From assembly GCF_014842925.1 (NCBI RefSeq), contig NZ_JACYXJ010000001.1:310001-374000 (forward strand): a DNA stretch of 64,000 bases. Reading direction: 5' to 3'. How positions within the stretch are numbered: position 1 is the first letter of the stretch; each line of letters starts with the position of its first letter. A model generated the notes under the pieces. The model saw only the letters and a program-made list of their open reading frames with translations. It searched no databases and had not been told where the DNA came from. This stretch comes from Roseibium polysiphoniae. Lineage in GTDB: Bacteria; Pseudomonadota; Alphaproteobacteria; Rhizobiales; Stappiaceae. The position numbers and the translations under genes are program-made. Shown in pieces: positions 1 through 64,000 of this stretch.

Positions 1-720
1 AGGCTCGTGGTCGCCCCGGCCCGGGACTTCGTTGGCCGGCATGTAAGGGCTCTTGTCGCCGTCGCGCGGTAGTCCCTTGGTGCTCTTGCCATCAATCTCG
101 AAGTCATATTCGAGCACGTAAGCACGCTTGCCATGGTGATCGACGATCAGGATCTCATCGGGAAGGAACAGGACAACGTCCCGCTGGTCACCTGGCCGCT
201 CCAGCTTCAGGTCAATGGGTTCGAACTGGAAGGCAATGTCATAGCCGAACGCGCCATAGAGGCCGAGCTGATCGTCGTCGCAAGCAAAGAGGTCTTTGAG
301 CGCTCGAACGATCGAGAAGGTTGATGGCTGACGCGAACGTTCTTCCTCCTGGAACTCCCGGTCCGGCTTCTTCACAGTGAGGTCTATGCGTTCATCCGAG
401 CTCGAGAAGTTTGCCACATCGGGATGCGCCTTCAGCGCCCGGACGACCGCTGGCATCAGGATCTTGCCGCGGTCGTTGAGCGCTCTGATTTCGACGGTTC
501 GGTCATTGGCTTCCATCACCAGCGGCGGGTTGACCAGCGCCATGTCCCAACGGGTGTAGCGCCCCGGATATTCATAGGACGAGGCCAGGACCGCGCCACG
601 TTCTGCATCCAGCCGATCAATCCACGCGGACGTGCCGGCTTCATAATCGGAAGGGCGGGACGTTCGCGAAATGGTGATCCCGCTTTGGCAGTTGAATGTC
701 TGGTCAGCCAGTGCCGGCAT
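1..720 (-). CDS. trpE: Anthranilate synthase, TrpE portion (5' part, cut by window edge)
   Basis: This minus-strand frame is open from the ATG at 720 to the window edge (240 codons, no stop). It encodes the N-terminal part of anthranilate synthase, which converts chorismate to anthranilate for tryptophan synthesis. Translation near the start reads SYEYPGRYTRWDMALVNPPL, the conserved N-terminal signature of rhizobial-type TrpE, where residues around here help bind the tryptophan feedback inhibitor. A Shine-Dalgarno-like GAGGA lies 8 bases upstream of the ATG. In Rhizobium, Brucella and relatives this gene is a TrpE-TrpG fusion; the C-terminal glutaminase part would lie outside the window, so the fusion is inferred. 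Upstream lie a terminator hairpin and a Trp-rich leader, so it is probably controlled by attenuation. Confidence 0.93.
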   Translation of the reverse strand, partial: MPALADQTFNCQSGITISRTSRPSDYEAGTSAWIDRLDAERGAVLASSYEYPGRYTRWDMALVNPPLVMEANDRTVEIRALNDRGKILMPAVVRALKAHPDVANFSSSDERIDLTVKKPDREFQEEERSRQPSTFSIVRALKDLFACDDDQLGLYGAFGYDIAFQFEPIDLKLERPGDQRDVVLFLPDEILIVDHHGKRAYVLEYDFEIDGKSTKGLPRDGDKSPYMPANEVPGRGDHEP

Positions 721-832
721 GGTAACTCATCCTCTGGTGTGGGCGCGGTTGGAAACACGTCCTGAAATTTTCTGAGGCCTCGGAGTGCTCACCGTTCGGT
801 GAGGCCGACGCCCGGTCAAATGAACTTGCTCA

Positions 833-874
833 AACAAAACAAAGGCCGCCTGCGGAAACCCGCGGCGGCCTTTT
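833..874 (-). terminator. trp attenuator (Rho-independent terminator in the trpE leader)
   Basis: Read on the minus strand, a GC-rich stem pairing GGCCGCC-type arms (841-874) is followed by a T-rich tail (840-831). It lies between the trpL leader peptide and trpE, the position expected for the transcription attenuator. When Trp-tRNA is plentiful the ribosome would clear the leader and this stem would form and stop transcription. The competing antiterminator pairing was not worked out base by base. Confidence 0.85.
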
Positions 875-920
875 GTCTGCTTTGATCACGTTCAAGACAT
901 GGAAAAGCGCTGGCCGCCGA

Positions 921-965
921 TTAAGCGTCCCGCCACCACCAAGTCTGGATCGCGATCATGTTCAT
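921..965 (-). CDS. trpL: trp leader peptide TrpL
   Basis: The short frame encodes MNMIAIQTWWWRDA (14 residues; a start at the second Met, 959, gives 12). Three consecutive Trp codons (TGG TGG TGG) just before the stop are the hallmark of a trp attenuation leader; the Sinorhizobium meliloti leader also has three tandem Trp codons. It sits about 50 bases ahead of the attenuator hairpin and about 200 bases ahead of trpE. No good Shine-Dalgarno is seen, and the promoter at 973-1001 places the likely transcript start at the first AUG, so the message is probably leaderless. In S. meliloti the released leader RNA (rnTrpL) and the peptide act in trans; whether that holds here is inference. Confidence 0.85.
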   Translation of the reverse strand: MNMIAIQTWWWRDA

Positions 966-972
966 GGGAAAT

Positions 973-1001
973 GGCATAGCGGATCATGGCTGGAGTGGCA
1001 A
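973..1001 (-). promoter_or_regulatory. Candidate sigma-70-type promoter of trpL-trpE
   Basis: On the minus strand TTGCCA (1001-996) and TATGCC (978-973) are separated by exactly 17 bases. The -10 hexamer ends 7 bases before the A of the first trpL ATG, so transcription would begin at or next to that A. This matches the leaderless trpLE transcript described in S. meliloti. Confidence 0.6.
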
Positions 1002-1110
1002 TCAGGAAATGGGACGGATGGGTTGCGTTCGCCATTCCGTCATCATTTCGCACAATCGCGGAAGCTGACCTTGTGGACGTTTGATCGGTGTCTGGTACCC
1101 GATGACCTGT

Positions 1111-2391
1111 TCAGCTCGCAGGCAGGGCTCCTGCGTTGATTGTAGGCTTGGCTTCGCGTTTGCCGGTCTTTCCCTCTGCGCTGGGCGTATCTTTTTCCGG
1201 CACTTTTGGTCGTGGTTGCTTGTCAGGTTTCGTGCCTTGCACGGGCTCTTCTTCGTCCGCTTCGTCGACTTCGGCATCATCTGTGTTGAAGAGCTTTCTG
1301 CCCGAGTCTTCGATCTTGGCGAAGGCGCTCTCGGCCATGAAACCTGAAAGAAAAGCGATGAACGCGACCATATAGGGACTTAGTTCGACACGGTTGCCGA
1401 CGTCGCCGCCACTGCCCTGTGTCAGCATCAGCATACCGGTGCCGGCGAAGAGGAAGATCCCGATTGACGCGGCAATGCCCTCGGCCACATTGGTCAGGAG
1501 CCTGCTAACGCCAACGTTGTTTTTTTCCGTGCGCAGGAACTTTCGCGTGAAAGAGACCAGAGATGCCAGTCCTCCGGCGGCAATCGTGACGAGCAGCGTT
1601 AGAATGATGGTCGGCATCTTGATAAAGGTCAGCAGCGTGCCGTCGAAAAGATTAAGCGAGGAGAACCGGGCTCTGCCATCTTCTGGAATGTCGGCGACCA
1701 CCGTCGCACGGCGATTCTTGAGCTCGACCTGCCGCGTGTTTTCAGAATTGATCTGCAGGTCGTGCTTGAACTTTTGAACGTTGTTTTGGGAGATTTCGTA
1801 ACGGACTGTGCTGAACTTGTCCGTATAGACGGTCAAGGTCTTGGAAACCTCCGCGACGAGAAGATCTGCCCGCTGTTTCTGCTCTTCCGAGCCGAAGGGG
1901 TGCGTCTGGACATTGGTCACGAAACGGCGCGTTTGTGCAAAGGAAAGTGGCCCCTCGGTGATCTCCTCCCGATCGACCGCCATTGCATCCAGCATGGTCT
2001 TCTTCAAGCTGCTTTCAGGATCCTGGGTCACGACGAGCAAGAGGTCAGCCAGCTGGCCGCCGATGATATCGCCGGTGCTGGTGCTCAGGACGTTCAAGGA
2101 GCGTTTCGCGGATTCAATCTCGCTCTCGATGACGGTCTTGGCTTGAATCAATTGTGCCAGCGTCTCACTTGAGCTGCGCAGCTCCTCATCCACCTTGTTC
2201 ATTTCCTCGATGCTATGAATGAGCTTGTCCAGGCTGACCCCACCAGCCGTCTGCGCATCGGTCGAGGTGCGTGTGATATAGGCGGAAAAACCGAATAGAA
2301 GCACGATCAGAAAGAACAGGAACCCGATCATTACGAAGATGCCGATGCTTGTGCTCTCAACGGCTTTCATCTGAGGCTTGAGGCTGGACAT
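1111..2391 (-). CDS. Membrane protein of unknown function with coiled-coil-like middle and charged tail
   Basis: No family was recognised. The predicted 426-residue protein has one N-terminal membrane helix (about residues 17-40), a long hydrophilic region rich in Glu, Lys, Ser and Leu that could form coiled coil (about 55-250), then three hydrophobic segments (about 255-280, 300-320 and 340-355), and a tail with an acidic run followed by a Lys/Pro-rich end. The ATG at 2391 is preferred over the in-frame ATG at 2418 because a GGGGGGA sits just ahead of it. It stands alone between the trp leader region and sthA, so context gives no clue. The layout suggests a membrane-anchored scaffold or sensor, but that is only inference. 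Confidence 0.8.
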   Translation of the reverse strand: MSSLKPQMKAVESTSIGIFVMIGFLFFLIVLLFGFSAYITRTSTDAQTAGGVSLDKLIHSIEEMNKVDEELRSSSETLAQLIQAKTVIESEIESAKRSLNVLSTSTGDIIGGQLADLLLVVTQDPESSLKKTMLDAMAVDREEITEGPLSFAQTRRFVTNVQTHPFGSEEQKQRADLLVAEVSKTLTVYTDKFSTVRYEISQNNVQKFKHDLQINSENTRQVELKNRRATVVADIPEDGRARFSSLNLFDGTLLTFIKMPTIILTLLVTIAAGGLASLVSFTRKFLRTEKNNVGVSRLLTNVAEGIAASIGIFLFAGTGMLMLTQGSGGDVGNRVELSPYMVAFIAFLSGFMAESAFAKIEDSGRKLFNTDDAEVDEADEEEPVQGTKPDKQPRPKVPEKDTPSAEGKTGKREAKPTINAGALPAS

Positions 2392-2676
2392 CCCGTATCC
2401 CCCCGGCAACGGTATCACCAGAACAAGCTAGCATTGCCGTTAGGTAAAGACAATCTGTGATTGTTTTCTTGTCCATTTCACCGGATGCGCGTTTGGCCCC
2501 AAATTCGGTGGATAGCGCGCCATGGGTATCCTTTAAACGTGGTTTCTTACGAGAAATCTCACCAAATCGTCTGATTTCAGCCAGTTTTGACATCGCGTTC
2601 ATCTTTTTCGGTAAGGTTGTGATGAGTGCGGTCTGGAGTGTGGCCACAACAAAATCTCAGCACGGGGCGCTGATAC

Positions 2677-4077
2677 ATGGAACATTATGATCTTATTGTG
2701 ATCGGCAGCGGGCCTGCCGGGCGCCGCGCCGCTATTCAGGCTGCCAAATTCGGACGGGACGTTTTGGTGGTCGAACGCGGCCGCCGGGTCGGCGGCGTGT
2801 CGGTTCACACGGGAACAATCCCATCCAAGACCCTTCGCGAGACAGCGTTGAATCTGTCAGGCTGGCGCGAGCGTGGCTTTTATGGCCGGTCCTACCGGGT
2901 CAAGCAGGACATTTCCGCAGATGATCTGCGTGCCCGTTTGCACATCACCTTGAACCACGAGATCGAGGTGTTGGAGCATCAATTCGCGCGCAACCAGGTT
3001 TCGACGCTTCGAGGCGAAGCGAAATTCGTCGATGAGAAGAGCATCGAGGTTGAAGGCGAGGCGGGCGAGACCTTTCACTTCTCCGCCGACAAATTCCTGA
3101 TCGCCGTTGGAACCCAGCCTTTCCGGCCGGACTATGTGCCCTTCGACGGAGAGTATATTCTCGATAGCGACGAAATCCTCGAGCTGGTCGACCTGCCTCG
3201 GTCCATCGCCGTAATCGGCGCCGGCGTGATCGGCATCGAGTATGCGACCATCTTTTCCGCGCTTGATGTGCATGTCACTTTGATCGAACCACGCGACACG
3301 ATGCTCGATTTCATCGACAGCGAGCTGGTGGCAGACTTTACCCACGAGCTGCGCGACCGCGGCATTGTCATGCGGTTTGGCTCAAAGGTCGAAAAGATCA
3401 CCAAACATGGTCCGGGAAAATGCGAGATCGAGCTGGAAGGTGGCCGTTGCATCCGGTCCAACGTGGTGCTTTTCGCCGCCGGTCGCATGGGCAACACCCA
3501 GCCGCTCAACCTTGATGCCTGCGGCCTGACTGTGGATCATCGCGGGCGGTTGAAGGTCGATGCGCAGACGTTTCAGACAGACGTCGAGCATATTTTTGCC
3601 GCGGGCGACGTCATCGGCTTTCCAAGCCTGGCCTCGACGTCCATGGAGCAAGGCCGGATCGCGACCTGTCATGCACTCGGCGAAAAGGCCTATGACCCGC
3701 CCGAGTACTTTCCCTATGGCATCTACGCGGTGCCGGAAATCTCGACTGTCGGCATGACCGAAGAAGAGGTGAAGGAACGGGGCATTCCATACGAGTGCGG
3801 CATTGCGCGCTTTCGGGAGACCTCGCGCGGCCATATCATGGGCCTGAATTCCGGCATGCTCAAAATGATCTTCTCCCTCAAGACCCGCCGTCTTTTAGGC
3901 TGCCACATCGTGGGTGAGGGGGCGACTGAACTGATTCACATTGGACAGGCGGTCTTGAACCTGAAGGGCACGCTCGAATACTTCGTCGAGAACACCTTCA
4001 ATTATCCGACCCTCGCCGAGGCCTATAAGATCGCCGCCCTCGACGCCTGGAACAGGATGCCGATGGTCGAGGAGTGA
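2677..4077 (+). CDS. sthA: Soluble pyridine nucleotide transhydrogenase (SthA-type flavoprotein)
   Basis: The 466-residue protein belongs to the class I flavin disulfide reductase family. It has an N-terminal FAD-binding GSGPAG motif (residues 11-15 region), a central NAD(P)-binding GAGVIGIEYA motif, and a C-terminal dimerisation domain with the family's FNYPTLAEAYKIAA ending. SthA moves reducing equivalents between NADPH and NAD+ and so balances the two pools. Where lipoamide dehydrogenase has its CxxxxC redox pair, this protein has Ser42 and Thr47 (GGVSVHTGTIPSKT), so it cannot use a disulfide; this fits a transhydrogenase, although E. coli SthA keeps one of the cysteines. It converges on the MarR gene with 24 bases between. 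No obvious operon partner. Confidence 0.9.
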   Translation: MEHYDLIVIGSGPAGRRAAIQAAKFGRDVLVVERGRRVGGVSVHTGTIPSKTLRETALNLSGWRERGFYGRSYRVKQDISADDLRARLHITLNHEIEVLEHQFARNQVSTLRGEAKFVDEKSIEVEGEAGETFHFSADKFLIAVGTQPFRPDYVPFDGEYILDSDEILELVDLPRSIAVIGAGVIGIEYATIFSALDVHVTLIEPRDTMLDFIDSELVADFTHELRDRGIVMRFGSKVEKITKHGPGKCEIELEGGRCIRSNVVLFAAGRMGNTQPLNLDACGLTVDHRGRLKVDAQTFQTDVEHIFAAGDVIGFPSLASTSMEQGRIATCHALGEKAYDPPEYFPYGIYAVPEISTVGMTEEEVKERGIPYECGIARFRETSRGHIMGLNSGMLKMIFSLKTRRLLGCHIVGEGATELIHIGQAVLNLKGTLEYFVENTFNYPTLAEAYKIAALDAWNRMPMVEE

Positions 4078-4101
4078 GGGAAAGGCCCGCCTTGCGGTCC
4101 T

Positions 4102-4665
4102 TTACCGGGCCGTTGAGGCGATGAATTTCTCCAGCAGCGCGGAAAGTTGCTCGACCTCCGCGTCGCTCAGGCCACTCACTGTCTTTTGCTGGCAGGCGAT
4201 ATAGTCCGGCATCATGGCCTTGATGAGCTTCAGGCCCTGGTCTGTCAAACAGACCATGAGCGCGCGCCGGTCCTCCGGGTGCGGGCAACGCGTGATGTGT
4301 CCAGACTTCTCTAGCCGGTCCAGCCGGGCGGTCATGCCGCCGGAACTCATCATGGTCGACCTGTAGAGCTCCGTCGGCATCAGCTTGTAAGGCGGACCCG
4401 AGCGAACCAGGGTCGCCAGCACATCGAACTCTCCCTGTTTCAGTCCAGCTGCCTTGAAAATCGGTGCCAGGCGCTCGGTGGACACAACATGGGATGCCTC
4501 ATTGAGGCGGCCAAGCAGCACCATGGGTGCCAGGTCCAGCCCGGGAATTTCCCGGTTCCATTGGTCTCGCGCTACGGCAGCACGGTCACCAATCGTTCCG
4601 TTTTCCGAGCTGGGTGCAGCGCTCTTCTGGCCGATTTCAGCCTCTTTCACCATCGGTGTTCTCAT
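4102..4665 (-). CDS. MarR family transcriptional regulator
   Basis: The 187-residue protein has a MarR-type winged helix in its central part: the segment TELYRSTMMSSGGMTARLDRLEKSG is the recognition helix region and HPEDRRALMVCLTDQG is the wing with the conserved D-x-R. About 45 N-terminal residues precede the usual fold. It is divergent from a DMT-family exporter (start 4812), and an 18-bp palindrome lies between them, so it most likely represses the exporter and itself until a small-molecule ligand binds. The ATG at 4665 is preceded by AAAGGCG. Confidence 0.9.
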   Translation of the reverse strand: MRTPMVKEAEIGQKSAAPSSENGTIGDRAAVARDQWNREIPGLDLAPMVLLGRLNEASHVVSTERLAPIFKAAGLKQGEFDVLATLVRSGPPYKLMPTELYRSTMMSSGGMTARLDRLEKSGHITRCPHPEDRRALMVCLTDQGLKLIKAMMPDYIACQQKTVSGLSDAEVEQLSALLEKFIASTAR

Positions 4666-4736
4666 CTCGGTTTCGCCTTTGAACGTGATGGCGGCTTGGC
4701 CTCACTTTGTCAAATTGCAAGAATCTTTATAACAAG

Positions 4737-4754
4737 TATCTTGATATTAAGATA
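4737..4754. promoter_or_regulatory. Candidate MarR operator
   Basis: TATCTT-GATATT-AAGATA is an 18-bp nearly perfect palindrome (6-bp perfect arms, centre off by one pair) in the MarR/DMT divergent region. It closely resembles known MarR-family boxes of the form ATCTTGATATCAAGAT. It lies 72 bases before the MarR ATG and 58 bases before the exporter ATG, so one bound dimer could control both. Confidence 0.7.
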
Positions 4755-4811
4755 AATAATCCGATATAGCTGAAATCAGCGAATGGCTGTGACAGCAGAG
4801 AGGATTTGGAC

Positions 4812-5807
4812 ATGGTGGCGTCGACAGAACGGGCAGTGGGGTTAGCCGCGAGGAAAAACGGAGCGGAGAGAACTTTGATAGGAGACGGCGCAGCGCAGGT
4901 GATCCCGGGGGCGGTCGTCTTTCTGGTGATCGTGGGAACATTGCTTGCGGGATCGGCGGTGTTTGCCAAATGGGCACCTACCGCCGGATGGTCGCCCATC
5001 GCATTGCTGCAATGGTCCTTGTTGGGAACAGCCATGGTTCAATTCGCAGTCGTGGCGTTCTGGAAGGCTGGATCAGCACGCGAGCGTCCTGAGGAGCAGC
5101 TGGCTATGTCGGGCGCGGCGAAGTTTCGCCAATTGGCGCTCTACTGCGCACTCTCCGGCCTGCTTTTCGCCGTTCCCAACGCATTGGCATATGCTTCGGC
5201 ACGCCACGTCGGCGTTGGCTTCATCGCCTTGTGCTTTGCCTTTCCGCTGGTTCTGACCTACGCGCTCTCCGTGGTGCTGGGACGGGAACGGTTAAGCGGT
5301 CGACGCCTGACCGGAGTTGGCCTCGGCGTTGCGGGCGGCGTGCTTCTGGCCTGGCAGGGGCTTGGTCAGTCGCCGGGCAATACGGCCTGGTATCTGGCGG
5401 CTTTGGTCATGCCGGTGCTCATCAGCATTGGAAACATCTATCGCAGTGCCTATTGGCCAGACGCGGCAAGTCCGCAATTTCTGTCTGCAGGAATGATGGC
5501 CTTTGGCTTTATCACGCTGTCGGTTTTGAACGCGGTGCTGGGAACGGAGCTTGCGCCAGCCACATATGGTTGGCAGGCGATGGCGTTGCTGGCCGCGCAG
5601 GTGGGACTGTTTTCAACGCTCTATGCGCTTTATTTCCAACTTCAGAAGCTGGCTGGGCCGGTCTACCTCAGTCAGATTGGGTCTGTCGCGGCCGTCGTCG
5701 GCCTGGCGCTGGCCTATATGGTGTTTGGCGAAGTGCCAAGCCCAACAAAGCTGTTTGCGGCAACGGCAATCGCGGCCGGGATCTATTTTGTCAGTCGAAA
5801 AAACTGA
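4812..5807 (+). CDS. EamA/DMT-family membrane transporter
   Basis: The 331-residue protein has about ten hydrophobic segments in two EamA-type halves, as in drug/metabolite transporters. The second half ends with the typical tail LAYMVFGEVPSPTKLFAATA followed by a last helix and short basic end. Substrate cannot be told; family members export amino acids, nucleosides or toxic metabolites. The N-terminus has about 35 hydrophilic residues before the first helix. The ATG at 4812 is chosen over an in-frame TTG at 4806 because GAGAGGA lies 8 bases upstream of it. It shares its promoter region with the divergent MarR gene, which probably regulates it. Confidence 0.9.
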   Translation: MVASTERAVGLAARKNGAERTLIGDGAAQVIPGAVVFLVIVGTLLAGSAVFAKWAPTAGWSPIALLQWSLLGTAMVQFAVVAFWKAGSARERPEEQLAMSGAAKFRQLALYCALSGLLFAVPNALAYASARHVGVGFIALCFAFPLVLTYALSVVLGRERLSGRRLTGVGLGVAGGVLLAWQGLGQSPGNTAWYLAALVMPVLISIGNIYRSAYWPDAASPQFLSAGMMAFGFITLSVLNAVLGTELAPATYGWQAMALLAAQVGLFSTLYALYFQLQKLAGPVYLSQIGSVAAVVGLALAYMVFGEVPSPTKLFAATAIAAGIYFVSRKN

Positions 5808-5819
5808 GTGGGTGAGTTC

Positions 5820-6587
5820 TTAGCAAAGCCAGCAATTGTCAGGAAGGCTCGCGGGACCCACCGCACCTTCGGTTTCGATCCAGCTTGCGATGCCGTTCTG
5901 GACATTTGCGATCTGGGTGAAGCCGGCTTTCTCCGAAAGATGTTGAGACAGAACCGAACTGCGATTGCCCGACTGGCAAATGAAAACGATCTCGTCGCCA
6001 GGTCCGGCGATCACTTTCTGGAGTTCGTCTCCAAAGGCCGGATTGACCTGGCCTTTTTCGTCGAAGAACGTAATCAGATGGCTGCCGGCGAGAACGCCGG
6101 TGGCCTTCCATTCATCGGGCCGCCGGATGTCGACGACCGGAACTCCGGCCGCTAGTTTTGCTTTCAGCTCATCATTGCCGATGTCGGAAAATTTCTTGCC
6201 CTTGACCTCGAGCAGCTCGACCTCGAACTTCAGCGTCGCATTCGGCGGGATGACATTTCCTGCACCCCGGCGGCCATAGCCAAGTTCCGGCGGAATGATC
6301 AATTCGCGTTTGCCGCCGACTTTCATGCCTTCAACGCCCTGTTCCCAGCCGGGAATGACCCGCCGCTCGCCGAGGGTGAACGAGAACGGCTGATTGCGAT
6401 CATGACTGGAATCGAACTTCGTGCCGTCCATCAGCCAGCCGGTGTAATGCACCACCACCGTCTCACCGACGTTTGCCTCTTCTCCGGTGCCGATCGTGAT
6501 ATCAGTGACCTTGAGCTCCTCCGCCTGGGCCGGCAGGATGAACAAGAGCAGGGCGGACACAGCCGCTGCGATGATTGGTCTGAGCAT
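5820..6587 (-). CDS. Secreted FKBP-type prolyl isomerase fused to a rhodanese domain
   Basis: The 255-residue protein begins with a Sec signal peptide (cleavage likely after PAQA, residue 22). Residues about 25-128 form an FKBP domain ([52 protein letters not shown]). Residues about 133-248 form a rhodanese domain ([10 protein letters not shown], active-site loop [10 protein letters not shown] with Cys204). The last residues are NCWLC, giving a C-terminal CxxC pair (Cys252, Cys255). FKBP domains speed prolyl isomerisation in protein folding; rhodanese domains carry persulfide sulfur or bind oxidised species. Joining both in one periplasmic protein is unusual and suggests a folding or thiol-repair role in the envelope. 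A GAGG lies just before the ATG. It converges with the DMT gene and has no clear operon partner. Confidence 0.9.
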
Positions 6588-6747
6588 TTAAAACCTCGTC
6601 TGGATGATGAACACCGCCCGACCACGCCCTGTCAAAACGGTGAAGTCAAGGCAACACTGACCATGATGCAAAGCTTGGCACGAAAACGCAGATCAGAAAA
6701 ACGGCGGCGGTTTCAATCAAAGCCATCCGCAAAAATGGTCGCTTGGT

Positions 6748-7482
6748 TCAGGTCTTGGCTTCGCTGCGTTTGGTCATCTCAAGCAGCTTGTCGAGGTCGG
6801 CCACTTCACAGTAGTTCGCTGATCGGTAGGCCTCGAACCATTTCGCCGCGTATTCCGCGTTTTCCGTTTCTGGATACCATGGCCCTCCGTCCGTATAGTG
6901 GACGGCCTGCGGTGTCTCGACGCCCTTGGTGTAGTCGGCGAGATAGTTCCAGCTTGCTGGGATTTCGCCGATCAGGTGATCACCCTCGAGCCATTTGAAC
7001 TGATGGAGCTGAAGGCCGGTCGCAGAATTCACGTAGTCGGGGGTCAGCGCGGTACACTTCGCGTTGTTGAACAAGATCACGCTGGACCAGTTCTTTTTTT
7101 CGTACCTGGTCTGCTTCTCGCCAAGAAATTTCGTGTCTTCAGTCGGGTTGTGATCGTGCTTCACGCACATGACAGAGTATTTGTCATCTCGCAGCGCCCA
7201 AAGCTTGGCGATATCATCAAGGTAGACGATGTCGTTGTCCATAAAGATAGACCAGCCGGAGAAACCCGAAAGATAAGGCGTCAAAAAGCGGGAAAATGAG
7301 AACTCTGTCGACTGGTTTGGATCCGTGTTTCGCCAGAAAATATCTCTCATATTGCGAAGATTCAGCGGCAGGACACTAACTGGAACACTGCTGTGTTCCG
7401 TTATGGAATGCGCGAGTGTTGTTGACGCAACATGGATCCGGCGATCGTAGCCGACGAAAATCCTGACAACACTGTCATGCAT
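6748..7482 (-). CDS. GT-A-fold glycosyltransferase-like protein
   Basis: The 244-residue protein opens with VRIFVGYDRR and has a DxD-type metal/nucleotide-sugar motif (FMDNDIVYLDD, about residues 80-90), then SSVILFNNAKC and GDHLIGEIPASWNYL, a pattern seen in GT8-like glycosyltransferases. It probably transfers a sugar from a nucleotide sugar, but donor and acceptor are unknown. No membrane segment is seen, so it is likely cytoplasmic. It is the last of five minus-strand glycan genes, 52 bases after the previous one, and its base composition is closer to the host average than theirs. AGGTGAG precedes the ATG at 7482. Confidence 0.75.
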   Translation of the reverse strand: MHDSVVRIFVGYDRRIHVASTTLAHSITEHSSVPVSVLPLNLRNMRDIFWRNTDPNQSTEFSFSRFLTPYLSGFSGWSIFMDNDIVYLDDIAKLWALRDDKYSVMCVKHDHNPTEDTKFLGEKQTRYEKKNWSSVILFNNAKCTALTPDYVNSATGLQLHQFKWLEGDHLIGEIPASWNYLADYTKGVETPQAVHYTDGGPWYPETENAEYAAKWFEAYRSANYCEVADLDKLLEMTKRSEAKT

Positions 7483-7534
7483 TTTATCTCACCTTCGGAA
7501 TCAGAAAAGGATTTCAAGCTACAATTGTGTAAAT

Positions 7535-9364
7535 TCAGTGTGGAGTTTGATCAAGTATATGCCTCAAGAATTCATCCGTCGTTGCCAATTCTTCAGGCGT
7601 CCAGACCAATCCACAAACCTCTTCATCGGCAAGCCTATCCTGGTGATAATCTCGCAGCGCTTTGAGCATTGGTCCCAACTCGTGGGCGGAACGAACAGCA
7701 TAAACTGCGGCACGTCTATTGGCAGTTGGCGGCACAAAACTTGCCGGGAAATGGAAGTATTTTCTGCGCCATGTATTCAGAAGCAGTGGGATGCGATTGT
7801 CGAGCGCTTCCTGGAGCGTCGCTGAGTTGTTGCCGACGAGGAGGTCCATTGTGCCGAAGAGCTGACCAAGTGGAGTTTCGGTGTCAATTTCAACTCTCCC
7901 ACAATACTCTGGCTTTTTTAGCTCTTGATTGAGCCATTCGACGGGAAGTCCGGTTTTATTCGGTTTCAGCTTGATCACTAAGCGAATACCATCCACTTGG
8001 GAAGCTGCCCTTGAGAACTCCAGTAGGCCGCGAAGATACTCTCCAGGCGTTTCGGTGACAAATGGAACATAGTTGCACAGCTCACGATAGTTTCCCGCCA
8101 TAATGATCAGAAAGGCATCGGAACCTTTTTTGAAAGATTTGTGTTTCGGGCCGATGCGGATTGGAAGAATCTGAGGGGTATTTTCGTGCATTTCCTTCGC
8201 AAGTTTAGCCGTCAATGGGCCTTTGCAAAACAGTGTATCTAAGCCCGGCAAGATAATTCGGCCATGACGCGCCCAGAATTTCGCCCCAAGTTTCGACAAT
8301 CGGTCAGTTTGGGCTGTGTCGCTTCCATGATTAGCCATTAGAGCCGGAACACCTGAGGCAGCAAAATCGACGGCGGCCTGATACACTGATGGCTGGATCA
8401 AATGGTCGATGACAATTACTTGCGGCTTTGCGTGCCGGGCCAGAAGTTGTCCTGCGATTACATCCTGTGCGATGTTGGCCATATGTCGGTTTAGGCCTTT
8501 GTTGATGGCATCTGCGACAGCGGTCGAAATCTCCTTGCTCGGATTAATTCGTAACGGGCTTAAATGTTTTGACTGCCTGGGCAATGGTGCTCGGAACAGT
8601 GTGACCTCACATCTTCGCCCACGAGACAAAAATATACTACAAACTGATTTTAATGTTCGGCGAATGGTAGAAGCTATCGTTTTCCCTGGAGGACGAGCAG
8701 AAGCGATTACAATATTTTGATTGGAATTTGCTATTGTATTGCAAATTTTTGAAGTAAATGGAGTTGCTCTATCTAGTTGAAGCGCCATGGGGCGATGGAG
8801 TACAAGGCGCTGAATGATTTTATTTGAGAAGTGACAAAGGTAAGAGTTCAATTTGCTGCACCGGTTGTTAGGGAGAAGCGCCAAGTAGCTATCGCCCAAG
8901 TGGCACGCCAATTCGCCGATTGCCGCATCTTGAGAAATTCCAGCCAAAATTCGTCCGCGAGATTCGATTGCAAATGATGAGAAAGGGATTTTTTTTAACG
9001 TTTCTTCCAAGAGAAGCAGGGCTGGTATATAATTAAAAAGAAAAATGCGACAACTTTCAACAACCCCTGAGGGAATACCATCAGTTGAAAGAGTGTTTTC
9101 TATGTTATTTATGAGAATTTCTGATTTTAGAAGTATTTCCGAATGTGTAGATGTGGTAATGATATTTTCTAATTCGATTGTGTTTAAGCCATTAAATTTT
9201 AAAAAATTTGCAGCGTCGGGTGAGTAAGCTACGCAGGTTAGTTCTCTAGCGTGTAGATGTTTAAACGCTTGTGCCTGTTTAAGGTCGAGCGCAACTAAAG
9301 CAGTGGCATCGGTAGGTGCATTCATTCGGATAGATTTTTCATCATTTTTAGAAAATGTTCGCAT
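7535..9364 (-). CDS. Large GT-B-like surface-carbohydrate biosynthesis protein
   Basis: The 609-residue protein resembles capsule and surface-polysaccharide glycosyltransferases. In the C-terminal half it has a nucleotide-binding-type pattern: FLIIMAGNYRE after a linker, VIKLKPNK, and DLLVGNNSATLQEALDNRIP, where a Ser/Thr-rich turn followed by Glu contacts the donor in GT-B folds. The N-terminal half has only diffuse similarity and a possible acceptor domain (VIVIDHLIQ, ALMANHGSDT). The exact family is uncertain. The gene is AT-rich, especially at its 5' end, with 18 G+C out of 60 bases at 9121-9180, unlike the GC-rich neighbours, which suggests horizontal transfer. It follows the preceding minus-strand gene by 22 bases. 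Confidence 0.65.
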   Translation of the reverse strand: MRTFSKNDEKSIRMNAPTDATALVALDLKQAQAFKHLHARELTCVAYSPDAANFLKFNGLNTIELENIITTSTHSEILLKSEILINNIENTLSTDGIPSGVVESCRIFLFNYIPALLLLEETLKKIPFSSFAIESRGRILAGISQDAAIGELACHLGDSYLALLPNNRCSKLNSYLCHFSNKIIQRLVLHRPMALQLDRATPFTSKICNTIANSNQNIVIASARPPGKTIASTIRRTLKSVCSIFLSRGRRCEVTLFRAPLPRQSKHLSPLRINPSKEISTAVADAINKGLNRHMANIAQDVIAGQLLARHAKPQVIVIDHLIQPSVYQAAVDFAASGVPALMANHGSDTAQTDRLSKLGAKFWARHGRIILPGLDTLFCKGPLTAKLAKEMHENTPQILPIRIGPKHKSFKKGSDAFLIIMAGNYRELCNYVPFVTETPGEYLRGLLEFSRAASQVDGIRLVIKLKPNKTGLPVEWLNQELKKPEYCGRVEIDTETPLGQLFGTMDLLVGNNSATLQEALDNRIPLLLNTWRRKYFHFPASFVPPTANRRAAVYAVRSAHELGPMLKALRDYHQDRLADEEVCGLVWTPEELATTDEFLRHILDQTPH

Positions 9365-9386
9365 CGGGCTATTTTTACCGACCTCA

Positions 9387-10076
9387 TCAAAGTAATGGGT
9401 ATCTTCGCCAAGATTTAAAGGAATACGGATTTACAGCTCCATGTGCACTGACTGCTGAGATTTCTCTATCTACAAATCGATATCTTGGTAGGTGATTTAA
9501 AGATCTAATTGCCTGGTTGTTACTGATCTCTGGAGCGTTATCTGCTAAAAGAACCCGAATAACTTTCTGATCGCTGCCTTCAAAGCTTTTGCACTCTAAG
9601 AATTCGCTTGGATTATCGTTGAATTTATTCCATATATGATTGAGGCTGTCTCCTTTAAAGTAATAAAATCCGCAATTTAGATGTTTTCTTCCTTCGTTGG
9701 TGTGATAAAAGCCGTAATCATAATTGAAGATTAGATTTGATTTGAATAATTTTCTAGGGAAGAAATCCAAATCAAGCATTACATGAATGTTATTCGGATC
9801 TGTCCGCGCGAAAATGTCCAGCCCCTTTAGTCGATGGTAGCAGCCGCCAAGATCTCGATGGTCTGACCAGAGAGGTGATACCTCATACTTACAATCCTTC
9901 CTTTCCAAGCAATTTGGATCAGCGTGGAGTGTGAAGCGGAATCTTTGCGGGCAGTAATTTTTTACTCGTTGGTGTAATTTGTTTACGTGTTTCTGTGTGA
10001 ATGACACATTGAGTTTTTGTTTAGGAAGTTTGAATGTCCCTCTCGGTTTCCAGAGGAATGTGTGAAAGTGTATCAT
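9387..10076 (-). CDS. AT-rich gene, probable GT-A-like glycosyltransferase
   Basis: The 229-residue protein has no certain family match. It contains IHVMLDLDFFP (a DxD-like acidic motif on a hydrophobic strand, about residue 100), LNCGFYYFKGDS and FEGSDQKVIRVLL, which together look like a nucleotide-sugar binding GT-A core. It is basic, lacks membrane segments, and is strongly AT-rich. Its ATG overlaps the stop of the methyltransferase gene before it (ATGA-type overlap, 10073-10076), so the two are translationally coupled. The function in glycan assembly is inferred from neighbours and the acidic motif. Confidence 0.55.
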   Translation of the reverse strand: MIHFHTFLWKPRGTFKLPKQKLNVSFTQKHVNKLHQRVKNYCPQRFRFTLHADPNCLERKDCKYEVSPLWSDHRDLGGCYHRLKGLDIFARTDPNNIHVMLDLDFFPRKLFKSNLIFNYDYGFYHTNEGRKHLNCGFYYFKGDSLNHIWNKFNDNPSEFLECKSFEGSDQKVIRVLLADNAPEISNNQAIRSLNHLPRYRFVDREISAVSAHGAVNPYSFKSWRRYPLL

Positions 10077-10699
10077 AATGTAGCTTTCGCAAGTATAATA
10101 GTGCCAGAGTAAACTCGATTGGAGTTTTTATTCTTCTCTTGATTCATCAAGAGTTTTTTGACAAAATAGAGTATAATTTTTTTATTTTTCGACCTTGGGT
10201 GGAACTTTTCAATTAAATCTACGACTACTGTGCCAAGTGTTCCAATTTTTCTCGACTGAACGACTTCCCAGCCAGATCTTTTGCATAGATATATCAGGTA
10301 AGTTTCAGTAAAGCGGCGATAATCAAAAGGATCTCCATGTTCGTGGTAGACAAATGGCGTCGAAATCAGTATGTGCGTACCGCTTTTTATGTGGCTTGCG
10401 AGTTGATTCCAGAAGTCCTCGATATCAAATAAGTGTTCAAGTAGCTCTGATAATACAATTAATTTAGCCTTTTGAACTTCCTTTACCAGCGTGACCGGCC
10501 AAGGTTGGGTAATATCACAAAGTAGGTCTGGAGACGCAGAACTATCAACATTAATGATATATCTATCAGAAGGTAAAACTCCATAGTCTATGCTGCGGTC
10601 TCCACCAAAATCCAAAGTGGGGCCGGAGATTTTGTTTTGTGTGAGAATCTCATTAACACCCACTTCGAGCTGGTGTCTGTGCAAGGTCATCCAAGGCAT
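10073..10699 (-). CDS. SAM-dependent methyltransferase (class I fold)
   Basis: The 208-residue protein has motif I GPTLDFGGDRSIDYG (residues 26-40), an acidic end of strand 2 (NVDSSASPDL), and motif post-II/III LIVLSELLEHLFD, followed by HILISTPFVYHEHGDPFDYRRFT, typical of small-molecule or sugar O-methyltransferases found in surface-glycan loci. It likely methylates a sugar or lipid-linked glycan. A second in-frame ATG at 10690 has AGGA nine bases upstream and may be the true start. The gene is AT-rich like its neighbours and is coupled to the next gene by a 4-base overlap. Confidence 0.75.
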   Translation of the reverse strand: MPWMTLHRHQLEVGVNEILTQNKISGPTLDFGGDRSIDYGVLPSDRYIINVDSSASPDLLCDITQPWPVTLVKEVQKAKLIVLSELLEHLFDIEDFWNQLASHIKSGTHILISTPFVYHEHGDPFDYRRFTETYLIYLCKRSGWEVVQSRKIGTLGTVVVDLIEKFHPRSKNKKIILYFVKKLLMNQEKNKNSNRVYSGTIILAKATL

Positions 10700-10701
10700 T
10701 C

Positions 10702-11412
10702 CTATGAATCGAAAATGGACATTGATATTTCTTTATCTGATCTCGATTTCAGTGTTTGTATTACTTCGTCTGACAGATCGTCAGAAGAGAATTCACGAAG
10801 GTTTTTGAATTTTAGTTCTTTTTTAGTTTCTCGCGATAGCTGGTTTTGTAAGACGATTGTTTTTGGAGTGAGGTTTAGAAAGGATTTCAAATTGTGAGAA
10901 ATTTTTTCTTTTCTCGATTTGAATTTTTTCTTGCAAAAATGCTCAGGTAAATAATTCAGTTTAGAATTTTCAGTTATATTGTTGTTGTGGATGGCGATCA
11001 TTAACATAACTTGATCCCATACATGTGGGTGTTGTCGACAATAGAGAGACCACAAATCGATGATACTCTTACAGGCCGGTGAATTACTAAAGAATACAGT
11101 ACCGCTCATAAGGCGCCAGCCGTCTTTGATATGAGCAGCTATGTCACAATCTTCAAGATCAGGCAGTTCAGTGTTGAGCACTGCATCCGCGTCAAGCCAC
11201 CAAAAACTTTCGTTTAGCTCAGCAGAAACTGCCTGGATAAACTCGGATTTTTGCGCGCAGTTCTCCACCCAGGTGGGTCTCGCAGGTAATCCGCGGATTA
11301 TATAGTCGACGCCGACGTCGTTTAGGCTCTTCTCAAGTTGTCTTACCTCAAGTTCATAAGGAGTATTTAGGGTGTAGTAACTGACAATCTTCATCTTTGC
11401 GCCCATGGACAT
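10702..11412 (-). CDS. GT-A-like nucleotide-sugar transferase
   Basis: The 236-residue protein has a DxD-type motif in SFWWLDADAVLN (about residues 69-80) followed by GWRLMSGTVFFSNSP and HVWDQVMLMIAI, matching the general layout of nucleotide-diphospho-sugar transferases that place the donor at DxD and later bind it with a D-Q pair. The substrate is unknown. Residue 7 (MKIVSYYTLN, 11394) is an alternative start. The C-terminal third is Lys/Ser-rich and AT-rich. It is the first gene of the AT-rich island and begins 36 bases after the sugar-kinase gene, so the island may be transcribed from the aldolase-kinase promoter. Confidence 0.65.
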   Translation of the reverse strand: MSMGAKMKIVSYYTLNTPYELEVRQLEKSLNDVGVDYIIRGLPARPTWVENCAQKSEFIQAVSAELNESFWWLDADAVLNTELPDLEDCDIAAHIKDGWRLMSGTVFFSNSPACKSIIDLWSLYCRQHPHVWDQVMLMIAIHNNNITENSKLNYLPEHFCKKKFKSRKEKISHNLKSFLNLTPKTIVLQNQLSRETKKELKFKNLREFSSDDLSDEVIQTLKSRSDKEISMSIFDS

Positions 11413-11448
11413 AATATTCTGTGTTGATGCCGTGGAGGTATAGGAGTT

Positions 11449-12342
11449 CTACTCCCAAAGCCATGCCGCGCCGCGGACACCGGAGCTGTCGCCGTGCTTG
11501 GCCTTGCGGATCGAAACCTCGTAATGATCAGACATTACATACGGATCCATCAGCTTCGCTAGATCGTTATATAGTTCATCCACGTTCGACATGCCTCCGC
11601 CGAGAACGAAGCAGTCAGGATCCATCAGGTTGGCAGCCATGGCGAGTGCGCGGGCGAGGCGGCTAGCATAGGCCTCATAGGTGGCTCCTGCAACAGCATC
11701 GCCGCTGCGTTTGAGGGCCATGATTTCGTGGCCCTTGAGCGCCTTGCCTGATCGCTCGAGATAATCTGCCTGGAAACCCGTACCGGAGCACCAGTGGTCG
11801 ATTGCGCCGGGGTGACCCAGCCAGTTGGTTGGCCCGGGAAATTCCTCAGATGTCATCCAGGGCACAGGGATCGCACCCCATTCGCCGCCAATGCCGTTGG
11901 CGCCCCGGTGCGCCTTGCCGTCGATGGCGATCCCCGAGCCTGAGCCCGTGCCGATGATGACGGCATGAACGAAGTGGCAGCCCGCGCCCGCGCCGTCGGT
12001 CGCTTCCGAGACCGCAAGGCAATTGGCGTCGTTTTGAATGCGAACTTGGCGTCCTAGTCGTGCTTCGAGGTCGCGGTCCAGCGGTCGGCCGTTCATCCAG
12101 GTGGAATTGGCGTTCTTGACCAGACCGCTCGCCGGAGAAATTGACCCCGGAATGCCGAGCCCGAGCGTGCCGGTCTCACCCGTCGCGGCTTCCGCTCCGC
12201 TGACGAGCGCCGCCACCGCCTCGAGGCAGCCGTCATAATCGTCGCGCGGCGTGGGAACCCGTTCCCGGTAGAGCTCAGCGCCATTGGCATCCAGCGCTAT
12301 GATCTCCATCTTGGTGCCGCCCCAGTCAATGCCGAGCCTCAT
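11449..12342 (-). CDS. ROK-family sugar kinase (fructokinase/Mak-like)
   Basis: The 297-residue protein starts with the ROK phosphate-binding motif GIDWGGTK and has QNDANCLAVSEATDGAG, where the Asp is the catalytic base, and GTGSGSGIAIDG. It would phosphorylate a hexose using ATP. The usual ROK zinc motif CxCGxxGCxE is replaced by WLGHPGAIDHWCSGTGF, so the zinc site is largely lost. The region after it (SGTGFQADY) resembles E. coli Mak. Its ATG lies 3 bases after the aldolase stop, with AGAGGA in the aldolase's last codons, so the two are one operon. Substrate is not certain. Confidence 0.85.
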   Translation of the reverse strand: MRLGIDWGGTKMEIIALDANGAELYRERVPTPRDDYDGCLEAVAALVSGAEAATGETGTLGLGIPGSISPASGLVKNANSTWMNGRPLDRDLEARLGRQVRIQNDANCLAVSEATDGAGAGCHFVHAVIIGTGSGSGIAIDGKAHRGANGIGGEWGAIPVPWMTSEEFPGPTNWLGHPGAIDHWCSGTGFQADYLERSGKALKGHEIMALKRSGDAVAGATYEAYASRLARALAMAANLMDPDCFVLGGGMSNVDELYNDLAKLMDPYVMSDHYEVSIRKAKHGDSSGVRGAAWLWE

Positions 12343-12345
12343 GAT

Positions 12346-13059
12346 CTATCCTCTTTTGATCGGCATTTCGAAAGCAGCCCCGGCATCCGGGTCCTGGTCG
12401 CTCTTCTGTTTGCCGTAGTTCTTGAACTTGCGCAGGATCTCGCTCATTTCATCCTCGTCGAGAATGACCGGATCACCGACGATGAGAGCAGACAGATACT
12501 GATCGGCCAGATCTTCAACGCCCTCCGCGGTGCCAAGGGCCTTGGATAGGGTCGGGCCGAACGCGATCTGCCCGTGATTGGCCAGAAGGCAGGCAGTGCG
12601 GCCTTCGAGAGCCGGCAGCATGGCCTTGGAAAGCGCGCTTGTTCCGAAAGTGGCATAAGGTGCGCAGTCGATCCGGTCGCCACCGGCCAGGGCCACCATA
12701 TAGTGAAACGCCGGAATGCCGAGGCGCAGGCAGGAAAGGGCGGTGGCACGGGGGGAGTGGCAGTGGACCACGGCGCCGGCCTCATAGCGTTCCCGGTAGA
12801 TATCAAGATGCATGCGCCATTCGGAAGACGACAGGATCTCGCCGGTATAGCCGCCGTCAAGATCCATCGGCACAATCAGGTCTTCCGTAAGATCGTCATA
12901 GGGAACGCCGGAGGGTGTGATCAGAAATCCGGTGTTGATACGGGCACTGACATTGCCGGACGTTCCTTTGGTCAACCCTTTGACGGGCAAGGCACGTGCG
13001 GTCTCGATGATGGCCCGCCGCAGCTGCGGGCTGTCCGAAGGCAATTCGTTCGTGGTCAT
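12346..13059 (-). CDS. Class II aldolase/adducin family protein
   Basis: The 237-residue protein shows the family's motifs in order: GTSGNVSAR (phosphate/substrate loop, residues 32-40), ITPSGVPYD, SEWRMH (catalytic Glu and first His), VVHCHSP (two zinc His) and CLLANHGQIAFG (third zinc His). Members such as L-fuculose-phosphate aldolase cleave sugar phosphates to dihydroxyacetone phosphate and an aldehyde using zinc. Together with the adjacent ROK kinase it likely forms a kinase-aldolase sugar pathway; which sugar is unknown. GGGAGG precedes the ATG, so this is the first gene of the unit. Confidence 0.88.
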   Translation of the reverse strand: MTTNELPSDSPQLRRAIIETARALPVKGLTKGTSGNVSARINTGFLITPSGVPYDDLTEDLIVPMDLDGGYTGEILSSSEWRMHLDIYRERYEAGAVVHCHSPRATALSCLRLGIPAFHYMVALAGGDRIDCAPYATFGTSALSKAMLPALEGRTACLLANHGQIAFGPTLSKALGTAEGVEDLADQYLSALIVGDPVILDEDEMSEILRKFKNYGKQKSDQDPDAGAAFEMPIKRG

Positions 13060-13224
13060 GCTACCTCCCGGGAATTCGGATCATGTAACCGGCAGCGCCG
13101 CGATGGATCAAGGGCGAGCCGTTTTTGAAGAGCGGAAAATCTCGGGATCAGGTTGCGGTGATCCATATACGCCGGGCCGGGCCTATGGCAAAACAGCTGT
13201 GCAGCAGCCCCGGGCAGACACGTG

Positions 13225-14079
13225 ATGAGAGCAGGCCGAAGAAAGAAACCAGCCGCACCGGCTCAGCGTCCAAGACGCACCGGGATCACCTGGGGCGATG
13301 AGGTGCCTGCGGGAGAGCGCAGGAAAGCGCCGCCTGCAGCCGGGCCGGTTTCAGGTGACGGGTTGCCGCGGCAAACGGACTGGACCAGGGTGCTTCTGAT
13401 GGCTCTGCCGCTCATGCTGTTGGCGTTTGCAGCGATTGTTGTCCTGTCAAACCTTCAGCTGGTTGAGCCGCCGGATTTGGAAGTTGCCGCACCGCCGCCT
13501 GATCCGCTCGCCGGCTTTTCCGCTGATGCGCAGGATAGCCTGACAGCGCCGGATATTCAGGTGCCAGCCCGCTTGAAGCTGACATTTCTCGGCAAGCCGG
13601 AAGAGCTCTGCGCAGAGCTGACCGAGATCGGATTGCCCAACGGCGGGTGGACCAAAGCACCGTTCAGGCGGGGGCGCTGGCAATGTGCCTCCGACGTGGT
13701 TCCGTTGACCACGCCAAGTGTTGATTTCGGATCGGCGACACTGTTCTTCCTGCTGCGTGGCGGGTCGGAAGACCGTGTCGACTATTTGCGGCTCAAGCTG
13801 AATGTCGAGGATCCCCGCCAGATGGAATATGGCGAGGCAACGGTCCGTTCCGTAATCGGGGCTTTGTCAGATCGCTACAGCTGGGCTGTGCCCGATCGCT
13901 TTTTGCAGGCAATATCGGACTTCGAGGCGCTTGAGATGACCGACCGCGGCGTACGCCTGTCTGTTGCGCCCGAAGACCCGAATCTGACCGGCGATCCGGC
14001 TGCCTCTCAAAGATTGAACATCATCCTGAATTTCGGCGAGCCGGATCTGATCCGGCCAGCTGACGGGTTTCAGCGGTGA
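13225..14079 (+). CDS. Unknown protein with one N-terminal membrane anchor
   Basis: No named family is claimed. The 284-residue protein has a basic, Pro-rich N-terminal 50 residues, one membrane helix (about residues 52-78, LLMALPLMLLAFAAIVVL) and a soluble domain of about 200 residues that would lie in the periplasm. The domain contains two Cys (LCAELTE and WQCASD), which could form a disulfide. The ORF also opens with a GTG at 13222 directly before the chosen ATG; no convincing Shine-Dalgarno separates them. It diverges from the aldolase operon and converges on the LysR gene. Confidence 0.75.
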   Translation: MRAGRRKKPAAPAQRPRRTGITWGDEVPAGERRKAPPAAGPVSGDGLPRQTDWTRVLLMALPLMLLAFAAIVVLSNLQLVEPPDLEVAAPPPDPLAGFSADAQDSLTAPDIQVPARLKLTFLGKPEELCAELTEIGLPNGGWTKAPFRRGRWQCASDVVPLTTPSVDFGSATLFFLLRGGSEDRVDYLRLKLNVEDPRQMEYGEATVRSVIGALSDRYSWAVPDRFLQAISDFEALEMTDRGVRLSVAPEDPNLTGDPAASQRLNIILNFGEPDLIRPADGFQR

Positions 14080-14127
14080 GGCTGATTGTGGAACGCGCCC
14101 AAGCCCATCGGTCAGCCAGCATCCCGC

Positions 14128-15009
14128 CTAGCCAAACATCGCCCGGTCCTTGGCCACCGTCTTGCGTACGAACTCCAGGGCCAGAGCCACATGGCGCAAG
14201 GGCTTTGTGCTTTCGTGCTGAACGGTCCAATAGGCACGGGTGAGTTTGATTTCAGGCAGGACTGGCACAAATGTCTCATCGCTCCGGGCGATGAAGGCGT
14301 GCAGAATGCCGATGCCGGCGCCTGCTCTGACAGCTTCTGTCTGCCCAAGCGCTGAGGCGACTTCGAAGCGCGCCGGCCAGTCTCGTGTGACTTCTGCTGC
14401 GTAGTTGAGGGCCGGGGAATAGACCAAGTCTTCGACATAGCCGACCAGATCATGCGTCGTGAGTTGAGCCACCGTGGCCGGCATGCCTTTTTGGGCAATG
14501 TAGTCCTTGGATGCGTAAAGGCCGAGAGAGTAATCGACCAGCTTGGCGGCAATCAGCCGGCCGTGTTCCGGCCGGTCGATGGTGATGGCTATATCTGCCT
14601 CGCGCCGGGACAGGGAAAACGATCTTGGCACGGGTACGAGTTGGACTGTCAGGCCGGGGTGAGCGCGGGTCAGGGCCGCAAGGCGCGGTGCCAGATAGGC
14701 AACACCGAAGCCGTCCGGCGCGCCGATCCGCACCGTGCCGCTGATTTCCAGCGAGTTTCCACCAAGGTCGGCGCGGGCTGACATCATCTCCGCTTCCATC
14801 CTCTCGGCGCTGTCCAGGAAACGGGATCCTGCCTCTGTGAGAAAACAGCCGCTGGTCGAGCGGTCGAACAGCCGAGTTTCAAGAGCGGTTTCCAGGGCGG
14901 TAAGCCGGCGGGCGACCGTGGCGTGGTTGAGCCCCAGGCGCTTTGCGGCCGCCAGGATTTGCCCGGCGCGCGAGACCGCCAGAAAAATGCGAATGTCATC
15001 CCAGTTCAT
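14128..15009 (-). CDS. LysR family transcriptional regulator
   Basis: The 293-residue protein has the N-terminal LysR helix-turn-helix (MNWDDIRIFLAVSRAGQILA, then AAKRLGLNHATVARRLTALE) and a C-terminal substrate-binding domain. The substituted AVAR recognition region (HATVARRL) is typical of the subgroup acting beside dehydrogenase genes. It is divergent from mmsA with 155 bases between the two starts, so it probably regulates mmsA. No LysR box of the T-N11-A type was clear enough to list. Confidence 0.9.
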   Translation of the reverse strand: MNWDDIRIFLAVSRAGQILAAAKRLGLNHATVARRLTALETALETRLFDRSTSGCFLTEAGSRFLDSAERMEAEMMSARADLGGNSLEISGTVRIGAPDGFGVAYLAPRLAALTRAHPGLTVQLVPVPRSFSLSRREADIAITIDRPEHGRLIAAKLVDYSLGLYASKDYIAQKGMPATVAQLTTHDLVGYVEDLVYSPALNYAAEVTRDWPARFEVASALGQTEAVRAGAGIGILHAFIARSDETFVPVLPEIKLTRAYWTVQHESTKPLRHVALALEFVRKTVAKDRAMFG

Positions 15010-15164
15010 GGCAGTGTAGGCCTGTGTGAGTTATGCGAGCTTGCTTTGAAATTTGCACAATGGATGCGGATTTCATCTGCTTGTTTACGACAAAAATAAA
15101 AGGCAAGAAAGATCCACGTACACTCAGGTCGCTATCGACCCGACAAGTTTCAGGGAGAAACGCC

Positions 15165-16664
15165 ATGCAGACAATTGGTCATTTCATCGGCGGCAAGCAC
15201 GTCGAAGGCACATCCGGTCGCTTTGCCGATGTCTTCAATCCGGCGACGGGCGAAGTTCAGGCCAAGGTGGCGCTGGCGACAGATGCCGAACTCGACACAG
15301 CCGTTGCAAATGCCGCTGCTGCGCAGCCGGCATGGGCCGCGACCAATCCGCAGCGCCGCGCCCGCGTGATGATGAAGTTCGTTGAGCTTCTCAACCGCGA
15401 CATGGACAAGCTGGCTGAAGCTCTGTCGCGCGAACACGGCAAAACGCTGCCGGATGCGAAGGGCGACGTAATCCGTGGCCTCGAAGTCGCCGAGTTCTGC
15501 ATCGGTGCACCGCATCTCCTGAAGGGTGACTACACCGAAGGCGCAGGTCCCGGCATCGACATGTACTCCATGCGCCAACCGCTTGGCGTCGTGGCTGGTA
15601 TCACGCCGTTCAACTTCCCGGCCATGATCCCGATGTGGAAGTTCTGCCCAGCGATTGCTTGCGGCAATGCCTTCATCCTGAAGCCGTCCGAGCGCGATCC
15701 CTCCGTGCCGATCATGCTCGCCGAGCTGATGATTGAAGCGGGTCTTCCTGCCGGCCTGCTCAATGTGGTCAATGGCGACAAGGGCGCTGTCGACGCCATC
15801 CTCGATCATGAGGTCATTCAGGCAGTCGGCTTTGTTGGCTCGACACCGATCGCGCAATACGTCTATTCCCGCGCAACGGCGAACGGCAAGCGTGCGCAGT
15901 GTTTTGGTGGCGCCAAGAACCACATGATCATCATGCCGGATGCGGATATGGATCAGGCCGCCGACGCTTTGATCGGCGCAGGTTATGGTGCAGCTGGTGA
16001 GCGTTGCATGGCCGTTTCCGTCGCCGTCCCGGTCGGCGATGCGACTGCAGATGCCCTTGTTGCCAAACTGGCACCGAAGATCGAAGCCCTGAAAGTCGGC
16101 CCTTATACTGCCGGCGATGATGTTGACTTCGGTCCGCTTGTCACCAAGGAAGCTCTGACCCGTGTCAAGGGACTGGTCGATCAAGGCGTCAAGGAAGGTG
16201 CCGACCTGGTGGTCGACGGCCGCGGCTTCTCCATGCAGGGCTATGAAGACGGATTCTTCATGGGCGGCTGCCTGTTCGACAAGGTCACCAAGGACATGGA
16301 CATCTACAAGACCGAGATCTTCGGTCCTGTCCTGTCGGTGGTGCGTGCCCAGACCTATGAAGAGGCCCTGGGCCTCGCCATGGATCATGAATATGGCAAT
16401 GGCACCGCGATCTACACACGCGATGGCGATACCGCGCGTGATTTCGCAGCACGGGTCAACATCGGCATGGTCGGCATCAACGTGCCGATCCCCGTGCCGC
16501 TCGCCTACCACACCTTCGGCGGCTGGAAGAAGTCCGGCTTCGGCGACCTGAACCAGCATGGTCCAGACGGCTTCAAGTTCTACACCCGCACCAAGACCGT
16601 GACAGCCCGCTGGCCGTCCGGCATCAAGGAAGGGGCGGAATTCTCCATCCCGACAATGAAGTAA
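15165..16664 (+). CDS. mmsA: Methylmalonate-semialdehyde dehydrogenase (CoA-acylating)
   Basis: The 499-residue aldehyde dehydrogenase has the family traits GVVAGITPFNFPAMIPMWK, a GSTPIAQYVY glycine loop, GGAKNHMIIMPDADMDQAAD and the catalytic GERCMAVSVAV (Cys at about residue 281). MmsA/IolA oxidises malonate or methylmalonate semialdehyde to acetyl-CoA or propionyl-CoA with NAD+ and CoA, in valine, thymine or myo-inositol catabolism. The ATG at 15165 has AGGGAG seven bases upstream and gives the family length; the upstream in-frame extension to 15033 lacks similarity. A terminator follows. Regulation by the divergent LysR is likely. Confidence 0.95.
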   Translation: MQTIGHFIGGKHVEGTSGRFADVFNPATGEVQAKVALATDAELDTAVANAAAAQPAWAATNPQRRARVMMKFVELLNRDMDKLAEALSREHGKTLPDAKGDVIRGLEVAEFCIGAPHLLKGDYTEGAGPGIDMYSMRQPLGVVAGITPFNFPAMIPMWKFCPAIACGNAFILKPSERDPSVPIMLAELMIEAGLPAGLLNVVNGDKGAVDAILDHEVIQAVGFVGSTPIAQYVYSRATANGKRAQCFGGAKNHMIIMPDADMDQAADALIGAGYGAAGERCMAVSVAVPVGDATADALVAKLAPKIEALKVGPYTAGDDVDFGPLVTKEALTRVKGLVDQGVKEGADLVVDGRGFSMQGYEDGFFMGGCLFDKVTKDMDIYKTEIFGPVLSVVRAQTYEEALGLAMDHEYGNGTAIYTRDGDTARDFAARVNIGMVGINVPIPVPLAYHTFGGWKKSGFGDLNQHGPDGFKFYTRTKTVTARWPSGIKEGAEFSIPTMK

Positions 16665-16690
16665 CCAGCATCAAGTTGCTGAAGCTAAAG

Positions 16691-16715
16691 AGGGCGGCCG
16701 TTTGGTCGCCCTTTT
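16691..16715 (+). terminator. Rho-independent terminator after mmsA
   Basis: AGGGCGGCC (16691-16699), a GTTT loop and GGTCGCCCT (16704-16712) form a 9-bp stem with one G-T wobble, followed by TTT. It lies 27 bases after the mmsA stop codon. Confidence 0.8.
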
Positions 16716-17578
16716 GCATTTGCACCGGAACATAAGGTTTTCTGGCCTGAAACGGCGCCCCTAAAAATTTAGGGGCTGCCAAGTAGGTAAAAAGAAGCCG
16801 GTGTAGGTTGCCGGCTTTAAAGTTGATTACGGGTACCTCATTGCAAGGTAGAGATGGGAACCAATGATCCGCTCGAAAATTTGCGGTCGGTGCCATCCGG
16901 GAATGATTTCAAAAAAATTCAAAACATCGATTTATAACAATGGCACCATTACAACCACAAATCGCGCTGAATTGCATTTGTTTTTTCTAGTGCATTCATT
17001 CCACGGTAAATTTACCTAGTGGTCAAAATTGATGAAGATGCAAATAAGTCATTTTATTTCAGGGACTTGATCATTTTCTCTAGCTTTCGAATTTATCCAA
17101 GGGTTACGTTGAGACACAGAGCCTTTGCCTGAGTTCTCCTGATTGCAATCCAAGGTAAGTGATGGGTGTGTGCTGTCGTGCGCTGGTCGGCTGTTGATAT
17201 CGATTTTCTCAGACCGAACATCGATTGCTCGGTGCCTTCGGTTTGATTTGGCGCAAGGGCACGATCGCAAGGAACGCTATTTGTCACAGAATGGATAACT
17301 GGTTTTTTGCCCGAATTCGCCCTAAAACGGCCTTTCAGGCAATCTTGAGCGGAGCGGTCTTCAAGCACCGGTTCTGCGAGGGGGCGTCAAGGATTTGAAG
17401 ACGGGCAGGGAGGAGCCGGGTGCCCTTAGCTCAAATGTCTTCAAATCGGTCGGTTCGAAAAAAATACAGCTCTGTTTTAAAACGAGCGTTGGGGAGAGAA
17501 TGGCGCCTGCTTGGACGGATATATCGCTTGTGACGTCTACAATGGACGCGCCTTCCGGCCGTGATCGTCGGGGCCTTG
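16716..17578. other. 863-base intergenic region before cydD with several inverted repeats
   Basis: No convincing gene was found; the small ORFs here lack Shine-Dalgarno sites or coding character. Seen directly: GCCCCTAAA-AA-TTTAGGGGC (16757-16776, 9-bp arms), AAGCCGG-N9-CCGGCTT (16795-16817) which on the minus strand is followed by CTTTTTA and so looks like a minus-strand terminator, and AATGG-CA-CCATT (16939-16950). The stretch 16900-17060 is AT-rich and may hold the cydDCABX promoter. No full FNR box TTGAT-N4-ATCAA was found. Confidence 0.55.
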
Positions 17579-19369
17579 ATGTCTGCGGCTGATGTGAACC
17601 AGGCACAGAAGATGCCTCAGGCAGCAAGCGATCCCTCCGATAAGGAAAAGGGCCTTGCTGCGCTGAGCGAGCAGGAAACGCGCAAGTTAAAGGGCGCGGG
17701 CCGGTTGTTTGCCTTGTCGGATCTTCTCTGGATCGCGCAGGCTTGGCTGATCTCATCGGTCGTTTCCAGCTTCGTCGCTCCGGAAGGAAATCTTGATGGC
17801 GGTTCCTCTTGGCGAACGGTCACTTTTCTGATGATTTTCGTCCTGCTCGCTGCTTTGCGCATGTTCTTGAACTTGCAGGCAAGCAAACGGGCGCGGCAGA
17901 CCGCAAGGGCGGTGAAGAGCCGGGTCCGCGGCGCGTTGCTCGAGGCAATCTCCGGGGCATCCCCAGCCAGCGCACTGCCGTCCTCCGGCGCCGTTGCTGC
18001 CCATGTCGGGGATCAGGTCGACGCCCTTGGGCCCTATCTGTCGAATTTCTACCCGCAAAAGATACGTGTTTCGCTGGTTCCCGTGGGGATCATCCTGGCC
18101 ACGGCAACGGTGAGCTGGCTCGCGGCCATAATCCTGCTGGTGACCGGCCCGTTGATCCCGGTGTTCATGGCGCTGATCGGCTTGAAAGCGAAAGCCGCCA
18201 GTGAAGGTCAACAGGCGGAACTCACTCGCATGAGCGGGTTTCTTCTTGACAGGGTGCGGGGTCTCGAAACCTTGCGGCTTTTCGGAGCGGTCGGCCGGAC
18301 GAAAGACCAAATCCGGACCGTGGGTGAGGCATTTCGCAAGGGCACGATGAAGGTGTTGAGCATTGCCTTTCTTTCGTCCACCGTCCTTGAACTCTTCAGC
18401 GCGCTCGGCATTGCCTTTGTCGCCGTCTATGTGGGGTTTTCCCTGCTCGGCGATGTCGAAATCGGAACCTGGGGCGCGCCACTTGGCTATACCACCGGCC
18501 TCTTCATTCTCCTGCTGGCGCCAGACTATTTTGCGCCGCTGAGGGCCTACGCCGCTGCCTATCACGATCGCGCTGCCGGACTGGCCGCGACCGAGACTCT
18601 GTCTGATCTGGATCGGGATATCAGGGCACGCTCTGAAGCACTGCCCGCTTCTGATTCTGCTCAAGATACCGTTGAAAAGCTGGACGCCTCATGCTTGCGA
18701 CCAACCGTTCCGATCCGTTTTGAAGGCGTCAGCCTTACTCTTGGCGGGCGTAGGGTGCTGGACTCGATGGATCTTGAGGTCGCCGCTGGAGAAACCGCGT
18801 TGCTTCTTGGGCCAAGCGGCTCCGGCAAGACCACGATAATTGATTGTCTCCTTGGCCTGCATGACCTCGGCGAGGGAAGAATTCTGGTCGGTGGACGCGA
18901 TCTTGCGCAGATGGATTTGATGGCCTGGCGGCAGTCCCTTGCCTGGGTCGGTCAGGCGCCGCGCCTGTTTCAAGGCAGCGTGAGGGCCAATTTGCGCAAG
19001 GCTGAGCCTGGCGCCAGCGACGAAGACATGTGGCAAGCGCTTGCACTGGCGGGCGCCGTTGATCTGGTCGAGCGGCTGCCACGAGGATTGGGCACAGTGA
19101 TCGGCGAGGATGGTTTCGGCCTGTCTGTGGGGGAGATACGGCGAATTGGCCTGGCTCGAGCGGCCATGCGCAAGGCACCGTCCATCATACTTGCTGACGA
19201 GCCGACAGCTGGTCTTGACGATGAGACTGCGCAGGATGTGATCGAGGGACTCAAGGCGATGTCCCGCGGCCGGACATTGCTGATCGCCACCCATGATCCC
19301 AAACTGCTTTGTATTACTGCCAGGCATATTCGCCTTAGCGAAAAGATCGGCGAGGAGGTGGAGGCATGA
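17579..19369 (+). CDS. cydD: Cysteine/glutathione ABC exporter subunit CydD
   Basis: The 596-residue half-transporter has six hydrophobic segments followed by an ABC ATPase domain. Walker A is GPSGSGKTT (about residue 411), Walker B is IILADEPTAGLD, and the signature motif is LSVGEIRR, a degenerate form of LSGGQ. With CydC it exports cysteine and glutathione to the periplasm, which is needed to assemble cytochrome bd and c-type cytochromes. The ATG at 17579 is chosen because GGGG lies just upstream; a GTG at 17561 is possible. The stop overlaps the cydC ATG (ATGA), and cydABX follow, giving the common cydDCABX order. Confidence 0.93.
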   Translation: MSAADVNQAQKMPQAASDPSDKEKGLAALSEQETRKLKGAGRLFALSDLLWIAQAWLISSVVSSFVAPEGNLDGGSSWRTVTFLMIFVLLAALRMFLNLQASKRARQTARAVKSRVRGALLEAISGASPASALPSSGAVAAHVGDQVDALGPYLSNFYPQKIRVSLVPVGIILATATVSWLAAIILLVTGPLIPVFMALIGLKAKAASEGQQAELTRMSGFLLDRVRGLETLRLFGAVGRTKDQIRTVGEAFRKGTMKVLSIAFLSSTVLELFSALGIAFVAVYVGFSLLGDVEIGTWGAPLGYTTGLFILLLAPDYFAPLRAYAAAYHDRAAGLAATETLSDLDRDIRARSEALPASDSAQDTVEKLDASCLRPTVPIRFEGVSLTLGGRRVLDSMDLEVAAGETALLLGPSGSGKTTIIDCLLGLHDLGEGRILVGGRDLAQMDLMAWRQSLAWVGQAPRLFQGSVRANLRKAEPGASDEDMWQALALAGAVDLVERLPRGLGTVIGEDGFGLSVGEIRRIGLARAAMRKAPSIILADEPTAGLDDETAQDVIEGLKAMSRGRTLLIATHDPKLLCITARHIRLSEKIGEEVEA

Positions 19370-21075
19370 GCGGTCTCGCGAAGCTGATCAAATGGCAATG
19401 GAGCCATCACCGCACGGCTTTTGCCGGTGGGATCCTTGTTGCGCTCATTCCTGCGATTGCCGGCATTGCGCTTTTGGGTGTCGCGGGCTGGTTCATCACC
19501 GCGGCAGCGCTGGCTGGGATGAGTGGCGCGTTCTTGAACATCTTTCTGCCAAGTGCTGCAATCAGAGGGCTCGCGATTGCAAGAACCGCGGGGCGCTATG
19601 GCGAGAGACTGCTCACGCATGATGCGACCTTTCGATTTCTCACAGATCTTCGCTGCAGGATTTTTGAGGGCCAAGCGCATCGGGCGGGAAATGGCGCGAA
19701 GCCTCGCAGTGGCGCGGCGCTTAACCGGCTGACTTCTGACATTACGGCTCTGGACGCGGTCTATCTTCGCCTTGTGGTGCCAGGCATCTTGGCAGGTGCA
19801 GTCGGGCTCTTGTCGGTCGCGTGGGTCGCGTCGATCAGCCTGATCCTTGCCATCGGACCCGTCGTCCTTTTAGTGTTTATCGCTGGTCTCAGTGTGCATC
19901 TGATGACGCGCAAGAAGCGGCGGGATGCGCGCCGACAGGAAGCAGCTCTAGATGCCGTGCGCCTTCGTACCGTCGATCTCGTTGCAGGCCGCCGTGATCT
20001 CGCGGTCTATGGCGGCTTGGAGGCCGCTGCCGGCACAATTCGGGCCGCGGAGGACCGTCTCGCCGACGCCGAAGAAGCGATCGAGGCGCGTAGCAGTCTT
20101 CTCAGCGCATGTACCGGCTTCGCCGGACAGGTGGCGCTTGCCCTGACCCTTGCCGCTATTATCTGGACCGTTGGTGAAGGTGGTGTCGCCATCGCAGTCG
20201 CGGTCGCCGTCCTACTGGTGGTACTCGGACTGCCCGAAGTGGTGTCGATGATCATTCCGGGTCTTTCCAAACTGGACCGCACTCGGCTTGCTGCCCATCG
20301 GGCAGTCGAAGGCGTTGAACCGAATGGAACGGGTTCACGGTCTCAAGGCCGAGCAGTCCAAAACGTGGCGGATGGTGGTCAGCAGAAGCAGGGTCAGGCG
20401 GCGCTCGCCTTCGAGCGTGTCTCGTTTGGTTATCCAGCAGCAGAGCGTCAGGTCCTCGAGGACCTTTCCTTTGAAATCGCTCCCGGAGAATGGTTGGCAC
20501 TTGTCGGCAGGAGCGGCTGCGGCAAGTCGACCGTGTCCGCGCTCGCCTCTGCCTTATTGCGCCCGGATGGTGGCAGCATACAGCTCGGCGGTCAGGGACT
20601 TGATGCGATTCGGGAAGAGGAGCTGCGTCGTCGCATCACCGTTCTGGGACAAAAGCCATATCTGTTTCACGATTCGGTTGCAGTCAACTTGAGGATCGCG
20701 AACCCGCAGGCGAGCGACAGTCAGCTCTGGCAAGCCTTGGAAGTGGCAGCGCTGAAGGATCGCATCTCCGACAACACATCAGGGCTTCAAGCCATGCTTG
20801 GCGAAGGCGGAGTCGGCCTGTCTGGCGGCGAACAAAGGCGTCTTGGCCTTGCCCGTGCGTATCTGACGCAGCCCGATCTTTTCATTCTCGACGAGTTGAC
20901 CGAAGGCCTTGATGAGGTCACGGCAGCCCAGGTTCTAGACGGGTTTCAGCGCTTTCGCGGCGATGCCGCCGTCCTGATGATTGCCCACAAACAGGCGGAG
21001 ATCGATCGGGCCGATCGCATCCTGAGGCTGGATGCCGCAGATCAGCCTATGGCAGCGGCGGCGCACTGGCGATAG
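19366..21075 (+). CDS. cydC: Cysteine/glutathione ABC exporter subunit CydC
   Basis: The 569-residue half-transporter has an N-terminal membrane domain and a C-terminal ATPase domain: Walker A GRSGCGKST (about residue 380), signature LSGGEQRRLGLARA, Walker B LFILDELTEGLD. The canonical signature here and the degenerate one in CydD suggest an asymmetric ATPase pair, as reported for heterodimeric exporters. It starts inside the cydD stop codon (4-base overlap). The 179 bases between cydC and cydA hold no clear gene; a secondary promoter there is possible. Confidence 0.93.
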   Translation: MSGLAKLIKWQWSHHRTAFAGGILVALIPAIAGIALLGVAGWFITAAALAGMSGAFLNIFLPSAAIRGLAIARTAGRYGERLLTHDATFRFLTDLRCRIFEGQAHRAGNGAKPRSGAALNRLTSDITALDAVYLRLVVPGILAGAVGLLSVAWVASISLILAIGPVVLLVFIAGLSVHLMTRKKRRDARRQEAALDAVRLRTVDLVAGRRDLAVYGGLEAAAGTIRAAEDRLADAEEAIEARSSLLSACTGFAGQVALALTLAAIIWTVGEGGVAIAVAVAVLLVVLGLPEVVSMIIPGLSKLDRTRLAAHRAVEGVEPNGTGSRSQGRAVQNVADGGQQKQGQAALAFERVSFGYPAAERQVLEDLSFEIAPGEWLALVGRSGCGKSTVSALASALLRPDGGSIQLGGQGLDAIREEELRRRITVLGQKPYLFHDSVAVNLRIANPQASDSQLWQALEVAALKDRISDNTSGLQAMLGEGGVGLSGGEQRRLGLARAYLTQPDLFILDELTEGLDEVTAAQVLDGFQRFRGDAAVLMIAHKQAEIDRADRILRLDAADQPMAAAAHWR

Positions 21076-21254
21076 ACCGGGATCGCGGGTTCGGAAAATT
21101 CGGGCCCGCGCTGATCCCTCTGCGCCCAGTGGTCCCACCATCGTCTGGCGATCATAAAAGTCTAATCAGCTTGGAATAGCCTTTGCGCTCATAAGGGATT
21201 ACCCTGATTCTCGGCACCGTCATCCCACGGAGCCGAATGACGAAAGGTGACGCG

Positions 21255-22847
21255 ATGGAACTCGATGTCGTCAGCCTGTCCCGGCTGCAATTTGCCATGA
21301 CGGCTCTCTACCATTTTCTTTTCGTTCCCCTGACGATCGGCTTGTCGATCCTGCTGGCGACCATGGAAACGGTCTATGTGATGACCGGCCGTGAGATCTG
21401 GAAGCGGATGGTCAAATTCTGGGGCACGCTCTTTGGGATCAATTTCGTCCTGGGTGTCGCCACTGGCCTGACGATGGAGTTCCAATTCGGCATGAACTGG
21501 GCCTATTTCAGCCAGTATGTTGGTGATGTCTTCGGCGCACCGCTCGCCATTGAAGGCCTGATGGCATTCTTCATGGAAGCTACCTTCGTCGGCCTTTTCT
21601 TCTTCGGTTGGGATCGGCTTTCAAAGCGCCAGCATTTGGCCGCGACCTGGGCTGTTGCGATCGGAACGAACTTTTCCGCGCTCTGGATCCTGATCGCCAA
21701 CGGCTGGATGCAGCATCCGATCGGGTCGGAATTCAACCCCGAGACGATGCGCATGGAAGTTACGAGCTTCTTTGATGTGCTGTTCAACCCGGTGGCTCAA
21801 GCGAAGTTCGTTCACACGGTTTCGGCGGGATATGTCACTGCGGCGATCTTCATGCTCGGTATTTCGTCCTGGTACATGCTGAAAGGCCGGCATGTCGCTA
21901 TTGCACGCCGGTCCATCGCTATCGCATCTGCCTTTGGTTTTGCTTCTGCTCTTTCCGTTGTCGTGCTCGGCGATGAAAGTGGCTACGAGGCAAACCTCAA
22001 TCAGAAAATGAAACTGGCGACGATCGAAGCCATGTGGGAGACCGAACCGGCTCCCGCGTCTTTCAATCTGATTGCCTTCCCCGACATGGCAAAGCGCGAC
22101 AATTCCTTCGCAATCGAAGTCCCCTATGTCATGGGTCTGATCGCGACCCGGTCCCTGACCGAGGAAATTCCCGGGATCAAGGAACTAGTCGAGTCCTCCA
22201 AGGACCGCATCCGTCAGGGTGTGATCGCATGGGATGCCTTGCAAAAGATCCGCTCAACCAACGGCGATGTCGACCAGGAAGTCCGTGAGACCTTCCAGAT
22301 CAACCAGCACAATCTAGGCTACGCCTATCTGCTGCTTCCTTTCGCGGCAGATCCGTTGAATGCGACCAACGAGGAAATCGATGCCGCTGCCTGGTCTGCG
22401 GTGCCGAACGTCTGGCCCATGTTCTATGCCTTCCGCATCATGGTTGCCTGCGGCTTCTTCTTCATTTTGCTGACGGGAGTGTTTTTCTACCTCGCTTCCT
22501 CCGGCAAGCTGGATCATCTGCGCCGTAACCAGCGCTGGATTTTGCAGATCGCGGTTCTGTCGATCCCGCTTCCGTGGATTGCCTGCGAGATGGGCTGGAT
22601 CATTGCTGAGTATGGCCGCCAGCCCTGGATCATCGAGGGCATGTTGCCGACGGCTCAGGCAGTGTCCAACCTGTCTGTGACCGAAGTGTTGCTCACGCTG
22701 GCGGGCTTTGTCCTGCTCTACACCGTCCTGCTCGTGATCGAGGTTGCCCTGATGATCAAATACATCCGGAAGGGCCCGGAGGACGGCGAGCTGCCCGAGC
22801 ATTCCCCGGCTGAGGCCGCGACCCCAATTCCAATGGCTGCGGAGTAG
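21255..22847 (+). CDS. cydA: Cytochrome bd ubiquinol oxidase subunit I
   Basis: The 530-residue membrane protein carries the heme ligands of CydA, including His20 in ALYHFLFVPLTIG, and the quinol-site GRQPW motif (about residue 454) that marks true bd quinol oxidases. The length suits the long Q-loop form of E. coli (522 residues). The enzyme oxidises quinol and reduces O2 to water with high affinity, useful in low oxygen or under nitric oxide or sulfide stress. The ATG at 21255 is preferred over the one at 21237: AAAGGTGA lies close upstream and the start MELDVVSLSRLQFA matches the family. Confidence 0.97.
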   Translation: MELDVVSLSRLQFAMTALYHFLFVPLTIGLSILLATMETVYVMTGREIWKRMVKFWGTLFGINFVLGVATGLTMEFQFGMNWAYFSQYVGDVFGAPLAIEGLMAFFMEATFVGLFFFGWDRLSKRQHLAATWAVAIGTNFSALWILIANGWMQHPIGSEFNPETMRMEVTSFFDVLFNPVAQAKFVHTVSAGYVTAAIFMLGISSWYMLKGRHVAIARRSIAIASAFGFASALSVVVLGDESGYEANLNQKMKLATIEAMWETEPAPASFNLIAFPDMAKRDNSFAIEVPYVMGLIATRSLTEEIPGIKELVESSKDRIRQGVIAWDALQKIRSTNGDVDQEVRETFQINQHNLGYAYLLLPFAADPLNATNEEIDAAAWSAVPNVWPMFYAFRIMVACGFFFILLTGVFFYLASSGKLDHLRRNQRWILQIAVLSIPLPWIACEMGWIIAEYGRQPWIIEGMLPTAQAVSNLSVTEVLLTLAGFVLLYTVLLVIEVALMIKYIRKGPEDGELPEHSPAEAATPIPMAAE

Positions 22848-22851
22848 TTTC

Positions 22852-24009
22852 ATGATCCTCTACGAACTCATCGACTACTCAGTCCTCAAAGTGCTCTGGT
22901 GGGCGCTTCTGGGCATTATCCTGATCGCGTTTGCTGTGACGGATGGCTTCGACATGGGTGTTGGGACCTTGCTGCCCTTCGTCGCCGAAAGCGACGTGGA
23001 ACGACGTATCGCGATCAACACCATCGGCGCCACCTGGGAAGGCAATCAGGTCTGGTTCATCCTGGGAGGCGGCGCGATCTTCGCCGCCTGGCCACCGCTT
23101 TATGCGATCAGTTTCTCTGGCTTCTATTTGGCGATGTTCATCGTTCTAGCAGCCATGATCCTGCGGCCGGTTGCCTTCAAATATCGCTCCAAGCGCCCCG
23201 ATCCTTCCTGGCGTTCTGCCTGGGACTGGGCGCTCTTCACGGGTTCCTTTGTGCCGGCCCTGGTCTTTGGCGTAGCGGTGGGGAACGTTCTTCTCGGCGT
23301 TCCCTACAGTCTCGATCAAGACCTGCGGATGACCTACGAGGGGTCTTTCTTCGGGCTCTTCTCTCCGTTCTCTCTCCTGTGCGGGCTTTTGTCCGTGAGC
23401 ATGCTCGTCGTGCATGGCGGCGCCTGGCTGGGCATGCGGGCAGGGGGCGTTGTGGCTGTTCGCGGCAGGCGGTACGGCTCCTTTGCGGCGATCGTCTCCC
23501 TGGTGCTTTTTGCGCTCGGGGGCTGGCTGGTTTCGACCGGTTACGTCGAAGGGTTCCGCATCACCAGCGAGATTGACCCGAACATGCAGGCCAACCCGCT
23601 GGCCAAGCAGGCAATCGTTGAAGGCAGCGCCTGGATGGCAAACTATGCCTTGCATCCCTGGATGATGATTGCACCGGCACTTGGCTTTCTGGGAACTCTC
23701 GGCGCGCTTGTCGGGCTTCAAACCCGGTTTGAGGGGCTGACGTTCCTCTGTTCAAAGGCGGCCGTTGTCGGGATCATTTCCACGGTCGGGCTGTCGATGT
23801 TCCCCTTCATTCTGCCAAGTTCGATCCAGCCGGAGGCGAGCCTGACGGTCTGGGATGCGTCATCAAGCCATGCGACCTTGTTCAACATGCTCGTTGCGAC
23901 CGCGATTTTCCTGCCGTTGATCCTGATCTACACGGCATGGGTCTACAAGGTCCTGTGGGGTAAGGTCGACGAGGAAACCATCGAACGTGACCATGATACG
24001 GCCTACTGA
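22852..24009 (+). CDS. cydB: Cytochrome bd ubiquinol oxidase subunit II
   Basis: The 385-residue protein has about nine hydrophobic segments and the subunit II signatures FAVTDGFDMGVGTLLPF near the start and WEGNQVWFILGGGAIFAAWP. It forms the heterodimer with CydA and supports heme assembly. It begins 4 bases after the cydA stop, using GGAG within the end of cydA as ribosome site, so the two are translated together. E. coli CydB has 379 residues, nearly the same length. Confidence 0.97.
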   Translation: MILYELIDYSVLKVLWWALLGIILIAFAVTDGFDMGVGTLLPFVAESDVERRIAINTIGATWEGNQVWFILGGGAIFAAWPPLYAISFSGFYLAMFIVLAAMILRPVAFKYRSKRPDPSWRSAWDWALFTGSFVPALVFGVAVGNVLLGVPYSLDQDLRMTYEGSFFGLFSPFSLLCGLLSVSMLVVHGGAWLGMRAGGVVAVRGRRYGSFAAIVSLVLFALGGWLVSTGYVEGFRITSEIDPNMQANPLAKQAIVEGSAWMANYALHPWMMIAPALGFLGTLGALVGLQTRFEGLTFLCSKAAVVGIISTVGLSMFPFILPSSIQPEASLTVWDASSSHATLFNMLVATAIFLPLILIYTAWVYKVLWGKVDEETIERDHDTAY

Positions 24010-24022
24010 GGAGAGTTGAGAA

Positions 24023-24142
24023 ATGTGGTACTTCGCCTGGATCCTCGGCATGCCGTTGGCAGTCTGCCTCGCCGTCTTGAACGCCATGTGGCTGGAGATG
24101 CGTGAGGATGACGAGGAACGGAAACTCGATCGCGGCGCCTGA
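24023..24142 (+). CDS. cydX: Cytochrome bd small subunit CydX
   Basis: This 39-residue ORF reads MWYFAWILGMPLAVCLAVLN and then a charged tail ending in DRGA. A single membrane helix with the MWYFAWILG start is the CydX/CbdX signature. CydX packs against CydA and stabilises the hemes. It starts 13 bases after cydB with GGAGAG upstream, and a terminator follows it, so it closes the operon. It falls below usual gene-calling size limits and could be missed by automatic annotation. Confidence 0.95.
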   Translation: MWYFAWILGMPLAVCLAVLNAMWLEMREDDEERKLDRGA

Positions 24143-24178
24143 GATATTCGTGCGCTCAAATTGAGAGATATCAAAAAA

Positions 24179-24213
24179 GAACCCCGCAGAGCGGCCGCTG
24201 TGCGGGGTTCTTT
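24179..24213. terminator. Bidirectional terminator between cydX and the peroxiredoxin gene
   Basis: GAACCCCGCA (24179-24188) pairs perfectly with TGCGGGGTTC (24201-24210). The plus strand continues with TTT, and the minus strand continues with TTTTTT, so it can end both the cyd operon and the convergent peroxiredoxin transcript. Confidence 0.88.
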
Positions 24214-24238
24214 GGTTCCGCCGGACGGGAACTTGAAA

Positions 24239-24781
24239 TCAGGCGGCCTGGATTTTCGAAGACCGCAGTTTTTCAAGGATATTTTGCGGCGAAGAAACGC
24301 CGTATGGATCGCTTTCACAGTTGTCCGAGAAGCCCTCTTCCTCGAACCACTGCTCGACGGTGCCATCGTTGATGATCGCGCCATAGCGCCAGGAGCGCAT
24401 GCCAAAGCCAAGATTGTCCTTGGCGACCAGCATGCCCATCTTGCGGGTGAACTCACCGGAACCATCCGGAATGACTTTGACCTTGTCGACGCCCTGAGCC
24501 TTGGCCCATGCGTTCATGACGAAGGCATCGTTGACCGAGACGCAGTAGATTTCGTCGACACCTTCGGCCTGGAACTCTTCATGGAGCTTTTCGAAATCCG
24601 GAAGCTGGAACGTCGAGCAGGTCGGGGTGAAAGCTCCGGGCAAGGAGAAGAGGACAACCTTCTTGCCAGCGAAATAGTCAGCGGAAGTCTTGTCTTCCCA
24701 GCGGAAGGGGTTCGGGCCTTCGATGCTCTCATCGCGAACGCGGGTGCGGAAGGTAACGTCTGGCACCTTTTTGCCGGTCAT
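24239..24781 (-). CDS. Peroxiredoxin (Prx5/redoxin family)
   Basis: The 180-residue thiol peroxidase has the active-site motif PGAFTPTCSTF (peroxidatic Cys about residue 49) and the Prx5-type CVSVNDAFVMNAWAKAQG. It reduces hydrogen peroxide or alkyl hydroperoxides with thiol donors such as glutathione/glutaredoxin. A second Cys in DNCESD near the C-terminus could act as resolving Cys. The ATG at 24781 has AGGAGA upstream; the longer frame to 24847 has no similarity. It converges with the cyd operon and its upstream region is shared divergently with the heme receptor. Confidence 0.92.
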   Translation of the reverse strand: MTGKKVPDVTFRTRVRDESIEGPNPFRWEDKTSADYFAGKKVVLFSLPGAFTPTCSTFQLPDFEKLHEEFQAEGVDEIYCVSVNDAFVMNAWAKAQGVDKVKVIPDGSGEFTRKMGMLVAKDNLGFGMRSWRYGAIINDGTVEQWFEEEGFSDNCESDPYGVSSPQNILEKLRSSKIQAA

Positions 24782-25265
24782 GGTCTTCTCCTGAAAATCG
24801 TTTCTCGAAATGGCGTGATAGGCACGCCCGAGACGAGCAGGAGACATCCAAAGATCTTCCGCTCAGGACCAGGCGACTCTATCCATGACCGCTAGGGCTA
24901 ACCGAAATGATGCGGTGCGACAAGAGTTTTGCGAAGCGGGAAGTCTTTGTTTTAAAAGTGCCTTTTGCAAGTATTTGAAAACGTAAGGTCTACCGTCATC
25001 CATTTCCGTTTATGTCGTGCGATTTCTGACGTCTGTCAGCCGGTGGTCAGATCGCTGCAAAGTGGCAGGAATTTGTCGGCTACGAAAATAACTTGACTAT
25101 TTTCATCATGTTTTTTAATTCATGAGTATAAATATCAGGTTAGGCGAGCGGCTGAACCAGCCGTAGACCGCCCGCGGGCTTTCCCGCTGCCAGCTTGCGA
25201 AGGCGACCGCCTTTCGCGCCAGCACACGCCGCTCACTTCATCGCTAGACACTAAGGACTTGTCGT
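24782..25265. other. Divergent region between the peroxiredoxin and heme receptor genes
   Basis: No gene is seen in these 484 bases. A candidate promoter for the receptor is TTGACT (25093-25098) with TAATTC 17 bases later (25116-25121). The -35 element lies inside the inverted repeat listed at 25084-25104. The last 100 bases are GC-rich and would form the untranslated leader of the receptor message. Confidence 0.5.
25084..25104. promoter_or_regulatory. Candidate iron/heme-responsive operator before the heme receptor
   Basis: GAAAATA-N7-TATTTTC is a perfect 7-bp inverted repeat that overlaps the candidate -35 element TTGACT of the receptor promoter. Binding there would block RNA polymerase. 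In this group, iron uptake genes are controlled by Irr, RirA or Fur-type repressors; the sequence does not clearly match one of their consensus boxes, so the regulator is unassigned. Confidence 0.45.
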
Positions 25266-27428
25266 ATGTCATATCATGCGCGCATGGCGATGCTGCTTGC
25301 CAGCACCGTCATTCTCACAACATCGCCGATCACTTCCGGTTTTGCCCAGGAGCAGGAAAAGACGCTGCTTGAAAAGATCCTCGTTGCGGGCGAGGGCGAC
25401 GCGGAAGTCACTGGTGCGACTGTAAACACGATTTCCGCCGACGAACTGGAAGAGCGCCAGATCGAAAGTTTGAGCGATCTGTCGAAACTGGACCCCAGTG
25501 TCGATTTCAATGAAGACGACGGCAGCGTGAACATTCGCGGTCTCGATGGATCGAGGGTTCTCACAACGATCGACGGCGTGCCAGTGCCGTGGATGACCGA
25601 ACCGGTATACGGGGCTTCAGGTGGTGTCAGCACCTTCGGATTTGATACATTGAACCAGGTTGACATTCTGAAAGGCAGCGACTCCTCCCGCTACGGCTCG
25701 GGCGTGTTGGGCGGCATGCTGGGTCTGCGCACCATTGATCCCGCAGATATCATCAAGGAGGGCAAGACGTGGGGCGGTCAAAGCAAGGTCACCTACGATT
25801 CGGCCGACAACAGCTTGAGCGCAAGCCAGGCTGCGGCTGCTCGGGTCGGTGGCACCTCCGTGCTCCTTCAGGGGGGCTACAAGTTCGGCAACGAGACGAG
25901 CAACAAGGGCGATATCGGCGGTAGCGGCACCACACGCACCGAGGCGAACCCGGCTGACTACGATCAGTACAATGTTCTCGGCAAACTCTATCACGACTTT
26001 GGAGAAGGCCATCAGATCGGTATCATCGGCGAGCACTTCTATCTCAAGGACGATGTCGACGCGCAGACGAGCATCTCGTCCACCTACACCGACTATGAAG
26101 CGGAAGAGACCAGCGAGCGAAGCCGGATTTCTGCGCAATATGATTTCGAGGCACAGACCGATGGAGCCTTCGTCGATGAGGCGCATCTCCTTGGCTACTG
26201 GCAATCCCTTGAACTGAACTATGATACAAATGCGACCCGAACCGGCACCCTGGCAGGGCCCTACAATCGCGGTGACAAGATCTCGAAAGATGGTGTCGGC
26301 GCACACGGTGATTTCAACAAGACCGTAGAACTGTTCGGACTTGAAAACCGGTTCCTGTTTGCTGCCGATGGCTTCTGGGGCGAGACCACCCAGTTTACGT
26401 CCGGAGAGGATGCCTGTTCCTCGGTCTACAGTTATTCCTGTGGCTTCTATCATGTGAACCAGTCCTATCAGCCGGATGTGACCAGCCTGACATTCGGAGC
26501 GTCCCTCGAGGACCGGATTGCTTTGGGCACGAGCGGTTTCTCCATCACGCCGGGCGTTCGCTTCGACTGGTATAGCCATGATCCGAATTCCACCGCTGCA
26601 TATGAAAGCAACGACACTTCGATCCAGAACCTGGCGGAAAACACCGATGCAGCCGTCTCTGGAAAGCTGCTTGCCGAATATTCTTGGAGCTTCGGCCGGG
26701 TTTATGGCCAGTGGGCCCAGGGTTTCCGCGCGCCAACAGCAGACGAGCTTTTCACCACCTATGGATCTCCGGCAACCTATTTGACCATCGGCAATCCGGA
26801 CCTGGAAGCCGAGACAAGCAACGGCTTCGAATTGGGCATCGAACTGGGTGACAGCAACTTTGGTGGCGGCGCTGCAGGGTTCTTGAACCTCTACAAGAAC
26901 TTCATCGACACCCAGTCAGTGACCGCCGCTTCGCTTGGCCTGTCAGGGTACCCCTTCGGTGTGACGGAATACATCAACCGCGACGACGTACGCATCTACG
27001 GCATCGAGGCAAATGTTCACTGGAAATTCCGCCCGAACTGGCGGGTTTCGGGAACCATTGCCATGATTGAGGGGCAGGACGAGAATACAGGTGAAACGAT
27101 CAGCTCCATTCCGCCATTCCGGGGCATCTTCGACCTGGGATATGACAATGGGGAATGGGGCGTTGGCGCCACCTGGACCATCGCCGGCAGCCGCGACAAC
27201 GTTGGCCTGTCGAAAGGCTACGCGCCTGGCTACGGCCTTCTCGACCTGCGTGCGAGCTGGAAACCTGAGCAGGTGGAGGGGTTGAGCCTGTCCGCCAGCG
27301 TCGAAAATGTCTTCGATCAAGCCTATTACAATGCGGTCAGCCTGCCGACCTCCAGTCTGTCTCAGCCGGATCGCTACTATTCCGAAAGTGGCCGGAGCTT
27401 CAAGGCAAACCTGGTCTATAAATTCTAG
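25266..27428 (+). CDS. TonB-dependent outer-membrane receptor, hemoglobin/heme type
   Basis: The 720-residue protein has a Sec signal peptide (cleavage about residue 27, SGFAQ), an N-terminal plug (SLSDLSKLDPSVDF, NIRGLDGSRVLTTIDGVPVPW, GSDSSRYGSGVLGGML) and a 22-strand-type barrel. It contains the heme-receptor NPDLEAETSNGFELG region preceded by FRAPTADEL, and ends in aromatic Phe (NLVYKF). These features match the hemoglobin/transferrin/lactoferrin receptor family (HmuR/ShmR-type). It would import heme driven by TonB-ExbBD. No heme ABC transporter or tonB is in the window. Confidence 0.9.
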   Translation: MSYHARMAMLLASTVILTTSPITSGFAQEQEKTLLEKILVAGEGDAEVTGATVNTISADELEERQIESLSDLSKLDPSVDFNEDDGSVNIRGLDGSRVLTTIDGVPVPWMTEPVYGASGGVSTFGFDTLNQVDILKGSDSSRYGSGVLGGMLGLRTIDPADIIKEGKTWGGQSKVTYDSADNSLSASQAAAARVGGTSVLLQGGYKFGNETSNKGDIGGSGTTRTEANPADYDQYNVLGKLYHDFGEGHQIGIIGEHFYLKDDVDAQTSISSTYTDYEAEETSERSRISAQYDFEAQTDGAFVDEAHLLGYWQSLELNYDTNATRTGTLAGPYNRGDKISKDGVGAHGDFNKTVELFGLENRFLFAADGFWGETTQFTSGEDACSSVYSYSCGFYHVNQSYQPDVTSLTFGASLEDRIALGTSGFSITPGVRFDWYSHDPNSTAAYESNDTSIQNLAENTDAAVSGKLLAEYSWSFGRVYGQWAQGFRAPTADELFTTYGSPATYLTIGNPDLEAETSNGFELGIELGDSNFGGGAAGFLNLYKNFIDTQSVTAASLGLSGYPFGVTEYINRDDVRIYGIEANVHWKFRPNWRVSGTIAMIEGQDENTGETISSIPPFRGIFDLGYDNGEWGVGATWTIAGSRDNVGLSKGYAPGYGLLDLRASWKPEQVEGLSLSASVENVFDQAYYNAVSLPTSSLSQPDRYYSESGRSFKANLVYKF

Positions 27429-27484
27429 GCAAGCGCTTGGACGTGCAGTCCTTCTGACCGGGCATTTCCAATCCGAACAGCCAA

Positions 27485-27512
27485 AAGCCCGGGCGATCTG
27501 CCCGGGCTTTTT
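27485..27512 (+). terminator. Rho-independent terminator after the heme receptor gene
   Basis: AAGCCCGGGC (27485-27494), a short loop and GCCCGGGCTT (27500-27509) form a strong stem followed by a T run. It lies 57 bases after the receptor stop. Confidence 0.9.
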
Positions 27513-27641
27513 GGCATTGGCTGCGCGCCGAGAAGTTGACCGGCTGATGGCTTGTTCTGGTGATCGATCGCCTCCTCGGCTAGGATCTTTGGCAGGAACA
27601 ATCCGGCACCGCGTGAAGTTGCCAATCGGGAGAAAGGATCG

Positions 27642-29699
27642 ATGATCCGGAGTTTGCTTGTCGCAGTTTGGCTTCTCACTTTCGTCACAGCCAACCCACA
27701 CAGGCTTTCCGCCCAGTCCCTGCCGGAAGACGTTTTGGATTCAGTGGTCTCCGTCTTGCCGGTCTGGCCGGGGAAACCGCAAGGGGGCGGAGGAACGCCG
27801 CCCGGTGCTGCTCCTGAGGGCTCAGGCGTTGTGGTCGGCAAAGATGGTCTTGTCGCTACAGCCTTTCATGTCATTGAACCGGCCGAGCGTATCGACGTGC
27901 GTCTCGCCGACGGCCGGATCCTTCCTGCGGAGCTGATTGGCCAGGATGAGGCCAGCGACATCGCTTTGCTGAAAGTCCCGGAGGATCTACCTCTGTTGGA
28001 AACGGCGCCGCATCCATCGCTCGCTAGCCGGGCCTGCGTGATCTCAAATGCCTATGGGCTTGGTCTCTCGGTCACTTGCGGCGTGGTTTCTGCGCGGCAT
28101 GTCTCCAATGCCGGCTTTAATCCGGTCGAGGATTTCATTCAGACTGACGCGGCGGCCAATCCCGGCAGTTCTGGAGGTGCGCTCGTTGATGGGGAGGGGA
28201 GGCTGGTCGGCATGGTCTCTGCTATTTTCGCCTCAAGAGCCGAGACCAACATTGGCGTCAACTTTGCCGTCTCCAGCGCGCTTCTCGCCCGTGTGATCGA
28301 AGACCTGAGCGCAACGGGGAAGGTCTCCTATGTCTCTGCAGGTTGGGGGCTGGAAAACCCCTCTCGCGCCGAACTGCAGGTCCATGCTGGTGCGAAGATT
28401 GCCTCGCTTGCGTCCGGCGGTCCTGCACAACAAGCCGGTTTGAAGGTAGGAGATCTGATCCTTGCCTTGAACGACCGTACGATCCGATCGCCGCGGGGTG
28501 TGATTTCCGCTCTGGCTCTGGTGCGTCACTGGGAAGGTGCCAGCGTCACCGTCCTGCGGGGCGGTCGCCAGTTTTCAATCGACCTTCAATTTCCCGACCA
28601 GGTGCCGGTGGGCGCTCAGCAGGATCGCAGCGACGTCGGCCTGCCAGACTGCCCCTATGCCCATGTGATTTGCAGGACGCGTCAGGCGGTTTTTCCGGTC
28701 GAGAGCTTTGACCCGCTGGCAAGTGCGACGCGTATCGATACGGATCTTCTGGTCACCAACCGCCATGTTGTGGCTGATCGAACCACGGTCGTGGTCTTCA
28801 CGCCATCAGGGCCTCTGAGGGGCGAGGTTATTCCGTCTTCCTATCGGGGAGATCTTGCTCTGATCAGGGTGGATGGCCTGCCGGAGGATGGCGCGGTCCT
28901 TACTCCCGCCAAACACATTACTGGCAAGGGCCCTCTGCATGCGGTCGGCGCTGATATTGCCCGGCGGCAAGTGCGGGTCTTTGCGCCAGGCGAAGTCATT
29001 CTCCTTCCGGCCACGGATGCAGAGCTTGGAAGGCTCCATATTACAAGCCGGATGCAGCCAGGTGTCAGTGGAGGTGCCCTTGTAGACAGCGAAGGCAGGC
29101 TGGTCGGCATTGCTGCCGGTGGCGGCGAGGGGCGCTTTGAGGCTTTGCCTGCGCAGGATGTTCTCACCCTTCTGGCGGGCCGCAATACGCCTGACGCTCT
29201 TGCCGTTCACGGTGCGCTGGGCCGTGCGCTCGCACTTTGTTCCAAAGCGATGGAACAAGCCGGGGCGAACCCGGCGTCAGAGATCGAGGCAGATCTGGTC
29301 GAGCGGATCAGCGAAACCTGCCAGCTGTCGCGAAATCAGGGGCAATACCTGGAGGCCGGTCGGCTGCTGGGCATGGCGGGTGCTTTGGAAGAAGCCATAA
29401 CCTTGCATCAGGCAGCAGTTGACCAAGTGCCGAATTCTCTCAACGCGAGGCTCTCGCTTCTGACCTCGATGCAACTGGCTGGTCGGTACGAGGCAATGCT
29501 GACACACGCCCGGTTTGTTTTGGAAAATGCGCCGCAGGATCCAAGAGCTCTACGCATTGCGATCCAGTCGGGCGTCTGGGGCGGCGATCAGGCTTTGGCA
29601 AGACAGGCCCTGGCGCAAATGAAAGAGGTCGATGCAACTCAGGCAGAAGCTGCCTCTCGCTTCATCGAATCACCGCCGCCGAAACCCATTCCCCGCTAG
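27642..29699 (+). CDS. Exported protein with two trypsin-like protease domains, a PDZ domain and a TPR-like tail
   Basis: The 685-residue protein starts with a signal peptide (cleavage near residue 25, LSAQS). Domain 1 (about 35-225) has a full triad: His76 in ATAFHV, Asp106 in ASDIALL and Ser177 in NPGSSGGAL. A PDZ domain follows (about 243-315, LASGGPAQQAGLKVGDLILALN). Domain 2 (about 335-512) has a second full triad: His375 in TNRHVV, Asp404 in RGDLALI and Ser476 in QPGVSGGAL. A helical, TPR-like tail (about 565-665) ends the protein. HtrA/DegP proteins have one protease domain, so this two-protease arrangement is unusual. It would act in the periplasm. AAAGGA precedes the ATG. It lies between the heme receptor and a chemoreceptor; no link is evident. 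Confidence 0.9.
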   Translation: MIRSLLVAVWLLTFVTANPHRLSAQSLPEDVLDSVVSVLPVWPGKPQGGGGTPPGAAPEGSGVVVGKDGLVATAFHVIEPAERIDVRLADGRILPAELIGQDEASDIALLKVPEDLPLLETAPHPSLASRACVISNAYGLGLSVTCGVVSARHVSNAGFNPVEDFIQTDAAANPGSSGGALVDGEGRLVGMVSAIFASRAETNIGVNFAVSSALLARVIEDLSATGKVSYVSAGWGLENPSRAELQVHAGAKIASLASGGPAQQAGLKVGDLILALNDRTIRSPRGVISALALVRHWEGASVTVLRGGRQFSIDLQFPDQVPVGAQQDRSDVGLPDCPYAHVICRTRQAVFPVESFDPLASATRIDTDLLVTNRHVVADRTTVVVFTPSGPLRGEVIPSSYRGDLALIRVDGLPEDGAVLTPAKHITGKGPLHAVGADIARRQVRVFAPGEVILLPATDAELGRLHITSRMQPGVSGGALVDSEGRLVGIAAGGGEGRFEALPAQDVLTLLAGRNTPDALAVHGALGRALALCSKAMEQAGANPASEIEADLVERISETCQLSRNQGQYLEAGRLLGMAGALEEAITLHQAAVDQVPNSLNARLSLLTSMQLAGRYEAMLTHARFVLENAPQDPRALRIAIQSGVWGGDQALARQALAQMKEVDATQAEAASRFIESPPPKPIPR

Positions 29700-30063
29700 G
29701 GCGCACCAAAATGGTCCGGCTTTTGCTGTGGGAATTGCAGCCGATCAAAGCAATCACATCCAAAAATCCAACTACCTCTGCAGCGGCAGCGTAAGCCGTT
29801 TCAATGGCCGTCATTTCGTGGGGCAGGGCAATCGCTTTCGGTGCAACTCTGCATAAGGCATTGATGCCGCAACAGAAGTGCGAGCTCCGTGAAATCGCCT
29901 CTCAAATCAGGTCAGGCTCGCCTGGAAAAACCAGCTTTGTTTCAATGGCTAAGAAGAGAACCTTGAAGTCCGAAAAGACCAGCAAACAATCCTGGGATCT
30001 TCAGCATTGTTTAATTTGTGCGCTGCAAGGTTCACGCAGTGGTTTCAAATCGGGCAAAGTCAA
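29700..30063. other. 364-base region between the protease and chemoreceptor genes
   Basis: No supported gene or clear promoter was found. An 87-codon frame (29804-30067) overlaps the chemoreceptor start, lacks a ribosome site and does not look like a protein. No sigma-28 (flagellar) promoter of the form TAAA-N15-GCCGATAA was seen. Confidence 0.5.
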
Positions 30064-31761
30064 ATGAATCTCGACCGTTTTCGCATCAGCATCAAAATCT
30101 GGATCCCAGTCATCAGCCTCGCGGTCTTTACCCTGGCTCTTGTCGGCTACGAACTTTTGTCTCTGCGCTCGGTCCTCTACGCAGAGAGGATCGCCAAGAC
30201 AGAGACCATCGTAGAGGTAACCAACTCGGTTGCCACCTACTTCCATGAACTGGAAAAATCCGGCGAGCTCACACGTGAGCAGGCACAGACGCAGGCACGC
30301 GATGTTATTCGCGCCATTCGCTATGACGGCAGTAACTATGCTTTCGTTTTCGATGAAAAGGGCGACCGCCTCGTCAGCAGCAACAAGGCGACTGAGGGCA
30401 ACAACGCCTGGGACTCGAAGGACAAGACTGGCAAGTTCCACGTCCGCGAGATGATCGAGACCGCTAAGGTTGGCGGCGGCGTCGTCAGCTACATGTGGAA
30501 TCGCAAGGGCGAAGAGGCACTCCTGCCCAAAGCCAGCTGGGCCGCACCTTTCCAGCCATGGGGCTGGGTCGTCGCGACTGGCATCTATGTTGATGATGTT
30601 GCCGCGGCATTCTGGTCGCAGGCACTGGAACTGCTCGGTTTCCTTCTCGTTGGTGGCCTCGTCGTCGCGTTCATCGCTACCGCAGCAATCCGGAACATGG
30701 CTGGTCCTCTGAAGACGCTGACACAGAGCATGAAGAGGTTGGCAGAGGGCGATACAGATATCACCATTGACGGTGTAAACCGCGGTGATGAGATCGGCGA
30801 AATGGCTGATGCCATGGAGACGTTCGTCGCCAACGCAAATGCTCGCCGTGAACTTGAAGCACAGCACAGCGAACGCCAGGAGCTGGACATTCAGCGCTCG
30901 CGCAATATCCAGGGTCTCTCCTCCAGCTTCGACGTGAAAGTCAGCGGCCTCCTGGAAACGATCACGGCTTCGGTTGAAAGCCTTCAGTCGGCTTCCACGA
31001 GCCTGAACGCCGGCGCTCAGCAGACCACCTCGCAAAGCGATGCGGTCAAGGGCGCAGCGGCCAGTGCATCAGCCAACACCGAGACTGTTGCTGCAGCTGC
31101 AGAAGAACTCGCAGCTTCTGTGACCGAGATCGGCCGTCAGGTTAGCTCTTCCAGCGAAATCGCCTCGCAGGCGGCCTCCCAGGCAGCAGAGACGAACCAT
31201 CGCATTCAGGGCTTGTCGGCAGCTGCTGGCAAGATCGGCGAGGTCGTTACGCTCATTCAGGCGATTGCCGAGCAGACCAACCTCCTGGCCCTTAACGCAA
31301 CGATCGAGGCGGCCCGCGCCGGTGAAGCCGGTAAAGGCTTTGCGGTTGTTGCTGCCGAGGTGAAGGAGCTTGCGACCCAGACGTCCAAAGCTACGGAAGA
31401 GATCTCGAGCCAGATCTCCAGCATCCAGGGCGAGACCAGCCAGGCAGTGGACGCGATCGCGGCGATCACCGACACCGTCGGCAAGATCAACGATATTACC
31501 TCCAGCATCACTGCAGCTGTTGAAGAGCAGGGCGCTGCAACCCAGGAAATCGCCAGCAACATTCAGCAGGCGGCTTCCGGCACGCAAGAGGTGTCGGCGA
31601 ACATTGCCGGCGTCTCCGAAGCAGCAAGCGTCACCAACGAAGCGGCTGACATGGTCTTCAATGCGTCCCGTAGCCTTGAAAGCGAAGCGCGCGAGTTGCG
31701 CGAACAAGTCGGCGCCTTCCTGAATGGTATCAAGGAAAACGCGTCTGCCGAGGCAGCCTGA
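30064..31761 (+). CDS. Methyl-accepting chemotaxis protein with a periplasmic cache domain
   Basis: The 565-residue protein has a membrane helix (about 11-33), a single cache (sCache_2-type) sensor domain (about 35-175, with [13 protein letters not shown] and [13 protein letters not shown]), a second helix, a HAMP linker ([20 protein letters not shown]) and the signalling domain. The hairpin tip [20 protein letters not shown] is the conserved CheA/CheW contact. It senses an unknown small molecule and guides swimming. The ATG at 30064 is chosen; an in-frame TTG at 30007 adds 19 residues without family support. A strong terminator follows. No che genes lie nearby. Confidence 0.94.
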
Positions 31762-31787
31762 TCCCGTCAGACCAAGTGACTGAAGAA

Positions 31788-31820
31788 TGGCGCGGGCGGA
31801 AACGTCCGCGCCAATTTTGT
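31788..31820 (+). terminator. Rho-independent terminator after the chemoreceptor gene
   Basis: TGGCGCGGGC (31788-31797) pairs with GTCCGCGCCA (31804-31813), with one G-T wobble and a six-base loop, followed by ATTTTGTTT. Confidence 0.85.
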
Positions 31821-31906
31821 TTGACGCTGCGAATGTTATGGGAATTGTCAGACGTTTCTGGGATAGGCTTGTGCCCAGGTCAGGCGATCTGAGAAGAGGT
31901 TAAGTC

Positions 31907-32395
31907 ATGCACACGATATTGGTGCCGGTGGATGGTTCGGATCATGCGAGCAAGGCCATCAGCATCGCTTGCGATCTGGCAGAAAAATACGATGGACGGA
32001 TTGTGCTTCTTCATATCCTGGCCGATGGCAAAGGGGCTGCCGATCTTCTCGGGCTTTCTGTCGCTAAGACCTTTCCGCCCAAATTGAAGGAGCAGCTGAA
32101 GCTGGCTGCGAGCCGGACGACCCAACCCGCTCCCGAGGCTGTCTTGCGTCTGATCGGCGAGAAAATTCTGGACCAGGCCAGGGCCAAGGTCACAAGGCGC
32201 GGAGTCGAGGCCGAGGTAGCGCCAATAAGTGTCGGTTCTCCCGCGGAAAATATTCTGATCGCACAGGAAAAGCTGAGCGCGAGCATGATCGTTATGGGGT
32301 GCCGGGGTGTCACTGATGCCACCCAATCCTCTCACGGGAGTGTCTCCAACACTGTTTTCGCCAAAGCGACCTGCACGTGCCTTTCGGTAAAGTAG
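31907..32395 (+). CDS. Universal stress protein (UspA family, ATP-binding type)
   Basis: The 162-residue protein begins TILVPVDGSDHA and ends with the ATP-binding signature G-X2-G-X9-G-S (MGCRGVTDATQSSHGSVSN). Such proteins bind ATP and help cells survive stress; the precise role is not known. It stands alone downstream of the chemoreceptor terminator and converges on the DMT gene. Confidence 0.93.
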   Translation: MHTILVPVDGSDHASKAISIACDLAEKYDGRIVLLHILADGKGAADLLGLSVAKTFPPKLKEQLKLAASRTTQPAPEAVLRLIGEKILDQARAKVTRRGVEAEVAPISVGSPAENILIAQEKLSASMIVMGCRGVTDATQSSHGSVSNTVFAKATCTCLSVK

Positions 32396-32422
32396 GTCAA
32401 GCTTCACCGACAGGAAGCTGAC

Positions 32423-33331
32423 CTATTCGCCGGGCTGGAGCGGCCGCCCCGCGAACCTGGGCAGCAACGGCCAGCCCATGGATACGCCCGCAGCAGCCAG
32501 AATGATTGCGGCCGAACCAAGGATCTGGATGGGCTGCAGGGCAGTACCAAAGGCCACCATGTCAACGACAATCGCGGCAATCGGATAGACATAGGAGAGG
32601 GCTGCCACCATCGTCGTCGGCAGCTTCTGGATTGCGCCGTAGAGCAGAACATACATCACCCCCGTATGCACCACTCCAAGCGTGGCGAGGCTGGCCCAGG
32701 CGCCAGGTGTCTGCGGCAGCTCCGCAAATGACATGAAGGGTGCAAGCATAAGCACGCCAACGCTGACCTGTATAAGGGCGATCAAGTGGGGCGGTACGCC
32801 TTTCAATTTTTTCGTGATGGCCGCTGCGGCTGCATAGAGAGCCGCGGCGCCAAGGGCGAGTGCGATGCCCAGACCGTAGTCTGCACCGATGTAGCTGCTG
32901 CCGGGTTTGGTGCTGATGATCATCACCACACCGGCGAAGGCGATTGCCAGCCAGCCCAGTTTGCGAAGGCCGGGGCGCTCGCCAAAGGCGATCATGGCGA
33001 TGGCTGTCAACATGAAGGGCTGCGTGTTGTAGACAACCGTTGATACGGCAATGCTGGCCTTTGAGAACGAAGTAAAGAGCAGCGCCCAATTGAGGACGAT
33101 CGCAACGCCGCCAAGAGCGGCCCAAGCGAACAATCCCAGTGTCAGCTTGCTGCGGCGGAAAAGGCCTAGCGCCCAGCACACGACGAGAAGGGCAAGCGCC
33201 CCAAAGCCGCACCGCCAGAACACGACCTGCAGCGCAGGTTCGCCTGATTGAAGGACGAACCATCCGATGGTGCCGGATATCAGCATGGCAGCGGTCATTT
33301 CGGCGCCGCCGCGAAGGTTTTGAGTTTCCAT
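32423..33331 (-). CDS. EamA/DMT-family membrane transporter
   Basis: The 302-residue protein has about ten hydrophobic segments in two EamA halves (first half includes FWRCGFGALALL and VVYNTQPFMLTAIAMIAFGE; second includes LSYVYPIAAIVVDMVAFG). It probably exports an amino acid or related metabolite, because it is divergent from an Lrp/AsnC regulator and a 27-bp inverted repeat lies between. The ATG at 33331 has AGGAG upstream and fits the family; the longer frame to 33367 adds 12 residues. Confidence 0.9.
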   Translation of the reverse strand: METQNLRGGAEMTAAMLISGTIGWFVLQSGEPALQVVFWRCGFGALALLVVCWALGLFRRSKLTLGLFAWAALGGVAIVLNWALLFTSFSKASIAVSTVVYNTQPFMLTAIAMIAFGERPGLRKLGWLAIAFAGVVMIISTKPGSSYIGADYGLGIALALGAAALYAAAAAITKKLKGVPPHLIALIQVSVGVLMLAPFMSFAELPQTPGAWASLATLGVVHTGVMYVLLYGAIQKLPTTMVAALSYVYPIAAIVVDMVAFGTALQPIQILGSAAIILAAAGVSMGWPLLPRFAGRPLQPGE

Positions 33332-33412
33332 GTCATTCGCTCCTGTTTCAACTGCAGGAAGCATCACGGATGGCTATGACGTTTTCCATGAGGCGCGGAA
33401 GGTGGTATTTTG

Positions 33413-33439
33413 ATTTTACCTGTTATTGTGAGGTAAAAT
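33413..33439. promoter_or_regulatory. Candidate Lrp/AsnC operator
   Basis: ATTTTACCT (33413-33421) and AGGTAAAAT (33431-33439) are perfect 9-bp inverted arms around a 9-base spacer. The site lies 18 bases before the Lrp-type gene start and 81 bases before the DMT start, so it can control both divergent genes. Confidence 0.72.
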
Positions 33440-33457
33440 TAGAAGAGGTCCTAACAA

Positions 33458-33898
33458 ATGAAGATTGACGACATTGATCGCCAGCTATTGGAAGAACTCT
33501 TGGGGGATGCGAGGCTGCCCTTGAAGGAGCTGGCAAGCCGCGTCGGCCTGTCATCACCAAGCGTGTCGGATCGTTTGCGTCGATTGGAAGAGGGTGGTGT
33601 GATCCGCGGCTTTACCATTGATGTGGACCCCAAGGCCGTGGGCTACCTGTTTCAGACCATGGTGCGTGTCCGTCCGCTGCCTGGCACCCTGCATGTCGTG
33701 CAAAAGATGCTGCAGGACATTCCGCAGATCACCGAGTGTGACAAGGTCACCGGAGAGGATTGCTTCATCGCACGCCTGCATGTTCGATCCATGGAAGAGC
33801 TGGATGAGATCCTCGACAAGGTCTCGGAGAAATCCGAAACAAGCACGGCCGTTGTCAAGGCTCAGCCGGTCACCAGACGCTTGCCACCGATCGGGTGA
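33458..33898 (+). CDS. Lrp/AsnC family transcriptional regulator
   Basis: The 146-residue protein has the N-terminal AsnC helix-turn-helix (LLEELLGDARLPLKELASRV then SDRLRRLEEGGVIRGF) and a C-terminal RAM effector-binding domain (VMRVRPLPGT-like, EDCFIARLHVRSMEELDEIL). Such proteins bind an amino acid and form octamers. AGAGG precedes the ATG. It is divergent from the DMT exporter and probably regulates it in response to an amino acid. Confidence 0.94.
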   Translation: MKIDDIDRQLLEELLGDARLPLKELASRVGLSSPSVSDRLRRLEEGGVIRGFTIDVDPKAVGYLFQTMVRVRPLPGTLHVVQKMLQDIPQITECDKVTGEDCFIARLHVRSMEELDEILDKVSEKSETSTAVVKAQPVTRRLPPIG

Positions 33899-34096
33899 GC
33901 GGTTGTTCTGTTGGGCCAGGAGCGGAGCACTGGAATTGAATGGGTTGGTAATTCTTGAAATATATGGCTAATTTTACTTAGAGTAAGAATTGATTTAAAA
34001 TTTAATTATTGTGATTTTTTACAAATACCTTGCGTTAATTTTCGAGTGTTATTGTTAGTTTTATTCATATTTTAGAGTGTTCGGAAAACGGTAATT

Positions 34097-36169
34097 ATGA
34101 GGGAATTTGAGGAGACCAGAGCCGGTTTTTCCTTTGGGCCAGCCTTCGTCGTCCTTCTCGGCGCATTGGTCGTGGCCGGCGGCTTCTTTTTTATTCTGAC
34201 AGCTGAACTCATTCGTTCCCAGGCGAATGATCGCACGCGTCTTGTGGAGGCCACCGATGCGTTCACAAGCACCTTTGCGGCTGAACGCAACGACCACAAC
34301 GTTGTTCCCGCCTCCTTTCGTCGTCTTGGCATCGAGAACCTTGCAGAGTTTGTCGAAAGCAGGCAGGAGAGCCAGGAGATAAGCGTGACAATGCGCATGC
34401 CTGGTACGCCGGGACTGGAGCTGCGCACGGTCGAAAACGATCCCCGCGTCCGAGCGGCGATCAAGCAAATTGCTGACGACGGCGATCATTCCGTCATTGA
34501 AGAGAATCTCTTTGAGAAGGGCCGTTTTGTCGGGCGCACGATTTTTCCGTCTGTCGCCTCCAATCCAGACTGCGTCAGTTGCCACAACGTGGAGCTCGGC
34601 GGCCCCAAATACGAACTTGGCGACGTCATGGGCGCCTATGTTGTCGAGAGCGATCTCACGTCGGTGACCTACAACAACCTGGCCTATGCAGTGAGCGCCG
34701 GCGTTCTGGCGTTTTTGGGTGGCGGTCTCGTCGCGCGCCGCGAACGGCGCCGCATGAATCGTGTCGTCACAAGTCTTGAGGGGCAGGTCAGGGCGGAGAG
34801 GGACAAACGAGAAGCTGAGGCATTTGCCAATTTCCTCAGTTCCCACGATGCCCTGACCGGGCTTTCCAATCGAACGATGTTTCGTGACCGCCTCGACGTC
34901 GAGGTGGAGGCTTGCTCCAGCGGTCAAAGTGAGGATGTTTTTGTCGCTCTGATCGATCTTGATAACTTCAAGTCGGTCAATGACACGATGGGACATGACG
35001 CCGGTGATGCTCTGTTGGCGGAGGTTGGGCAGCGCCTGTCATCTCTCGTACATGAAGAGACCGGACTGGTTGCCCGATTCGGTGGCGATGAATTCGCAGT
35101 CCTTTTGCGCATGGGAGGAGAGCTCACCCATCCAGACCAGCTGGGTAAGAAAATCGTGCAAAGCATGGCGGCGCCACTCTCCCATGAGGGGTTGTCGATC
35201 CAGAGCCGCTGTTCTGTCGGCGTTGCGGCGTTGGGCGACATTACCGGAGGCGATGCATCGGCCTTTTTGAAAGCCGCCGATACAGCGCTCTATGCAGCAA
35301 AGCGGGCAGGCAAGGGGCGCTACCGCAGTTTTGATCGCGAGCTAAAGGACAGCATGTGGAAGCGGGCGGCGCTCTCGTCTGCCCTCCCAATTGCGATTGA
35401 AAACGGCGAAATCTATCCGGTGTTTCAGCCACAGATCGATCTGGGCAACGGCCAGATTCACGGGTTCGAGGCCCTTGCACGCTGGAACTGGTATGATCTT
35501 GTGATCTCCCCCGATCAGTTCATCCCGGTCGCTGAGGAAAATGGGCTTGTCCGGCAAATCGACCTCGAGATTTTGCGCGGTGCCGCTTCCTTCGCCGTTG
35601 AACTGGGAAGACGGAGCGCGCGGCCGGTGCGTATCTCCACCAATATGAGCGCGCTTACGTTCAAGGGAGCGGGACTCGCGGAAGATATTCTGGATATCCT
35701 GTTTGAAACAGGTCTGCCCGGCGAACAGCTCACGCTGGAGGTCACCGAGACGGTCCTGATGGAGAATTGGGGAGACTTTCACGATGTGCTGGAAGTGCTC
35801 CGGGCGAAGGGCGTTCGAGCGGCGCTCGACGATTTCGGAACCGGATATTCCTCGCTGTCCTATCTCCGCCAGTTGCAATTCGAGGAAATCAAGATCGACA
35901 GGTCGTTCGTTGTCGACCTTGGATTGGACGAACAGACAAGGCGTCTCTTTGCAGGTGTCATCGATCTGGCTGTTGGTCTCGGCAAAACCATCGTGGTCGA
36001 AGGGGTCGAGACCGAGGATCAGGCCCGTTTCGTGGTCGAAAAGGGTGCGCATCTGGCGCAGGGTTTCCTCTATTCCCAACCCTTGAGTCCTACCGATGCC
36101 TCCGCCGTTTTCGTTGAGGGCAGCTTGCAGGGTGCGCGTGAAGATCATGAGATGCGTAAGCGGATCTAA
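34097..36169 (+). CDS. GGDEF-EAL cyclic-di-GMP protein with a heme-c (CXXCH) periplasmic sensor
   Basis: The 690-residue protein has a membrane helix (about 14-36), a periplasmic domain (about 40-190) with the heme c motif CVSCH (Cys159-Cys162-His163), a second helix (about 194-213), then a GGDEF domain (FGGDEFAVLL, about residue 329) and an EAL domain (GFEALARWN, about residue 458, plus DDFGTGYSSLSYL). The sensor resembles the Tll0287/DUF3365 type. The intact GGDEF and EAL motifs suggest it can make and break c-di-GMP, controlled by redox state or a gas bound at heme. Cytochrome c maturation is required for heme attachment, and the CydDC exporter in the window helps supply periplasmic thiol. 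It stands alone; the region upstream is AT-rich. Confidence 0.92.
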   Translation: MREFEETRAGFSFGPAFVVLLGALVVAGGFFFILTAELIRSQANDRTRLVEATDAFTSTFAAERNDHNVVPASFRRLGIENLAEFVESRQESQEISVTMRMPGTPGLELRTVENDPRVRAAIKQIADDGDHSVIEENLFEKGRFVGRTIFPSVASNPDCVSCHNVELGGPKYELGDVMGAYVVESDLTSVTYNNLAYAVSAGVLAFLGGGLVARRERRRMNRVVTSLEGQVRAERDKREAEAFANFLSSHDALTGLSNRTMFRDRLDVEVEACSSGQSEDVFVALIDLDNFKSVNDTMGHDAGDALLAEVGQRLSSLVHEETGLVARFGGDEFAVLLRMGGELTHPDQLGKKIVQSMAAPLSHEGLSIQSRCSVGVAALGDITGGDASAFLKAADTALYAAKRAGKGRYRSFDRELKDSMWKRAALSSALPIAIENGEIYPVFQPQIDLGNGQIHGFEALARWNWYDLVISPDQFIPVAEENGLVRQIDLEILRGAASFAVELGRRSARPVRISTNMSALTFKGAGLAEDILDILFETGLPGEQLTLEVTETVLMENWGDFHDVLEVLRAKGVRAALDDFGTGYSSLSYLRQLQFEEIKIDRSFVVDLGLDEQTRRLFAGVIDLAVGLGKTIVVEGVETEDQARFVVEKGAHLAQGFLYSQPLSPTDASAVFVEGSLQGAREDHEMRKRI

Positions 36170-36171
36170 AA

Positions 36172-36205
36172 ACAACAAACCCCGAAGCGCTTGGGCGCTC
36201 CGGGG
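36172..36205 (-). terminator. Terminator for the SDR gene (minus strand)
   Basis: CCCCGAAGCGC (36180-36190), loop TTGG and GCGCTCCGGGG (36195-36205) form a stem with one mismatch. The minus strand continues TTTGTTGTTTTTA, so it mainly serves the minus-strand SDR gene; it also sits 10 bases after the GGDEF-EAL stop. Confidence 0.75.
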
Positions 36206-36235
36206 CAATTCGGCATCAAGTGCTAAGCGATCACA

Positions 36236-36979
36236 TCAGCTGAAGAGCATTCCACCGTTGATGTCGACATTTGCGCCGGTGATGAAGGCAGAGTCTTCAC
36301 AGGCCAGGAAGAGTACAAGATTGGCGATGTCTTCCGGCGTGCCCTGGCGCTTCACCGGGGTGGCAGCTTCGACATTCCGGCGCACTTCATCCTTGGTGAA
36401 GATGTTGTGGAAGTCGGTGTCGATCATGCCAGGGCAAAGGGCGTTGACCCGAATGTTCGGACCCAGTTCCTTCGCAAGGCCACGGGTCAGGGTCATCATT
36501 GCGCCCTTGGAGGTCGCATAGGCAACAGCGCCGCCGCCGCCACCGTCGCGGCCAGCCTGGCTGGCAAGGTTGACGATGGCGCCCTCTGTAAGGTGCGGCA
36601 AGCAAGCCTTGATCATCCGGAAGGTACTTGTCAGGTTCAGGTCCATGACCGCCTGCCAGTGCTCAAGGGACATGTCGGCGATCTTGACGCGCTCGATCAG
36701 GCCGCCGGTGTTGTTGACCAGGACGTTCACTGCGCCAAAGGCCTCAACGGTCTTGCCGACCAGCGCGTCGACATCGGACTGCTGGTTCAAGTCGCCCTGA
36801 AGTGCAAAGGCATTGCCGCCCTTGGCCTTGATTTCTTCAACGGCTGCATCGGCACCCTTGCTGCTTGAGAAGTAGTTGAGCGCGATGTTCGCGCCTTCTT
36901 CGGCCAGCTTCAGAGCGCAAGCGCGTCCGATATCACGGCCCGCACCAGTCACGATTGCGGTTTTACCTTTGAGCTTCAT
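36236..36979 (-). CDS. Short-chain dehydrogenase/reductase
   Basis: The 247-residue enzyme has the Rossmann motif TGAGRDIG (residues about 11-18), NNTGG for the cofactor strand, and the catalytic YATSK with Tyr about residue 153 (AVAYATSKGAMM). It reduces or oxidises a carbonyl/hydroxyl with NAD(P)(H). The ATG at 36979 has AAGGAA upstream; the longer frame to 37156 has no similarity. It is divergent from a GntR/FCD regulator across an 18-bp inverted-repeat region and is likely controlled by it. Substrate unknown; sugar acids or diols are common for such pairs. Confidence 0.92.
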   Translation of the reverse strand: MKLKGKTAIVTGAGRDIGRACALKLAEEGANIALNYFSSSKGADAAVEEIKAKGGNAFALQGDLNQQSDVDALVGKTVEAFGAVNVLVNNTGGLIERVKIADMSLEHWQAVMDLNLTSTFRMIKACLPHLTEGAIVNLASQAGRDGGGGGAVAYATSKGAMMTLTRGLAKELGPNIRVNALCPGMIDTDFHNIFTKDEVRRNVEAATPVKRQGTPEDIANLVLFLACEDSAFITGANVDINGGMLFS

Positions 36980-37316
36980 GGGTTTTCCTTCTTTGAAATG
37001 ACAATCGGCCAGCAGGCGCTGGCGTCGATCTGTTTTGGAAACTGTCGTCAGGGTGTCACGGTTGTCGGCAAGGCGGCGCGTGTTGGAAAACACGCAACTC
37101 GTTGCAAGAGGGCTCGTCGCAATCAAGCCGTCCGATTTCTGCTTTCCTCCACGCACGAACGTTCTTGATTTTAAACTAGTATACTAGTCGTCAATCTGGA
37201 ATACTAGTTCAAAATTCAGGACGAGAAACCGCTGTTGAGCATTTGGCAGTTTCGCTTGATGTGGTGGTGTTTTCGATGAGACGTGGCTATCAAGCGGGTC
37301 CACGAAAGAGGTGTTC
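36980..37316. promoter_or_regulatory. Divergent control region with a large inverted repeat (SDR/GntR)
   Basis: Between the SDR and GntR starts lie two near-identical arms, 37165-37182 and 37201-37218, matching in 15 of 18 positions in inverted orientation (core AACTAGTAT / ATACTAGTT). Inside, ACTAGTATACTAGT (37175-37188) is a perfect 14-bp palindrome. Two GntR dimers could bind here. No other gene-like content is seen in the 337 bases. Confidence 0.75.
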
Positions 37317-38009
37317 ATGACGCAGGAAAATCAGGCTGGCGGGCGACGAACCAGCGTCGATGAGATTTTCGATGATCTCTACGATGACATCACGTCCATG
37401 CGTCTGAGGCCCGGCGACAGGATTTCCGAAGCGGATATTGCTGCGAAGTTCGGCGTGTCACGGCAGCCGGTGCGCGATGCCTTCAGCAGACTGGAAAACC
37501 TGAACCTTCTGCTGATCAGGCCGCAAAGGGCGACCGAGGTGAAGCGATTTTCATCCCGGGAGATTGAAAAATCGCGCTTCGTTCGTGCCGCTGTCGAAGC
37601 CGAAGTCTTCCGGCGCGCAGCGAGGCTCTGTGATGACGGCGGGGCGGCCTTGCTGGAGAAATGCCTTGCCGACCAGCGCAAGGTGATCGCCGAGCAGGAC
37701 TACGAGGCGTTCGGCGCCCTCGACTACGCGTTTCACGAGCTTCTTTGCGAGATCGCAAAAGTAGATTTCGCATTCGATGTCATCAGAGCGGAGAAGGCCA
37801 AGGTCGACCGCCTCTGCATGCTGGGTCTTGCCAAGGAGGACAGGATGCCCCAGCTGCTTGACGATCACAGCGCCATCGTCGCAGCGGTGACTGGCGGCGA
37901 TGAAGAGAAGGCGGTGGAGGCAGGCATGATCCATCTTTCCCGGCTTGATGCCACGATCGAGAGAATTTCGACCATCAATGCAAATTACTTCGAGACCGAG
38001 ACTGAGTGA
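37317..38009 (+). CDS. GntR family regulator (FCD-type ligand domain)
   Basis: The 230-residue protein has the GntR winged helix (LYDDITSMRLRPGDRISEADIA, then FGVSRQPVRDAFSRLENL) and an all-helical C-terminal FCD domain with the metal-binding pattern D-x3-H (FGALDYAFHELL) and later H (HSAIVAA, IHLSRLD). FCD regulators bind sugar acids, lactate or similar. The ATG at 37317 has AGAGG upstream; an in-frame GTG lies at 37311. It is divergent from the SDR gene, most likely represses it and itself. Confidence 0.93.
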   Translation: MTQENQAGGRRTSVDEIFDDLYDDITSMRLRPGDRISEADIAAKFGVSRQPVRDAFSRLENLNLLLIRPQRATEVKRFSSREIEKSRFVRAAVEAEVFRRAARLCDDGGAALLEKCLADQRKVIAEQDYEAFGALDYAFHELLCEIAKVDFAFDVIRAEKAKVDRLCMLGLAKEDRMPQLLDDHSAIVAAVTGGDEEKAVEAGMIHLSRLDATIERISTINANYFETETE

Positions 38010-38051
38010 GGCTCGGACACGTTCGATGAGCGGCTAAACTGGAGACGTGCC

Positions 38052-39140
38052 ATGCAGGTCCTGCCTTTGCGAAAATGGCGACGGAGTGATATGCACCCGC
38101 TCATGACGACCAAAAACCGCCTTTACTCCGGCCATCAGCCACGCTTTGCCGTCGCCCCGATGATGGACTGGACCGATCGCCATTGCCGGGCGCTGCACCG
38201 GCAACTGAGCCGCAATGCGTTGCTCTATACAGAGATGGTGACGACCGGCGCGGTCATTCATGGCGATCGCGAGCATTTGCTGGGCTTTTCGGAGATCGAG
38301 CATCCCGTGGCTTTTCAGCTTGGCGGTTCTGATCCCAAGGACATGGCCACCTCCGCGAAGATCGTCGAGGATTACGGCTATGACGAGGTCAACATCAATG
38401 TGGGCTGCCCGTCTGACCGCGTTCAGTCGGGCAGTTTTGGCGCCTGCTTGATGCAGGAACCTGAACTGGTGGCTGAGTGCGTTTCGGCCATGAAGGCAGC
38501 GGTCGAGATTCCGGTGACCGTCAAATGCCGCATTGGTGTCGATGAGCAGGACCCGGAGCCCGCGCTGGATGCCATGGCGGACGCCGTATTTGTCGAAAGT
38601 GCAGATGCATTGTGGGTTCACGCGCGCAAAGCCTGGCTGAAAGGCCTGAGCCCAAAGGAAAACCGGGATATTCCGCCGCTCGACTACGATCGCGTTCGCC
38701 GTCTCAAGCAGCGCTTTCCAGATCGCTTCATCGGTGTCAACGGCGGCATCGCAACGCTGGAGGAGGCCGAAAGCTTCCTGCCCGATCTTGACGGCGTCAT
38801 GCTCGGTCGCGCTGCCTATTATACGCCCCAGCTCATGGGTGAGGTCGATCGCCGGATTTATGGCGAGACTTGCGAGGATGTATCGCCATGGCAGGCGGTC
38901 GAGGCCTATATGCCCTACCTCGAAGCGCAGATGAAACAAGGCGTGAAGCTTGCGCGCATGACGCGTCACATGCTCGGCCTTTTTCACGGGCGACCGGGCG
39001 CAAGGTCCTGGCGCAGGATCCTGACCGTCGAGGCGATCAAGCCGGACGCCGGTCTGGAAGTGGTCGAACAGGCGCTTTCGGCCGTGCGTCCATGCGACAG
39101 CACTGATGACGGTGACTTGAGAGCTGATACCGCTGCCTAA
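38052..39140 (+). CDS. dusA: tRNA-dihydrouridine(20/20a) synthase DusA
   Basis: The 362-residue FMN enzyme has the Dus motifs VAPMMDWTDRHCR, YTEMVT, QLGGSDPKDMA, NINVGCPSDRVQSGSFGACLM (the Cys is the catalytic acid), VTVKCRIGVD, and ending VNGGIATLEEA. It reduces uridine to dihydrouridine in the D-loop of tRNA. GGAG lies 8 bases before the ATG at 38052; a second ATG at 38091 with GGAG is also possible. It follows the GntR gene by 42 bases, but the function is unrelated, so co-transcription is doubtful. Confidence 0.95.
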   Translation: MQVLPLRKWRRSDMHPLMTTKNRLYSGHQPRFAVAPMMDWTDRHCRALHRQLSRNALLYTEMVTTGAVIHGDREHLLGFSEIEHPVAFQLGGSDPKDMATSAKIVEDYGYDEVNINVGCPSDRVQSGSFGACLMQEPELVAECVSAMKAAVEIPVTVKCRIGVDEQDPEPALDAMADAVFVESADALWVHARKAWLKGLSPKENRDIPPLDYDRVRRLKQRFPDRFIGVNGGIATLEEAESFLPDLDGVMLGRAAYYTPQLMGEVDRRIYGETCEDVSPWQAVEAYMPYLEAQMKQGVKLARMTRHMLGLFHGRPGARSWRRILTVEAIKPDAGLEVVEQALSAVRPCDSTDDGDLRADTAA

Positions 39141-39255
39141 ACGCGAGCCTAAAGGCGGCGAAACAGCTTTCTCGTTTCGTCCAAGTGATTGCCCACGGGA
39201 ATCGGCGTACCTTATGCTCGTTTGAAACTAATTTCCCTCTTCAAGGCAAACCCCC

Positions 39256-40104
39256 ATGGATTTCAGCGCAATTTCTGGTGACAGCCAGATCATGGAGTAT
39301 GTCGGCCTCGGACTCGCTCTGGTCGGCTCAGGCCTGATCGCAGGGTTTCTCGCCGGACTGTTCGGCATCGGTGGAGGCGCTGTGCTCGTGCCAGTGCTCT
39401 ATCAGTTTCTGACTGTGTTGGGCGTGGATGAGGGCGTTCGAATGCATATCTCGGTGGCCACGTCGCTCGGGATCATTGTGCCCACCTCCATCCGGTCGTT
39501 CATGGCCCACAAGAAACGTGGTGCAGCGGATCTGGAGCTGTTGAAGTCCTGGCTCATTCCACTGCCGCTTGGCGTCGTTGGCGCATCGCTTGTTGCAGCC
39601 TATGTCTCCGGCGACGGCCTCAAGGCGATCTTTGCCGTGATCGCGCTGGTTCTTGGAGCGCGTATGCTTCTCGACAAACCCCATTGGCGCCTTGGCAGCG
39701 ACATTCCCGGATTTCCGATCCGGCCACTGTGCGGGGCGGCCATCGGCTTTTTCTCGACGCTGATGGGCATCGGCGGCGGCGTGATGAACAACACCTTCAT
39801 GACGCTTTATGGCCGCTCCATCCATCAAGCGGTGGCGACTTCATCGGGAACCGGATTGATGATCTCAATACCCGGGACCCTCGGATTGATCTGGGCAGGG
39901 TGGGGCGCTGAAAACCTGCCTCCGTTCTCGGCTGGCTACGTCAATTTGCTCGGTGTCGCCCTGATAATTCCGGTGACAACCTTTGCGGCACCCTTCGGCG
40001 TGAAGGTCGCCCATTCGCTGCCGAGGCGGAAAATGGAAATCTTCTTCGGTTGTTTCCTGCTGGTGGTCGCGTTGCGCTTCCTGCTCAGCCTCAATGGCTA
40101 TTGA
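39256..40104 (+). CDS. TSUP family membrane transporter (TauE/SafE-like)
   Basis: The 282-residue protein has about eight hydrophobic segments and two Gly-rich TSUP repeats (GLFGIGGGAVLVPVL and STLMGIGGGVMNN). Members export sulfite, sulfoacetate or related anions; the substrate here is unknown. It stands alone after dusA and converges on the retropepsin-like gene with 3 bases between. Confidence 0.9.
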   Translation: MDFSAISGDSQIMEYVGLGLALVGSGLIAGFLAGLFGIGGGAVLVPVLYQFLTVLGVDEGVRMHISVATSLGIIVPTSIRSFMAHKKRGAADLELLKSWLIPLPLGVVGASLVAAYVSGDGLKAIFAVIALVLGARMLLDKPHWRLGSDIPGFPIRPLCGAAIGFFSTLMGIGGGVMNNTFMTLYGRSIHQAVATSSGTGLMISIPGTLGLIWAGWGAENLPPFSAGYVNLLGVALIIPVTTFAAPFGVKVAHSLPRRKMEIFFGCFLLVVALRFLLSLNGY

Positions 40105-40107
40105 GCC

Positions 40108-40812
40108 TTAGGGCGTCAGGACGAGCCGATCGCCTTCGATCCGCCAGCTGGACAGGCGATTGAGCGCGGTCATGCCGAAGAGGCTCGTGTCCAGTGCCCC
40201 CTCGCGCGCGACAAAGGCTCGTACGTCTGTGAGCGAGAGATCGCCCACGGAGAGCGTCCGGACCCTGACCGGAGCCACCAGCGCGCCGCCGTTGGCGGTC
40301 TGAACCGGGACTGAAAAGGTCAGCTCTGAATCACTGAAGCCCGCACGGGCCGCATCTTCGCGCGTCAGCACAACGGCGCTTGCACCTGTGTCGAGCAGAA
40401 AGCGGGTCTTTGCGCCGTTGGTATTGGCTTCCAGGGAAAAATGCCCGCTGGCGTCACGGACAATAAGGATGGTGCCGTCGTCTTGAGGTACGGCAAGACC
40501 CGGTGCAAGCGCGCCGAGCACCCGGTAGCCACCCTGGATCAGGTCTGCCCGGAACGTGTATCCAACGACGAGAAGCGCCAACAGACCACCCCAGAAGAAC
40601 ACCCCTTGCACAATGTCGCGAACCCGCGGCTGGCCGAAGACAAGGCTTGCAACAAAGACAAAGGCAAGGACCGAAAGAGCGACGATCCGCGGGCCGGTCT
40701 GATCAAAATCGAGATTGTCGGGATCGCCGGAAAAGTCGACAAGCGCATAAAGCCCCGCACCGGCCATGACCGTGATCAGAACGCCTATGACGATGCCTCG
40801 AATGCCGCGCAT
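40108..40812 (-). CDS. Retropepsin-like aspartic protease (TIGR02281/clan AA type)
   Basis: The 234-residue protein has N-terminal membrane segments (about 8-26, 43-60 and 70-86) followed by a periplasmic-side retropepsin domain with the catalytic LLDTGAS (Asp141) and TSLFGMTALNRL near the C-terminus. Single-domain proteins of this type act as dimers. The natural substrate is unknown. Its ATG overlaps the stop of the DUF1289 gene (TGATG), so the two are translationally coupled. Confidence 0.9.
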   Translation of the reverse strand: MRGIRGIVIGVLITVMAGAGLYALVDFSGDPDNLDFDQTGPRIVALSVLAFVFVASLVFGQPRVRDIVQGVFFWGGLLALLVVGYTFRADLIQGGYRVLGALAPGLAVPQDDGTILIVRDASGHFSLEANTNGAKTRFLLDTGASAVVLTREDAARAGFSDSELTFSVPVQTANGGALVAPVRVRTLSVGDLSLTDVRAFVAREGALDTSLFGMTALNRLSSWRIEGDRLVLTP

Positions 40813-41030
40813 CAGTCAGTCATCTCGGCAAGCGATTCAGGTCGAGTTGCTCGCCGTCCCTCCAGGCCGAGCAGAATGACTTCGCGCTCCGCATCGGACA
40901 TTCGGCCCCAACCCGCGATCTCATCGAGGGTGCGATAACAGCCCAGGCAAAGGCCGTTGGTTCTGTCGATCTGGCAAATCTTGGTGCAGGGTGATTTCAT
41001 GCTCGAGGATATAGGCTTTGAAGTGGTCAT
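40812..41030 (-). CDS. DUF1289 family small protein
   Basis: The 72-residue protein carries the DUF1289 signature CTKICQIDRTNGLCLGC (four Cys, likely a metal site). It is widely conserved in proteobacteria without an assigned function. An internal ATG (MKSPCTKICQ) at 41000 is also possible as the start. It is coupled to the downstream aspartic protease gene by a one-base overlap, so the two may work together; this is inference. Confidence 0.88.
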   Translation of the reverse strand: MTTSKPISSSMKSPCTKICQIDRTNGLCLGCYRTLDEIAGWGRMSDAEREVILLGLEGRRATRPESLAEMTD

Positions 41031-41059
41031 CTGCCAGAGCAGTTAGCCTGCAAAAGCGC

Positions 41060-42310
41060 CTAACGGCCACCGGTCGCAAGCGTGATCGGAGCGGTCAGCA
41101 CAGCCACCGGCAGTGTGATCGCGATCTGCGCAGTGCTCGCGACAAAGGTGCCAAGGTCCTGACTTGCTTGACCAATCTGGTTTGGCTCGCGTGGGTTGTA
41201 AGTGTTGAGGTCCCGTTGCTGGAGCACCGCACGGAGTTCCGGGCTGAGCGCCGCTATTTGAGCGAACTTGGAATGGTTCGCGGAATCCCCACTCTCGACC
41301 TTGGTCAGGTCGACAACGATTGCACCAAGCTCCGCCAGTTCTGCCTCATTGTCATAGGCTCCGACGCGCGCCTTACCACCGGCGATCCTCCGGGAGATGC
41401 CCAGGGCGCGGTCGTCCTCTGAGACGAGAATGATGAAGGGTTTTTTGGGCTTGGCCTTTTTGCTGAGCGCGCGCAGCTGATCCTTGAAAACGTCGATATC
41501 AATGTCTGGGGCAGCCAAGACCACTTGCTCGATCTTGGAGCTCAGACGTTTCAGGTCAGCTGCAGGGGCCTGCCTGGCCGTTTCCATCAGAAGCCAGTTG
41601 CCCATGGAATGGGCCAAAATGACAATCCGCTCGGCCTTGCTGTTGGAAAGGTCGCGGATCGTTTCCTCGAGCGCGGTGCGGGCGACAAGCGCGCTGTTCA
41701 GGTCGTAGACATAATCGGTTAGCTGACCGCGTGAGGCCCAGGTGAACAGCACTGGTACGCCCGGATAGTCCGCATCATGGACGAATTGGGTGAACCGGTA
41801 GAGCCCCTCGGCAAACATGGTGTTGTAGCCATGGATGAAGAGGAAAACGTCGCGCTTTCCCTTGGGGAGCTGCATCAGCTTCGCGTTCAGCTCCTGGCGC
41901 ATGGCGGCCTTGTCGGCGATGTAGGACGCAGAGCGGGCAGTGAACTCTTTTTCCGGATCGCCGGGCAGTCTAGATGGCCATTCGATCTGTCCGGGCTTGT
42001 GGGCCGGCTCGGGCGGGACTGAAACCGTCGCCTTGGCATAACTGACACCTTCGCCGCGTTCGCCGTTGAAATAGGTGTCGGGACGGTCGTCTTTCTCGCG
42101 CGTGGTATAGATCAGAATTTCATGCTCAACCGCCCCCGGGGCGTTCGCCGTGCTGATCGCGAGCGCGCCACTTTCAGGCCGGGAGCCGCAGGAAACGAGA
42201 AAAATACTGGCGATGAAAACGAAGAGCCACGCCAGCAACCTGCCGCTGGTCGATGACTGAGCCCCGGCCATGGTTCCGGCGATTGTCTGGTCAGGGTACG
42301 CGCTCAACAT
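41060..42310 (-). CDS. Alpha/beta hydrolase lipoprotein (DUF900 type)
   Basis: The 416-residue protein has a hydrophobic segment ending in the lipobox IFLVSC (Cys41 from the chosen start), suggesting attachment to a membrane lipid. The hydrolase domain has FIHGYNTMFAEG (oxyanion region), the nucleophile elbow LAHSMGN and AAPDIDIDVF. It acts as an esterase or lipase on an unknown substrate. The ATG at 42310 has CGGGAG just before it; the ATG at 42271 would give a shorter, more typical signal. It follows cobS by 90 bases on the same strand; no functional link is obvious. Confidence 0.85.
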   Translation of the reverse strand: MLSAYPDQTIAGTMAGAQSSTSGRLLAWLFVFIASIFLVSCGSRPESGALAISTANAPGAVEHEILIYTTREKDDRPDTYFNGERGEGVSYAKATVSVPPEPAHKPGQIEWPSRLPGDPEKEFTARSASYIADKAAMRQELNAKLMQLPKGKRDVFLFIHGYNTMFAEGLYRFTQFVHDADYPGVPVLFTWASRGQLTDYVYDLNSALVARTALEETIRDLSNSKAERIVILAHSMGNWLLMETARQAPAADLKRLSSKIEQVVLAAPDIDIDVFKDQLRALSKKAKPKKPFIILVSEDDRALGISRRIAGGKARVGAYDNEAELAELGAIVVDLTKVESGDSANHSKFAQIAALSPELRAVLQQRDLNTYNPREPNQIGQASQDLGTFVASTAQIAITLPVAVLTAPITLATGGR

Positions 42311-42400
42311 GATCTCCCGATGCGCGGCCTTGTCCTGCGCGATCCACTCACGCATCAATGCCAGTCTTTCCGAATGCTCGCAACGGTTTCCTCATGGAGC

Positions 42401-43228
42401 CTAAGCGACCGCGAGGCAGCCAGCGAGAAAAACCAAAGTGCCGACCTGTTGAACTGCGCCAAGTACATCGCCGCTGAAGCCGCCGATCCTGGCTTTCGCA
42501 AGCATGCCGACACCATGGGCGGCGAGGGGGGCTAGGATCAACCCGAGGGCAAGAGAGGGCAGCGGAAGCACCGGCAGGGTCGGCAACAGACACGCTGCTC
42601 CAAAGATACATGCCTGCTTGAATGTTTTTGATATCGGAACGCCAAAGCGGTGCGCAAGTCCGTCCGGCCGTGCCGCTGGCAAGGTAGACCACTGCCAGAC
42701 AATCAGCGTCCGGCCGAGGCTTTCGGCGCCGAGAAGGATCACCATGGCTTCCAGCGGCGTGTAGCGGTCAAGCAGGGCCGCGATCAGTACCGCTTTCAGG
42801 CCTAGGGACACGATGAGCGCGATTGAGCCAAAGGCGCCGATCCTGCTGTCCTTCATGATCTCGAGGCGTCTTTCCGGCGTATGTCCACCGAAGAAACCGT
42901 CGGCGACATCCGCCAACCCATCCTCATGAAGGGCTCCGGTGACCATGGCGAGCATGCCAACAACGAGAAAGCCGGAGGCGAGCGTGGGCAGCTGGCTCAG
43001 CCCGAGTAGCAGAACGAGAAGGCCCGCCGGCATGGCGACCACGATGCCGGCGAGTGGAATCGCTCTGGAAATTTGGGAAAAGTCCGGCAGGCGGGCCGGA
43101 TCGTCTGCGCTGCAGAGTTTGGGCACCGGCAAACGGGAAAAGAACCGGACGCAGGCGGCTGTGTCGGCGACAAGGTCCGCCAGGGCGAGGCGCAGATCAA
43201 GCCTGTGCCGGTCCTCTTGCCTGTCCAT
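42401..43228 (-). CDS. cobS: Adenosylcobinamide-GDP ribazoletransferase (cobalamin-5'-phosphate synthase)
   Basis: The 275-residue membrane protein has several hydrophobic segments and CobS motifs RFFSRLPVP, GALHEDGLADVADGFFGG (acidic metal-binding pattern) and MKDSRIGAFGSIALI. It joins adenosylcobinamide-GDP with alpha-ribazole(-phosphate) in the last steps of vitamin B12 synthesis. The ATG at 43228 has GGTTGGGA upstream; the frame extends to 43291 without family support. It is divergent from cobT, which makes its partner substrate. No cobalamin riboswitch motif was seen between them. Confidence 0.94.
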   Translation of the reverse strand: MDRQEDRHRLDLRLALADLVADTAACVRFFSRLPVPKLCSADDPARLPDFSQISRAIPLAGIVVAMPAGLLVLLLGLSQLPTLASGFLVVGMLAMVTGALHEDGLADVADGFFGGHTPERRLEIMKDSRIGAFGSIALIVSLGLKAVLIAALLDRYTPLEAMVILLGAESLGRTLIVWQWSTLPAARPDGLAHRFGVPISKTFKQACIFGAACLLPTLPVLPLPSLALGLILAPLAAHGVGMLAKARIGGFSGDVLGAVQQVGTLVFLAGCLAVA

Positions 43229-43357
43229 GACGTATCCCAACCTTGTTTTTTGTCCGGTGGCCGTTATAGATCGGCGCAACTGTGGAACCAAGACCTGAGA
43301 CCGATGACAATAGGCTCATAACAGGCCCCAACAGGCTACCTCCGGAGCAACGCCCCC

Positions 43358-44383
43358 ATGTCCATTTCTGAATCCGCCCTGCCGTTCGACGATATCCGTA
43401 ATCTGGTGCAATCCATGCCGGGTCCGGACGAAGGTGCACTGGCGGCGGTCCGGGCGCGCGACGCACAGCTGACGAAGCCGGCTGGCTCACTGGGGCAGCT
43501 CGAGGAAATTGCCGAGTGGCTGGCAGCCTGGTCCGGCAATGAAAAACCAAAGGTGACACGTCCGCTTGTTGCGATCTTCGCAACAGCCCACGGTGTTGCC
43601 GACCAGGGCGTCTCCGCCTTTCCAAGTTCAGTCAACCGTCAGATGGTTGAGAACTTCGCGGCTGGCGGCGCCGCGATCAATCAGATCTGCCGGTCAAATG
43701 ACGTCGGTCTGAAGGTGTTTGATCTTGCCGTTGAAATGCCGACCCCATCGATCACCGAAGAAGACGCGATGGACGAGGCTCATTGTGCCGCGACCATGGC
43801 CTACGGTATGGAGGCTTTGGCTGGTGGTATCGATCTGATCTGCCTGGGCGAGATGGGAATTGGCAATACGACGGTCGCTGCAGCGGTCCTCAACGGGCTG
43901 TTCGGTGGCTCGGCGGAAGACTGGATCGGTCGTGGCACCGGGGTTGACGATGAAGGCCTTGCACGTAAGCGCGTGGCCGTTGAGGCAGCCGTCGCACGGT
44001 TGAACGGCGAGAAAGACCCTCTGGAAGTCCTGCGGCGTGTCGGTGGGCGTGAAATCGCAGCCATGGTCGGCCTCATCATTGCCGCACGCCTTCAGCGCGT
44101 GCCTTTGATCATCGATGGCTTCGTCACCACCGCGGCGGCTGCGGTGGTCTATGCGATGGATCCGAGCGGTCTGGATCATTGTCTGTTTGCACATGTGTCT
44201 GCGGAAGCCGCTCACCGTCGCACACTGGATCTGATGGAAAAGTCGGCTCTTCTCGATTTCGGGATGCGTCTCGGCGAAGGATCAGGCGCGGCCGTTGCTG
44301 CCGGCATCGTCAAGGCCGCGGCCGAAATGCACTCCGGTATGGCGACGTTCGCTGATGCAGGTGTGGCCTCTAAAGACGGCTAA
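43358..44383 (+). CDS. cobT: Nicotinate-nucleotide--dimethylbenzimidazole phosphoribosyltransferase
   Basis: The 341-residue enzyme has LTKPAGSLGQLE near the start, ICLGEMGIGNTTVAAAV (active-site glycine and ribose binding) and FVTTAAAAVV; the C-terminal half has the conserved GMRLGEGSGA. It makes alpha-ribazole phosphate from nicotinate mononucleotide and dimethylbenzimidazole, feeding CobS. It is divergent from cobS and converges on the histidine kinase gene with 16 bases between. Confidence 0.96.
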   Translation: MSISESALPFDDIRNLVQSMPGPDEGALAAVRARDAQLTKPAGSLGQLEEIAEWLAAWSGNEKPKVTRPLVAIFATAHGVADQGVSAFPSSVNRQMVENFAAGGAAINQICRSNDVGLKVFDLAVEMPTPSITEEDAMDEAHCAATMAYGMEALAGGIDLICLGEMGIGNTTVAAAVLNGLFGGSAEDWIGRGTGVDDEGLARKRVAVEAAVARLNGEKDPLEVLRRVGGREIAAMVGLIIAARLQRVPLIIDGFVTTAAAAVVYAMDPSGLDHCLFAHVSAEAAHRRTLDLMEKSALLDFGMRLGEGSGAAVAAGIVKAAAEMHSGMATFADAGVASKDG

Positions 44384-44399
44384 GCCGCGGGTCTGCGCG

Positions 44400-45938
44400 T
44401 CATGCGCGATGGCGGTACTGGGCGTTCCGATCGGCCGGGGTTTCATAGGCCGGCATGCTTTCCATCACCCGTGACTTGGGCAGGGTGAAGATCACTTCGG
44501 TGCCTTCGCGCAACTTGGACCGCAGATCGAAGTGGCCGCCATGCATGGCGACAAGCGCCTGAACGATCGAGAGACCGAGACCGGTTCCTGGTTCTGCGCT
44601 TTGGATCGCAACAGCGCCCTGTCCGAAGGCTTGCAGCACAACGGGGATTTCGGCTTCAGGAATGCCTGGGCCGTTGTCCTTGATGGACACGAACTGGCCG
44701 CCATCTTCCGTGCGTCCCAGCGTGATCTGGACCGTGCCATTGACGGGGGTGAATTTCACCGCGTTTGACAAGAGGTTCAAGATAACCTGGCGCAGGGCGC
44801 GTTCATCGCCCCAGATCCGCGGAAGGTCGCCGGTGTGGCTTTCCTGGATGCTGATGTCCTTGGCCTTGGCTCGGATCTGCATCATCTTGCAGCACTCTTC
44901 CACGAGGGCGTCGATGTAGATCGCTTCTTCCTGCAATTCATGACGCCCGGCCTCAATCCGCGACAGGTCGAGGATCTCGTTGATCAGGTTCAGAAGATGT
45001 GCGCCTGAATGATGGATATCAGCAGCGTAGCTCTTGTAGTTGGCGTTTTGCATCGGGCCGAGGACTTCGTCCTTCATCACCTCGGAAAAACCGAGAATGG
45101 CGTTCAGCGGTGTCCGCAGTTCATGGCTCATGGTGGCCAGAAAGCGCGACTTGGCAAGGTTTGCCTCTTCCGCCCGGCGTCTGGATTCGTCTGACAACGC
45201 GTTGGCTGTTTCCAGCTCCGCGATCAGGTGATCTTTCTCTGCTCGGTACTCGAGCATCGTATTTGCGTTCTTAAGTAGCTGATTGCCCAGAATGAAGAAG
45301 AAGCCCTGAGCGCCGACCGCCATCGCCGCGAGCGTGTAGTGGATCGGTTCTGGCTGCTTCAAAAAAGTCGCCGTGACCGTCAGCGAGACCGGTAGTGTGC
45401 CCGCCAGCAAGGCGCGGGGCAGGGTGGCCGATTGCATGGTCGTGATCGCGACCACGATCAGCATTGTGGCGAACTGGAAGACCAGAAATCCGTCGCCCGT
45501 CTGGTTCTGCTTCGGCAAGAGAAAGAACAGGGCCCAGCTGCTGCCGTAAAGCAGGTCGCTCAGCGTGAAGCGCCGCAGCCATGGTTTCTCCTGCCGGCTG
45601 GCGGAAGGCGCCTTTTCATAGGCCCGGCAGGTTCCGATCGCCAGAAGATGCATGCAGAAATTCAGGATGAACCAGAAGCCGACGAGCGCCGGATGGATCC
45701 AGAGCGACGAAATGGCCGCAACGATCAGGGCAAGCATCGGGACGGCAAAGGCCGAGTTCAGGCGCGTGTCCGCAAAAAGGTGCTGTCGCTCGAGCTCGAA
45801 GTCATTGGGCAGGCTGTCGCTGGATCCGATGCGCGTGCGCACATCGCGGACCGTCCGCGCAACCTCGCGCCGACGCATCGCCCGTTTCCGGTTGATGGCG
45901 GTCTTCTCGTCGCGGATGGTGCGGGCCTCGTATCCCAT
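44400..45938 (-). CDS. Membrane sensor histidine kinase
   Basis: The 512-residue protein has six to seven hydrophobic segments (about 70-90, 100-110, 130-165, 180-200, 215-235), a coiled linker, and a kinase core: H-box MSHELRTPLNAILGFSEVM (phospho-acceptor His272), N-box LLSNAVKFTP, G1 KDNGPGIP and G2 TGLGLSI. There is no receiver domain, and no response-regulator gene lies nearby, so its partner must be elsewhere. The H-box and long membrane region resemble the PdhS/cell-cycle-type kinases of alphaproteobacteria. It converges with cobT and is divergent from the DNA glycosylase gene. Confidence 0.94.
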   Translation of the reverse strand: MGYEARTIRDEKTAINRKRAMRRREVARTVRDVRTRIGSSDSLPNDFELERQHLFADTRLNSAFAVPMLALIVAAISSLWIHPALVGFWFILNFCMHLLAIGTCRAYEKAPSASRQEKPWLRRFTLSDLLYGSSWALFFLLPKQNQTGDGFLVFQFATMLIVVAITTMQSATLPRALLAGTLPVSLTVTATFLKQPEPIHYTLAAMAVGAQGFFFILGNQLLKNANTMLEYRAEKDHLIAELETANALSDESRRRAEEANLAKSRFLATMSHELRTPLNAILGFSEVMKDEVLGPMQNANYKSYAADIHHSGAHLLNLINEILDLSRIEAGRHELQEEAIYIDALVEECCKMMQIRAKAKDISIQESHTGDLPRIWGDERALRQVILNLLSNAVKFTPVNGTVQITLGRTEDGGQFVSIKDNGPGIPEAEIPVVLQAFGQGAVAIQSAEPGTGLGLSIVQALVAMHGGHFDLRSKLREGTEVIFTLPKSRVMESMPAYETPADRNAQYRHRA

Positions 45939-46073
45939 GTCCGTCGGAACACTCTTTTCAAAAGCTTGATCGGTAGGTTGTCGTTTGACCTATCTGACTC
46001 ACGATTTCTTAAGATCGCCCTCAGGTATGTGGTAAACGAAACGTAAGCAAAGACCGAGGGTTGGGAGAAACGG

Positions 46074-46706
46074 GTGCCTGGCGCAGCAAGGGCAAAGGAT
46101 GAGCTGAGAGATCTGGCAAAGGAGATTTCTGCTTGCCGCATTTGTGTTGAGGAGCCACTGGCCGCGCCGCTTCCCCACGAGCCCCGGCCGGTCATTCAGC
46201 TCTCGGACCAGGCTCGGATTTGCATCTGCGGTCAGGCGCCTGGAACAAGGGTCCACAAAAGCGGGCGGCCTTTCACCGACCCCTCGGGAGATCGCCTCCG
46301 ACAGTGGATGGGGGTCGACGCTGATACGTTTTATGATGCCACGAAAGTTGCGATCGTCCCCATGGGCCTGTGCTTTCCCGGACTGGACAGCAAGGGCGGC
46401 GACCTGCCGCCGCGCCGTGAATGCCGCGCGCACTGGCACGACCGGATCTTTGCCGCCATGCCGCAAATTGAGCTGATCCTTGTTATCGGCCAATACGCGC
46501 AGGCCTACCATCTGGGACGAGACAAGAAGAAAAGCCTGACCGAGACAGTGGGGAACTGGAGGGAATACCTGGAGGCTGAACGTTGTCCGGCGGTGGTGCC
46601 AATGCCCCATCCGTCCTGGCGAAACAACAGCTGGCTGAAGAAGAATGCGTGGTTCGAGAGCGAGCTTCTTCCGGTACTACAACAAAAAATCGCCCGGCTC
46701 TTATGA
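46074..46706 (+). CDS. Uracil-DNA glycosylase superfamily protein, Fe-S type
   Basis: The 210-residue protein has the UDG-fold motif 1 GQAPGTRVH and motif 2 HPSWRNN. Four Cys (21, 24, 100 and 117) are arranged C-x2-C...C-x16-C, as in family 4 enzymes that bind a 4Fe-4S cluster. Family 4 has GEAPG in motif 1; here the Glu is Gln, so catalytic detail may differ. It would remove uracil or damaged bases from DNA. It starts with GTG, with GGGAG upstream. A strong terminator overlaps its stop codon. Confidence 0.85.
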   Translation: MPGAARAKDELRDLAKEISACRICVEEPLAAPLPHEPRPVIQLSDQARICICGQAPGTRVHKSGRPFTDPSGDRLRQWMGVDADTFYDATKVAIVPMGLCFPGLDSKGGDLPPRRECRAHWHDRIFAAMPQIELILVIGQYAQAYHLGRDKKKSLTETVGNWREYLEAERCPAVVPMPHPSWRNNSWLKKNAWFESELLPVLQQKIARLL

Positions 46707-46714
46707 GCCGGGCG
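46682..46714 (-). terminator. Rho-independent terminator of the sulfurtransferase gene
   Basis: ATCGCCCGGCTC (46687-46698), loop TTAT, GAGCCGGGCGAT (46703-46714) is a perfect 12-bp stem. Read on the minus strand it is followed by TTTTTTG (46688-46681). It overlaps the stop codon of the DNA glycosylase gene on the other strand. Confidence 0.9.
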
Positions 46715-46757
46715 ATCAGTCAGGCTGAGTCAAAGGTCTTTTGTAAAGACCCAGTGA

Positions 46758-47732
46758 TCAGTTGGTTTTGACTTGTTTGGTAGGCTGTTCCGGTTTTGCC
46801 GTCGCCTTGATCGGCAGGCTTTCGTCACGGCTCCAGCCGACCATGCTGTCGTCATAGAGTGTGACATTTTCCTGTCCGAGCACCTGCGTCAGCACAAACC
46901 AGTTGGTCGCGGCCCAGTGCCCGGTGTTGCAGTAGGACACCACTTTGGCTGAGTTGTCCTTGAGGCTTGCCGGCAAGAGCGAAGCGATCTCGGCCTTGTC
47001 CTTCAAGCGGTTCGAGCCTTTGTTGTAGAACTTGTCCTGATCGAAGTTGACCGCACCGGGAATGTGCCCGAAGCGGGTCGCCTTGCCGTGTTTCTGCTTG
47101 CCGGAGAACTGTGCCTCAGGACGGCCGTCCAGAAGAACTGTTTCCGTGCCCATCGCTTCAGCGACTTCGTTCGTGGAGACCAGAAGCTCATCGCGGACTT
47201 CAGCGACGAACAGATCGCCTTCGGGCGTGACGTCGCCTGTTTCAAGCTCGCGGCCTTCTGCAACCCAAGCTGCATGTCCGCCGTCGAGGATCGCGACTGC
47301 GTCATGGCCGAGGTACTTCATGGTCCAGAAGATACGTGCCGCTGAGCCGAATTCGAGGCTTGAGGAACCGGCGGGGATGATGACGAGAGCCTTGTCTTCG
47401 GACACGCCCAACTCGGAAAGAGCAGCTTCCAGCTTCTCAACGGACGGCAGGACACCGACGACGCCATCCCGTTCGGTCCGCCAATACCCCGGATACTCCG
47501 ACCAGACGGCTCCCGGGATATGGCCCTTGAGATAGTCATCCTTGCCGGACTTGGAGATCTTCGAGCGGGTGTCGATGACGACGATCTCGTCATTGTTCAG
47601 GTTCGATGCAAGCCATTCGGTCGACACAAGCGGGGTCACGTCAGGTGCCGCAGTAACGGGGGCTGCAAGAACCGTCATCGCTGTGATGAAACCGGCGAGC
47701 GGGCCGGAAAGGGATTTGAGGCTTCCAAGCAT
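46758..47732 (-). CDS. Periplasmic thiosulfate sulfurtransferase (tandem rhodanese)
   Basis: The 324-residue protein has a Sec signal peptide (about residues 1-28, ending VTAAP) and two rhodanese domains. The first (about 35-165, VVIDTRSKISK and LDGGHAAW) lacks the active-site Cys (IIPAGSS). The second (about 175-310) has the catalytic loop SYCNTGHWA with Cys268, so activity resides there. It transfers sulfur from thiosulfate to thiol or cyanide acceptors in the periplasm. GGAGAG precedes the ATG at 47732; the longer frame to 47795 lacks a signal peptide. It ends at a strong terminator. Confidence 0.93.
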   Translation of the reverse strand: MLGSLKSLSGPLAGFITAMTVLAAPVTAAPDVTPLVSTEWLASNLNNDEIVVIDTRSKISKSGKDDYLKGHIPGAVWSEYPGYWRTERDGVVGVLPSVEKLEAALSELGVSEDKALVIIPAGSSSLEFGSAARIFWTMKYLGHDAVAILDGGHAAWVAEGRELETGDVTPEGDLFVAEVRDELLVSTNEVAEAMGTETVLLDGRPEAQFSGKQKHGKATRFGHIPGAVNFDQDKFYNKGSNRLKDKAEIASLLPASLKDNSAKVVSYCNTGHWAATNWFVLTQVLGQENVTLYDDSMVGWSRDESLPIKATAKPEQPTKQVKTN

Positions 47733-47965
47733 CCGGATCTCTCCAATGTGTGATGGGTTTGGAAAAAAATTCTCTTGTGATGATGGAATTGGCACTCTAG
47801 ATGGGGTTCATCAAGCGTAAAGGCGCCTGATGTTAGAAGAAAAATCTCAAATTCTCCTTGGGGGACTCGAATTGGAAATTCATTCCAAGGAGGGTCTGCC
47901 GCCTCGGAAACTGAATCCGGCCTGGTTTTGTCCAAACGGCCTGACGGATCTGGAGTGTCAGAGCA

Positions 47966-48451
47966 ATGATTGACCGTATCGACCGCCGTATCCTCTCCAT
48001 CCTGCAGGAGGATTGCACTGTTCCCGTCGCTGAGATCGGCCGCCGGGTTGGTCTGTCGACAACGCCTTGCTGGCGGCGGATTCAGAAGATGGAGGAGGAG
48101 GGCGTGATCACGGCGCGTGTCGCCTTGCTCGATCCCGCCAAGGTGAATGCGAAGGTGACCGCCTTTGTCGCGATCACCACGAGCCAGCACTCTGAGGACT
48201 GGCTAAAGAAATTTGCAGATGTGATCAGCGAGTTTCCGGAGGTGGTCGAATTCTACCGCATGGCCGGACAGGTGGATTATCTCCTCCGGGTCTGCGTGCC
48301 GGACATCGAGGCCTATGATGCCTTCTACAAGAAGCTGATCGCCAAGATCGATATCACGGATGTGTCGACGACCTTTGCGATGGAGCAGATCAAATACACA
48401 ACGCAGTTGCCGCTGGCCTATGTGCCCAAGGAGAAGCCGAGGGGGGAGTGA
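47966..48451 (+). CDS. Lrp/AsnC family transcriptional regulator
   Basis: The 161-residue protein has the AsnC-type helix-turn-helix (MIDRIDRRILSILQEDCTVP, then VGLSTTPCWRRIQKMEEEGV) and a RAM domain (TSQHSEDWLKKFADVISEFP, MAGQVDYLLRVCV). It is divergent from the sulfurtransferase gene and precedes the DUF302 gene by 108 bases on the same strand. The target is unknown; a sulfur or amino-acid signal would fit the neighbour. No clear operator was located; a spaced repeat CTCCTTGG/CCAAGGAG (47854-47892) lies upstream. Confidence 0.94.
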   Translation: MIDRIDRRILSILQEDCTVPVAEIGRRVGLSTTPCWRRIQKMEEEGVITARVALLDPAKVNAKVTAFVAITTSQHSEDWLKKFADVISEFPEVVEFYRMAGQVDYLLRVCVPDIEAYDAFYKKLIAKIDITDVSTTFAMEQIKYTTQLPLAYVPKEKPRGE

Positions 48452-48558
48452 GGCGCATCCAGCTGCGGCTAAAAAACATATGAGATTTGAGATGTCTCAA
48501 GCCGAATGGCAATGTTTCCACTATTGTGAAGCCGTCATTTCACACGGGAGGAACAGTG

Positions 48559-49062
48559 ATGACTGGTTTGTTCAAGACAGCCTTGGTTGCATCCGGCTTG
48601 GCGCTTGCCATGCCGGTCGGAGCGTCGTCGGCCGATATGGCGAAAGGGTCCGGGCCGGAGGGCGTCACCGTCTACCAGGTGACCGGAGACTTTGAGGATG
48701 TGCGGTTCGATCTGGAATCTGCGATCGTCAATCGTGGGCTTGTGATCGACTATACGTCACACATCGGCGAGATGCTGGCGCGCACCAAGGATGATGTCGG
48801 TGGCGCGAAGGATCTCTACGCCAACGCCGAAGCCATGCTTTTCTGCTCCGCCAACCTGTCACGCAAGGTGATGGAAGCTGACATCGCGAACATTGCCTAT
48901 TGCCCATACGCGGTCTTCGCTTACGAGGCGGCCACTGATCCGGGAACGGTGATGGTCGGATTTCGCCATCTTGCTGAAACCGGTTCCGAGGCTTCGAAAA
49001 AGGCGATCGGAGAGGTCAATGCGCTGTTGGATGGCATCGTGAAGGAGGCAGCCGGCGAGTAG
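48559..49062 (+). CDS. DUF302 family secreted protein
   Basis: The 167-residue protein has a signal peptide (about residues 1-25, ending GASSAD) and a DUF302-type domain (DFEDVRFDLESAIVNRGLVI, FCSANLSRKVMEADIANIAYCPYAVFAYEA, GTVMVGFRHLAE). DUF302 proteins are linked to sulfur and redox metabolism but have no settled function. Two Cys occur in the mature protein. GGGAGGA lies upstream of the ATG at 48559; the longer frame to 48487 is not supported. It lies after the Lrp gene. Confidence 0.88.
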   Translation: MTGLFKTALVASGLALAMPVGASSADMAKGSGPEGVTVYQVTGDFEDVRFDLESAIVNRGLVIDYTSHIGEMLARTKDDVGGAKDLYANAEAMLFCSANLSRKVMEADIANIAYCPYAVFAYEAATDPGTVMVGFRHLAETGSEASKKAIGEVNALLDGIVKEAAGE

Positions 49063-49070
49063 CCGGCTGC
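49048..49070 (+). terminator. Hairpin overlapping the DUF302 stop codon
   Basis: GCAGCCGGC (49048-49056), loop GAGTA, GCCGGCTGC (49062-49070) is a perfect 9-bp stem that covers the TAG stop codon. No T run follows on either strand, so it is a weak terminator or mRNA 3'-end hairpin. Confidence 0.5.
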
Positions 49071-49097
49071 AAGGTCCTGTGTCTGGATGACGTCGGA

Positions 49098-49979
49098 CTA
49101 CTTCTTGTCGGCGTTTTCCAGACGAGCGATCAGGCTGGACGTGTCCCAGCGATTGCCGCCCATGGCCTGAACCTCAGCGTAGAACTGATCGACCAGTGCT
49201 GTGACTGGCAGACGTGCGCCGGTGTCATTGGCCGTGTTGAGGCAAATCTCCAGATCCTTGCGCATCCAGTCGACGGCAAAGCCGAATTCGAACTGCCCAG
49301 CGTTCATGGTTTCCCAGCGATTTTCCATCTGCCAGGACTGGGCGGCTCCGCCCTTGATCGCCGAAATGACGCTTGGGACATCAAGCCCGGCTTTCTTGGC
49401 GAAATGAACAGCTTCCGACAGGCCCTGCACCAGGCCTGCGATACAGATCTGATTGCACATCTTGGTCAGTTGGCCTGCGCCGCTTTCGCCCATCAGACCG
49501 ACGAACTTCGCAAAGCACTCGATGACCGGTTGGGCCTTTTCAAAGACGTCGGCATCGCCGCCGCACATAACGGTCAGGGCGCCGTTTTCAGCACCAGCCT
49601 GGCCACCTGACACAGGTGCGTCGATGAAGCCGCATCCGCGCGCTTTCGCCGCCGCATAAAGCTCGCGGGCAACTTCGGCAGAAGCGGTCGTGTTGTCGAT
49701 GAAGATGGCCCCGTCCTTGAGGCCGTGAAATGCGCCGTTTTCGCCAGTGGTCACGGACCTGAGATCCGCGTCGTTGCCCACGCAAGCAAAAACAAAATCA
49801 CAGCCTTCTGCGGCTTCTTTCGGCGTCTTGGCAAAAGAACCGCCATACTCCGCAGCCCATTTTTCCGCCTTGGCGGTGGTGCGATTGTAGACGGTGACAT
49901 CGTGTCCGCCCTTGGTCTTGAGGTATCCTGCCATCGGATAACCCATCACTCCAAGTCCAATGAATGCAACTTTTGCCAT
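49098..49979 (-). CDS. 3-hydroxyisobutyrate dehydrogenase family oxidoreductase
   Basis: The 293-residue protein has the N-terminal NAD(P)-binding GLGVMGYPMA and the family's DAPVSGGQAGAENGALTVMCGG, then the catalytic-Lys region GAGQLTKMCNQIC. Members reduce or oxidise 3-hydroxyisobutyrate, tartronate semialdehyde or related beta-hydroxy acids. Sequence alone does not choose among these. The window also holds mmsA, which works one step after 3-hydroxyisobutyrate dehydrogenase in valine breakdown, but they lie 33 kb apart. It converges with the DUF302 gene. Confidence 0.9.
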   Translation of the reverse strand: MAKVAFIGLGVMGYPMAGYLKTKGGHDVTVYNRTTAKAEKWAAEYGGSFAKTPKEAAEGCDFVFACVGNDADLRSVTTGENGAFHGLKDGAIFIDNTTASAEVARELYAAAKARGCGFIDAPVSGGQAGAENGALTVMCGGDADVFEKAQPVIECFAKFVGLMGESGAGQLTKMCNQICIAGLVQGLSEAVHFAKKAGLDVPSVISAIKGGAAQSWQMENRWETMNAGQFEFGFAVDWMRKDLEICLNTANDTGARLPVTALVDQFYAEVQAMGGNRWDTSSLIARLENADKK

Positions 49980-50338
49980 GTTCCCTGGCTCCCTCCGCTT
50001 GCAAGGAAAGGCCCGGCTAGTGGCCGGGCCTGTCAGTCTGATCGGGTTTTCGCTCAGGTTTTCGCCGGGATCCTTCAGGCAAACTGATCAGATCCAGAAC
50101 CGTGGGCGATACCGCTTGATGAGCTTAATGGACGGCGTCTGCGTCTTTTTTGCAAGCCCATCAGTCAAGGTGCTGGTGGGACGTGTGAATGGGGTGAACC
50201 GGCTCGCGGTCAGCAGGGATGATGCATATATGTTTAGCATGACTTACATTCCTCCAGTGCTTCGATGCTTGAAATATCGCGCTTCTGCTGTTTTGATGCG
50301 AGTCAGCAAAAATTTTGAAATGTAAGTTGGATTTACAT
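49980..50338. promoter_or_regulatory. 359-base region between dehydrogenase and LysR genes, with a candidate LysR site
   Basis: A perfect 8-bp hairpin GGCCCGGC-TAGTG-GCCGGGCC lies at 50010-50030 without a T run. Directly before the LysR start, ATGTAA-N7-TTACAT (50320-50338) is a 19-base inverted repeat that could be an autoregulatory LysR site. No gene is seen. Confidence 0.5.
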
Positions 50339-51247
50339 ATGGATTGGCGGCGACTGCCTTCACTGAGCGCCTTGAGAGCGTTTTCTGCTGTGGCAGAGAA
50401 AAAGAGCTTTTCCTCAGCAGGACGTGAACTCAATGTCACCCATGCCGCCGTCAGCCAGCAGGTTCGCGGCTTGGAAGGGCAACTTGGAACGCAGCTGGTC
50501 GTGCGGGAGGGGCGGGGACTTGGCCTGACATCGGATGGCGAACATCTGGCGGCGGGGCTGCGTGATGCGTTTGCGGGGATTTACGAAACGGTCGAGGACT
50601 TGCGGCGCAACGATGAGGAACGGCCGCTCAACATCACCATGACGCCGTCCTTTGCGGTGAGTTGGTTGATGCCGCGTATCTCTGACTTCCGGCAGGAAAA
50701 CCCGCACGTCGAACTCATGCTCAATCCGACGGCCGACGTGGTTGAGTTCGCTCCCGGCGGTGTTGACCTCGCAATCCGCTTTGGCAACGGCGATTGGCCC
50801 GGGCTGGAGGCCCAACAGCTGCTGGCTTCAAACTACGTCGTGGTTGGCGCGCACAAGCTCTTGGGCGACCGCGAACTCACCGATCCATCGGATATCCAGG
50901 ACTTCCCCTGGCTGCAGGAATTGGGCACCAACGAATTGTCGATCTGGCTCGAGGGACAAGGAGTGGTTCCGCGTGCAAAGCTGAACATCACCCATTTGCC
51001 CGGCTACATGGTTCTGGATGGCTTGCGCCGAGGAGATGGTATCTCCGCGACCGCAAGGGTGTTCGTCGAGAACGACATTCAGGCCGGCACCTTGCGCGTG
51101 TTGTTCGAGGACATGAAGCCCCAGACATCGGGCTATTACCTTGTCAGGAAGCCTGGGGTTCCCCGCCCGCCACTCAAGGCCTTTATCACCTGGATCAGGC
51201 AGCGCGCGCGCGAAGCCGAGGCTTGCTGCGCGGCTTCAACGGCCTAG
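50339..51247 (+). CDS. LysR family regulator, GcvA-like
   Basis: The 302-residue protein has the LysR DNA-binding helices (LPSLSALRAFSAVAEKKSFS, LNVTHAAVSQQVRGLEGQLG) and the GcvA-subfamily effector domain (MTPSFAVSWLMPRISDFRQE, GGVDLAIRFGNGDWPG). Its last 4 bases overlap convergently with the PLP enzyme's stop, and it lies beside the ABC importer unit, so it may regulate that unit or the dehydrogenase before it. The ATG at 50339 follows the inverted repeat ATGTAA-N7-TTACAT. Confidence 0.92.
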   Translation: MDWRRLPSLSALRAFSAVAEKKSFSSAGRELNVTHAAVSQQVRGLEGQLGTQLVVREGRGLGLTSDGEHLAAGLRDAFAGIYETVEDLRRNDEERPLNITMTPSFAVSWLMPRISDFRQENPHVELMLNPTADVVEFAPGGVDLAIRFGNGDWPGLEAQQLLASNYVVVGAHKLLGDRELTDPSDIQDFPWLQELGTNELSIWLEGQGVVPRAKLNITHLPGYMVLDGLRRGDGISATARVFVENDIQAGTLRVLFEDMKPQTSGYYLVRKPGVPRPPLKAFITWIRQRAREAEACCAASTA

Positions 51248-52395
51248 ACCGTGTTGAGAGCTTGCTCCAGGTCGCCGATCAGGTCGTCGATGTGTTCGAT
51301 CCCGATCGAAAGCCGCAGCAGTGTGTCGGGGATGCCTGAGTCAGGCCCCTCGATGGTTTCGCGGTGCTCCACTAGACTTTCAACGCCGCCAAGAGAGGTT
51401 GCTCGTTGAAACAGGTTTAAGGCAGCCGTTACCTTGAGCGCATCTTCGCGCGATCCCTTCATGATCAAAGACATGAGGGAACCATAGCCGCCACTCATCT
51501 GGTTGCTGGCAAGCTCATGAGCCTTGTGTGTTTCAAGGCCCGGATAAAGCACCTCGGCGATCTTCGGATGGGCAGCGAAATGTTTGGCCAGAGCCTGGGC
51601 GTTGGCGTTCATTCGCTCAACCCGGAGTGACAGAGTGCGCAGGCCGCGAAGAAGCAGCCAAGTCTCAAAAGATCCCATCACCGCGCCGGCATCGTGGCGT
51701 TCTGCGCAGATAAATTGCCATGCCTCGGTATCCGCCGAAGCGGTGGAGACCACCCCGCCTAGTACGTCCGAATGGCCGTTCAGCGCCTTGGTTGCTGAGT
51801 GCACCACAAGATCAGCACCCTTGGACAGGGGCTTCATGATCAGCGGCGTTGCAGCGGTCGCATCGACGCAGACGGTGGAACCGGTCAATTCGGCGAGCTT
51901 AGCAACGGCAGCAATGTCCACCACGGCCAGGAAAGGGTTGCTCGGAACTTCAAGGAAAATCAGGTTAGGCTGTGCCGTTTCGATTGTGTCCTTCAGAACA
52001 GACAGGTCGGACGCATCCACTTCGATCAGGGCAATGTTCGTCCGCTCGCAATTCTTGCGGAAGAAGAGTGTAGTGCCCCAGTAAATGTCGGACTGGAGCA
52101 GGATGGTTCCGCCAGGCTTGACCGTGCGCATGATCGCCGCAATGGCCGCCATGCCCGAGGCAAACAGCCGACTGTCCGCGGCGCCTTCAAGGTGAGCGAT
52201 CAAGCCTTCTGTCTTGCGGAACAGGTCATTGTCGTCCCGGCTGTAGAGATGATTGCCGCTGACCAGATCATAATTCTCGTCCCGCACGAAGGTCGTGGCC
52301 GTCTGGATGGGAGGGACGACAGCTCCTGTTGCCGCATCGAAGCCTCCGCCACCGTGCGCGAGCAGGCTGTCCGTATGAAGATCGGTTTTCACCAT
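51244..52395 (-). CDS. PLP-dependent trans-sulfuration enzyme (Cys/Met metabolism family)
   Basis: The 383-residue enzyme has the family's HLYSRDDNDLFRKTE near the N-terminus, the PLP-binding Lys in SATKALNGHSDVLGG, and SLGGVESLVEHRE near the C-terminus. These match cystathionine gamma-synthase/lyase-type enzymes that act on sulfur amino acids by gamma- or beta-elimination or replacement. Which reaction it does cannot be decided. It is 60 bases downstream of an amino-acid ABC importer on the same strand, suggesting the importer brings in its substrate, perhaps a sulfur or related amino acid. Confidence 0.9.
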   Translation of the reverse strand: MVKTDLHTDSLLAHGGGGFDAATGAVVPPIQTATTFVRDENYDLVSGNHLYSRDDNDLFRKTEGLIAHLEGAADSRLFASGMAAIAAIMRTVKPGGTILLQSDIYWGTTLFFRKNCERTNIALIEVDASDLSVLKDTIETAQPNLIFLEVPSNPFLAVVDIAAVAKLAELTGSTVCVDATAATPLIMKPLSKGADLVVHSATKALNGHSDVLGGVVSTASADTEAWQFICAERHDAGAVMGSFETWLLLRGLRTLSLRVERMNANAQALAKHFAAHPKIAEVLYPGLETHKAHELASNQMSGGYGSLMSLIMKGSREDALKVTAALNLFQRATSLGGVESLVEHRETIEGPDSGIPDTLLRLSIGIEHIDDLIGDLEQALNTV

Positions 52396-52455
52396 GGCCG
52401 GGATCCTTGAAGGGCAAAGAGGTGGAGAGAAAAATAGAAGACCTGAGAAACGTTG

Positions 52456-53286
52456 TCAGCGTTTCAGGTGCCGGGTCAGTTTGGCTTCCAGACGATCCCA
52501 GATGCGCCTCAGGGTTTCTACCGCGATCAGGTAAAAGACCGCAGCCCAGATATAGGCCTGAAAGTCATAGGATCGCGAAAAGGCACGCCGGGTTTCACCC
52601 ATCAGGTCGTAGATGGTGACGATGGAAGCGATGGCCGAACCCTTGATCATCAGGATGATCTCATTTCCATAGGGCCGGAGCGCAACCATAAGGGCTTGCG
52701 GCAGGATGATCTTGAAGAAAATCACCGGTTGCGTCAGACCAAGGGCGCGGCCACCTTCCCACTGTCCCTTGGATACATTCTCGACGGCCCCCCGCAGAAT
52801 TTCGGCCTGATAGGCGGACGTGTTGAGCGTGAAGGCGAAAATGATGCAGTACCAGGCGTCGCGGAAGAACCACCACAGGTCAACGTCTGTCAGCTCTGCC
52901 CTGAATGACCCGGCGCCGTAATAAATCAGAAATGTCTGGGCGAGCAGCGGGGTGCCGCGGAAGAAATAGACGTAGCCGTAGGCAGGCCAGCGAAGCAGCG
53001 CCACCTTGGATGCACGGGCCAGTGCGATCGGCACCGAGAGAGCTGCGCCAAGTCCAAGCGAAACAAAGACGATCTGAAGCGTGACGACGAAGCCTTCGAG
53101 ATATTTGCCCCAGTACTTTTGCACGAAGGGGCTAAAGATATTCGAAGCCAGATAATAGACGAGACATGCGCCTGCGATGATCCACATCGCCATCAGAACA
53201 TGCCCGGCAATGCGCGTTGCGCTCCAGGCGCGTGCGGGCCGGGCTGGCGCTGGGCGAGGAGTTATGGACTGCACAAGGGAGCTCAT
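52456..53286 (-). CDS. Polar amino-acid ABC transporter permease (second)
   Basis: The 276-residue membrane protein has about five hydrophobic segments and the HisM/GlnP-type motif (EILRGAVENVSKGQWEGGRA, the EAA loop that contacts the ATPase). About 40 N-terminal residues precede the first helix. It starts within the stop codon of the other permease (4-base overlap). With the neighbouring permease it forms the heterodimeric pore of a polar amino-acid importer. No ATP-binding protein gene lies beside it. Confidence 0.92.
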   Translation of the reverse strand: MSSLVQSITPRPAPARPARAWSATRIAGHVLMAMWIIAGACLVYYLASNIFSPFVQKYWGKYLEGFVVTLQIVFVSLGLGAALSVPIALARASKVALLRWPAYGYVYFFRGTPLLAQTFLIYYGAGSFRAELTDVDLWWFFRDAWYCIIFAFTLNTSAYQAEILRGAVENVSKGQWEGGRALGLTQPVIFFKIILPQALMVALRPYGNEIILMIKGSAIASIVTIYDLMGETRRAFSRSYDFQAYIWAAVFYLIAVETLRRIWDRLEAKLTRHLKR

Positions 53287-53996
53287 CGAGCGGCCTCACC
53301 TCGTTTGGACCAACGCTCGATGCGAACCAGCCCGAAAGATGAAATCATCGCCAGCAGGAGATAGATCAGGCAGGCGATTCCGAAAAAGAGAAAGGGTTCC
53401 TTGGTGACTCTCGCCGCAATGCCCGCCTGGCGTACCAGATCCGCCAGGCCGATCACGGACACGAGGGCCGTCTCTTTCAGCAGGATCAGCCAGAGGTTTC
53501 CGAGCGCCGGCAGGGCGAGCCGGATGAGCTGTGGCAGGACAATGAGCCACATTGTGCGGCCACGCGAGAGACCAAGCGCATAGCCGCCTTCATATTGGCC
53601 CTGGGGTATCCCTCGAAAGGCAGACAGAAAGGCTTCGGACGCATAGGAGGAAAAGACCAGAGCAAGAGCGACCATGCCCGCCACAAACGAATTGACCTCG
53701 ATATAGAGGTCAAATCCGGCGAACTTCACCAGCTGCTGAATGCCGATCTGAACGCCGTAATAGACGAGGAAGAGCGTAAGGAGTTCAGGCAGGCCGCGAA
53801 AGATGGTGGTGTAGATGTTTGCCGCCATCCGCATCGACGGATCGTCGGCCTTTTTCGCAAGCGCCAGAAAAAAGCCGAGGCAGAGACCGAAGGGCAGCGT
53901 TGCCAGCGCCAGCGTGATCGTAATGAACACGCCCTGGGCGATTTCATCACCCCAACCGGCGTCGCCAAAGGATATGAGCGTCAAAGCCTCGTTCAT
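53283..53996 (-). CDS. Polar amino-acid ABC transporter permease (first)
   Basis: The 237-residue membrane protein is of the HisQ type, with about five hydrophobic segments and the EAA loop AFRGIPQGQYEGGYALG. It follows the binding protein gene after 94 bases, within which a GC-rich hairpin lies, and is coupled to the second permease by an ATGA overlap. AGG-rich sequence precedes the ATG but no strong Shine-Dalgarno. Confidence 0.93.
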   Translation of the reverse strand: MNEALTLISFGDAGWGDEIAQGVFITITLALATLPFGLCLGFFLALAKKADDPSMRMAANIYTTIFRGLPELLTLFLVYYGVQIGIQQLVKFAGFDLYIEVNSFVAGMVALALVFSSYASEAFLSAFRGIPQGQYEGGYALGLSRGRTMWLIVLPQLIRLALPALGNLWLILLKETALVSVIGLADLVRQAGIAARVTKEPFLFFGIACLIYLLLAMISSFGLVRIERWSKRGEAAR

Positions 53997-54039
53997 GCGC
54001 CTGGCGATGCCTCTCCGGATGTTGTTTCAGCGAGATGAT

Positions 54040-54068
54040 GGGCACGGCAGGCGGATGCTGCCGCGCCC
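54040..54068 (-). other. Intercistronic hairpin between binding-protein and permease genes
   Basis: GGGCACGGCAG (54040-54050) pairs with CTGCCGCGCCC (54058-54068), 11 bp with one G-T-type wobble on the minus strand, loop of 7. It lies just after the binding-protein stop and has no T run. Such hairpins protect the upstream mRNA and let binding proteins be made in excess of permeases. Confidence 0.6.
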
Positions 54069-54090
54069 AAGATCAATCCCGAGACCGGTG

Positions 54091-54867
54091 TTAACCGCCG
54101 TAGACGTCGAAATCAAAGTGCTTGTCGTTGATTTCCTTGTATTTGCCGCTGGCAATGATGCCTTCGATGGCCGTGTTGAACTTGGCCTTCAGGTCGCCGT
54201 CTTCCTTGCGGATCGCGATGCCAGCGCCAATGCCGTTGATTTCCGGATCCGGCGTCAGGGCTCCGAGAAGCTTGCAGCAGGCACCGTCATCGCTCTTGAG
54301 CCAGTCCGAGAGAACAACAACATCATCGATCACGGCGTCGATGCGGCCGCTGGCGACGTCTAGCTTGTACTCATCCGGGGTCGGATAGAGTTTGAGATCG
54401 GCGGAAGGGAACTTTTCTTCCGCATAGTTGGAATGCGTTGTCGAAGACTGAGCGCCCAGAAGCGCGCCCTTCAACGCTTCGTCGGTGGTGCCGGTCAGCG
54501 CGCTGTCTTTGGGGACCGCGATCGCAGGGCCAGTGTTGTAGTATTTGTTGGTGAAGTCGACCTTCTGCAGGCGCTCTTCGGTGATCGACATGGAGGCGAT
54601 CACTGCATCGAACTTGCCGGCCTGAAGCGCCGGGATCATGCCATCCCAATCCTGCACGACGAATTCGCATTCGACCTTCATTTCCTCGCAAAGTGCGTCG
54701 GCAATGTCGATGTCGAAGCCGACCAGCTTGCCGTCGGCGGTAAGCGAGTTGAAGGGAGGATAGGCGCCTTCTGTTCCAATACGGACCTTGGACCAGTCTT
54801 TCGCTTCCGCACTGCCGACCGCGGCCAAAACGAGAGCGGTTGCCGCTGCCAAATGCTTAATACGCAT
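54091..54867 (-). CDS. Amino-acid ABC transporter substrate-binding protein
   Basis: The 258-residue protein has a Sec signal peptide (cleavage about residue 22, GSAEA) and the family-3 solute-binding signature (GFDIDIADALCEEMKVECEF, FDAVIASMSITEERLQKVDF). These are typical of binding proteins for Lys/Arg/ornithine/His or opines. Four Cys occur in the mature protein. AGGGGA precedes the ATG. It heads a minus-strand unit of binding protein, two permeases and a PLP enzyme, so the imported compound is probably the PLP enzyme's substrate. Confidence 0.94.
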   Translation of the reverse strand: MRIKHLAAATALVLAAVGSAEAKDWSKVRIGTEGAYPPFNSLTADGKLVGFDIDIADALCEEMKVECEFVVQDWDGMIPALQAGKFDAVIASMSITEERLQKVDFTNKYYNTGPAIAVPKDSALTGTTDEALKGALLGAQSSTTHSNYAEEKFPSADLKLYPTPDEYKLDVASGRIDAVIDDVVVLSDWLKSDDGACCKLLGALTPDPEINGIGAGIAIRKEDGDLKAKFNTAIEGIIASGKYKEINDKHFDFDVYGG

Positions 54868-55124
54868 GTAAAAATCCCCTGATAACTGTTGAGGGCTGAT
54901 GTGGCTTCACAACGCCATTCTTTACCCGACACCCCTATTCCATACACTTCCGCCCAAAATTCAAGCGTGCCTACAAAAAAACCGTGAGTTAAGGCTCTGT
55001 TTTCGTGTGCTGATTGCGCATCCTAGCGGAAACTCGCGGGCACTTTTGTGGACAACTCGCATTTCCGAAATGCGTGCGAGTAAGATCTTGCATCTAAAAA
55101 GCTTTTTATGGGGCAGTGGTTCGC

Positions 55125-56033
55125 TCAGCGGTTTTTGACCGCTCCCTGCTCGATGAAGAAGCCGGAAATCTCCTCAACGAAATGACGGACTTTCAACGGA
55201 ATGTAGCGGTTCGAGGGGTAGACCGCGTGAACAGGCTGAGGCGCATAGCTCCATTCGGGCAGGACATACTCGAGCTGGCCCTCCTTCACGAGTGGGTCCA
55301 GCAACCAATTTTGGGCCAGACCGATCCCGAGACCTGCAAGCGCCGCGCGACGGAGCAGGGAGGAATTGTTGGCGCGCAGTGTCGGTGTGATACGAACGGT
55401 TCGCCGTTCACCCTCAGTACTGGTCAAGGGCACGTCATGCCCTGTCTGGAGCTGTGAGTAGAGCAGGTAGCGATGGCGCACCAGATCTTCAGGCACTTGG
55501 GGCCTGCCATGGGTGTCCAGGTATTCAGGAGAGGCCGCAAGGCCGCGCTCGGCCAGCCCGAGCTTCTTCACGATCAGCCGATCGTCGCGGATATCTCCGA
55601 GCCGAATGGCGACATCCAGCCCCTCGTGGATCAGGTCCTGAAAATTGTCCGAAAGCGAGAGATTCAGGCATAGCTTCGGATTTCGCTTCTGAAAGCCGAT
55701 GAAGAAGTCTGCCAGCAGACCTTCGCTGAAACCCGGCGCCGCACCGATCGACAGGCAGCCGGTCATCTCATCATCGAAACGACGGACCGACTGATCGGCC
55801 TCGGCCAGTCGCTCAAGAATATCTCTCGCATGAATGTAGTACCGCTCACCGGCTTCCGTGGTCGCCAAACGCCGGGTCGTCCGGTTCAGCAGACGTGCGC
55901 CGAGTTGCCGCTCGAGTGCGCGCACCTGCTGGCTGACTGCGGGCTGCGAGATGCCGAGCGAGTTGGCGGCAGCGGAAAAGCTGCCCAGATCAACGGCGGC
56001 GACGAAACTGGAGAGAGTGGAGATCTTGTCCAT
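55125..56033 (-). CDS. LysR family transcriptional regulator
   Basis: The 302-residue protein has the LysR helix-turn-helix (STLSSFVAAVDLGSFSAAAN, LGISQPAVSQQVRALERQLG) and a C-terminal effector domain (DVAIRLGDIRDDRLIVKKLG), close to the CrgA/DsdC-like group. It is divergent from the metallo-beta-lactamase-fold gene with 142 bases between starts and probably regulates it. The intergenic region is AT-rich (TTATATATAAG next to the LysR start) but no specific site was assigned. Confidence 0.93.
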   Translation of the reverse strand: MDKISTLSSFVAAVDLGSFSAAANSLGISQPAVSQQVRALERQLGARLLNRTTRRLATTEAGERYYIHARDILERLAEADQSVRRFDDEMTGCLSIGAAPGFSEGLLADFFIGFQKRNPKLCLNLSLSDNFQDLIHEGLDVAIRLGDIRDDRLIVKKLGLAERGLAASPEYLDTHGRPQVPEDLVRHRYLLYSQLQTGHDVPLTSTEGERRTVRITPTLRANNSSLLRRAALAGLGIGLAQNWLLDPLVKEGQLEYVLPEWSYAPQPVHAVYPSNRYIPLKVRHFVEEISGFFIEQGAVKNR

Positions 56034-56175
56034 CGTTTATATATAAGCAGCGCGAATAAGAAATATAAGGAATGGCCCGCTTCAAAATCAAAAGAAATAG
56101 ATCATCTCTCAGCCGTGGCAATTCAGGCAATGCGTTGGTTGCGTTGCGGTCACACATGGCAGTGAGGTATTTGAA

Positions 56176-57174
56176 ATGTCGGAAGCAAGCACAAGATTGG
56201 ATCGCCGCGGTTTTTTGACTGGCGCATCGACGTTGGCAGCAGGCTCTGCGCTGGTCGCCGCCGGAGGCCTTTCCGTTTCCTCTGCAAGTGCAAGCGCGCC
56301 GCTGGCAGGTCAGCCAATGGCCGGCGCAATTCGCCGAAAGGTCGGGTCCTTTGAAGTAACGGCCTTGTTGGACGGATACCTGGATATCGGTTCAGAGCAG
56401 GTCCTCGGGCACGATGAAGACATCGCCGCAAACCTGCGCAAGGAAGCTTTTGTGGAAGGTTCGGGCTACCGCCTGCCGATCAACGCGTTCCTTCTGAACA
56501 CCGGTGACAAGCTGGTTCTCGTTGACGCGGGCACCTCCGACCAGATGGGGCCAACACTCGGAAAGCTCGGCGGTGCCATGGCGGCGGCCGGTGTTACTCC
56601 GGAGCAGATCGATGCGGTGCTGATTACTCATATGCATCCTGATCATCTCTTCGGGGTTTTGAAGCCGGACGGCAGCAAGGCCTTTGAAAATGCAGAGCTG
56701 TTGCTGCCTGAAACCGATTACCGCTTTTGGTTTGATGACGCGGCCCTGAATGCGGCGCCAGACGCCTTCAAGCCGTTCTTCCTTGGAGCACGCAAGTCCG
56801 CAGATGCCTACGCCGCCAACCAGACACTCTTTGGTAGCGACAAGGAGCTGCTTCCCGGCGTGACATCAGTGGATCTTGCGGGGCACACGCCGGGTCATGT
56901 GGGGTTCCGTGTCGACGGTGGCGATGATGGTTTGTTTATCATTGCCGACGCGGTTCACGTCAGTAGCTTGCAATTCGCCCAGCCCGACTGGGGGATCGCG
57001 TTCGATACCGATCCTGCGCAGGCGGCAAAGACCCGCCGCAAGGTTCTGGATGAGGTTTCCAGCGACGGTCACCTTGTCGCCGGGTCTCATCTGCCATTCC
57101 CTGGCTTCGGCCACGTGGCGCGTTCCGGAGATGGCTATCGGTTCGCACCGGCTGACTGGCAGTACAGCAACTAG
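56176..57174 (+). CDS. Tat-exported metallo-beta-lactamase-fold hydrolase
   Basis: The 332-residue protein begins with a twin-arginine signal peptide (LDRRGFLTGAS, then hydrophobic stretch and SASASA cleavage about residue 41). The MBL fold has the zinc motif THMHPDHLFG (His152, His154, Asp156, His157), LAGHTPGHVGF and a later GSHLPFPGFGH. Tat export fits an enzyme folded with its metals before export. Substrate unknown; lactonases and quorum-quenching enzymes use the same fold. It is followed by a terminator. Confidence 0.93.
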   Translation: MSEASTRLDRRGFLTGASTLAAGSALVAAGGLSVSSASASAPLAGQPMAGAIRRKVGSFEVTALLDGYLDIGSEQVLGHDEDIAANLRKEAFVEGSGYRLPINAFLLNTGDKLVLVDAGTSDQMGPTLGKLGGAMAAAGVTPEQIDAVLITHMHPDHLFGVLKPDGSKAFENAELLLPETDYRFWFDDAALNAAPDAFKPFFLGARKSADAYAANQTLFGSDKELLPGVTSVDLAGHTPGHVGFRVDGGDDGLFIIADAVHVSSLQFAQPDWGIAFDTDPAQAAKTRRKVLDEVSSDGHLVAGSHLPFPGFGHVARSGDGYRFAPADWQYSN

Positions 57175-57182
57175 GATATAAG

Positions 57183-57225
57183 GGCTCCGGCGTGGCTTAT
57201 GTTCAGCTATGCCGGAGCCTTTGTT
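57183..57225 (+). terminator. Terminator after the MBL-fold gene
   Basis: GGCTCCGGC (57183-57191) pairs perfectly with GCCGGAGCC (57211-57219), with a 19-base loop, followed by TTTGTTT. Confidence 0.7.
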
Positions 57226-57233
57226 TCCATGTC

Positions 57234-57650
57234 TCAGCCTTGTTGCGCTGCGCTTCGTGGCGCGCGTGCTTTTTCCTCGGTTGTTTCGGCGAGGCCGAGC
57301 ACAGCATGCAAGGACAGCACAGGACGGCTGAGCGTATCGCCGATTGCGTTGTTTTCCGTCGCATTGCTCAAGACCGGATGCTTGCTGATCTCCGCGATCT
57401 TTTCCTCATGGATGGCGCGCTCGGACGGCGAAAGGTTCGACAGACCACTTTCGTCGAGGCCATGGTGACTGAGATAGCGGTGCCGGATTCGCTGATCCTC
57501 TGGCAACTCGGTCCACTCCAGATAGCGTTGCATCATGGTCTGGCGCACATCCTCAAAATTGAACGCGGCGGTGTCGGCATCTGCGTCCGAAGATGTTTGC
57601 TTCGATTGGGGTAATGTAACGGCGGACGAAATCGGCCCGGTAGAAGTCAT
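57234..57650 (-). CDS. Small hypothetical protein
   Basis: The 138-residue frame has no recognised family. It is hydrophilic, has no signal peptide or membrane helix, and contains a helical central block (QRYLEWTELPEDQRIRHRYL, then LSPSERAIHEEKIAEISKHP) that resembles small rhizobial proteins with a YLEW...R..YL..HG pattern. AGG lies near the ATG at 57650. A plus-strand frame of 140 codons over the same bases (57192-57614) is rejected as less protein-like. Function is unknown. Confidence 0.6.
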   Translation of the reverse strand: MTSTGPISSAVTLPQSKQTSSDADADTAAFNFEDVRQTMMQRYLEWTELPEDQRIRHRYLSHHGLDESGLSNLSPSERAIHEEKIAEISKHPVLSNATENNAIGDTLSRPVLSLHAVLGLAETTEEKARAPRSAAQQG

Positions 57651-57852
57651 TGCAAATCCTGCCTCTTAAACACGCATTCAGCTTTGAGCTGAGAGTCAAG
57701 CAAGGCGGATGCCAATGTTACCGATCGAAAATACTCATTGAAAACATGATTTTATTGAATTGGACGCTCTTCGTTGCTCGTCTTAGATAGGCAAAAGCGG
57801 TCCATCGGAAAGGTTTTGCCGGTTGGCTTGTCTGCCCATAAGGAGAAGCCTG

Positions 57853-58500
57853 ATGCCTGATCTTGAGCTGTTTATCGGAAACAAGAACTATTCGTCCTGG
57901 TCGTTCCGGCCCTGGCTGGCCCTCAGGCAAAACGACATCCCGTTTCGCGAAACACTTGTCCCGTTTGAATTCGACAACGGCAATCCGGCCTTCAAGACCT
58001 TTTCGCCGACGGTGAAGGTGCCGGTGCTCAAGGATGGAGACCTGACGGTCTGGGAGTCTCTGGCGATCATCGAATACATAGCCGAGATTTATCCCTGTGC
58101 CGGCCTCCTGCCTGCGGACAGATCTGCGAGGGCCCGTGTCCGCGCAGCTTCGGCCGAAATGCACTCCAGCTTTTCGGCTATGCGCTCCGCATTCCCGATG
58201 AACTTTCACCGGCCGGCCGGGGCGCTTGCGGTCAGCGCATCGGTCCAAAAGGACATCGACCGCGTTGTTGGTCTTTGGAGCGACTGCCTCGAAACCTCAG
58301 GCGGCCCGTTTCTCTTCGGCGGCTTCACCATGGCCGACGCGATGTACGCGCCTGTCGTGAGCCGTTTTGCAACCTATGAGGCGACGAGCGACCCGGTTGC
58401 GACAGCCTATCTGGAGAAGATGAGAACACTGCCGGCCTGGAAGGAATGGGAAAAGGCAGCCCTTGATGAGACCTGGATCATAGAGGCTGAAGAAGTCTAG
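57853..58500 (+). CDS. Glutathione S-transferase
   Basis: The 215-residue protein has a thioredoxin-like N-terminal domain (LELFIGNKNYSSWSFRPWLA, with the YSSWS segment where the catalytic Ser lies, then VKVPVLKDGDLTVWESLAII with the cis-Pro and Glu/Ser binding site) and an all-helical C-terminal domain (GGFTMADAMYAPVVSRF). It conjugates glutathione to electrophiles. AAGGAGA lies just before the ATG at 57853. It converges on the moeA operon with 11 bases between. Confidence 0.94.
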   Translation: MPDLELFIGNKNYSSWSFRPWLALRQNDIPFRETLVPFEFDNGNPAFKTFSPTVKVPVLKDGDLTVWESLAIIEYIAEIYPCAGLLPADRSARARVRAASAEMHSSFSAMRSAFPMNFHRPAGALAVSASVQKDIDRVVGLWSDCLETSGGPFLFGGFTMADAMYAPVVSRFATYEATSDPVATAYLEKMRTLPAWKEWEKAALDETWIIEAEEV

Positions 58501-58511
58501 GTTTTTTGACG

Positions 58512-59774
58512 TCAGAAGGGCAGGAAGTCAACCAGACTGCCGCGCTCTACCGACGTTGCCTCTTCGGGGACTTCAATCAGCCCGTCGGCTTCGCGCAGGC
58601 CTGTGATCAGACCGGAACCATCGCGCTCGAACTTACGTGCGATGGTTCTGCCCGTCTCATCGCTGGCCAGAATACCGCGGTAGAATTCTCGTCTGTCCGT
58701 CTTCTTCCGTGGCACGGAGAAATCCGCGGGCACCTGAAAGCGACGGGCTTCCAGAAACGGACCGCCGCCCAAAACGCTTAGCACCGGCCGCGCATAGAGC
58801 AGGAAACACACCATCGCCGCGACCGGATTGCCGGGAAGACCCAGGAAGACACAGGACCCGATCTGGCCGAACATCATTGGACGCCCGGGCTTGATGGCGA
58901 GTTGCCACATGTGCCGTTTGCCAAGCCGGTCCAGCGTTGTGAGAATATGGTCTTCTTCGCCGCGACTTGCGCCGCCTGTTGTCAGCAGAACGTCGCAGCG
59001 CTCACTCGCATTAGACAGCGTTTCTTCGATGAATGCGGCGTCGTCTTTCAGAACGCCAAGATCCTCGATCTCCACCGGCAATGTTTCGGTGAGCGACCGC
59101 AGCAGGAAATGGTTGGAATCGTAGACTTCGCCAGCGTCCAGATCCGTGCCCGGTCGCCGGATCTCGTCACCCGTCGACAGCAGCCCGATCTTGAGTTTTT
59201 CATAGACCAGCACCTGTGCCTGTCCTGTCGAGGCAATGGCAGCAACGTCCTGGGGTCTGAGAAGGTGTCCGGGGTGGAGCAGCACCGTTCCAGCGACGAC
59301 ATCCTCGCCGGCTTTTCTGCAGTTGGCTCCCGGTTTCAGCCCGGCCGGGACGATGACGAAAGACTGGCCGTCTTGGTCGTGAAGCTCGCAGTCTTCCTGC
59401 ATGGCGACCGTATCGCAGCCGGGCGGCATGATGGCGCCGGTGAAAATGCGCGCGGCGCCCCAGGGCCCGATCTCGGTTGCGCTCGGATGGCCCGCCGCAA
59501 TGCGTTGTTCCAGACGGAAGAAGCCGCCCGCCGGATCATGGTCGGTGAAGCGAAAGGCATAACCGTCGACCGCTGAATTGTCCGCCTGTGGCACATCGCG
59601 GTTCGCAACGATCTCTTCCGCCAGAATTCGGCCGAATGTCTCTTCGAGTGGAATTCGAGTGGTGCCGGCAACAGGCGACAAGCGTTCACGCAAGATATCG
59701 AGGGCTTCGTGATGACGAAGCCTGTCCCGGTCGTGCAGGAAGCAGTCGTCCAGCAGTTTGCCTGTATCAGCCAT
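58512..59774 (-). CDS. moeA: Molybdopterin molybdenumtransferase MoeA
   Basis: The 420-residue protein has MoeA motifs: DVPQADNSAVDGYAFR (domain I), RIFTGAIMPPGCDTVAMQED, STGDEI, TTGGASRGEEDH, IKPGRPMMFGQIG and GLPGNPVAAMVCF. It inserts molybdate into adenylated molybdopterin to form the molybdenum cofactor. It is the last gene of fdhD-mobA-mobB-moeA and overlaps mobB by 8 bases, so they are translated together. Confidence 0.96.
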   Translation of the reverse strand: MADTGKLLDDCFLHDRDRLRHHEALDILRERLSPVAGTTRIPLEETFGRILAEEIVANRDVPQADNSAVDGYAFRFTDHDPAGGFFRLEQRIAAGHPSATEIGPWGAARIFTGAIMPPGCDTVAMQEDCELHDQDGQSFVIVPAGLKPGANCRKAGEDVVAGTVLLHPGHLLRPQDVAAIASTGQAQVLVYEKLKIGLLSTGDEIRRPGTDLDAGEVYDSNHFLLRSLTETLPVEIEDLGVLKDDAAFIEETLSNASERCDVLLTTGGASRGEEDHILTTLDRLGKRHMWQLAIKPGRPMMFGQIGSCVFLGLPGNPVAAMVCFLLYARPVLSVLGGGPFLEARRFQVPADFSVPRKKTDRREFYRGILASDETGRTIARKFERDGSGLITGLREADGLIEVPEEATSVERGSLVDFLPF

Positions 59775-60288
59775 CTGTCTCTTTCAATTCGCTCACGGCA
59801 GCGATGAAGTCGGCAATTGATGAAATGTCATCAAGGTCGAAGACCGGAAGTCTTTGGTCAGAAATAGCGTGATCGCTTGCAATGGCCACAATGGCCGGAT
59901 CGCTTTCCGACAGCGGTTCGGAATTCTTGCTCTCCCGGCGCCTTGCTTCGATCTTTGGATGGCTTTCCCGTTTGTAGCCCTCGATGATCACCAGGTCGCA
60001 GGGCGCCAGACGGTCAAGTATGGCGTCCAGTGGCGGCTCGTCCTCGCTGCGCAACTCATGCATCAGCGCCCAGCGGCGGCCCGATACCAATGCGACCTCG
60101 CTCGCCCCTGCCTCGCGGTGCCGATAGCTGTCCGCTCCTTGACGGTCGATGTCGAAGTTGTGGTGGGCGTGTTTGACCGTTGAAACCTTGAAGCCGCGCC
60201 GCGTGAATTCTTCCACCAGTCGTACGACAAGCTGCGTCTTGCCGGAGTTTTTCCATCCGGTGACGCCGAAGACACGATTGTTGCTCAT
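59767..60288 (-). CDS. mobB: Molybdopterin-guanine dinucleotide biosynthesis adaptor protein MobB
   Basis: The 173-residue P-loop protein has GWKNSGKTQLVVRLV (Walker A) and LVIIEGYKRESHPKIEARR, both MobB traits. It helps MobA deliver GTP for the guanine dinucleotide form of the cofactor used by DMSO reductase and formate dehydrogenase family enzymes. It overlaps mobA by 4 bases (ATGA) and moeA by 8 bases. Confidence 0.95.
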   Translation of the reverse strand: MSNNRVFGVTGWKNSGKTQLVVRLVEEFTRRGFKVSTVKHAHHNFDIDRQGADSYRHREAGASEVALVSGRRWALMHELRSEDEPPLDAILDRLAPCDLVIIEGYKRESHPKIEARRRESKNSEPLSESDPAIVAIASDHAISDQRLPVFDLDDISSIADFIAAVSELKETDG

Positions 60289-60959
60289 GCAGAATTTCTT
60301 TCAAGCGCTCTATGTGCGGTGGCGATGTCTTCGGGTCGGTTTGCATTGAAAAACGGATCAAGACCGGTGACCGGATCGTCGGCGAAGTCAACTTCGACGC
60401 TGTCGTGACGATCAACCCAAGCCAGCACCTTGCCGCTTTCGCCTGCGGCCAGCCAGTTTGTCAGATCATCAGCTAGCTCGACGGGCCAAAGGCCAAAGAC
60501 CGGGTGCAGCTTGTGCTTGGATGTCGCAAGCGCGATCACAGGGCGGTCAAACGTCACGGCGGCACAAAGCCTGTTTGCCAGATCCGTCGGAAAGAACGGG
60601 GTGTCGCCCGCGACCGATACCACGTGGGTGACCTCAGGCATATGCGTGCGAGCATGGGTCAGTCCCGCCAGAATGCCGGCGAGGGGGCCCGCGTAGTTGC
60701 CGATTGTATCGGGGACAACCGGCAGTTCGTATGCGGCAAACCGTTTTGCATCGCCATTGGCGTTCAGAATGATCTTGTCGCACTGAGGCCGCAAACGGTC
60801 CAGCACCCGCGCCAGCATTGGCTTTTCGCCAATCTCCAGCAGGGTCTTGTCGCCGCCGCCCATCCGGCGCGACTGGCCGCCCGCAAGCACGCAGGCCAGA
60901 ACCTTGTTCGGAGAAATCGGATGGGACGGTTGCAATGTCATTGTGTTTTCAAGTTCCAT
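60285..60959 (-). CDS. mobA: Molybdenum cofactor guanylyltransferase MobA
   Basis: The 224-residue protein has the nucleotidyltransferase start LACVLAGGQSRRMGGGDKTL, GNYAGPLAGILAGL and VAGDTPFFP. It joins GMP to molybdenum-molybdopterin. It follows fdhD by 35 bases and overlaps mobB. An in-frame ATG 6 codons downstream is also possible. Confidence 0.96.
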   Translation of the reverse strand: MELENTMTLQPSHPISPNKVLACVLAGGQSRRMGGGDKTLLEIGEKPMLARVLDRLRPQCDKIILNANGDAKRFAAYELPVVPDTIGNYAGPLAGILAGLTHARTHMPEVTHVVSVAGDTPFFPTDLANRLCAAVTFDRPVIALATSKHKLHPVFGLWPVELADDLTNWLAAGESGKVLAWVDRHDSVEVDFADDPVTGLDPFFNANRPEDIATAHRALERNSA

Positions 60960-60994
60960 GAGCCTGTGGGCGCTCTATCTGGTGGCGGTCTGCC

Positions 60995-61873
60995 TCAGCC
61001 ATCGCTGAAAGCACCCTTGCGGCGCGCGTCGGCGGGTTCGTCGTCAGCGGCTTCCGGCGCCATGTCGAATGTTATGCGGTCCTGGCCCGCGAGGGCGACA
61101 AATCGCTTGCCACGTGCGCGCCCGACAAGGGTCAGACCGGCTTTTCTTGCCAGATCAACGCCCCAGGCCGTGAAGCCGGAACGCGAGACGAGAATTGGAA
61201 TGCCCATCATGACCGTCTTGATCACCATCTCCGAGGTCAACCTGCCCGTGGTGTAGAAGATCTTGTCAGCGGGCGTCACCTGGTTGAGCGTCATCCAGCC
61301 AGCGATCTTGTCGACAGCGTTGTGGCGACCGACGTCTTCCATGTAGACAAGGGGTTTGTCGCCCTGGCAGAGCACGCAGCCGTGGATGGCGCCAGCCTCC
61401 AGGTAGAGTGAAGGCGTTGTGTTGATGGCCTTGGTCAGGGCGTATAGCCAGGAGGTCCTGAGCTCGGCTGATTGCTTCAGTTCGATGCCTTCAAAACCAT
61501 CCATGACATCGCCGAAGACCGTGCCCTGCGCACAGCCAGAGGTGCGCACCTTCTTCTTCAGCTTTTCCTCGTAGTTGGTCTCGCGTTCCGTGCGGACCAC
61601 GACCACTTCAAGATCGTCGTCATAGTCGATGCCGGTGATGACGTCGTCCGCCTGCAGCATGTTCTGGTTCTTCAGATAACCTACGGCGAGCAAATCCGGA
61701 TGGTCGCCGATGGTCATCATCGTGACGACTTCTTGGGAATTGAGAAAGAGCGTGAGCGCCTTTTCGGTGACAACGCGTGTGGTCACGGGCTGCCCGTCCT
61801 GATCGATCCCTTCCACGGATGTGGAAAGGCCTTCGGCTTCAGGCTCCGGGCGCAGAAGGTAGCTGTCGGTCAA
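60995..61873 (-). CDS. fdhD: Formate dehydrogenase accessory sulfurtransferase FdhD
   Basis: The 292-residue protein has the FdhD signatures TSGCAQGTVFGD (Cys114; the second Cys of the E. coli CxxC loop is Gly here), CVLCQGDKPLVYMEDVGRHNAVDKI and YTTGRLTSEMV. FdhD transfers sulfur from IscS to the molybdenum cofactor of formate dehydrogenase, making it active. It starts with TTG, with GGAG 8 bases upstream. It heads the fdhD-mobA-mobB-moeA operon; formate dehydrogenase structural genes are not in the window. Confidence 0.95.
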   Translation of the reverse strand: MTDSYLLRPEPEAEGLSTSVEGIDQDGQPVTTRVVTEKALTLFLNSQEVVTMMTIGDHPDLLAVGYLKNQNMLQADDVITGIDYDDDLEVVVVRTERETNYEEKLKKKVRTSGCAQGTVFGDVMDGFEGIELKQSAELRTSWLYALTKAINTTPSLYLEAGAIHGCVLCQGDKPLVYMEDVGRHNAVDKIAGWMTLNQVTPADKIFYTTGRLTSEMVIKTVMMGIPILVSRSGFTAWGVDLARKAGLTLVGRARGKRFVALAGQDRITFDMAPEAADDEPADARRKGAFSDG

Positions 61874-61977
61874 GAAACGACTCCGGTGGATTACTCCGCC
61901 AGATTATGAGAGCCGTGGAATAGAGCGCAAGGGCTTAACCGGCGTGCGAAGCGTCGCAACCACGATTTGACCCGGCT

Positions 61978-62439
61978 TCAGCCTGTGGCCGTCGCCCTTT
62001 GGTCGCTGGATGGATCCATCAGGTGGGCAATGTTGCTCAACACCACCATCGCTTCCGAGTAGGTGAGGTTGCCGTCTGCGTCGGCGATGGCCTCTCCGAT
62101 CTCTCCGAAAAGCGCTTCTTCCGAAACAGCGTGTTCCGAAAAGCCCATCCACGATTCAGGGAACCGGCGCATGTCGAGCGCGCCCTGGCTCAGCACCTCG
62201 ATATTCTTGTGCCGCGTGTCCTTGCTGATACGGGCAAAGGTGGTTTTGACGTCCTTTTCCGAACCTTCGAGGATCTGAAAAAAGTAGTCGTGGGTAAAGA
62301 GAAGACAGCCGGTCACGCGTGCCGAGGAATTATGCCGTCGTGCCGCATCCAGGATATTGGCGACCTGGGCGTCCGCGACCGCTCGGTCCTGTGTGTCCGA
62401 CATCTCGCTCTTGTAGCAAAGATAGAAAAGATCCTGCAT
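61978..62439 (-). CDS. BLUF-domain blue-light sensor protein
   Basis: The 153-residue protein is a short BLUF type: LFYLCYKS (Tyr6), DAARRHNSSARVTGCLLF (Asn37), YFFQILEG (Gln55) and FPESWMGF (Trp97) are the positions of the flavin-site residues. The BLUF domain binds FAD and shifts its Tyr/Gln hydrogen bonds on blue light. There is no attached effector (no EAL or GGDEF), only a 50-residue helical tail, so it must act on a partner protein. AAAGGG precedes the ATG. The region upstream (62440-62656) is AT-rich and may hold its promoter. Confidence 0.9.
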   Translation of the reverse strand: MQDLFYLCYKSEMSDTQDRAVADAQVANILDAARRHNSSARVTGCLLFTHDYFFQILEGSEKDVKTTFARISKDTRHKNIEVLSQGALDMRRFPESWMGFSEHAVSEEALFGEIGEAIADADGNLTYSEAMVVLSNIAHLMDPSSDQRATATG

Positions 62440-62656
62440 CTTGTTACCCTTTCTTGCGATGAGCTTTTGACTGCTGCGAAGTCAAAATTATCTCGAAAGG
62501 AAACGCTGTCGCTTGGGAATGAAAATAGTCTGAATCCAATAGTATAATTTGGATTATGCATCTGATTGATTTGGGTTGAACTTTAAAAGTGATTAGATTG
62601 CAGGATTTGCGAATAGAAAAAGTGACAATATAGCTGGCGGATAAAGCAGATAAAGA

Positions 62657-63253
62657 TTAGCTGCGTGGTTTTTCCAGCTGCCAGGCGAGGTTTGCTTTCA
62701 CGGCAAGCCACTCGCTGGCGATGATGGAATAGACGACCGTGTCGCGCAGGGATCCGTCTTCCATCTGTTGGTGGGATCGCAATATGCCGTCGAGCTTTGC
62801 GCCAAGGCGTTCGATCGCGGTCCGGCTCTGCCGGTTCAGGAAGTGGGTCCGGAACTCGACCGCGATACAGTCCAGTTCCTCAAATGCGTGCCGCAGCAGG
62901 AGTAGCTTGCACTCAGTGTTGAACGGCGAGCGCTGCACGGCCTTGCGATACCATGTCGAGCCGATTTCGACGCGTCGGTTGAGCGCATCGATGTTCATGT
63001 AGGTTGTCATGCCGACGGCCTTGCCGCTGGACTTGCCCAAAATGGCGAAAGGCAGCATGGAACCTTCTTTTTGAAGGCCCAGCCTGCGCTCGATCTCCGC
63101 CGGAACGGCCTTGGGCGCCGGTACGCTCGTGTACCACAGCTTGTGGACATCCCCGTCAGCGGCTGCGGCGGCAAGATCGTCCGCATGGTCAAGACTCAGC
63201 GGAACCAGGCTTACGAAATTGCCTTGGGTGCAAAAGGGATCGGGCCAGCACAT
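62657..63253 (-). CDS. GNAT-family acetyltransferase (RimJ/RimL-like)
   Basis: The 198-residue protein has FVSLVPLSLDHADDLAAAA, the GNAT strand GMTTYMNIDALNRRVEIGSTWY, and the typical RimL-like segments RSPFNTECKLLLLRHAFEEL and NRQSRTAIERLGAKLDGILR. It transfers an acetyl group from acetyl-CoA to an unknown acceptor, often an amino acid or protein N-terminus. No clear Shine-Dalgarno precedes the ATG. The SDR gene lies 42 bases upstream on the same strand. Confidence 0.9.
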   Translation of the reverse strand: MCWPDPFCTQGNFVSLVPLSLDHADDLAAAAADGDVHKLWYTSVPAPKAVPAEIERRLGLQKEGSMLPFAILGKSSGKAVGMTTYMNIDALNRRVEIGSTWYRKAVQRSPFNTECKLLLLRHAFEELDCIAVEFRTHFLNRQSRTAIERLGAKLDGILRSHQQMEDGSLRDTVVYSIIASEWLAVKANLAWQLEKPRS

Positions 63254-63295
63254 TGGGGGAGCCTTTGAAAACGAATCTTGCGTCTGGGATCGAGA

Positions 63296-63973
63296 CTAGA
63301 ACGGCCGCTCTTCGCCCGTCCACTTGAAGAATGCGCCCGTCTTTGAAATCTTGAGGTCCTCTGCGATCTTCAAAATGCCTTTGGCAACATCTCCCGCATC
63401 GTTGTCAGCTTCCGCACCGCCCATATCGGTCTTCACCCAGCCCGGATCGATCAGACAAACGGCAATTTTCTCGGCTTCTAGGTCGGTCGCAAGACCTTGC
63501 ATGACCTTATTGACCGCAGCTTTCGAGGATCGATAGGCGATCCGGTCGGACTTGGCATAGCCCATCCAGGCCATCTGGCTGGAGACCGTCAGGATCTTGC
63601 CGTGTTCCGACTGGCGCAGATGAGGCAAAAACGCCTGGGCGATCGCAAGCGGAGCAAGCGTGTTGATCGCAAGGGTTTGGGCAAAGCCTTCGAAGTCCAT
63701 GTTCAAAGTGGACTGTCTGTCCGGCCCGATGACGCCTGCATTGTTGATCACAACGTCGAGCGGTGCCCTCAAACCGGCCGCCGCCTTTGCAATTGCCTCC
63801 TGGTCGGTCACGTCAAAGACCATCGTTTGCACATCCGGCAGCAAAGAAGACAGCTCTTCAGCCTGCGCCTGTGTTCGAACCGAAACGTGGACCAACCAGC
63901 CCTTGTCGACCGCTGCTTTGGCGAGCTCCAGGCCAATTCCGCGATTTGCGCCAGTGATCAGAATGCTTGTCAT
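63296..63973 (-). CDS. Short-chain dehydrogenase/reductase
   Basis: The 225-residue enzyme has the Rossmann motif TGANRGIG, NNAGV, and the catalytic YRSSK with Ser in TVSSQMAWMG. It resembles the carbonyl-reductase-like SDRs related to C-factor/sniffer proteins. It uses NAD(P)(H) on an unknown substrate. It starts near the window edge and has no visible regulator. Confidence 0.93.
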   Translation of the reverse strand: MTSILITGANRGIGLELAKAAVDKGWLVHVSVRTQAQAEELSSLLPDVQTMVFDVTDQEAIAKAAAGLRAPLDVVINNAGVIGPDRQSTLNMDFEGFAQTLAINTLAPLAIAQAFLPHLRQSEHGKILTVSSQMAWMGYAKSDRIAYRSSKAAVNKVMQGLATDLEAEKIAVCLIDPGWVKTDMGGAEADNDAGDVAKGILKIAEDLKISKTGAFFKWTGEERPF

Positions 63974-64000
63974 GGAAAACGCTCTTGCAGATAGAGGTGA

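Follow-up and report, generated by a model that had tools for sequence, protein, structure and literature searches.

A probable surface-glycan tailoring island with exchangeable genes at a chromosomal hotspot in Roseibium

One study of aquatic prokaryotes ties replacement flexible genomic islands to exposed structures and to recognition by phages, and in its abstract describes them as occurring in every strain (PMC4033161). The glycan cassettes of pelagimyophages such as Pelagibacter phage Mosig (PMC7029224) offer a second comparison: in phages, the GT8 gene lies beside those for DxD-bearing, GT-B-like, and methyltransferase-like proteins. Here, a locus of Roseibium polysiphoniae (contig NZ_JACYXJ010000001.1), lying within a window of 64,000 nt (the whole stretch of DNA analyzed), was found to resemble both. 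Like the replacement islands, it keeps the same site and flanks while different genes of similar kind occupy it in each lineage; unlike the islands of that study (PMC4033161), it was seen across species, measures 4.8 kb, and was present in 3 of 36 genomes. Like the phage cassettes, it carries a gene of the same GT8 family; unlike them (PMC7029224), it is chromosomal and without sugar-nucleotide genes, and its product P0004 is related to phage parts only at the superfamily level. As an island it belongs to a known type. In our reading it is probably, though by no means certainly, a replaceable island for surface-glycan tailoring in a Roseibium chromosomal hotspot, decorating a surface glycan of the exported LPS type.

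Five minus-strand open reading frames occupy positions 6748 to 11412 of the window, as the initial annotation had it: a GT8-like enzyme (P0002, 6748 to 7482), a 609-aa GT-B-like protein (P0003, 7535 to 9364), a methyltransferase (P0005, 10073 to 10699), and two proteins with GT-A-type DxD motifs (P0004, 9387 to 10076; P0006, 10702 to 11412). The three DxD-like motifs named there (FMDNDIVY, MLDLDFFP, and WLDADAV) could be read in the translations. Its spacing of 22 to 52 bases with an overlap was right for two gaps (52 and 22 bases) and for the single overlapping pair (-4) and wrong for the remaining gap of 2 bases. The AT-rich stretch between GC-rich neighbors was recovered as well: in 1-kb steps, GC content was 57 to 61% on either side, 47 to 50% at 7 to 9 kb, and 37 to 42% at about 8.5 to 11.5 kb, with 18 G+C among the 60 bases at 9121 to 9180. 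When codon usage was checked against the 50 other nonoverlapping window ORFs of at least 150 aa, P0003 to P0006 had a GC3 of 0.38 to 0.43 versus a mean of 0.689 (SD, 0.045; minimum, 0.541), and with z-scores of -6.5 to -9.0 (-8.8, -9.0, and -8.2 for P0004, P0005, and P0006, respectively) they were the four most deviant of 55; P0003 is most AT-rich in its first 244 codons. P0002, by comparison, was compositionally host-like (GC3, 0.66; z, -1.0).

The view of a glycosyltransferase and methyltransferase island lacking an exporter was supported by family searches, in which no exporter or polymerase (of the Wzx/Wzy or ABC-transporter polysaccharide locus type) was detected among the five products and no sugar-nucleotide genes were found in the island. 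By a crude hydropathy count, four products had zero TM-like segments and P0003 had one borderline segment; no Wzx/Wzy candidate was seen, since none of the window's ORFs of 150 aa or more exceeded 8 such segments, and the multi-TM ORFs at 17.5 to 24 kb are presumably cydDC/cydAB. In gtrABC serotype-conversion cassettes, the GtrA flippase and GtrB are membrane proteins; P0002 to P0006 gave no GtrA or GtrB match at E ≤ 1 and have nearly no TM-like segments. A decaying, nonfunctional remnant of a larger polysaccharide locus would likewise be expected to lack an exporter and sugar-nucleotide genes, yet such decay is highly improbable given that all five frames are open, that the GT8 gene is under strong purifying selection, and that an equivalent island is kept at the same site in two other species. 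The island edges bore no convincing terminal repeats, and no tRNA was found near them. A scan of promoter-like sites (11 versus 6.8 expected) and terminator-like sites (2 versus 7.7 expected) carries no weight in what follows.

Collinearity in blastn with locus L068 of the sister genome G026 broke after window position 6653 and resumed at 11455, and the junction alignment revealed about 25 unmatched bases there instead of the 4,801-bp variable block (6654 to 11454, no strand assigned), with adjoining flanks 91 to 94% identical. On the left is an FKBP-rhodanese protein (5820 to 6587, minus strand; PF00254 and PF00581), and on the right a ROK fructokinase-like protein (11449 to 12342, minus strand; PF00480; best NCBIfam model, fructokinase, at 425.3 bits versus a cutoff of 443), the 3' end of whose gene forms the variable junction; both are conserved neighbors in relatives. 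Comparison of the site across 36 genomes (the window plus 35 informative relatives; locus L121 of G022, which comes from a 5.6-kb contig, has no FKBP gene, and is not the best ROK copy, was excluded) placed the island in three, namely, the window, Roseibium aquae (G036), and R. hamelinense (G043), and left 33 without it. Presence of the same genes here in all close relatives, which would have spoken against the initial reading, was therefore not observed. For eight further genomes of the genus (G001, G037 to G042, and G044), the comparison consisted of searches for P0003 and P0002.

At the far end of the island, R. aquae and R. hamelinense carry different genes, for a GT-B-like protein and another methyltransferase, and a lone gene occupies this junction in no fewer than six additional relatives, of Methyltransf_23 type in five and of the GT2 family in one. 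Between conserved flanks, the contents of the site differed among the window, the R. aquae/R. hamelinense pair, the G005 type, and G015, and the site was empty in G026; judged by gene content, the junction is a hotspot for sugar-tailoring genes. Presence of the island on the tree requires 3 changes, of which supported branches enforce 2, and the number is no higher when labels are shuffled; the patchiness could reflect repeated loss as well as exchange. Horizontal acquisition, suggested initially for the island as a whole, agrees with the foreign composition of genes two to five and the empty site in G026, and does not extend to the GT8 gene, which is host-like and apparently an old resident shared with two species.

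Like GT8 glycosyltransferases (PF01501), P0002 (244 aa) has a DxD motif (D82/D84), a conserved H-x-T-x-G-x-P motif, and a weak profile match (E = 1.8e-4; 21.6 bits); unlike them, it scores below the curated Pfam cutoff of 24.3 bits and falls in a phage-rich branch. A homolog in G049, of the same bacterial family, scored 24.3 bits, exactly the cutoff. Residues D82, D84, H195, G199, and P201 were invariant in a 30-row alignment (A4; P0002 and 29 chosen homologs). Neither P0002 itself nor profile A4 convincingly matched a solved structure, the best match of the profile (E = 0.14) being a GT8 protein. P0002 matched phrog_28018 at E = 6e-49. The tree holds 69 of 93 sequences sought, after removal of 6 that aligned over fewer than about 170 residues and the merging of 18 identical entries; P0002 fell in a 46-row branch (SH-aLRT, 97) together with 39 phage and 6 bacterial rows, of which the 7 nonphage rows grouped together (support, 84). 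The closest phage members were 50 to 54% identical to P0002, which by these relationships is a member of a GT8 family common in marine phages. That such a gene sits in the island hints that bacteria and viruses share parts.

R. aquae and R. hamelinense have copies of P0002 at this position, with 88% and 85% amino acid identity, respectively, versus 71 to 78% for the flanking ROK, FKBP, and aldolase genes, and its four-fold-site identities of 0.44 and 0.40 lay inside the flanking range of 0.32 to 0.50. Given a protein this similar and four-fold sites that have diverged no less than in the neighboring genes, the GT8 gene looks old and strongly constrained at its site. The proposal that the whole island is recently foreign was ruled out on the same grounds, together with the host-like codon usage of this gene. 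That one glycosyltransferase is so constrained next to partners that change fast hints at a conserved acceptor.

The adjacent P0003 had no Pfam match. Its homologs, at 44% and 41% identity in R. aquae and R. hamelinense, were found in no other of 101 genomes; a genome-contig scan with profile A1 returned the same two species only, and when A1 was run against 397 genomes of the order, the sole addition was a weak, short match with an internal stop (G695). By position and similarity, P0003 is a divergent version of the gene at the same site in those two species. The suggestion that it is GT-B-like found moderate support. A model built from three sequences (pLDDT, 45; pTM, 0.41) weakly supports a GT-B fold: its six PDB matches at E ≤ 0.001 were a polysialyltransferase, UDP-GlcNAc-2-epimerase-type enzymes, and a UGT, a second structural comparison gave Z-scores of 7.0 to 8.5, close to values classed by the tool as common, and unrelated proteins (e.g., quinone reductase 2 and GcpE, at E of about 0.04 to 0.08) appeared lower in the Foldseek list. 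Sequence searches of P0003 against solved structures gave nothing convincing, and its profile found no relatives in viral contigs.

The remaining three genes would form the exchangeable set. P0004 (229 aa; GT-A-like, with the MLDLDFFP motif) had no Pfam match above chance and no relatives in 86 other genomes of the family, in 384 others of the class, or in viral contigs, phages (E ≤ 0.01), and plasmids. At E ≤ 10, two phage records appeared (best E, 0.02); P0004 matched the Pelagibacter phage protein Mosig_00092 at 24%, with the DxD motifs aligned in multiple alignment A3 (20 of 80 returned phage loci, Mosig, and P0004). Profile A4 compared with A3 gave an hhalign probability of 12. Among 2,286 ORFs, the phage c3 profile matched P0004 at E = 2.4e-5; membership in that family was rejected, since GT8 proteins match the profile equally well. 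The single-sequence structure of P0004 (pLDDT, 35) was set aside; structure prediction, which covered P0003 and P0004, supported glycosyltransferase folds only indirectly. P0005 (208 aa), a predicted SAM methyltransferase, matched PF13489 (Methyltransf_23) above the cutoff (E = 2.3e-7), had matches in 4 other of 87 genomes (best E, 1.5e-8; 26% identity), that in R. aquae lying on a different contig from the island, and had no relatives in phages. In a 27-protein set, P0005 matched the phage c23 family at E = 4.4e-4; this was discarded, as the match was unlisted at E ≤ 0.01 among the 2,286 ORFs. P0006 (236 aa; WWLDADAV; GT-A-like) matched PF03407 below the cutoff (E = 0.0012); its sole other match among 87 family genomes was a 38% homolog in a low-GC glycan island of G002, and eight plasmid records from Rhizobium, Ochrobactrum, and Phyllobacterium matched two-thirds of its length at 27 to 31%. 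Searches of solved structures with P0004 and P0006 and with profiles A2 and A3 gave nothing convincing. That P0003 and P0004 are without confident structures and that P0002 and P0006 score under Pfam cutoffs both count against our reading of the island.

P0003 and P0006 were unlisted at E ≤ 0.01 among the 2,286 ORFs with the phage c1 (GT-B-like) and c2 (GT-A-like) profiles, c2 reaching P0006 at E = 0.046 in the 27-protein set. For the GT-B-like protein and methyltransferase of R. aquae and R. hamelinense, matches were found to c12 and c23, two phage-cassette families that occur in 6 and 3, respectively, of the 60 phage loci. Like the window's island, an AT-rich island in G049 (locus L078; GC, 0.41 to 0.42, while most neighboring genes are at 0.50 to 0.55) combines a GT8 protein (55% identity), a GT-A-like protein, a Capsule_synth-type protein, and a methyltransferase; unlike it, the G049 island occupies a different site, and its partner genes are closer to phage-cassette families, its c2 protein (E = 1.2e-64) adjoining the GT8 gene as in phages but in reverse order. 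Speculatively, the islands of Roseibium and its family might share one gene pool with the glycan cassettes of marine T4-like phages, a GT8-centered coinfection-exclusion phage cassette having been captured at the bacterial hotspot and retained there to change receptors, its GT8 gene a fixed core and its partners swappable; we put this forward tentatively and think it rather doubtful.

In the favored reading of a tailoring island, a hotspot beside the 3' end of the ROK sugar-kinase gene would hold an old, conserved GT8-like enzyme at one end and an adjacent, fast-changing GT-B-like partner, combined with an exchangeable set: here putatively two GT-A-like enzymes and a methyltransferase, where R. 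aquae and R. hamelinense have a GT-B-like protein and a different methyltransferase. Since these proteins appear soluble, a cytoplasmic site of action is probable. We infer that the enzymes would extend a glycan exported by the existing machinery of the cell with a branch or cap that is short and methylated, most likely the LPS core or O-chain (or capsule), a target chosen by analogy. The cell would thereby gain a surface epitope that varies, probably under selection from phage predation, and phage receptors would perhaps be altered. If so, the locus is a compact example, open to experiment, of a marine alphaproteobacterium changing its surface glycan by swapping a module, and the empty site of the sister genome provides a natural comparison. 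It would also link surface islands of bacteria with glycan cassettes that abundant marine phages carry and for which a function has so far been inferred.

Two other targets bear weighing. With no exporter or ligase and with soluble-looking enzymes, the island could instead decorate a surface protein, e.g., flagellin, and a protein near the GT8 copy of G089 weakly matches the MptE-like Pfam family, which includes flagellin-glycosylation proteins. This match reached 28.6 bits versus a cutoff of 34.6, no flagellar- or adhesin-like gene was among those read on either side of the island, and the literature consulted links phage GT8 to LPS; we consider a protein target distinctly improbable. A somewhat less remote, though still unlikely, target is a KpsC/KpsS-type capsule that the enzymes would extend or branch, with genes elsewhere on the same contig (G000:C4:543-547 kb). 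The genome has five Capsule_synth matches, some beside a gene resembling polysaccharide export by inspection; such genes occur in all three island carriers; and the C-terminal part of P0003 has a 31% homolog in a Rhizobium sp. WL3 polysaccharide locus that includes an ABC transporter and nonulosonate genes. Against this, of 18 chosen genomes, counting that of the window, 14 had Capsule_synth genes, the island-less G026 among them. As a point against the LPS-type reading, these capsule genes could be the real partner.

Elsewhere, GT8 copies were found in varied company (for L077 and L079, neighbors were listed only). In a distant Roseibium group (about 42 to 43% identity), two inspected copies (L080 and L083) had neighbors that looked nonglycan by inspection, which counts against the tailoring reading, although a copy of another branch (L085) adjoins a GT4 gene. 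In favor of that reading, the G089 relative adjoins a methyltransferase-like gene (below the cutoff), and the G049 relative sits beside a methyltransferase and a Capsule_synth protein.

The five minus-strand genes at 6748-11412 are flanked by those for an FKBP-rhodanese protein (5820-6587) and a ROK fructokinase-like protein (11449-12342) in a 4.58-Mb, 12-contig genome. They most likely form a swappable surface-sugar island, an ordinary kind of object in a newly documented place. P0002 was GT8-like by family search; in Pfam searches, P0005 was a Methyltransf_23 protein, P0006 weakly resembled PF03407, P0004 had a chance-level match only, and P0003 had none. Among the 55 non-overlapping window ORFs of at least 150 amino acids, P0003 to P0006 had the four lowest GC3 values and the four most deviant codon usages (z -6.5 to -9.0); P0002 ranked 12th in codon usage (z -1.0). 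Within P0003, GC3 by sixths of 61 codons was 0.23-0.49 over the first 244 codons and 0.43-0.57 over the remainder, and the N-terminal half was less similar to homologues than the rest. The best structural match of a low-confidence P0003 model was a bacterial polysialyltransferase (E 1.3e-4), and its six matches at E <= 0.001 share the GT-B fold; the 50 rows of a second structural comparison (Z 7.0-8.5) were GT-B-type enzymes by title except two with uninformative titles (6oyc, 8ahe). The C-terminal part of P0003 has a 31% relative in a polysaccharide locus of Rhizobium sp. WL3 that also holds an ABC transporter and nonulosonate genes.

In the sister genome (G026), whose FKBP and ROK proteins are 97% and 95% identical to those of the window, a 4801-bp block (6654-11454) was missing and replaced by about 25 unmatched bases, with 91-94% DNA identity in the adjoining flanks. 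The sister genome also carries a chemoreceptor-like gene (L068:9917-11602, named by inspection) between FKBP and a DMT-type transporter, a place where the window has none. The site was compared in 36 same-genus relatives, with ROK and FKBP less than 8 kb apart in 35 and one incomplete locus (L121). The island was present in 3 of 36 genomes (window plus 35 relatives), the other carriers being R. aquae (G036) and R. hamelinense (G043) only. In both, P0003-like and P0002-like genes adjoin FKBP, whereas the ROK side carries a GT-B-like gene plus a methyltransferase gene in opposite orientation. The ROK-side gaps of five other relatives (G024, G013, G015, G016 and G005) were inspected: G015 had a GT2 gene, G005 a Methyltransf_23 gene whose relatives (66-90%) occupy the equivalent position in G016, G034, G006 and G009, and G024 and G013 genes that were not glycan-related by inspection. 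With the window, G036 and G043 counted in, sugar-tailoring-type genes thus lie directly downstream of ROK in at least 9 of 36 genomes. On a tree built from the ROK, FKBP and SthA proteins (36 rows, of which two were under half filled), island presence required 3 changes, 2 of them forced by supported branches; shuffled labels needed equally few, so presence does not track the tree. The patchy presence may reflect exchange or repeated loss, and the tree is compatible with either.

P0002 was 88% and 85% identical in amino acids to its G036 and G043 counterparts, compared with 71-78% for ROK, FKBP and aldolase, and its four-fold site identity (0.44 and 0.40) was like that of those genes (0.32-0.50; 88-133 sites each). 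P0002 would so have diverged for about as long as its neighbors, under stronger constraint. P0003 reached only 45% and 43% amino acid identity (four-fold identity, 0.23 and 0.35), and the pattern suits a long-resident GT8 whose partner, P0003, is replaced rapidly; separate GT8 gains from equally old donors may also have occurred.

P0002 matched 18 of 50,697 phage-collection records, the best being Pelagibacter phage Mosig (50%), and 60 IMG/VR loci, many near-duplicates (41 different GT8 sequences), with best full-length matches of 54%. In a 69-row GT8 tree, P0002 fell within a 46-row branch (SH-aLRT 97) of 39 phage rows, 6 other bacterial rows and P0002 itself; these 7 non-phage rows grouped together at 84, the closest to P0002 being its same-site copies in G036 and G043. 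A 19-row group from other same-genus genomes lay outside this branch. The tree was drawn from its midpoint, so it fits transfer in either direction. Single-linkage clusters of GT8 companions in the 60 phage loci, labeled by inspection, were c1 (GT-B-like; 49 loci), c2 (GT-A-like, VDADMV; 46), c3 (GT-A-like, MDLDVV; 35) and c4 (methyltransferase-like; 20), plus others.

Ten such phage-family profiles were compared with 2286 ORFs of 91 bacterial loci, some overlapping and including the window (E <= 0.01). The c0 profile found GT8 proteins (18 rows). The c3 profile picked out P0004 at 2.4e-5, yet it also matched several GT8 proteins, of which one in L077 scored best (1.8e-5). Matches elsewhere were to a G049 protein adjacent to its GT8 (c2, the single match, 1.2e-64), the GT-B-like proteins of G036 and G043 only (c12; 7.1e-10 and 9.6e-6), the methyltransferases of those two islands only (c23; 8.4e-6 and 7.9e-4), a methyltransferase of the G002 island (c4, 9.1e-15), a 900-amino-acid G049 protein (5.8e-5) plus capsule proteins, one from the window's own genome (c1, 1.1e-3), and five epimerase-type proteins in other loci (c5). 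The c11 profile had a single match (1.5e-3), c6 had none among these ORFs, and none of the ten linked P0003, P0005 or P0006 to phage parts. The GT8 is the only window protein securely of phage-family type, and a GT-A-like assignment of P0004 is supported at superfamily level; P0004 also matched phage protein Mosig_00092 (24%), with the DxD aligned in a multiple alignment. Judged from these profiles, the partner-gene link to phage cassettes is stronger for other islands than for the window's, whose own link is interesting and only partly demonstrated.

Several of these loci have features of their own. In the AT-rich GT8 island of G049 (L078:4662-7364), the 900-amino-acid protein joins a Capsule_synth domain (PF05159, E 3.7e-14) to one of GT29 sialyltransferase type (PF00777, E 8.1e-7, exceeding the cut-off), a mainly eukaryotic family. 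The low-GC G002 island (L095:1375-8230; gene GC of 0.37-0.49, and of 0.37-0.41 in four of the six) includes sulfotransferase, GT2, Caps_synth, AT3-SGNH acyltransferase and P0006-like genes, and adjoins GT4 and GT2 genes of high GC. In Mosig, another glycan-type cluster lies near the VrlC gene (L122:901-7543), with aminotransferase, carbamoyltransferase, methyltransferase, and weakly GT8-like and P0004-like genes; in the announcement of this phage (PMC7892664), a word search did not find "glycosyl" in the text covered.

TM-like segments were absent from four island products, with one borderline in P0003, and this near absence makes it likely that the enzymes act in the cytoplasm. The island has no exporter, and PF05159 matches occurred in 14 of the 18 genomes selected for comparison, both the window's genome and the island-less sister being among those 14, so the distribution of capsule machinery does not match that of the island. 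For these two reasons we favor, as the target that the island would tailor, a glycan exported by separate systems, with LPS as the first candidate. The same proposal of glycan tailoring is made for the pelagimyophage GT8, argued to modify the host O-chain against coinfection (PMC7029224), and replacement islands for exposed structures, with exchange linked to phage, are described in PMC4033161. We found no paper on this island, including among titles and abstract starts of literature on Roseibium, lipopolysaccharide and glycosyltransferase, which is no proof of absence. Elsewhere in the same genome (contig C6, L299:8728-17835), dTDP-rhamnose-type genes lie near a transposase-like fragment (names by inspection), together with a Capsule_synth gene.
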